From: Sneathiella sp. | GTDB lineage: Bacteria; Pseudomonadota; Alphaproteobacteria; Sneathiellales; Sneathiellaceae | Direction of reading: 5' to 3' | Assembly: GCA_002732675.1 (NCBI GenBank) | Contig: NVRR01000046.1 | Span: forward strand, 1-14,969 | Length of the DNA stretch: 14,969 nucleotides | Shown here: piece by piece, positions 1 to 14,969 of the stretch | Position numbering within the stretch: position 1 is the first letter of the stretch | Layout: every line of letters starts with the position of its first letter | Notes under the pieces: generated by a model | What the model was told of the DNA's origin: nothing | The model's input: the letters and a program-made list of their open reading frames with translations, nothing else | Databases searched by the model: none | Translations under genes and position numbers: made by a program

Positions 1-23
1 GATAAGTATCTCAAATTATTGGT

Positions 24-51
24 TGTAGCCTTCCCTAAAAACAGGACAGTT
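24..51 (+). repeat. Probable left terminal inverted repeat of the IS
   Basis: The stretch starts TGTAGCC and ends near GGACAGTT, which resembles IS3-family left ends (terminal TG, an internal C-rich then GGACA pattern). It lies about 40 bases upstream of the orfA start, a normal distance. Its partner is absent because the element is truncated, so the exact ends are inferred from family style only. Confidence 0.5.
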
Positions 52-91
52 GTTAATTCGAATTTACTAACTTTAAATTCAAACTGTCACA

Positions 92-358
92 ATGAAAAGC
101 AGCAAATTTAGCGAGAGTCAAATCATACGAGCTCTCAAGGAAAATGAACAAGGCAGATCCGTAGGTGATCTATCGAGAGAATTAGGAATAGATAAGAGTA
201 CGTTCTACTACTGGCGAAAGAAGTATGGTGGTATGGAACAGCAGCAACTAAAGCGCTTAAAAGAGCTTGAAGAAGAAAACAATAGGCTCAAGCAGATGTA
301 TGCTGATGTGAGTCTGGATGTAAAAATGCTAAAAGACGTACTGTCAAAAAAGTTCTAA
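92..358 (+). CDS. IS3-family transposase OrfA (helix-turn-helix protein)
   Basis: This 88-residue protein is the DNA-binding subunit of an IS3-type transposase. Residues 5-45 fit the HTH_Tnp_1 fold (SESQIIRALKENEQGRSV, then LSRELGID and STFYYWRKKYGG). The rest is a leucine-zipper-like coiled coil rich in L, E and K (about 50-85), used for multimerisation in this family. The length is normal and the frame looks intact. It ends in a run of A followed by a stop, which forms the frameshift site used to make the OrfAB fusion. No strong Shine-Dalgarno sequence precedes the ATG. Composition matches orfB and differs from the rest of the window. Confidence 0.9.
   Translation: MKSSKFSESQIIRALKENEQGRSVGDLSRELGIDKSTFYYWRKKYGGMEQQQLKRLKELEEENNRLKQMYADVSLDVKMLKDVLSKKF
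346..352 (+). promoter_or_regulatory. Programmed -1 frameshift heptamer A_AAA_AAG
   Basis: In the orfA frame the codons before the stop read TCA AAA AAG TTC TAA, which gives the heptamer A AAA AAG in the phase needed for tandem slippage. A -1 slip enters an open frame (open from 307) that continues without a stop into orfB, adding VLKPSDKRVRAKHLIKAYV before the orfB core. This is the standard IS3-family way of making the active OrfAB transposase. Here the fused product would still be truncated. Confidence 0.8.
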
Positions 359-1026
359 AGCCTTCCGACAAAAGAGTTCGAGCAAAGCATCTCATCAAAG
401 CATATGTAATTCCTATTATCCGCGCCTGCAAAGTTGTAGGTCTTAGTAGATCGATGTGGTATTACCAGAGTAAAAAAGATGATAGTGAAGTTATCGATAA
501 GTTAACCGAGCTTGCTGAGTCGTACCCTACAAGAGGTTTTGATGAGTATTATCATAAAATCCGTCGTGAAGGCTTAAAATGGAATAGAAAACGAGTGTTA
601 CGTGTGTATCGTGAGATGAAACTCAGTTTAAGGCGTAAGCACAAAAAGCGTTTGATTAAACGTGTAAAGCAACCTTTAGAAGTACCTTCAAAACTCAATG
701 AGTGTTGGAGTATGGATTTTATGAGTGATGCCCTTACCGATGGTAGAAAGGTGCGTGTATTTAATGTTATTGACGATTGCAACCGTGAAGCACTAGCTAT
801 AAATGCAGGTCTTTCATATCCAGCAAGAGCTGTTGTCGAAACACTGGAGTGCCTAAAAGAGGAAATAGGAATACCTAAATATGTGAGATGTGATAATGGT
901 CCAGAATTTATCTCTAAGACTTTTGTGAACTGGTGTAAAAAGAATTTTATAGAAATTAAGTATACACAACCTGGAATTTGGGCTGAATTTGCGGTTTTTG
1001 GCCCCGCAGAGAGCCCCGACTTTTAG
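352..1026 (+). pseudogene. IS3-family transposase OrfB, truncated DDE integrase
   Basis: The frame entered by -1 slippage encodes an OrfB with an HTH_21-type region (around YPTRGFDEYYHKIRREG) and the start of the rve integrase core. An internal ATG at 454 gives 190 residues. Counted from that ATG, the first catalytic Asp is D88 (CWSMDFMSD) and the second is D147 (RCDNGPEF). Family members continue after YTQPG with a stretch carrying the third catalytic residue, Glu, within an IERFN-like motif. Here residues after 174 are unrelated (IWAEFAVFGPAESPDF), encoded by GC-rich flank, and end at a chance stop. The protein therefore lacks the catalytic Glu and the C-terminus. Usual OrfB length is near 270-290 residues. 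Confidence 0.85.
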
Positions 1027-1044
1027 ATAAAATCGGTACGGTTT

Positions 1045-1096
1045 TGCATAAAATTAGCCGGGCCTGACCATGCGTCACGCGAGGCCTCAGCCCGGC
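1045..1096 (-). terminator. Probable intrinsic terminator of the export operon
   Basis: On the minus strand GCCGGGC plus TGA (1096-1087) can pair with TCA, a bulged G, and GCCCGGC (1067-1057). A T-rich stretch, TAATTTTATG, follows at once. It lies about 80 bases after the stop of the Wza-like gene and ends the run of minus-strand genes. The stem is GC-rich with one bulge and the loop is large (19 bases, with a small internal GCG/CGC pairing), so strength is uncertain. The rest of 976-1177 shows no gene. Confidence 0.45.
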
Positions 1097-1177
1097 CCGC
1101 AGGGGCGCCGCACAGCCAAAGGCCATGCCGCACCACCACAATAAGGCACAGAATCAAAGGCGTATCCGCGCCGTCAG

Positions 1178-2536
1178 CTAGCCGCCAACAGCCGCCGTGA
1201 TCAGTGGTGGGAATAGTTGCTGCAAAGCCCGGTTCCACCGCGTGATCGGCTGTTCTTCGATAAAGATGATGTCGTCAGGGCGCATTTCCATCTGCGTGGC
1301 CAAGGTAAGGTTGACGGCATTTGAGGCGTCCAAATGCCAAGCGGTGACGGCACCAAAACCCTCTACCCCTACCCCGGCGCGCAAGACATAAATCTGCGCT
1401 GGATTGCCGGTTTCGGTGCTAAACCCGCCGCTGCCATAGAGCACATCGGCAAGGCTGGCTTGGCGGCCATAAGGCAGCGCAAACCGGCTTTGCTCATTCA
1501 CCTCACCGGCGAGATAGACATAGTCACGTTCCTCAGCACCGAGATCGGTGCGCGCCTGAAACAGGCCGCGCGCCTCGTCTAACGTGGCGCGGCGCAGCGC
1601 CACCTCGTTTTGCAACTCAAGCAGCGCTTGCGTCCTGTCAGCCCGGCGCAGAACGGTCAGGTTCACCTGTTGCTCATAATAGTTGAGCGCCCGGTCAAGA
1701 TCATAGCCGGTATCGACAAACACACTGTCACCCGCGACCATGGTCAGCGCCCGCAGCTCACCCAGCCGGTTATAGTCGCGCAAAGGTATCTGATAGAGTG
1801 TGCCGTCGCGGTAGATACGGATTGAGCCAAATTGTGGATCGCCCACGCGGACACCGCCCGCAAGGGTCAGCGCTTCGGCCAGTGTCGGCGGGCTGAGCGT
1901 GATCGGGATAACCGAGGCCGAACCAACGGCGCCGCCCACATTGATACGCGCCGAATTAAACCCCGCAATTTCAAGAGCAAAGGCCGGGTCTAGCCCACTT
2001 TCGACAAAGCGACGAAACAGCGAGGCTTCGGCCTCTTCAATGGTCATATTCGCCAGCGGAATAGAGCCGATTTCAGGGATGGTTACCGCGCCATCATCAC
2101 GCACAGTGTAGTTCTGGCGGTTGTTTTCAGATGCCGCACCGCCGGTCCATGCATCTGGGCTGACAGTGGCCACCCGCGTCGCCAGCCGCACAACATCGCC
2201 AATGCCAATACGGTACGGCCCACCAGCGCCATTAGGCGGCGGCCGCAGCTCTAGCCTGCCAACCTGCACATCTGGCACTTGCGGCGCCGGTGGCAACGTA
2301 CTGGTGCCGCGCAGATTGCCGCCGCCCGTGACCTGACTAAAGTAGCCCGGCAAATTGCGCGGTGTATAGGCTTGGCGGTTGGCCAGAATAATGTTCTCAC
2401 GGGTGATCGGCATAACGCGCACGTCAAGCCCCTGAGCCTGTTGGCTAACGGTGGGGCTGAAGTATGTCAGCCCGCAGCCCGCAAGACCAAGTGCGGTGCT
2501 AACAAGCCCCGCCCGGATCGCTGATATCCTGCGCAT
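1178..2536 (-). CDS. Wza-like polysaccharide export lipoprotein
   Basis: This 452-residue outer-membrane auxiliary (OPX) protein should form the exit channel for the polymer. A lipoprotein signal is clear: basic MRR start, hydrophobic stretch, lipobox LAGC with Cys21. The polysaccharide export domain starts near residue 107 (PYRIGIGDVVRL) and continues through YTVRDDGAVTIPEIG (143-157). SLBB-type segments follow around 198-248 and 338-386 (VYLAGEVNEQSRFALPYGRQ). Between them, about 280-330, is a helical, charged and Gln-rich stretch that could be a coiled coil. The end (ITRWNRALQQLF) resembles the amphipathic C-terminal helix that crosses the outer membrane in Wza. The start has a good ribosome site (GAGG, 7 bases before ATG). 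It is the last gene of the block, after the YjbF-like gene. Confidence 0.88.
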   Translation of the reverse strand: MRRISAIRAGLVSTALGLAGCGLTYFSPTVSQQAQGLDVRVMPITRENIILANRQAYTPRNLPGYFSQVTGGGNLRGTSTLPPAPQVPDVQVGRLELRPPPNGAGGPYRIGIGDVVRLATRVATVSPDAWTGGAASENNRQNYTVRDDGAVTIPEIGSIPLANMTIEEAEASLFRRFVESGLDPAFALEIAGFNSARINVGGAVGSASVIPITLSPPTLAEALTLAGGVRVGDPQFGSIRIYRDGTLYQIPLRDYNRLGELRALTMVAGDSVFVDTGYDLDRALNYYEQQVNLTVLRRADRTQALLELQNEVALRRATLDEARGLFQARTDLGAEERDYVYLAGEVNEQSRFALPYGRQASLADVLYGSGGFSTETGNPAQIYVLRAGVGVEGFGAVTAWHLDASNAVNLTLATQMEMRPDDIIFIEEQPITRWNRALQQLFPPLITAAVGG

Positions 2537-2552
2537 GGTTAATCCTCTGCTC

Positions 2553-2567
2553 TCAGGCCAAGCCTGA
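2553..2567 (-). other. Short hairpin in the leader of the Wza-like gene
   Basis: TCAGGC and GCCTGA form a perfect 6-base-pair stem with a 3-base loop, just upstream of the ribosome site (GCAGAGGA) of the export lipoprotein gene. A second imperfect stem (CGCAA/TTGCG around GGGC/GCCC) follows the stop of the preceding gene. Neither has a T-run, so they are not intrinsic terminators. They may influence mRNA stability or translation in the 76-base gap. Confidence 0.35.
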
Positions 2568-2612
2568 TCTGTTCTGCCTCACGCAATGGGCACTTTGCGG
2601 CCCTTTTGCGTT

Positions 2613-3245
2613 TTATAGTTTTTCGGTCGTCAAGTAGCCAATTTCAGGGCCGACCCATTGGCGCGCGCGCCACATTGCCCCTTCATGACCAAGCCAATAG
2701 GTGTTTTCAATCATAACGTCGCTTGAGTGGCACGTTTCCGTATAGCGGTGTGTCTGCCGCTGCCGCTCAAAACTGACAAAGCTCTCAGCCACGGGGGCTG
2801 ATAATGAGCATATGAATGATCGAAATACCGTTTGGCCATTACCGCCAAGGTAAGAGTGAATACGGGGGTAATCTGCGCCACCCCCGCCGTTTAGAGCGGC
2901 CAATGTGCCTGACACATCAGCCGAAATCAGATCGTAGCCCAAGGCCCGCGTGGCCACCAAGACACCATTGTTGAGCGAAAGCGTGACCCCGTCAGCGGTG
3001 GTCCAAACCTCAACCGCGCCATTATGCGCCACCTGCGCCAGCGTCGCTGACAGGCCCAGCTCGGGCAATTCGGCCAGCAACAGCAAGCGGCCTGCCCCGT
3101 CAATTTGCGCGCGGGTTAGGCTGGCGCGGGCGTTGTTTGCAGGCACATCGCGGCCAAACAGCGTGTCTGTCAGTTGGCTCAGCCCGCCGCTACAGCCGGT
3201 GAGCAACAAAGTTGCTGCCGTCAATATGCCAACAAAGCGGGTCAT
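2613..3245 (-). CDS. YjbF/GfcB-family capsule lipoprotein
   Basis: This 210-residue protein has a lipoprotein signal with lipobox LLTGC (Cys18). The body is beta-rich, and the C-terminal part carries marks typical of YjbF/GfcB proteins as I recall them: two spaced cysteines (C146, C172) and the ending YWLGHEGAMWRARQWVGPEIG (given here as a landmark at 183-203; key residues Y183, W184, W192, Q196, W197, G199, P200, G203). Such lipoproteins accompany YjbH in exopolysaccharide or group 4-type capsule operons; the biochemical role is not established. The ATG overlaps the stop of the YjbH-like gene by four bases (ATGA), so translation is probably coupled. The Wza-like gene follows after 76 bases. 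Confidence 0.8.
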   Translation of the reverse strand: MTRFVGILTAATLLLTGCSGGLSQLTDTLFGRDVPANNARASLTRAQIDGAGRLLLLAELPELGLSATLAQVAHNGAVEVWTTADGVTLSLNNGVLVATRALGYDLISADVSGTLAALNGGGGADYPRIHSYLGGNGQTVFRSFICSLSAPVAESFVSFERQRQTHRYTETCHSSDVMIENTYWLGHEGAMWRARQWVGPEIGYLTTEKL

Positions 3246-5383
3246 TGCCAGAACCTGCCCCAGCTATCGAACAAAGCCGGTTCTTGTGACTGGCGCACAG
3301 TTTCATAAAGCCGCCCGTCAACATTAAGCCGCGCGCCGCCGTCGCGCCACACTGGGCGCAGGGTAATGTTTGAGCTGGTCTGCGTCGGCTGGCCGTTGAT
3401 CCAGCTGACAGGCACCGTCACCCGGATACCTTTGTCAAACGCGCCCTCGCCAAAATCATCAAATGGTACATCGGTAAGTGTTGCAAAAGCGCCCAGCCGC
3501 CAGCCGCTTTCAAACTCGCGGTCGAGCGACAAGGTGCCGCCCCAATCGCCCGCCAAGTAGCGGCCAACATCGAGCTGGCCGTGATAGCCGCGCCCCATAT
3601 CCCAATAGCCCGAGATATGGCCGTTAACGATGTTATAGTCTTGCAGACCAAACAGCTGGTCAAAGTCACGCTGGTGGGCATAGTTCAGCTCTGCGCCAAC
3701 AGCGAACCGGCTGTCATTTGGTTTCCATAATAGCTCAGCCGAAGCGCCTGCAAACATTGGTTCAAGATAGCCAACTGTTACCCGGCCAAAGAGCTCTTGT
3801 CCGGGGCGGAAGTAATACGCCGCCGTGAGGCGCGGAATGGTCGTACCGCCGCCGCCATCATAAAGGTTCGAGTCGCTGCGCACATGCGGCAGGATCGAGT
3901 CTGAGACGCGGGTTGATTGGTCAAGCGTGCCAACAATCCGCTGGCGGATAGCGCCCGAGATGTTCAGCCCCGGCCGGGGGCGATAATCGGCGTAAATATC
4001 AACGCCAAGGTCAGCGCGCAGTGGCTGGTCGGGGTCAAAGAAGCTCGGCGCAATATAGGGGGCAATGCCGTAATGCAGCTGCGGATATAGCCCCGGCAGT
4101 GGCTCGGCCATGCCCGTCACACCGCTAATCTGAGCGCGGGCATAGCTGGCCCATGCGCCATCTACATCGTTCTCCAGACTTTCAAGATCGCGACGGCTAA
4201 GCACCACCGATGTAATAGCCACGCCTTGCGACATAACAATGATCTCAAATTCTTCGATATTTTCAGGCAAAGTTCGCGTCAATATCCGCGCCGCCCGGCC
4301 CACCGCCTGCGCCGTTGCCGGATAGGATGTGTTTTCAATCTCAACCCGTGCGCGCGCCCCGCCCATGCGTAGCCCGTGCAAAGCAATGCCCTGGCCTTCC
4401 ATCGCCGCCTCAGTATTCGACCGCACAGCGCCGATACTGCGCCCGCCAACAAAGTCTGCGGCCCGGCGCACCGGCAGCGGCGACACACGCAGCCCCGGCC
4501 CCATCGGCGGAATATCGGGGTTGAGCGCATATGTCAGCTGAAAGCCCAGCTCTGAGCCATAAAGGTAGTTGGCACTGACAGTCAGCCTGTCGGTCGCCGC
4601 ATAAGACGCGCCAATATTAAACGGGGCGTTTACGTCAAAGGCCGAACCATCTTCATGCGGATAAGCATCTGATGAATATTCGGCGACAAAACGCAGCCGC
4701 TCAGTGGCCTGCCATTCGATCCCGCCGAACAAAGCCGCATCGCCGTGAAACAGATTGCTTGTGTCGATTTGCCCGCCGGTCGCGGTTTGCGAGCGTGCGC
4801 CGCGCGTGTCCCAGCCGTCGCCCAAGAAACTCAGCGGATTATCAAAGCCGTTTACCGTGCCCAGCCGCCCCCAACCAAGACCAAGGGTTACCTGAATACC
4901 GCGACCAACAGACTTGGTTGCCGCGACATATTCAGAGCTAAAGAAGCTGGTGCCGAGAAAGTCGTTCACCCCAACCGAGATCGCCGGCACGTATGTGCCC
5001 TCTTCAACCAACAGGTATTTGAGCGAGAAGCTGCGATCAAATACATAGTCGTAAAGTGTGTCGCCGCCATCGGGGCGAATGTCATGCAGCAGCGAATAGC
5101 GAAAACTGCCCGACAAGCGCGGCGTCATCTGAAAGGTCAGCGTGTCGCGCGTGGTGTTCTGAAAATGACTGTAGGTCAGGGCGACTTCGCCGTCAGGGGC
5201 CGAGCGGCCGCTGGGCATGTCGATCAGCCCCGGAACGCCGTAAGTATTATATGATACCGGTGCCCGCAATCCGGTGCTTTCCGCCGTCACATTTTGGGCC
5301 TGTGCTTGAAAAGCTACAAAACCTGGCGCAATCAGCGCAACGCAAAGTCCGACGAGGCCGGTATTTCGAAACAAACGTGCCAT
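3242..5383 (-). CDS. YjbH-family outer-membrane polysaccharide protein
   Basis: This 713-residue protein begins with a Sec signal peptide (hydrophobic 8-25, probable cut after AQA near 29). The mature N-terminus reads VSYNTYGVPGLIDMPSGRSA, the hallmark opening of YjbH/GfcD-type proteins. The rest alternates aromatic and polar residues in many predicted beta-strands, as in an outer-membrane barrel (for example the strands around FRYSLL, ANYLYGSELGFQLTYAL, LWKPNDSRFAVGAELNYAH). A middle domain (about 340-400) looks soluble. YjbH proteins are linked to exopolysaccharide secretion; the mechanism is unproven. Length is normal. The start lacks a strong Shine-Dalgarno, but the signal peptide fits this ATG. 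It overlaps the next gene by ATGA. Confidence 0.85.
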   Translation of the reverse strand: MARLFRNTGLVGLCVALIAPGFVAFQAQAQNVTAESTGLRAPVSYNTYGVPGLIDMPSGRSAPDGEVALTYSHFQNTTRDTLTFQMTPRLSGSFRYSLLHDIRPDGGDTLYDYVFDRSFSLKYLLVEEGTYVPAISVGVNDFLGTSFFSSEYVAATKSVGRGIQVTLGLGWGRLGTVNGFDNPLSFLGDGWDTRGARSQTATGGQIDTSNLFHGDAALFGGIEWQATERLRFVAEYSSDAYPHEDGSAFDVNAPFNIGASYAATDRLTVSANYLYGSELGFQLTYALNPDIPPMGPGLRVSPLPVRRAADFVGGRSIGAVRSNTEAAMEGQGIALHGLRMGGARARVEIENTSYPATAQAVGRAARILTRTLPENIEEFEIIVMSQGVAITSVVLSRRDLESLENDVDGAWASYARAQISGVTGMAEPLPGLYPQLHYGIAPYIAPSFFDPDQPLRADLGVDIYADYRPRPGLNISGAIRQRIVGTLDQSTRVSDSILPHVRSDSNLYDGGGGTTIPRLTAAYYFRPGQELFGRVTVGYLEPMFAGASAELLWKPNDSRFAVGAELNYAHQRDFDQLFGLQDYNIVNGHISGYWDMGRGYHGQLDVGRYLAGDWGGTLSLDREFESGWRLGAFATLTDVPFDDFGEGAFDKGIRVTVPVSWINGQPTQTSSNITLRPVWRDGGARLNVDGRLYETVRQSQEPALFDSWGRFWQ

Positions 5384-5410
5384 CGCATTGGTATTACGCC
5401 GAAATTTCCG

Positions 5411-5439
5411 ACAATACAGGGCTATAATTTATTTTTCAA
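5411..5439 (-). promoter_or_regulatory. Candidate sigma-70-type promoter for the export block
   Basis: On the minus strand TTGAAA (5439-5434) and TATTGT (5416-5411) are separated by exactly 17 bases in an AT-rich patch. This would start transcription about 20 bases before the YjbH-like ATG. The -35 box abuts the stop codon of the phosphatase gene (5442-5440). It suggests that yjbH-yjbF-wza can be transcribed independently of the upstream genes. Confidence 0.4.
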
Positions 5440-6192
5440 TCAGGACGTGCAAAAGCGCAACGCGGCATCATCAATCAGTGCTGCGCTCAGCCTGCCCGTG
5501 GCAAATGCACCAGTATCAACACCAATCCGGCCGTCAATTGCACTAGCCTCAGGCTGGATAACATGACCATGCACAACCCATAGCCCGTCGCCCCGCGCTC
5601 TTGTGGTAAACTTGGGATGGCCCCATATCAGTGACCTCTGCGCCTGCTGATACATTGCCAGATCAGGATCAGCACCGGCATGAGTGATGCAGATATTTCC
5701 GCTTTTCCATTGATATGGCAAATCTCGCATCCAAGCGATCAGCGGCGCCCCCATCGCCGCCGCCAACGCATCGCGCGCGGCAAGCAGCTTGTCTGGGCTG
5801 GCAATGTCAGAAATATTTCCTATCCCGTAGCTGCTCAGCGTTTGCAGCCCGCCATTGCGCAGCCAGCGGCGACCGCGGTCTTCTGGCTGGTCCAAAAACT
5901 CAAGACACATGACTTCGTGATTTCCCATCAGGCAAATGAAGTCGGGTTGTTCAAACAGCAAAGCCAGAACCCCGGCGCTGTCTTCGCCCCGGTCAACATA
6001 ATCGCCGACAAATACAATCTGATGCTCAGGCGCTTCGCTTTTTAGGGTGTCAAGCAGCGCCACAAGCTCAGTGGTGCAGCCATGAACATCGCCAATCACA
6101 GCCAGCTTTTCACCCGGGCGTAACTCTGCTGTAAATTTAGGCGGTAAAAAGCGCCGTATCACCGGCGCAATAAGATCTGTCAGCCGTGTCAT
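5440..6192 (-). CDS. PPP-family metallophosphatase (serine/threonine phosphatase-like)
   Basis: This 250-residue protein has the metal-binding motifs of the phosphoprotein phosphatase family in order: GDVHG (34-38), GDYVDRG (63-69), GNHE (90-93), THAG with H171, and VHGH (207-210). It is compact and of the bacterial type related to ApaH/PrpA/PphA, with no signal peptide, so it is cytoplasmic. Substrates could be phosphoproteins or a phosphorylated small molecule; sequence alone does not say. It sits between the fibre-like gene and the export block. One possibility is control of polysaccharide synthesis, since such systems often use protein phosphorylation, but no kinase is visible here. An AAGG motif lies 8 bases before the ATG. 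Confidence 0.88.
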   Translation of the reverse strand: MTRLTDLIAPVIRRFLPPKFTAELRPGEKLAVIGDVHGCTTELVALLDTLKSEAPEHQIVFVGDYVDRGEDSAGVLALLFEQPDFICLMGNHEVMCLEFLDQPEDRGRRWLRNGGLQTLSSYGIGNISDIASPDKLLAARDALAAAMGAPLIAWMRDLPYQWKSGNICITHAGADPDLAMYQQAQRSLIWGHPKFTTRARGDGLWVVHGHVIQPEASAIDGRIGVDTGAFATGRLSAALIDDAALRFCTS

Positions 6193-6211
6193 CGGGCAAG
6201 CCTTCGGTCAT

Positions 6212-6244
6212 TCCGGCCGCATAATCGCTTATCATGCGGCCGGA
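6212..6244 (-). other. Perfect 11-bp inverted repeat after the beta-helix gene
   Basis: TCCGGCCGCAT and ATGCGGCCGGA pair perfectly over 11 bases around an 11-base loop. The repeat starts 8 bases beyond the stop codon of the beta-helix gene and lies about 20 bases before the phosphatase start. No T-run follows on either strand, so it is not a classical intrinsic terminator. It could cause Rho-assisted termination, protect the 3' end of the spike-gene mRNA, or bind a dimeric protein. Confidence 0.55.
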
Positions 6245-6251
6245 TACCAGA

Positions 6252-8102
6252 CTACTGCCCTGACTTTTGCGCCAACCAAGTGTTTATCCCGGTGATGCTC
6301 GGCCCATCGAGCGGTCCTTCTGTCGCAACATAGGCATATAGCTGGGGTGGGGCAGGCAGCGCTCTGCTGCCCGCGCCGATGCTCAGCCCGGTCGCCACAT
6401 TTGCACCAGACGCATTGCCATGCGCTTCAACCGCGGCACTGCCAAGATCCGGCATTTCTGCGCTCAACAAGTCATCGGTCTGGTCAAACGCCAACCAGCT
6501 CAGCCCGCCACCAGATTGGTAAAGCGGCCGCAGCCCCGCGCCAATCTGCACGGCATGCGCTCCCGGTACACCATCTGGCCCACGCACCTGCTGAACTATC
6601 CGCTCAATGCCAGTGCTAAAGCCAATATCAGCACTGGTGCCCGCGCCAATAGCGGGTGAACCGACACCAAAGACATAGTCAGCCATCAGCAGCGTGTCCG
6701 CACTCCCAACCAGTGGATCGGCGTAAATAGTACCACTAATCGACACCCCAGCGCTGATCAAATCAGCGTCGAATGCCTTGCCGTCGCTCAGAATGTTATT
6801 GGCAAATGTGCTGCCCGCCGCCGCCATATATCCGGCATTGGCCGCGTCAACATAGATAAAGTTCCACGCACCAGTGAAGATGTTATCCTCAATGGTAAAG
6901 TTTGCCCCAACACCGGGATCAAAATTGACACGAATAAACTCGTTCAGCCCCGTCGCTGGCCCCGCAATAACGCAGTTGCGCACCGTAATAGCGCCCGGCC
7001 CGCGCTGACGGAATGTCAAAAATCCGTAGCATTCGTCAAACGTCAAAACAGAATTTGCATCCTGATTGGCGTTGACAAAACTTGCCGTAACCTGCGTCGC
7101 GGAGCCCGCCGCCGCGACCAGCTCAACCCGCTGGGTCAATGTGCCCAGCTGACACCGCGTCAGCGTTGACGCGTTAAAGCTGATCCGGGTTTTGGCCGGT
7201 TGCGCCAAAAACACACAATCTTCAAACAGCGCCGTACAACTCGTGCCGGTCAGCGCGCCAACACCCTGCGACGCGGTAGCACCGCTATCATCAAACTGGC
7301 ACCGATAATGCTCGGATGTTGAGCTGCCGACATGCACAAACGCATATTTAGTGCAGTCACGAAACACACAATCATAGGCCCGCGCCATGCCCGTACCATG
7401 CGCCGAAATCCCGTCAACACAGTTGCTAATTTCGCAATCATAGGCCTCAATCGTGCCGTCAGAACAACCAATGCCGTTGCCAGTACCGGCGTTAAACCCG
7501 GTAATGTGCAGCCCGTTGCCATAGATGCGTATCATCGCACCCGCGCTGGCATCGGTCGCACTTTTATTGGTGCCAAGCGTGTAATTCACCACGCAGCCGG
7601 GCTCAAAGACCAGCTCAAGCACCGCCCCCGCAGGCGGGCTGCTCAGGATCGCAATCGCCTGATCCGTATAGGTGCCAGCCTTGATCAGAACCCGCGTCGT
7701 GGTGGCAGCCGTAAGAATGCCCACAGTCAGCTTGCTCTCCAAACTGGCCCAAGCCGCACCAGCGCTCAGCCCATCATTGGCGTCTGAGCCAGCACCGGCA
7801 TCAACATAGTAATCAAACGGGCCCTCAAGCCCCCGGTACATGGTTGAAATGCCGAACTTCGCGGTCAGCACAGCGCCAGGTCCCTGCCCGCCCCAGCTCG
7901 ATTTATCGAGCATAAGGCCAACAGGCTGACCAACCGCACCAACAGGCAAAATGCCCATCGCATCTTGGTATAATGTCGCCATATCTGACGGATCAAACAA
8001 TGCGCCCCCCCCGCCACTCACAAAGAGACTGGCAGGGTCGAAGACGACACTTTGGCTAACTTTTGTTGCATAAAGCGGGCCGAGCCCCAGACCAATCTGC
8101 AT
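6252..8102 (-). CDS. Right-handed beta-helix fibre/spike-like protein
   Basis: The chosen start gives 616 residues; it has GGGAG 7 bases upstream and lies 4 bases after the preceding stop. An upstream in-frame start at 8162 would overlap that gene. Residues 35-68 (LFDPSDMATLYQD, then GQPVGLMLDKS) resemble a module seen in phage and GTA structural proteins. Residues 98-125 (YYVDAGAGSDANDG) open a parallel beta-helix that runs to about 490, with repeated short turns such as YDCEISNC, YDCVFRDC, FEDCVF and VRNCVI, and a typical end (DPLVG, GSPAIGAGT). Residues 518-616 look like a shortened concanavalin/LamG-type module (WLAFDQTDD, INTWLAQKSG). There is no signal peptide. It is probably a spike or fibre that contacts polysaccharide; a lyase or epimerase role is possible, but no catalytic set is evident. 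Confidence 0.75.
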   Translation of the reverse strand: MQIGLGLGPLYATKVSQSVVFDPASLFVSGGGGALFDPSDMATLYQDAMGILPVGAVGQPVGLMLDKSSWGGQGPGAVLTAKFGISTMYRGLEGPFDYYVDAGAGSDANDGLSAGAAWASLESKLTVGILTAATTTRVLIKAGTYTDQAIAILSSPPAGAVLELVFEPGCVVNYTLGTNKSATDASAGAMIRIYGNGLHITGFNAGTGNGIGCSDGTIEAYDCEISNCVDGISAHGTGMARAYDCVFRDCTKYAFVHVGSSTSEHYRCQFDDSGATASQGVGALTGTSCTALFEDCVFLAQPAKTRISFNASTLTRCQLGTLTQRVELVAAAGSATQVTASFVNANQDANSVLTFDECYGFLTFRQRGPGAITVRNCVIAGPATGLNEFIRVNFDPGVGANFTIEDNIFTGAWNFIYVDAANAGYMAAAGSTFANNILSDGKAFDADLISAGVSISGTIYADPLVGSADTLLMADYVFGVGSPAIGAGTSADIGFSTGIERIVQQVRGPDGVPGAHAVQIGAGLRPLYQSGGGLSWLAFDQTDDLLSAEMPDLGSAAVEAHGNASGANVATGLSIGAGSRALPAPPQLYAYVATEGPLDGPSITGINTWLAQKSGQ

Positions 8103-8106
8103 ATGG

Positions 8107-8364
8107 TTACTCCCAAGCAATAAGCGTAGCGCTGGTGCCCGTCGCCATGACGCGGTGGGCACGAAACGGTAAAACTTGACCCGAAGTGAGCGTGTAGCTC
8201 AACTGGTTGCCAAGCCGGTCGACGATAACGGCGGTGCCATCGGCCGCACAAAATATCGCCCGTGGGATCGGATCCAGATCATTATTGTCATCTGGGGTGA
8301 CAGCGCGATGCGTGCTGGCAGGCGCGTTCAGGCTTTGGGTGAAATGTCGGAAGTTGTCGGCCAT
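8107..8364 (-). CDS. Spike base protein-like, RCAP_Rcc01079 family
   Basis: This 85-residue protein has a pattern I recognise from the spike base proteins of gene transfer agents and related phages: AVTPDDNNDL (21-30), RAIF with a short glycine turn, VDRLGNQLSYTL, and a C-terminal LPFRAHRVMATGTSAT followed by an aliphatic end. In Rhodobacter capsulatus the family member Rcc01079 works with Rcc01080 as head spikes that bind the capsule of recipient cells. Here the next gene, 4 bases downstream, encodes a long beta-helix protein, matching a base-plus-fibre pair. The ribosome site is good (AGAGG, about 7 bases before ATG). Assignment is from remembered motifs, not a search; no other phage structural gene is nearby. 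Confidence 0.62.
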   Translation of the reverse strand: MADNFRHFTQSLNAPASTHRAVTPDDNNDLDPIPRAIFCAADGTAVIVDRLGNQLSYTLTSGQVLPFRAHRVMATGTSATLIAWE

Positions 8365-8485
8365 GTCAGATCCTCTGAATTTTGCACCGCTCGCATGGGC
8401 GGCAGGCCTAAAGGATTAAACCTTACGGGGTTTACCAATTGCAGCCGCCCCGCTCGGCACAGGCCAACCGGGCGCAACAAACCGT
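8365..8485 (-). other. Intergenic region with two hairpins upstream of the spike-like pair
   Basis: This is the longest gap in the minus-strand array. One GC-rich imperfect hairpin (8447-8473) pairs TTGGC with GCCGA and, across a G/G mismatch, GCCCG with CGGG(G)C around a CTGT loop; no T-run follows. A second stem pairs GGTTTA with TAAACC (8417-8434) around 6 bases. No convincing -35/-10 pair is seen. The gap could separate transcription of the sugar genes from the spike genes. Confidence 0.4.
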
Positions 8486-9265
8486 CTAGCGGCCCGACAG
8501 CCAATAAACCGCAACTCCCAAATATTCGCGCAAGGCCAAAGTCAGCGTGCCGAGCCCAGCATGCAGATCCCAAGCCAGACCTGTCTCCATTCGATTGTCA
8601 TAAAAATCAACAGGATAGGCGGTAACATTCTGCCAACCAGCGCGTTCAAAACTGCGCATGGCCCGGCCCATATGAAAGGCGCTGGTGACCAATATCCACG
8701 GGTCATCGCCGCTTGGTTGCACCATGTCATAAAGCAAAGTGGCGTTCTCGTAGGTGTTGCGTGCATCAACCTCTATGGTCAACCGCTCAGCAGCAACGCC
8801 ATGCAAAACAAAGAATTCATGCATAATCTCAGCCGTGCTTACCGCTCCCTGCGGCGCGGCGCGCGCCTCATCATAGCCGGTGTAAAGCAATCTGGCCTGC
8901 TCAAACCGATGTGCCAGCTCCAGACCAGCGGTAAAGCGCCCCGCCTCATTACGCTCAACTATTTGCTGCCATTCAGCAGCATCAAGGCTCACCTCCATGC
9001 CCCCAAGAATGATTATTCCGGCCGGGGCCACCAGCACAGGCCCAGCCGCATATTGGCGTTCTAGCCCGTTAAGCAACCAGTCGCTCAGCGGTGTCGCGGC
9101 GATGCTAAGTGCCAAAGCGCAAATTATCCCGCCCAGATAGGTGGCCGCGCGAAACCGCCCGCGCAGCACCAGGAGCAAGGCCAAAGCTAGCCCGAGAAAG
9201 AACAGATGTTTGGGTTTTAGCAGCCACCAGCCGAGCTTTGAGGCAATGAAAAATGCATTTTCCAG
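8486..9265 (-). CDS. DUF218/ElyC-YdcF-like membrane protein, probable CTG start
   Basis: The protein belongs to the DUF218 family (ElyC/SanA/YdcF type), linked to envelope polysaccharide metabolism. The frame has no ATG, GTG or TTG near its 5' end until a TTG at 9184, which would delete the first membrane segment. A CTG at 9265 lies 9 bases after a strong GGAGG (9279-9275) and gives 259 residues with the family-typical opening FFIASKLGWWLLKPKH. Two hydrophobic segments follow (about 20-34 and 42-59). Then come the domain landmarks IIILGG (84-89), NTYENA (170-175) and TSAFHMGRAM (194-203). The gene starts 18 bases after ugd in the same reading frame. Its enzymatic role is unknown. Confidence 0.8.
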   Translation of the reverse strand: MENAFFIASKLGWWLLKPKHLFFLGLALALLLVLRGRFRAATYLGGIICALALSIAATPLSDWLLNGLERQYAAGPVLVAPAGIIILGGMEVSLDAAEWQQIVERNEAGRFTAGLELAHRFEQARLLYTGYDEARAAPQGAVSTAEIMHEFFVLHGVAAERLTIEVDARNTYENATLLYDMVQPSGDDPWILVTSAFHMGRAMRSFERAGWQNVTAYPVDFYDNRMETGLAWDLHAGLGTLTLALREYLGVAVYWLSGR

Positions 9266-9283
9266 TGCCTCAGACCTCCGGCG

Positions 9284-10450
9284 CTAATCAGCGCCAAAAA
9301 GATCGCGGGTAAAGACCTTTTCGCTGACATCATCCAGCTCAACAGAATGACGGTTTGCCAAGATCAAATCGGAGCGCTGTTTAAAGTCGGCCAAGTCAGT
9401 AATCACTTCAGACCGGAAAAACTCCTGATCATTCAGCTCAGGTTCATAGACAACGACCTCAATCCCTTTGGATTTGATCCGCTTCATAATGCCCTGAATA
9501 GAGCTTTGGCGGAAATTGTCGCTACCAGCCTTCATCACCAACCTGTAAATGCCGACAACGCGCGGTTTACGCCGCACAATCTGGTCAGAGAGGAAGTCCT
9601 TCCGGGTCCGGTTGGCATCAACAATCGCCCGCATCAGGTTTTGTGGCACATCAGAATAGTTGGCCAAAAGCTGTTTGGTATCTTTGGGCAGACAATAGCC
9701 ACCATAGCCAAATGACGGATTATTATAGCCAGAGCCCACGCGTGGGTCGAGGCAAACGCCTTCGATAATTTCCCTTGGATCTAGATCAAAGGCCAGCGCG
9801 TAACTGTCCAGCTCGTTAAAGAACGCAACCCGCATCGCCAGATACGTATTGGCAAATAGCTTAATCGCCTCAGCCTCAGACGGCTCGGTAAACAATGTCG
9901 GAACCTCGTCTTCCTGCGAGCCCTCAACCAACAAAGCCGCAAAGCGGTGCGCGGCCTCGGTCTTGTCGCCAACAACAATGCGCGACGGGTGCAAATTGTC
10001 ATGCAAAGCACGGCCTTCGCGCAAAAACTCAGGACTGAACATTATTTTGTCGCGGCCAAAACGCGCCCGAATACTGGCGATAAACCCAACCGGAATGGTC
10101 GATTTAACCACAATCGTCGCCTTTGGTGCCAGCTTGCCCGCCAGCTCTATCACCGCCTCAACCGATGCGGTGTCAAACCGCGATGTTTCAACATCATAGT
10201 TGGTCGGCGTGGCGATGATCACAAAATCAGCGTCGCTATAAGCATCAACCGGGTCAAGGGTCGCGCGCAAGTTCAGGTCGCGATTGGTAAACCAATCTTC
10301 AATATCAACATCAATGATCGGGCTTTTGCGCGCATTGATCATATTGACCCGGTCTTCAGACAGATCAAGTGCAACAACTTCGTGATTTTGGGACAAAAGC
10401 AAGGCGTTTGACAGCCCGACATAGCCGATACCGGCAACTGCTATTTTCAT
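9284..10450 (-). CDS. ugd: UDP-glucose 6-dehydrogenase
   Basis: The enzyme oxidises UDP-glucose to UDP-glucuronate with two NAD+. With the start at 10450 it has 388 residues, the size of the E. coli enzyme. The Rossmann motif GIGYVG is at 7-12. SPEFLREG (139-146) and the lysine/asparagine segment [10 protein letters not shown] (194-203) are present, as is the catalytic cysteine motif [10 protein letters not shown] with Cys253. The start has AGAGG 6 bases upstream; a longer frame to 10513 would overlap fcl and adds an unrelated leader. It supplies UDP-glucuronate to the UXS-type decarboxylase encoded earlier in the operon, and perhaps directly to the polymer. Confidence 0.95.
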
Positions 10451-10473
10451 GATCAGCCTCTGTAACTCACATA

Positions 10474-11445
10474 CTAATCCCGGATTTTCGTTCCGGGTTG
10501 TTCTAAATACCACTGGTAGGTCTGCGCCAGCCCAATCGCGAGGTCAATCGACGCATGCCATCCCATATTATCCAGCCGAGACACATTCATCAGCTTGCGC
10601 GGCGCCCCGTCTGGTATTGTCTTGTCAAAGACGATGCGCCCGCTATAGCCCGCAATTTCGGCAACCATATGCGCCAATTGTGCAATTGAAATGTCCTTCC
10701 CGGTGCCAACATTGATATGGCTAAGCATCGGCTCTGTATTGGCAGCGTAAGTCTCGCGGTCCAAATCCATGACAAAAAGCGACGCGGCGGCCATGTCATC
10801 AACATGCAAGAATTCGCGCTTAGGCGTCCCGCTGCCCCAGATCACAACTTCTGCCGCGCCGCTCTGCGAAGCCTCATGAAACCGCCGGATCAGAGCAGGC
10901 AGAACATGGCTATGCTCAGGATGAAAGTTGTCGCCCGGCCCGTAAAGGTTGGTCGGCATCACCGCGCGGTAATCGGTGCCATGCTGCCGGTTATAACTTT
11001 CGCAAAGCTTGATCCCTGCAATCTTGGCAATCGCATAAGGCTCATTTGTCGGCTCCAGCGTCCCGGTCAGCAAACTGTCCTCGCGCATCGGCTGCTCCGC
11101 CAAACGCGGATAGATGCACGACGAGCCCAAAAACAACAGCTCGCGCACACCCGCGCCAAAGGCCTCGCCAATAGTATTGCACTGTATGAGCAAATTATCT
11201 TGAATAAAATCAGCCGGGTAAGTGTTGTTTGCTAGTATTCCACCAACTTTGGCCGCCGCCAAGATTACCGCATCTGGCCGTTCTTGGCGCATAAATGCGC
11301 GTACCGCTGCTTGGTCGCGCAGGTCCAGCTCAGCGCTGGTGCGCAAGATCACATCCGCATCACCACGCGCCAAAAGTTGGCGCAAAAGCGCGCCGCCAAC
11401 AAGCCCGCGATGGCCGGCAAGGAATATACGTTTTTTTTGGCCCAT
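10474..11445 (-). CDS. fcl: GDP-L-fucose synthase
   Basis: This epimerase/reductase turns GDP-4-keto-6-deoxymannose into GDP-L-fucose using NADPH. From the ATG at 11445 it has 323 residues. The SDR cofactor motif GHRGLVG is at 11-17, the catalytic Ser108, Tyr137 and Lys141 (YAIAK) are present, and Cys110 and His180 match the residues used for epimerisation, each one position beyond the E. coli numbering. That alignment supports this start over one 36 bases upstream. The gene lies 10 bases after the methyltransferase gene and 23 before ugd. Codons 3-5 contain a run of eight A. Confidence 0.95.
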
Positions 11446-11455
11446 GCGCTCCGCT

Positions 11456-12112
11456 CTAGCCCTGCACCGGTCGGCGCGCAAAGGCGATCATTGATTTGGC
11501 AAAAGGAGGAATACGCCCAACCCGGCCGAAACTCGGCTCCTCAAAGCCTGCATCTTTTAACAGAGTGCCCAGCGTTTTCATCGACCAGAACTTGATATGA
11601 CCATGCGCCCATAATGCCGTAAAATGGTTGTCTAGCTTGCCAGTTACGGCAAGTGCCACATTTTTCACATAGCCATGATACGGCGTTGAAACAATGGCAA
11701 GCCCGCCCGGCTCAACCAATGAGAACAAGGTTTTTGCATAATCGCGCGGCGCATAGACATGCTCAACAACTTCGAGGCTGATCACCAAAGGAAACCGCCC
11801 AAAACGGTCTTCCAGATCTTCATAGGCCGAGCCGACACCAAGGTCGAGATCACCAAAAGCCCTTTGCGCCTGGGCAATACCGTCCTCTGACGGATCAACA
11901 CCGGTTATTTGCCAGCCTGCCCGTGCATAATGGGCGGCAACACTGCCATTCCCGCAGCCAAGATCAAAAAGCCGCGGCGGTTCTTGCAGCCCCTGCAACC
12001 TCTGCTGCTCTTTGGCCATTGCCACATCAATATAAGGCAGCAAGTAGCTATGGGCATGAGAATGCGCTGCGCTGGCAAATGCGTAGCCCGAAATACTATT
12101 TATTTCTTTCAT
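11456..12112 (-). CDS. Class I SAM-dependent methyltransferase
   Basis: This 218-residue cytoplasmic protein has the class I methyltransferase fold: motif [10 protein letters not shown] (49-57), an acidic ribose-binding residue in VDPS (72-75), and motif ISLEVVEHV (111-119) followed by [14 protein letters not shown]. The fold resembles UbiG-type enzymes, but the position between gmd and fcl points to a sugar or nucleotide-sugar acceptor, for example O-methylation of a deoxyhexose or of the growing chain. A strong purine-rich ribosome site (GGGGAGGGG, 12126-12118) precedes the ATG. It starts 18 bases after gmd. Substrate is inferred from context only. Confidence 0.85.
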
Positions 12113-12130
12113 AACCGCCCCTCCCCTATT

Positions 12131-13249
12131 TCACTCCGCCGAAAGCGGCAGCTCCAGCCCGTGGCTTTTCAAAAGCGCGTGACGCCGTGCCGTCTTGTGA
12201 TCCTCTGCCACCATCTGTGCACACATTGCGCGGGCGGTTATCTCCGGTTCCCAGCCCAGCTGGCGCTTGGCCTTTGATGGATCCCCCAGCAGCGTCTCAA
12301 CCTCAGCGGGCCTAAAATAGCGCGGGTCAATCCGCATAATCGTCTGACCGGGTTTCAACGCGGGCGCCAGATCACCACTCACAGTGTCAACAATCGCCCG
12401 CTCGTCCAGCCCCTCACCTTCAAACCGCAGACCAATCCCCAAATCCTCAGCCGCCCAAGTGATAAACCCCCGCACACTATGCTGCTTGCCAGTGGCAATC
12501 ACATAATCCTCAGGCGCGTCCTGCTGCAACATCAGCCATTGCATTTTCACATAGTCTTTGGCATGGCCCCAGTCGCGCAAAGCACTGATATTACCCATAT
12601 AAAGACAAGGCTCCTGCCCCAGTGCAATATTGGCCAGCCCGCGGGTGATCTTGCGGGTCACAAAGGTCTCGCCTCGGCGCGGGCTTTCATGGTTAAACAA
12701 TATGCCGTTGCAAGCATACATGCCGTAGGCCTCGCGGTAGTTTACAGCAATCCAATAGGCATAGAGTTTGGCCACGCCGTAGGGGCTACGCGGATGAAAC
12801 GGCGTCGTCTCGGTTTGCGGCGATTCTTGCACCAATCCGTAAAGCTCCGATGTCGATGCCTGATAAAACCGTGTCGTCTTTTCAAGCCCCAAAAACCGGA
12901 TCGCCTCCAGCAGCCGCAACGTGCCTATGCCGTCAACATCGGCCGTATATTCAGGCGCTTCAAAACTGACCGCTACATGGCTCTGCGCCCCAAGATTATA
13001 GACCTCATCAGGCCTGATTTCGGACATCAGCCGCATCAGATTAGACGTGTCCGTCAGGTCGCCATAATGCAGCCGAAACCGGCCGCCCGCCACGTGCGGG
13101 TCTTCATATATATGGTCAATCCGCGCGGTGTTAAACGACGATGCCCGCCGCTTAAGCCCATGAACCTCATAGCCCTTTTCAAGTAACAACTCTGCCAGAT
13201 ATGATCCGTCTTGCCCGGTAACCCCGGTGATGAAAGCCGTTTTGCTCAT
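12131..13249 (-). CDS. gmd: GDP-mannose 4,6-dehydratase
   Basis: The enzyme converts GDP-D-mannose to GDP-4-keto-6-deoxy-D-mannose, the first step to GDP-L-fucose. It is 372 residues long, as expected. The nucleotide motif [10 protein letters not shown] starts at 9, and the catalytic set Thr133, Glu135 (ASTSELYG), Tyr157 and Lys161 (YGVAK) falls at the same numbers as in the E. coli enzyme. [15 protein letters not shown] and the [10 protein letters not shown] segment are also typical. Its ATG overlaps the stop of the glycosyltransferase gene by ATGA, which implies coupled translation. The product feeds fcl two genes downstream. Confidence 0.96.
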
Positions 13250-14022
13250 GTGCCCGCCGATGATTTGTTGAAAAATTGCGGAAGCTTAGAAATGTTCTTC
13301 CAAGCCAATGCGCCAATGCCGCCCGTGCCGGTGCTGCGCAAAGCCCGCAGGTCTTCGCGGCTTTTGGTAATGATCTGCTTCACCGAGCGGTTGCTCTCGC
13401 CGCCAACCCGCATCCGCACCAGCACTTCGGGGATATAAGCAGGGCGAAGGCCACCCCGGCCAAACCAGCGCAACATTGCCTCATAATCCGCCGCAATCCG
13501 GTAGCTGGTGTCGTAGCTGCCCTGATCCGCAAAAACCGAAGCGCGCATATACAGTGTCGGATGCGGCGGCATCCAACCACGCCGCAGCTTTTGCGGCGAA
13601 AATTCTCCAGAGGTCCAATGCCGCAGCACACGCCCTGAACCGTCAGCAGCCACATATTGCAGATCGCCATACACAGCCATCACGGTCGGCACCTCAAACG
13701 CCTGCGCCACCCTGCTCAGCACGCCACGCCCGGCAAGCTCATCATCCGAATGCAACAGCCCAATCACATCGCCCGTCGCCCGCGCAATTCCCTTGTTGAT
13801 CGCATCGTAAATGCCGCCATCAGCAGCACTTTGCAGGCTGATCTTTGGCCCGCTGTCCCAGCCGCGCAAAATATCCAGCGTGCCGTCGCTAGACCCGCCA
13901 TCCTGCACCACATGTTCGACATTGGCGTAGTCCTGCGCCGCCAACGATTGCAGCGAAGCGCCAATCGTGTCGGCCCGGTTATAAACCGCCGTCACCACCG
14001 ATATGGTCAGGTCATTCTGCAA
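13246..14022 (-). CDS. Family 2 glycosyltransferase
   Basis: This is a GT-A fold glycosyltransferase of family 2, probably adding a sugar to the lipid-linked repeat unit at the cytoplasmic face. The N-terminus [14 protein letters not shown] (7-20), DGGSSDGT (41-48), [17 protein letters not shown] (69-85) and the metal-binding SDDE (92-95) are typical; the middle has [14 protein letters not shown] chose the TTG at 14022 because GGAG lies 7 bases upstream and it overlaps the end of the UXS gene by only a few codons, giving 258 residues. A longer frame to 14070 adds residues not seen in the family. The donor sugar is unknown; fucose or xylose would fit the neighbours. Confidence 0.88.
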
Positions 14023-14969
14023 GTTCAAGCTCCGACAAGCGCTGACGAAAATAGCTGATTGTCTTCTCAAGCCCTTCTTTTAGCTCAATATTTGGTTCCC
14101 AGCCAAGCGTCTCTTTGGCCAGTGTAATATCAGGCCGCCGCTGGCGCGGATCATCCTCGGGCAAAGGCAGCCGCTCAATGCCCTGCTCTTTGCCTGTCTG
14201 TGCCACCACCTGCTCAGCCAACTCAAGAATGGTAAACTCAGACGGGTTGCCAATGTTGATCGGTCCCGTCACATCAGGCCCAGTGCCCATCAGCGTCACC
14301 ATTCCGTCGACCAGATCATCGACATAGCAGAACGACCGCGTCTGGCTGCCATCACCATAAATGGTGATCGGCTTGCCAAGCAATGACTGGACAATAAAGT
14401 TGGACACGACCCGCCCATCGGCATGGTGCATACGCGGCCCATAGGTGTTAAAAATCCGCATAACCTTTATCTCCAGCCCGTGCTGGCGGTGGTAGTCAAA
14501 GAACAGCGTCTCTGCGCAGCGTTTACCCTCGTCATAACAAGAGCGCGGGCCAATCGGGTTCACATTACCCCAATATTCTTCGCGCTGCGGATGCTGGTCA
14601 GGGTCGCCATAAACCTCGCTGGTTGAGGCCTGCAAAATCTTGGCCCCCAGCCGCTTTGCCAGCCCCAACATGTTGATCGCCCCATGCACGCTGGTCTTGG
14701 TCGTCTGCACCGGATCATGTTGGTAATGCACCGGGCTCGCCGGACAGGCCAGATTATAGATCTCATCGACCTCAACATAGAGCGGAAAGGTCACGTCATG
14801 CCTGATAAACTCAAACCGAGGGTCGCCGATCAGATGCTCGATATTGCGCTTAGACCCGGTAAACAAATTATCAAGGCACAGCACATCATGCCCCGCCGCC
14901 ATCAGCCGGTCGCATAGATGCGAGCCAATGAAACCCGCGCCGCCGGTTACAAGTATCCGTTTGCGGCTG
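14012..14969 (-). CDS. uxs: UDP-glucuronate decarboxylase (UDP-xylose synthase), 5' end cut by window
   Basis: This extended SDR enzyme converts UDP-glucuronate to UDP-xylose. The frame runs past the first ATG (14902) to the window edge and includes the cofactor motif [15 protein letters not shown], so the true start lies just outside; 318 residues are visible. [10 protein letters not shown] and the catalytic Tyr and Lys in [11 protein letters not shown] identify it, as do [12 protein letters not shown] and the IFNTYGPRM segment typical of UXS. Substrate comes from Ugd, encoded later in the same operon. The stop overlaps the start region of the glycosyltransferase gene. Confidence 0.94.

Follow-up and report, generated by a model that had tools for sequence, protein, structure and literature searches.

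The locus described here raises the question of why a gene pair resembling the head spike of the Rhodobacter capsulatus gene transfer agent (RcGTA) should stand in the middle of a run of capsule genes. At stake is how selection keeps a particle whose production kills the cell. For the gene transfer agents (GTAs), Kogay et al. propose that biofilms confine the benefit to close kin (PMC10883770). A general linkage of spike and coat genes would be a direct genetic route to kin-type targeting. The window, i.e. the whole stretch of DNA analysed (14,969 nucleotides), contains the following features:

92-1026, plus strand: IS3-family transposase pair at the left end, second ORF short (190 aa) (Pfam/NCBIfam scan)
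1178..2536, minus strand: Wza-type polysaccharide export protein (Pfam scan)
2613..3245, minus strand: YjbF/GfcB lipoprotein (Pfam scan)
3242..5383, minus strand: YjbH exopolysaccharide protein (Pfam scan)
5440..6192, minus strand: calcineurin-like phosphoesterase, directly beyond the fibre (Pfam/NCBIfam scan)
6252..8102, minus strand: ORF of 616 aa with the N-terminus MQIGLGLGPL, putative head-spike fibre (position and plug comparison with the RcGTA fibre)
6444..6563, minus strand: fibre residues 514-553, second half of a split module (comparison with other fibres)
6573..7808, minus strand: fibre residues about 99-510, likely beta-helix between both module halves (low fold confidence)
7884..8045, minus strand: fibre residues 20-73, first half of the split module (module contiguous in other fibres; piece also found in tailed phages)
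8073..8102, minus strand: fibre residues 1-10, candidate plug presumed to fit into the base pentamer (sequence)
8107..8364, minus strand: ORF of 85 aa, head-spike base of the Rcc01079/GhsA family
8450..8482, minus strand: weak match to the two-box element GTGTTGCG-N15/16-GCGYRCG (shuffle P 0.013)
8486..9184, minus strand: DUF218 (ElyC-like) membrane protein (Pfam/NCBIfam scan)
9284..10453, minus strand: UDP-glucose 6-dehydrogenase, Ugd (NCBIfam scan)
10474..11451, minus strand: GDP-L-fucose synthase, Fcl (NCBIfam scan)
11456..12112, minus strand: SAM methyltransferase (Pfam scan)
12131..13249, minus strand: GDP-mannose 4,6-dehydratase, Gmd (NCBIfam scan)
13246..14070, minus strand: family 2 glycosyltransferase, GT2 (Pfam scan)
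14012..14968, minus strand: sugar-nucleotide epimerase/dehydratase-like protein, incomplete at the contig end (ORF; no model above cut-off)

From left to right the genes are thus the IS3 element, Wza, YjbF, YjbH, phosphoesterase, fibre, base, DUF218, Ugd, Fcl, methyltransferase, Gmd, GT2 and the epimerase-like gene, and everything to the right of the IS3 element lies on the minus strand. A Wza-type exporter, YjbF and YjbH are all present, as in a Wza/YjbF/YjbH-type polysaccharide locus, and judged by its gene content the locus makes and exports a polysaccharide. The original prediction of a spike pair inside a run of capsule genes, without other phage genes, agrees with the Pfam and NCBIfam scans, which named no further phage gene among the proteins scanned (PHROGs were searched with the base and the fibre only), and the observation of a base/fibre pair in a capsule locus is confirmed. 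The further phage structural or replication genes expected of a prophage were not named in the window, and a defence system was rejected, with no PADLOC match for four proteins.

The 85-residue protein belongs to the Rcc01079/GhsA family of head-spike bases. It had first been described as a small protein with Rcc01079-like motifs, and a search against HMMs of the spike base family had been suggested. Such a search gave 91 bits against NCBIfam NF048002 ("spike base protein, RCAP_Rcc01079 family"; curated cut-off 28), next to a sequence match to Rcc01079 in PDB entry 6tb9 (E 4.5e-17) and a match to PHROG 12296 (E 2.3e-22). At these scores the family matches are far beyond chance; no Pfam model matched at E up to 1. 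The structure predicted from 20 aligned relatives (mean pLDDT 87.4) has a jellyroll fold like that of the RcGTA base, which is also its best PDB match (6tb9_A1; TM 0.89, rmsd 1.5, E 2.9e-8), followed by 8cjz, the capsid spike base of phage Carin1. RcGTA bases hold the capsid by their N-terminal end (PMC7296036), where the window base keeps the near-invariant Asp3 and Phe5.

The 616-residue protein is likely the matching head-spike fibre. Its ATG at 8102 lies directly after the base gene, 4 bases past the stop codon and on the same strand according to the ORF reading, and the protein begins with a plug-like Ile/Leu-Gly stretch (MQIGLGLGPL). It has been reported for RcGTA that an N-terminal Ile/Leu-Gly peptide plugs the fibre into the base (PMC7296036). 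Fibre candidates in the survey described below were defined as ORFs of at least 100 aa starting -20 to +40 bases from the base stop, which exist at 84 of 120 loci; an alternating hydrophobic, plug-like N-terminus was found in 43 of these 84 ORFs vs 68 of 865 control next-gene ORFs. The fold is less firm. The fibre scored 21.9 bits against the beta-helix model PF13229, below the cut-off of 25.9, with the match falling within the insert described next; there was no PDB sequence match, and the single-sequence AlphaFold model (pLDDT 36.8) was too poor for a fold search. For these reasons a beta-helix is likely but not proven, so that of the original description as a 616-residue beta-helix protein the ORF, its length and the 4-base spacing stand, while the fold has sub-threshold support only. 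The fibre is built of modules: its residues 1-73 and 514-553 match pieces which adjoin each other in relatives, among them L036, L099, L110 and L114. In the window fibre an insert of about 440 residues separates the two halves, and about 100 residues stand at the same place in another relative (L116). When polysaccharide-linked loci were compared, bases scoring above 60% of self were often paired with unrelated fibre bodies.

The base was then traced across genomes. It occurs in 110 of 296 genomes (295 genera sampled) of one alphaproteobacterial family, f21, in 7 of 29 genomes of one other family, and in 13 of 387 genomes sampled class-wide. Family f21 is probably the Rhodobacteraceae, as judged from its size, GTA content and company in the tree. 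The GTA core marker used, PF13547, is present in 263 of the 296 f21 genomes, namely in 106 of the 110 spike-bearing and 157 of the 186 spike-free ones (Fisher P 0.001, uncorrected for kinship). The GTA marker is also present in the second of these families, that of genome G026. Some genomes (e.g. G691, G425 and G622) hold two or three bases at different places, so their particles could bear mixed fibres.

Linkage to polysaccharide genes was surveyed at 120 of the 126 spike places in f21 (the 6 weakest were left out) by reading 9.8 kb to the left and right. The controls were 20 regions picked at random from these contigs, which are long and mainly chromosomal, and the polysaccharide reference set was drawn from the window and the plasmid spike loci. 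At least one polysaccharide gene was found at 74 of the 120 spike loci vs 1 of 20 controls (Fisher P 2.1e-6), and at least two at 60 of 120 vs 0 of 20 (Fisher P 8.0e-6). Accordingly, 60 loci were classed as polysaccharide, 14 as having a single polysaccharide gene, 2 as phage-like (by similarity to spike-bearing viral contigs) and 44 as other. These 44, with neither polysaccharide nor clear phage neighbours, mean that about a third of the spikes lie in ordinary chromosome; among their neighbours (three each, 132 proteins), as seen in the best 25 of 107 and the best 25 of 75 families, most were diverse chromosomal proteins, and portal, terminase and integrase matches were singletons. Relatives of the phosphoesterase stood near spikes at 8 of the 120 loci vs 0 of 20 controls; such relatives also lie near bases on several plasmids.

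The initiating sugar transferase PF02397 allowed a test independent of the window- and plasmid-derived reference set. In 80 of the 110 spike-bearing genomes it had 215 matches; with the 150 matches listed, which makes the observed counts lower bounds, at least 18 of 90 spike places had PF02397 within 10 kb (1.25 expected) and at least 31 had it within 25 kb (3.1 expected), where expectation assumes a mean genome size of 3.85 Mb and uniform placement.

In a tblastn search the base was found in 16 plasmid records, all of which were inspected. At least two annotated polysaccharide genes lie within 10 kb of the base in 13 of the 16 records, some of which are near relatives of one another. YjbH, a metallophosphoesterase and the spike base occur together on Leisingera sp. 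S132 unnamed6 and Roseivivax pTHAF40_a as well. In the remaining records, rfbA, rfbC and rfbD are near the base on the Acuticoccus plasmid, on Cereibacter pORIO5 the base lies beside housekeeping genes, and the Pseudorhodobacter turbinis plasmid is unannotated and gave no match to the polysaccharide reference set. Near position 10001 of Roseobacter litoralis pRLO149_63 (L019) the base departs from the family after about 60 residues, without a fibre behind it, and is probably a decayed copy. Immediate succession of parB and the base is seen on four plasmids (L017, L027, L029 and L030), two of them near-identical Roseivivax plasmids, and on Palleronia unnamed4 it lies beside repA.

The linkage of spike bases to polysaccharide loci is thus general within one large family and extends to plasmids, as borne out by the survey of related genomes that had been proposed for it. 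The adjacency of spike and capsule genes in R. capsulatus, which the original prediction had mentioned, is described in PMC10218006 and was already known. No report of the general and plasmid linkage was found in the open-access literature searched; Westbye et al. 2016 and Hynes et al. 2016 may discuss homologues. What appears to be new is the generality of the linkage and its occurrence on plasmids.

The sequences upstream of the bases were also compared. TTAAC, given as a CtrA half-site in PMC6363796, occurs within 130 bases upstream of 27 of 120 bases vs 63 of 888 intergenic controls (P 9.2e-7); none was found in the 130 bases upstream of the window base. At the late GTA loci of R. capsulatus, which include ghsA/B, PMC9638019 reports CtrA half-sites together with a putative class of GafA sites. 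The two-box element, which was derived from the same upstream sequences in which it was counted, precedes 18 of 120 bases (0.58 on average and 3 at most after shuffling) at a distance of about 90-160 bases from the start codon (e.g. L071, L081 and L122). The weak match at the window base is located at -118 with the usual spacing, and the 1% threshold was passed by only 5 of 103 untrained loci. No copy of the element was seen at 17 terminase loci, which mostly belong to GTA clusters, and in 18 genomes chosen for carrying it there were 66 genome-wide matches vs 48 for the reversed pattern. A promoter shared with the GTA core was therefore rejected, and the two-box element is regarded as a spike-upstream element rather than a demonstrated GTA regulon signal.

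Because the base recurs beside sugar-coat genes in relatives and on plasmids, such clusters probably encode both a coat and a tool with which particles would grip this coat. In our judgement the window pair is, with some reserve, a two-gene RcGTA-type head-spike cassette in a capsule locus, likely dressing GTA heads with a fibre predicted to bind the neighbouring polysaccharide, and most likely a mobile cassette kept beside its probable receptor locus. By analogy to RcGTA, five bases would form a pentamer on a capsid vertex, and this pentamer would hold the fibre by its Ile/Leu-Gly peptide; the inserted domain of the fibre may then grip or trim the neighbouring polymer, and the carrier particle would be a GTA rather than a phage. 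The reading we would bet on is that GTA-type spike cassettes have been recruited to polysaccharide loci repeatedly, because spikes whose fibre fits the local coat would direct particles to cells that wear it. As receptor and adhesin genes sit together, a cell receiving the locus would obtain a coat and, with it, the equipment by which its own particles would find like coats.

The first alternative is that the pair is a phage head-spike module, recruited or left over, that serves a resident or infecting phage or sits on the phage capsid and has no role in a GTA. Several findings speak for phages: bases were found in 11 phage records and in 62 loci of viral contigs (6 and 56 in two scans), Rcc01079 is nearest to a protein of phage RcapNL in the base tree, rcc01079 and rcc01080 have phage relatives according to PMC8601537, the second structural match of the window base is the phage capsid entry 8cjz, fibre residues 20-68 match two phage proteins, and the bin of the window lacks a detected GTA core marker. 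Against it, the scans named no further phage gene in the window, phage-like loci number only 2 among the 120 surveyed, with few portal, terminase or integrase singletons among the 132 neighbours of the 44 other loci, and the base strongly co-occurs with GTA-bearing genomes. This alternative is rather unlikely, and the GTA-type cassette remains preferred.

The missing GTA marker leads to the origin of the contig. Its bin (G000; 2.36 Mb) is 65.9% complete, and PF13547 had 0 matches in this bin and in 17 of 17 congeners, 12 of which are at least 90% complete. The original prediction had suggested a search for a GTA core in the same genome and had named the lack of such a core or of a phage as grounds for refutation, so this part of it is not supported; the absence is weakened because the bin is incomplete and the contig shows signs of being foreign or misbinned. 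The spike base and YjbH are likewise absent from the 17 congeners, and the IS3 element, absent there too, has no other copy in the bin or in 29 relatives. In tetranucleotide usage the window thirds correlate with one another at 0.79-0.81 and with four other bin contigs at r 0.50-0.80, vs 0.80-0.87 among those contigs themselves, a comparison that covered no more than four stretches of 6 kb from the bin. This looks like a foreign or misbinned contig. In the tree of 162 bases the rows nearest to the window base are L056, L068, L007, L008 and L071, and the smallest strongly supported set including it has seven rows (SH-aLRT 97). L007 and L008 are from uncultured Alphaproteobacteria and Rhodobacteraceae; L056, L068 and L071 are from family f21, and their genomes hold PF13547. 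Composition, congener absences and tree neighbours together suggest a locus of the f21 kind, either acquired or misbinned, and without a core marker found in the bin, either the locus brought the cassette along or the contig is from a different organism.

These facts give some room to the alternative that the cassette is idle in this host, carried along with a Rhodobacterales capsule locus that was misbinned or gained by horizontal transfer: the base is absent from the congeners together with YjbH and the IS element, the tetranucleotides deviate, and PF13547 is missing from the bin. Yet both reading frames are open and full-length, the deviation was measured against a small part of the bin, and horizontally acquired loci commonly differ in composition and can still work. 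We regard an idle passenger as unlikely. As a last alternative, it is very improbable that the large protein is a secreted enzyme in its own right (a polysaccharide lyase, an esterase or a modifying enzyme), with the small protein only as its partner, for although a likely beta-helix in a capsule locus and the SASA or GDSL esterase domains in 2 of the 10 plasmid fibres scanned (none in the other 8) would suit such an enzyme, the fibre N-terminus has no apparent secretion signal and is plug-like instead, the base gene is conserved while fibre bodies differ, and the base keeps the near-invariant Asp3/Phe5 at what is the capsid-holding end in RcGTA (PMC7296036).

How spike cassettes came to their places was examined on the base tree. 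The polysaccharide (EPS) label changes 30 times on this tree vs a shuffled mean of 32.9 (minimum 23), i.e. the label has no phylogenetic signal, on a tree that is poorly resolved (few columns, 85 of 158 inner branches open); no sign of a single ancestral spike-polysaccharide linkage was seen. Given base relatedness, fibres and polysaccharide genes did not covary at 55 loci (partial Mantel r 0.03, P 0.15), and co-divergence of the two beyond the base found no support. The original prediction that adhesin and receptor genes both move and diverge together is thus unsupported in its second half; the first half, joint movement with the locus, agrees with the plasmids and the scattering on the tree.

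A wider reading may be offered tentatively, and we hold it to be possible rather than probable: capsule and exopolysaccharide loci and plasmids of Rhodobacterales would carry their own GTA adhesin, as a portable receptor-plus-spike unit with exchangeable fibres, a greenbeard aiming suicidal DNA donation at cells with the same coat. Since the spike would aim at the same coat, a cell acquiring the locus would join a new DNA-exchange group. If the linkage reading is true, plasmids could re-aim a chromosomally encoded GTA.

Several known systems can be set beside the window. TspA, the tailspike of RcGTA (rcc02623), is likewise a separately encoded GTA surface protein acting on an extracellular polymer; unlike the head spikes it is attached to the baseplate and reported as conserved among Rhodobacterales GTAs, and the available text of PMC13420450 does not describe it as capsule-linked. 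In Rhodobacter phage RcapNL (tail fiber protein, RcapNL_00029/00030) a base 49% identical to that of the window is followed by a plug-bearing protein, as here, but this pair lies in a phage genome with tail genes and no polysaccharide locus, and its second protein is short. The Rhodobacterales plasmids Leisingera sp. S132 unnamed6, Roseivivax pTHAF40_a and Roseobacter litoralis pRLO149_63 have the base among polysaccharide genes like the window, and the first two also have YjbH, YjbF and the metallophosphoesterase in common with it; they differ in being plasmid-borne and in fibre bodies unrelated in sequence, and the R. litoralis copy looks broken. The closest comparison is RcGTA itself, with the spikes Rcc01079/Rcc01080 (GhsA/GhsB) and the capsule genes rcc01081-rcc01086 of R. 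capsulatus. Its fibre has 325 residues vs 616 in the window, where a likely beta-helix is inserted in a split module, its capsule genes differ from the Wza/YjbF/YjbH, Gmd, Fcl and Ugd of the window, and a GTA core marker was not found in the window bin, unlike in the RcGTA system. Both systems have the same base family and predicted base fold, a base followed at once by the fibre, an Ile/Leu-Gly plug and adjoining polysaccharide genes. In R. capsulatus, the tagged RcGTA head spike fibre bound wild-type cells more than capsule-free cells, according to PMC10218006.
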